From: Actinomycetes bacterium
Lineage (GTDB): Bacteria; Actinomycetota; Actinomycetes; Propionibacteriales; Propionibacteriaceae
Direction of reading: 5' to 3'
Assembly (NCBI GenBank): GCA_029778515.1
Contig: JAKOQD010000200.1
Span: 1-5,661 of the forward strand
DNA length: 5,661 nucleotides
Shown here: positions 1 to 5,661 of the stretch, one piece after another
How the letters are laid out: every line of letters starts with the position of its first letter
How positions within the stretch are numbered: the first letter of the stretch is position 1
Program-made: the position numbers and the translations under genes
Notes under the pieces: model-generated
What the model was told of the DNA's origin: nothing
Databases searched by the model: none
Seen by the model: only the letters and a program-made list of their open reading frames with translations

Positions 1-122
1 GCGAGTTCCTCGCCGCGTTCCCACAGCTTCATGGACTCCGACAACGGCACGCTGCCGGTCTCGAGTTGCCGGACGATCTCGACCAGCTGGTCGCGGGCCT
101 CTTCGTAGCTGAGCTTGGTCAT
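1..122 (-). CDS. xseB: Exodeoxyribonuclease VII small subunit (partial, 3' end outside window)
   Basis: This is the small subunit of exonuclease VII, which binds the XseA catalytic subunit in a cytoplasmic complex that degrades single-stranded DNA to oligonucleotides. Reading leftward from ATG at 122, the first 40 residues begin MTKLSYEEARDQLVEIVRQ and continue with LETGSVPLSESMKLWERGEEL. This fits the XseB family pattern: a Y-E-E-A start, a helix with L..IV..LE.G, then L.ESM.LWERG before a second helix. Family members are usually 70-80 residues, so about half is visible and the rest runs off the left edge. The ATG overlaps the xseA stop codon (ATGA at 119-122), so translation is probably coupled to xseA. 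No separate promoter is needed. Confidence 0.93.
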   Translation of the reverse strand, partial: MTKLSYEEARDQLVEIVRQLETGSVPLSESMKLWERGEEL

Positions 123-1345
123 GGCTGCTCCTGGGGTTCGACATCGGTGACGGTCAGTTCGAGGCGTCCGTCCGCGAGACGGGCGGTGATCGCGGCGCCC
201 ACGCTGGTGGCCGCGACTCGATCGACGGTGCCGCCATCGGCGTCCGCGAGGATCGCGTAGCCGCGGTTTAGCGTGGCGCGGGGTGACAACGAGCGCACCC
301 GCTCGATGGTGTGTCCGAGGCCCAGCTGCTCCTCGCGGAGCCGCGCCTCGATCGCTCGCCGCAGCCGCGTTTCCTGGTGCGCCAGCCGTTCGCGATGCCC
401 CTCCAGCGACGCGGACGGGTCGCGCAGCACCGGACGGCTGCGCAGTTCGGCGAGACGACGCGTTTCGGTGCCCGCCCGGTTCAGCACGGCCTGTCGCACC
501 CGGCCGATCGCGTGCGCGATCGCCGTGGCTTCCGCGGTCGCGTCCGGCACCACCCGTTTGGCGGCGTCCGTCGGCGTGGACGCGCGCAGGTCGGCCACCA
601 GATCGAGGATGGGGGTGTCGGTCTCGTGTCCGATCGCGCTCACCACGGGCGTCCGGCACGCGTGAACGGCGCGCACCAGCGCCTCGTCGCTGAACGGCAA
701 CAGGTCTTCCAACGAGCCGCCGCCCCTGGCGATGATGATGACGTCCACCTCCGGCATGCGGTCCAGCGCCCGGACCGCATCGATCAACTGCTCGACCGCA
801 GCTGCGCCCTGCACCAGCGTGTGCCGCACCTCCAGCACGGCGGCCGGCCAGCGGCGTCCGATGTTCTCGACCACGTCGCGCTCCGCCGCGCTCTGCGTTC
901 CGGTGATCAACCCGATCCTTCGCGGCAGGAAGGGCAAGCGCTTCTTCAGCGCCGGGTCGAACAGGCCTTCGGCCTGCAGCATGCGTTTGCGCTGCTCGAT
1001 CGCGGCCAGCAGCCGACCCTCCCCGGACGCACGCAGCTCGCGGCATTCGAAGGTCAGGCTGCCCGACTTGCTCCACACCGTCGGACGTACCCACGCTGCC
1101 ACCACGGTGCCTTCGGTTAGGGGACCGGCGGCGTCCAGCACGGCGAGTGAGGTGGAGAGGGTCACCGAGACTTCAGCCAGGGTGTCGCGCATGGTTAGGA
1201 ACTGGGTTACCGATCCGGCGCGGCGCTTGATCTCAATCAGTTGGCCTTCCACCCAGATCGGGTTCAGCCGTTCGACCCACTGCTTGGTCGCGGCGACCAC
1301 AGCTCGCAGCGGTTGGGGCTGCTCCGGCGAACTCGGCATTGGCAC
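119..1345 (-). CDS. xseA: Exodeoxyribonuclease VII large (catalytic) subunit
   Basis: This is the catalytic subunit of exonuclease VII, a metal-independent nuclease for single-stranded DNA used in repair and recombination. The 408-residue product is of normal family length. Residues about 13-105 form the N-terminal OB-fold (WVEGQLIEIKRRAGSVTQF at 31-49). The catalytic domain follows with PRRIGLITG (141-149), the conserved RGGGSLEDLLPFSDE (207-221), and GHETDTPILDLVADLRASTP (239-258) leading into TDAA. A charged helical arm spans about 265-350, and the closing SPRATLNRGYAIL motif is at 354-366. The start is taken as GTG 1345 because a TAGCGT -10 box lies 6 bases before it and no Shine-Dalgarno is visible, suggesting a leaderless mRNA. 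ATG 1339, two codons in, is the alternative. The gene is followed by xseB with a 4-base overlap and diverges from ispH across a 224-base gap. Confidence 0.96.
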   Translation of the reverse strand: MPMPSSPEQPQPLRAVVAATKQWVERLNPIWVEGQLIEIKRRAGSVTQFLTMRDTLAEVSVTLSTSLAVLDAAGPLTEGTVVAAWVRPTVWSKSGSLTFECRELRASGEGRLLAAIEQRKRMLQAEGLFDPALKKRLPFLPRRIGLITGTQSAAERDVVENIGRRWPAAVLEVRHTLVQGAAAVEQLIDAVRALDRMPEVDVIIIARGGGSLEDLLPFSDEALVRAVHACRTPVVSAIGHETDTPILDLVADLRASTPTDAAKRVVPDATAEATAIAHAIGRVRQAVLNRAGTETRRLAELRSRPVLRDPSASLEGHRERLAHQETRLRRAIEARLREEQLGLGHTIERVRSLSPRATLNRGYAILADADGGTVDRVAATSVGAAITARLADGRLELTVTDVEPQEQP

Positions 1346-1351
1346 ATGCTC

Positions 1352-1357
1352 ACGCTA
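1352..1357 (-). promoter_or_regulatory. xseA: Candidate -10 box for xseA, leaderless spacing
   Basis: On the minus strand the hexamer reads TAGCGT, fitting the actinobacterial TANNNT consensus. Its last base is at 1352, so a start of transcription about 7 bases on falls at 1345, the first base of the xseA GTG codon. No convincing -35 box is visible. The assignment rests on the motif and its spacing only. Confidence 0.45.
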
Positions 1358-1388
1358 GCGGGCGGTGCTGACACCGGTCGGATCGGCC

Positions 1389-1436
1389 CGAACGCGCGCG
1401 CCGGTGTCGAACCGAACGCGTACGCCGGTGTCGAAT
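1389..1436. repeat. Two tandem copies of an imperfect 24-bp unit
   Basis: Unit 1 (1389-1412) and unit 2 (1413-1436) match at 21 of 24 positions. Both begin CGAACGCG and contain GCCGGTGTCGAA. They differ at unit positions 9-10 (CG versus TA) and at the last base (C versus T). CCGGTGTC in each copy (1401-1408 and 1425-1432) is the reverse complement of GACACCGG at 1370-1377. A further GGTGTC lies at 1495-1500. The repeats sit between the xseA and ispH promoters and could be operator sites or a local duplication. Confidence 0.7.
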
Positions 1437-1516
1437 GGGACAAAGCTGCCAGTCGACGCGCCGGATCGCCGACCAGCGCGACGAGTCGTCGGCTGGTGTC
1501 AGGTCTGTCCCATTCG
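1432..1516. repeat. 11-bp inverted repeat enclosing a strong internal hairpin
   Basis: CGAATGGGACA at 1432-1442 is repeated as its exact reverse complement, TGTCCCATTCG, at 1506-1516. Inside this 63-base span is a second symmetrical element. ACCAGC (1472-1477) and CGACG (1479-1483) pair with CGTCG (1487-1491) and GCTGGT (1492-1497), leaving an AGT loop and one unpaired G at 1478. This gives 11 pairs. The left arm overlaps the end of the second 24-bp repeat. The element lies upstream of both divergent genes. It may be a pair of protein-binding half-sites or a folded transcript; nothing shows which. Confidence 0.6.
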
Positions 1517-1556
1517 GTCACGCGAGGGTCCGTCAGGGGCCACCGGTCACGCGACG

Positions 1557-1562
1557 TAGAAT
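1557..1562 (+). promoter_or_regulatory. ispH: Candidate -10 box for ispH, leaderless spacing
   Basis: TAGAAT fits TANNNT well. Seven bases separate it from ATG 1570, so transcription probably starts at or next to the A of that codon. This would explain the absence of a Shine-Dalgarno site before ispH. No clear -35 element is seen; GTCAGG at 1532-1537 is a weak candidate with a long 19-base spacer. Confidence 0.5.
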
Positions 1563-1569
1563 CGTGCCC

Positions 1570-2535
1570 ATGCCAGATGCCAAGCGAGTGGTGGTCGCCG
1601 CGCCCCGGGGCTATTGCGCCGGTGTGGATCGCGCAGTGGTCACCGTGGAGAAAGCGCTGGACGTCTACGGTCCGCCGGTCTACGTGCGCAAGCAGATCGT
1701 GCACAACCGGCACGTGGTCGAGGACCTGGAGGCCCGCGGCGCGATCTTCGTTGAAGAACTGGCCGAGGTGCCCGTGGGTGCAACGGTCGTCTTCTCCGCG
1801 CACGGGGTTTCGCCGGCGGTTCATGCCGAGGCCGCCGATCGCGGGCTCAAGACGATCGATGCCACCTGTCCGCTGGTGACCAAGGTGCACAACGAGGCCA
1901 AGCGGTTTGCCGGCCAGGGCATCCAGATCCTGCTGATCGGGCACGCCGGCCACGAAGAGGTCGAGGGGACGACCGGCGAGGCTCCGGAGCACATCACGCT
2001 GGTGCAGCACCCCGATGATGTGGCGGGAGTCGAACTTGCCGACCCGAGCAAGGTCGCCTGGCTGAGCCAGACCACGCTCAGTGTCGATGAGACCTGGGAG
2101 ACGGTCGGACGCCTGCGGGAGAAGTTCCCGGCGCTGATGGACCCGCCCAGCGACGACATCTGCTACGCCACCCAGAACCGCCAGTCGGCGGTCAAGCAGA
2201 TCGCCGCGCATTCCGACCTGGTGATCGTCGTCGGGTCCAGGAATTCGTCGAACTCGGTGCGCCTGGTGGAGGTCGCGCTGGAGGCGGGCGCGAAGGCCTC
2301 CTATCGTGTTGACAACGCCAGCGAGATCGACGAAGCCTGGCTGGACGGCGTGCGCTCAGTCGGCGTCACCTCTGGCGCCTCGGTGCCGGACGCGCTGGTA
2401 CAGGGCGTGCTTGATTTCCTCACCGAGCGCGGATTCCCGCCCGCGGTGGAGGAGCGGCTGACCGAGGAGAACCTCACCTTCGCCCTGCCGCCGGAGCTCC
2501 GTAAGGACCTGCGCCGCAAGACCATCGGCGACTGA
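1570..2535 (+). CDS. ispH: 4-hydroxy-3-methylbut-2-enyl diphosphate reductase (IspH/LytB)
   Basis: This enzyme catalyses the final step of the MEP pathway, the reductive dehydroxylation of HMBPP to isopentenyl and dimethylallyl diphosphate, using a 4Fe-4S cluster in the cytoplasm. The 321-residue product has all three cluster cysteines: C16 ([12 protein letters not shown]), C100 ([12 protein letters not shown]) and C198 ([11 protein letters not shown]). Substrate-binding and catalytic motifs are also present: H45 (IVHN), H78 (SAHGV), H128 and E130 (GHEEVEGT), TT at 168-169 ([10 protein letters not shown]) and SRNSSNS (223-229). GVTSGASVP (265-273) is the expected C-terminal motif. The open frame extends upstream to 1435, but homology begins only at ATG 1570, and the TAGAAT box placed for a leaderless start supports that codon. 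GTG 1564 is in frame but too close to the box. It is monocistronic in this window and diverges from xseA. Confidence 0.97.
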
Positions 2536-2565
2536 CGGGCTCCTCGGCGCTCGACCACCCGATCA

Positions 2566-2617
2566 GAGACGATTCCTGAGCTTGTCGACGGGCATGTGCC
2601 CATCGTCTCCTCAGGGA
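2566..2617 (+). terminator. Overlapping inverted repeats after ispH, possible terminator
   Basis: GAGACGAT (2566-2573) pairs exactly with ATCGTCTC (2602-2609). GGGC (2590-2593) pairs with GCCC (2598-2601) around ATGT, directly abutting the first 3' arm. A competing pairing joins TTCCTGAG (2573-2580) to CTCAGGGA (2610-2617) with one G-U. The two long pairings cross, so they are alternatives or a pseudoknot. The element begins 30 bases after the ispH stop and has no U-tract. That weakens a classical terminator call, although actinobacterial terminators often lack one. It could instead belong to control of the downstream operon. Confidence 0.35.
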
Positions 2618-2631
2618 CGGGTTCGAGGGCA

Positions 2632-2640
2632 TGCTAATGT
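2632..2640 (+). promoter_or_regulatory. Extended -10 promoter for the Cys-leader/urocanase-like operon
   Basis: TGC followed by TAATGT (2635-2640) is an extended -10 element (TGN plus TANNNT). Transcription would start near A2647, about 38 bases before the GTG of the cysteine-rich leader ORF. There is no good -35 match near 2612-2618, as is common for extended -10 promoters. It is the best promoter candidate between ispH and the leader ORF. Confidence 0.45.
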
Positions 2641-2672
2641 CTCCCCACGATGCCGATTGACGATTCAATTTA

Positions 2673-2678
2673 GGGAGG
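2673..2678 (+). promoter_or_regulatory. Strong Shine-Dalgarno site of the Cys-rich leader ORF
   Basis: GGGAGG lies 6 bases before GTG 2685, continuing as GTGGGCT. It is the best ribosome-binding site in the window and decides the start of the short ORF. GGTGGG at 2677-2682 overlaps it and is complementary to CCCACC at three downstream places (2737, 2775 and 2857), so the site could be masked by local RNA pairing. Confidence 0.75.
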
Positions 2679-2684
2679 TGGGCT

Positions 2685-2759
2685 GTGCACGAACGTTGTT
2701 GTCGCATGTGTTGTCGGGCGATGTGTTGTCGTGGCACCCACCGCTCGGACTGTTGCTGA
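2685..2759 (+). CDS. Cysteine-rich leader peptide (24 aa), putative cysteine-responsive attenuator
   Basis: This short ORF starts at GTG behind a strong Shine-Dalgarno and ends at TGA 2757-2759. Its product begins MHERCCRMCCRAMCCRG and ends THRSDCC. Eight of 24 residues are cysteine, all in four adjacent pairs (5-6, 9-10, 14-15, 23-24). Seven of the eight codons are TGT, the less usual cysteine codon in GC-rich genomes. It has no signal peptide and no CxxC spacing of a metal-binding protein. Short ORFs with consecutive cysteine codons upstream of sulfur genes are described in mycobacteria as cysteine-responsive attenuators, although those examples are leaderless. Here the ORF lies 167 bases before a urocanase-like gene and a DUF917 gene linked to sulfur release, which fits that role. 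Ribosome stalling at low Cys-tRNA would be the signal. A small metal- or redox-active peptide is less likely. Confidence 0.72.
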   Translation: MHERCCRMCCRAMCCRGTHRSDCC

Positions 2760-2830
2760 GGGCACAGCTTCCAACCCACCAAGCCGACCACTAGGTCGAG
2801 CCCCGCGAATCGTTCAAAGCAGCCGCTCCA
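2760..2830 (+). promoter_or_regulatory. C-rich, G-poor stretch after the leader ORF, possible Rho-loading region
   Basis: The RNA after the leader stop codon is C-rich and G-poor. From 2768 to 2794, 13 of 27 bases are C and only 3 are G. There is no long hairpin with a U-tract. Such unstructured C-rich RNA is the usual type of Rho entry site. It would become free of ribosomes when the leader is translated to its end, giving a way to stop transcription when cysteine is plentiful. This is an inference from composition only. Confidence 0.3.
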
Positions 2831-2871
2831 GCCGATATTTCGGCACTGTGGCTCCGCCCACCGGAGGTCAC
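2831..2871 (+). promoter_or_regulatory. Two adjacent hairpins, the second masking a GGAGG sequence
   Basis: GCCGA (2831-2835) pairs with TCGGC (2840-2844) around a TATT loop. Next, CTCCG (2852-2856) pairs with CGGAG (2862-2866) around CCCAC. GTG (2848-2850) and CAC (2869-2871) can extend that stem past a small internal loop. The second hairpin contains GGAGG (2863-2867), the only Shine-Dalgarno-like sequence before the urocanase-like gene. No ATG, GTG or TTG follows at normal distance; the in-frame codon 5 bases on is GTT 2873. The hairpins could control translation or may be incidental. Confidence 0.35.
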
Positions 2872-2926
2872 CGTTTCTAGTCCCGGCGCATCCGCCCGTC
2901 CCAGCAGCATCCTCGCCGGCCCCGGC

Positions 2927-4681
2927 GTGCCGATCGTCGCCCAGCGCGGCGGTGAACTCCGCGCCCGGAACTGGCGTGCGGAGGGTCTGCTGCGGATGTT
3001 CGAGAATGTCCTCGAAGTCGCTGAGTCTCCCGACGAGTTGATCGTGTATGCGTCCCTCGGTAAGGCGGCCCGCTCCTGGCCGGACGCCCACGCCATCGTC
3101 AACGCCCTGCTCGAACTGGACGAAGCCGAGACCTTGGTGCTCGCCTCCGGTGCGCCGGTCGGCGTGCTGAGCACCGGCACGCCCGCACCGCTGGTGCTCT
3201 CGGCGGTCAACAACACAGTCGGACGCTGGTCGGACGCAGACCGCTTCTACGCTCGCGCCGCCGCCGGCCAGACGATGTGGGGTGGGCTCACTGCGGCGGC
3301 GTGGCAGTACATCGGCCGGCAGGGAGTGCTGCAGGGCACCTACGAGCTGTTCGGCACGATCGCTCGGACGCACTTCGGGGCCGCACCCGGATCGGAGGCG
3401 GACGCCCTCTCCGGCCGCTGGGTGCTCACCTCCGGCCTCGGCGGCATGGGCTCCGCGCAGCCGATCAGCGCACGCATGCTTGGTCTGAGTTCCCTAACGG
3501 CCGAGGTGGACCCCGTGAAGGCCGAACGCCTAATGGCTACCGGAGCGCTCGACCTGGTCACCGAAAGCCTTGACGACGCCCTGGCCGCACTGCATCAGGC
3601 CAAGTCGGCAGCGGAGACTGTCGCGATCGCGCTGCTCGCCAACGCAGCGGACGTCTTCGCAGAGATCGCCGCGCGTGGGGTCGTCCCCGACATCGTCACC
3701 GACCAGACAGCTGCCCACGACGCCCGTTACGGCTACCTGCCGCGCGGCTACGACCTCGCCGGCTGGCGGACGCTTCGGGAGACCCAGCCTCGGCAGGTGG
3801 AGCGCGACGCGCGTGCGTCCATCGCTGCGCAGGTGGAGGCCATGCTGGCCCTCGCGACCGCTGGCGCGGTGGTGTTCGAGAACGGCAACAACCTGCGGGT
3901 GCAGGCGATCGAGCATCTCGGTGCGGCCGCGACCGATCAAGTGAACCGCATTCCGGGCTTCATGGAGGCCTATCTGAGGCCGCTGTTCGCCCGGGGGATC
4001 GGGCCGTTCCGATGGGTGGCGCTCTCGGGTTCGGTAGCAGACCAACTGGTGCTGGATGACCTCGCTGCCCGTTCGTTCCCGCGGCGCCCTGAGGTCGCGC
4101 GCTGGATCGAACTGGCTCGTGAGTACGTGCCGCAGCAGGGCCTGCCAGCCAGGTCCTGCTGGCTGGGACATGGCGAACGCTCGGCGTTCGCGGTGGCGGT
4201 CAACGAGCTGGTCGCGGACGGCACGCTGGTCGCGCCGGTGCTGTTCAGTCGTGACCATCTCGACTCCGCGGCCATGACCCACCCGCGAATCGGCACCGAA
4301 GGCATGCGGGACGGCTCGGACGGGTCCACCGACTTCCCGCTCCTTGACGGGATGCTTCTCGCCGCTACCGGTGCCGACCTGGTGGCCATCCACTCCGGAG
4401 GTGGCGGGTACTCGGGTTGGATGCAGTCGGCCGGTGTCTCGATCGTCGCGGACGGGCGTGCCGAGACGGCCGTCCGGCTGCGTCGCGCCCTCGACGCTGA
4501 CACCGGTCTCGGCGTGCTGCGCCACGCCTCCGCAGGGTATACCGAGGCCGAGGCCAGCGTGGCCGCCGGCGGCGAGACCGGGGAGGCGCCGGTCAACTGG
4601 GTGCGTCCAGCTTCACCGTCATCCCGGCGTACGTCCGGTCATTGGAACGACAGTTCAGCCAGCGTTAGGGAGAACCGATGA
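2927..4681 (+). CDS. Urocanase-family hydratase, probably S-methyl-thiourocanate hydratase
   Basis: This belongs to the urocanase family, NAD+-dependent cytoplasmic enzymes that add water to urocanate-type substrates. Counting from GTG 2927 (584 residues; family about 550), the following are seen: GRWVLTSGLGGMGSAQP (163-179), NAADVF (239-244), VTDQTAAHD (257-265), GYLP (269-272), RPLFARGIGPFRW (351-363), QGLPARSCW (404-412) with catalytic-type C411, and DHLDS (443-447). Several positions differ from true HutU: YGGIGRAARNW is YASLGKAARSW (41-51), YGQMTAGSW is WGGLTAAAW (118-126), FDYGNN is FENGNN (317-322), RETEAM is IGTEGM (455-460) and HHGGGVGMG is HSGGGGYSG (489-497). No other hut genes are seen here. 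The partner is DUF917, with an ATGA overlap. S-methyl-thiourocanate is therefore favoured over urocanate or thiourocanate as substrate. No Shine-Dalgarno precedes GTG 2927, although the frame is open from 2795. The last 30 residues look unlike the family and may reflect a frame change. Confidence 0.85.
   Translation: MPIVAQRGGELRARNWRAEGLLRMFENVLEVAESPDELIVYASLGKAARSWPDAHAIVNALLELDEAETLVLASGAPVGVLSTGTPAPLVLSAVNNTVGRWSDADRFYARAAAGQTMWGGLTAAAWQYIGRQGVLQGTYELFGTIARTHFGAAPGSEADALSGRWVLTSGLGGMGSAQPISARMLGLSSLTAEVDPVKAERLMATGALDLVTESLDDALAALHQAKSAAETVAIALLANAADVFAEIAARGVVPDIVTDQTAAHDARYGYLPRGYDLAGWRTLRETQPRQVERDARASIAAQVEAMLALATAGAVVFENGNNLRVQAIEHLGAAATDQVNRIPGFMEAYLRPLFARGIGPFRWVALSGSVADQLVLDDLAARSFPRRPEVARWIELAREYVPQQGLPARSCWLGHGERSAFAVAVNELVADGTLVAPVLFSRDHLDSAAMTHPRIGTEGMRDGSDGSTDFPLLDGMLLAATGADLVAIHSGGGGYSGWMQSAGVSIVADGRAETAVRLRRALDADTGLGVLRHASAGYTEAEASVAAGGETGEAPVNWVRPASPSSRRTSGHWNDSSASVRENR
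4668..4672 (+). promoter_or_regulatory. Shine-Dalgarno site of the DUF917 gene
   Basis: GGGAG lies 5 bases before ATG 4678 and inside the 3' end of the urocanase-like frame. It supports ATG 4678 as the start and allows re-initiation or coupled translation across the ATGA overlap. Confidence 0.7.
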
Positions 4682-5661
4682 GAGAACTCACCAGTGCGGA
4701 CGCACGCCATGCGGTGCTCGGCGGCGGCATCCTGGCCTGCGGTGGCGGCGGCTGGAAGCACCACGGCGAGCTGATGGGAACGCTCGCCACCAGCCTCGAG
4801 CGGCCCGTGCTGGCCTCGATCGATGAGTTGCCTGAAGCGACCTGGGTAGCCACCGTCTCGGCGATCGGTGCTCCGGCAGCGAAGGATTGGGAGATCCGTC
4901 CGGTCGACTACGTGCACGCGTTGCAGGAGCTGATCCGGGTGGCGGAGGTGCCCATCGGTGCGGTGATGACTGCGCAGAATGGGTATTCCACAACGGTGAA
5001 CGGGTGGATCCAGTCCGCTGTGCTGGGCGTGTTGGTGCTCGACAGCGCTGGCGACGTGCGCGCCCACCCGACCGGCAAGCTCGGCGGACTTGGCCTGGGC
5101 GAGCGGGCCGGCTACGAGTCCATCCAGGTGGTCTCCGGCGGCAACCGCGAACTGCACGGGCATTTCCAGTCGGTCAATCGTGGAAATCTGAACACCGTCG
5201 ACGACGTGCTGCGCGACATCTCGGTGCGGGTCGGTGGCTTCATCGCGTCCGCACGCAATCCGGTCGAACTTGACTGGGTGAAGGCCAACGGTGCGCACGG
5301 CTCGATCTCGCTCGCGCTCGACCTTGGCCGCGACCTGGCCGCGGCGCAGGCGCCCGGGAATGCGGACGCGGTGGTCGAGGCGGTCGCCCAGCGCCTGGGT
5401 GCGCAGGTGGTGGACGCCGGTCCGTTGCGGATCGAGAAGCGAACCAGGACCATCGGGGGCTGGGATCGTGGCACCTTCCGGATCGGCGACCACACCGTCC
5501 CGTACCTCAACGAGTACATGGCGGTCGACAACGACGGCGGACGAGTGGCGACCTACCCCGACACCATCGTCATCCTCGACCGCGGTACCGGCGAGGGCCT
5601 GGCCGTGAAGGACGCGGGCCGCGGTGGTCAGGACGTTGTCCTGCTGGTTGCGAAGGCCGGA
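4678..5661 (+). CDS. DUF917 / S-methyl-thiohydantoin desulfurase family protein (partial, 3' end outside window)
   Basis: The frame is open for 328 codons to the window edge; family members are about 360-370 residues, so only the last few dozen are missing. The N-terminal domain has the glycine-rich GGGILACGGGG (15-25), SAIGAP (61-66), AVMTAQNGYSTTVNG (95-109) and VLDSAGDVRAHPTGKLGGLG (120-139), the family's D..g..RAHPTG region. The C-terminal domain has the expected GGWDRGTFRIGD (260-271) and YPDTIVILDRGTGE (293-306) motifs. Pfam now names these domains after S-methyl-thiohydantoin desulfurase, which hydrolyses the product of S-methyl-thiourocanate hydratase and releases methanethiol; other members accompany hydantoinases. 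C21, H28, H29, H130, H160 and H162 are candidate metal or catalytic residues, but I cannot assign them. It has its own Shine-Dalgarno and is coupled to the upstream gene by ATGA, which strongly implies a shared pathway. No signal peptide or membrane segment is seen. Confidence 0.85.
   Translation, partial: MRELTSADARHAVLGGGILACGGGGWKHHGELMGTLATSLERPVLASIDELPEATWVATVSAIGAPAAKDWEIRPVDYVHALQELIRVAEVPIGAVMTAQNGYSTTVNGWIQSAVLGVLVLDSAGDVRAHPTGKLGGLGLGERAGYESIQVVSGGNRELHGHFQSVNRGNLNTVDDVLRDISVRVGGFIASARNPVELDWVKANGAHGSISLALDLGRDLAAAQAPGNADAVVEAVAQRLGAQVVDAGPLRIEKRTRTIGGWDRGTFRIGDHTVPYLNEYMAVDNDGGRVATYPDTIVILDRGTGEGLAVKDAGRGGQDVVLLVAKAG

Follow-up and report, generated by a model that had tools for sequence, protein, structure and literature searches.

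The stretch of DNA analysed here, 5661 bases from a member of the Propionibacteriaceae and hereafter referred to as the window, carries xseA and ispH and, after a gap of 391 bases from ispH to a GTG at position 2927, two further genes that run in the same direction. A short, cysteine-rich open reading frame (ORF) lies within this gap, together with a number of associated signals. The features of the window are, in order of position:

119-1345, minus strand: xseA (TIGR00237, 375.6 bits)
1570-2535, plus strand: ispH (NCBIfam profile match)
2635-2640, plus strand: TAATGT, a weak candidate -10 element found by eye, aligning with TAGGCT in the related locus L001
2656-2669, plus strand: inverted repeat ATTGA-CGAT-TCAAT, directly 5' of the leader Shine-Dalgarno sequence (SD) and forming a hairpin in folding
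2673-2678, plus strand: GGGAGG, leader SD, with a 6-base spacer to the GTG; its L001 counterpart is AAGGAGGTGGGACGTG
2685-2759, plus strand: cysteine-rich leader ORF, translated as (M)HERCCRMCCRAMCCRGTHRSDCC and a stop; the L001 ortholog lies at 3550-3639
2760-2862, plus strand: C-rich stretch, poorer in G, that follows the leader stop, a possible Rho loading region
2852-2866, plus strand: local hairpin CTCCG-loop-CGGAG, read from the sequence, in which the next gene's SD is paired
2863-2875, plus strand: GGAGG, five bases and GTT, the probable initiation region of the hydratase gene, suggested by a like arrangement in L001 and by homolog N-termini
2927-4681, plus strand: thiourocanate hydratase-like gene; GTG 2927 is its first canonical start and the real start is probably near 2873
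4678-5661, plus strand: thiohydantoin desulfurase-like gene (DUF917/S-Me-THD), extending past the end of the window

The initial annotation had proposed a urocanase/DUF917 operon as the target of the ORF and, while the downstream pair is indeed in place, family ranking and structural matches point to a different pathway. Among NCBIfam profiles, the top family for the first product is thiourocanate hydratase (NF058530), with 702.8 bits against a curated cut-off of 930; the hutU profile yields 570.9 bits, which exceeds its own cut-off of 375 and ranks under NF058530. Ten homologs picked among the 120 matches listed present similar NF058530 scores (671.6-710.6 bits), and the hydratase therefore looks like a sister group that falls below the NF058530 cut-off. 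Its top solved structure is 7ned (607 bits, with the next solved urocanase at 493), which is labelled urocanate hydratase in its structure file and which we take to be a thiourocanate hydratase. Thiohydantoin desulfurase (NF058529) is in turn the top family for the second product, both for the incomplete copy in the window (310 bits) and for the full-length copy in L001 (312.3 bits), in each case below the cut-off of 440. The Pfam domains S-Me-THD_N and S-Me-THD_C both score above cut-off in the desulfurase, for which a sequence search of solved structures returned no relative. An ordinary urocanase of histidine degradation was considered and rejected, the score ranking in the window being opposite to that of a second hydratase-family copy in the genome that harbors L001 (G001). 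This second copy, 45% identical to the hydratase of the window, scores 893 bits with hutU (cut-off 375) and 641.7 bits with thiourocanate hydratase, and is by its profile scores a plain hutU. The pair in the window is better read as a putative thiourocanate hydratase and thiohydantoin desulfurase, that is, as the sulfur-releasing steps of ergothioneine breakdown, and the genes next to the leader probably strip sulfur from ergothioneine. A desulfuration pathway, rather than histidine degradation, makes a link with cysteine sensible.

The ORF begins with GTG at 2685 and ends with TGA at 2757-2759, and its 24 codons encode the peptide VHERCCRMCCRAMCCRGTHRSDCC, in which eight cysteines form four CC pairs and seven of the eight Cys codons are TGT. 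Conceptual translation confirms the 24-codon, eight-cysteine ORF with a GTG start and a strong SD that had first been noticed here. In 2000 simulations, ORFs of up to 40 codons with at least eight cysteines were expected at 0.0005 per 5661-base window, and no such ORF appeared in 5000 simulations of the 391-base gap; a chance origin of the leader ORF is very unlikely. Taking the leaders together, 16 of their 21 Cys codons are TGT, whereas the neighbouring genes use TGT for only 3 of 25 (Fisher P 1.4e-5), and this excess of what is here the rarer Cys codon would suit a sensor based on stalling. Upstream of the ORF, a ribosome-binding site and a 5' leader had both been claimed; the former is borne out by GGGAGG and its 6-base spacer, while a short 5' leader is likely. 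A sigma-70 promoter scan detected no promoter. The inverted repeat that precedes the leader SD is a candidate operator or RNA hairpin, and so is the repeat TTGAAAG-ATGGA-CTTTCAA found right before the leader SD in L001, the sequence of which is unlike that of the window.

L001 belongs to a second Propionicimonas genome and shares with the window the ispH neighbour and a hydratase that is 79% identical, the main leader comparison being one between two MAG-derived sequences. A hydratase 100% identical to that of the window is attributed in one source to a Propionicimonas MAG. Between ispH and the hydratase gene, L001 presents AAGGAGGTGGGAC-GTG and the ORF VRNRCCPSICSAMCCCRTHCRTCLLTRHS, with SD, GTG start and frame all kept. 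In an ungapped alignment of 24 codons, the two leaders agree at 12 residues and at six of the eight Cys positions; the probability of at least six shared Cys positions is 0.005 if common ancestry is ignored. The peptides differ in length (24 residues in the window and 29 in L001) and in their C-termini, and most Cys positions stay. For two of the shared cysteines, the only codon difference is TGT/TGC, and substitutions fall on the three codon positions in numbers of 8, 8 and 12, with the third position not favoured; the coding signal therefore rests on the Cys codons and not on third positions. Beyond the desulfurase gene, L001 and its extension L122 continue with a HAL-like lyase, a ProV-like ATPase, two permeases and a binding protein, none of which is visible in the window, which ends inside the desulfurase gene. 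The lyase (6768-8513) is without the MIO serine (GSVGA-GDL, versus GSVGASGDL in 1gkm) and ergothionases are not known to contain MIO. It matches the ergothionase 6s7j at 1.8e-41, ordinary HALs scoring higher, and may be regarded as a candidate ergothionase. Among solved structures, the binding protein matches ergothioneine-binding EgtUC (9egh) best, at 92.6 bits, with other betaine-type proteins, Lmo1422 (4z7e, 91.8 bits) and ProX (87.2 bits), close to it.

A filter defined once L001 and a further locus, L019, were known (SD, no more than 45 codons, five or more cysteines, a Cys content of 25% or higher and a CC pair) was applied to both strands of the best 80 of 363 loci from genome contigs (753 kb). 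It returned two matches, L001 and L019, both on the sense strand and beside hydratase and desulfurase genes; no matches were obtained in 12 simulated sets, and a further 514 kb of loci gave only the L001 and L019 places again. Looser matches, in which no SD was required, amounted to 12 in the best 80 of 363 loci against 4.4 expected and were rejected as noise, and weaker leader candidates are therefore not trusted. The leader of L019 (MVWTSCCRRCCCGE, 6790-6834) starts one base past the desulfurase stop and sits 5' of a family-5 ABC binding-protein gene, not of the hydratase gene. It is unlike the leader of the window, and a C-rich, G-poor stretch separates it from the binding-protein gene.

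Within the family, the hydratase is matched in 51 of 198 genomes at E <=1e-100 and in nine at 64% identity or more, and the same nine genomes hold the desulfurase (293 genomes drawn from the order). Several kilobases per side were scanned in six of these nine, and 1.5 kb per gene side in G024, G029 and G035. In addition to the window, a Cys leader is found in two of the nine: G001, with L001, and G181, the locus of which is the same sequence as L019. A leader consensus run against 195 family genomes recovered G001 and a three-mismatch match in G132, with a backward control also matching twice. A peptide search in three genomes gave one weak match in G125 (E 0.23) and is insensitive, since it missed the leader present in G001. 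Conserved Cys-pair ORFs upstream of orthologous gene pairs, which the initial annotation had put forward as a check, were hence found in part, with L001 keeping six of eight cysteines but a leader in only two of nine genomes. Conservation is narrow: L001 only for the leader type of the window, plus the unlike leader of L019.

The hydratase gene was originally placed 167 bases after the leader stop, a distance that holds for GTG 2927, its first canonical start. This GTG, however, is probably not the real start, which homologous N-termini and the GGAGG-N5-GTT arrangement common to L001 place near 2873, with a gap of 113 bases between leader and gene. No ATG, GTG or TTG is present at the expected start position, and the GTT at 2873 is a possible start codon. 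At the equivalent of window positions 2863-2875, the protein of a relative (P0003) reads PPEATVSN. GC skew in the region that follows the leader is -0.23 in the window (2760-2885), -0.22 in L001 and -0.39 in L019; in 27 stretches upstream of the hydratase at other loci it spans -0.27 to +0.21, with three of the 27 at or below -0.18.

Matches to the PAPS-reductase family were obtained in 107 of 195 family genomes, from which 30 places were taken as loci and 18 of them extended. These genes are adjoined by a gene of the nitrite/sulfite reductase family (in L162 the top NCBIfam match has 333 bits and is below cut-off), probably coding for a sulfite reductase, which was matched in 17 of the 18 extended loci; the copy in L170 starts off the locus. 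Up to 420 bases 5' of the reductase gene, ORFs that contain a CC pair and at least three cysteines occur in 5 of the other 16 loci as a raw count, and one of the five, in L178, looks like chance. Leader-like peptides can be read in L162 (HVDFARVRSSQCCCGC, minus strand, about 4167-4214) and, 5' of the reductase gene, in L166 (PHVDFARVRSSQCCRGC). Both resemble the Ms4527A leaders of NCBIfam below cut-off, the L166 peptide matching NF042936 at E 0.001 and NF042934 at E 0.0034, again below cut-off. In L168, a polycysteine ORF ending in RVCCCCLCPVGC (7498-7584) precedes by 183 bases the gene for a sulfate-type binding protein (TIGR00971, 147.1 bits; cut-off 155.5). The L168 ORF is leaderless-looking, with TATGGT just 5' of an ATG at 7510. 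Cysteine leaders seem to occur at sulfur genes of this family, but not everywhere.

The Cys codons kept in L001, the association of leader and genes, and the Cys leaders found at sulfate-assimilation genes make a cysteine-responsive leader the best reading and lend support to the attenuator class assigned at the outset. We thus read the ORF as a translated leader peptide that would sense cysteine-tRNA and act as an attenuator of the ergothioneine/thiourocanate desulfuration operon, with a probability of roughly 0.7. We infer that the leader is translated, which way it responds and how it is coupled to the operon. With ample Cys-tRNA, ribosomes would clear the eight Cys codons fast and leave the leader on reaching its stop, and operon expression would stay low; when cysteine is scarce, they would stall inside the leader, downstream expression would rise and the cell would recover the sulfur of ergothioneine. 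For the coupling step, we weakly prefer a model in which early, Rho-type termination within the C-rich stretch is relieved to one in which the downstream SD is unmasked. It counts against our reading that, in a simple Rho model, an early-stalled ribosome would lay bare the C-rich stretch rather than cover it. No intrinsic terminator was predicted in 2500-2960, folding energies are no better than those of shuffled sequences (z 0.23 and -0.94) and an Rfam search of the window gave no match. The lack of a terminator, together with a downstream SD pairing that modelled stalling leaves unchanged in the window and L001, leads us to keep the cysteine-tRNA sensor while leaning only weakly towards early-termination relief as its coupling.

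In the mycobacterial polycysteine ORF of Canestrari et al. 2020, a stalled ribosome reportedly makes the SD of the following gene accessible. A similar translational attenuation, in which stalling within the Cys tract would let the ribosome break a structure that hides the hydratase SD, is unlikely here, yet deserves to be taken seriously. Folding models do pair the downstream SD in the absence of a ribosome (unpaired probability 0.19 in the window and 0.04 in L001), and stalls at codons 6, 10 and 11 of the L019 leader make the next start more open (0.29-0.57, compared with 0.10 before); codons 7 and 12, on the other hand, give no opening. Moreover, the pairing is constant with the ribosome modelled at any of the 25 window codons (GGAGG unpaired 0.18-0.26) and at the Cys codons or the stop codon of the L001 leader (0.03-0.04). 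Over the same 25 codons, the start region of the window shifts mostly towards closed (0.41-0.69 stalled versus 0.62 free). In a further set of stall models, openness of the GTT is mostly lower (0.18-0.66 stalled versus 0.55 free). A conserved RNA element, as opposed to a peptide, is distinctly unlikely. It would operate through pairing of the leader SD (GGUGGG) with ACCCAC inside the ORF, thus switching translation of the leader itself, and the modelled pairing probability is substantial (0.68 in the window and 0.98-1.0 in L001), with both blocks conserved; however, no compensatory change is seen between the two genomes, the probability in the window drops to 0.26 in a shorter transcript and Rfam holds no matching family.

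The eight paired cysteines and the good SD would also be expected of a small Cys-rich protein acting in trans, for instance in metal or sulfide binding, with an incidental position in the operon. This is quite improbable, given that length and C-terminus vary while most Cys positions are constant, that profile searches detect no family match and that Cys leaders of very different sequence precede other sulfur genes. A chance or relic ORF is at odds with the simulations, and we consider it the least probable explanation; the sequence that separates ispH from the hydratase gene would then be G+T-rich and untranslated. It would account for the single close ortholog, for the absence of the ORF beside these genes in the other examined loci, L019 excepted, and for a substitution pattern that is not clearly coding, but not for the strong SD and the start codon that L001 retains, the gene association or the TGT codon bias.

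More broadly, and with somewhat less than even confidence, we suggest that ergothioneine may serve some Actinobacteria as a reserve of cysteine or sulfur, with Cys-tRNA directly controlling its uptake and desulfuration by way of an SD-initiated Cys-pair leader. This leader would belong to a larger group of cysteine-sensing leaders within the Propionibacteriaceae, and the first enzyme gene would have an unusual GTT start. If true, cysteine sensing by the ribosome would be linked to the breakdown of a compound usually discussed as an antioxidant, suggesting that ergothioneine is also a sulfur store or a foraged source of sulfur. Cysteine attenuators would then extend past the mycobacteria and past leaderless mRNAs, and the switch would be directly testable. 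In the open-licence literature, we found no report of cysteine attenuation of ergothioneine/thiourocanate breakdown, and PMC9386245 contains nothing on cysteine attenuation.

The locus can be set against several known systems. PMC7653990 describes ergothioneine breakdown via ergothionase and PMC9732360 the ergothioneine transporter EgtU; the window holds genes homologous to this pathway for the hydratase and desulfurase, and L001 for the lyase and binding protein. Like the leaders of trp-type attenuators and of ilvB1 (PMC13236596), the peptide is rich in the presumably regulated amino acid, although those attenuators have an intrinsic terminator and no terminator-like site lies between leader and gene in the window. 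NCBIfam describes the same kind of element in NF042936 (Ms4527A family Cys-rich leader peptide) and NF042934 ('putative leader peptide', cis_reg_atten), neither of which matches the peptides of the window and L001 with E values of up to 10 allowed. Mycobacterial polycysteine leaderless short ORFs are treated in PMC9031893, PMC13236596 and PMC9094748, earlier candidates for Cys-rich upstream ORFs in mycobacteria in PMC4633059, and translation attenuation is the name given to the mycobacterial case in PMC13236596. These ORFs share with that of the window their short length and clustered Cys codons directly 5' of sulfur or cysteine genes, a role that in the window is assigned by homology. In contrast to the leaderless mycobacterial ORFs, however, that of the window is preceded by an SD (GGGAGG, with an SD also in L001) and probably by a short 5' leader, and it has four spaced CC pairs and a different sequence, with ergothioneine desulfuration as its putative target.
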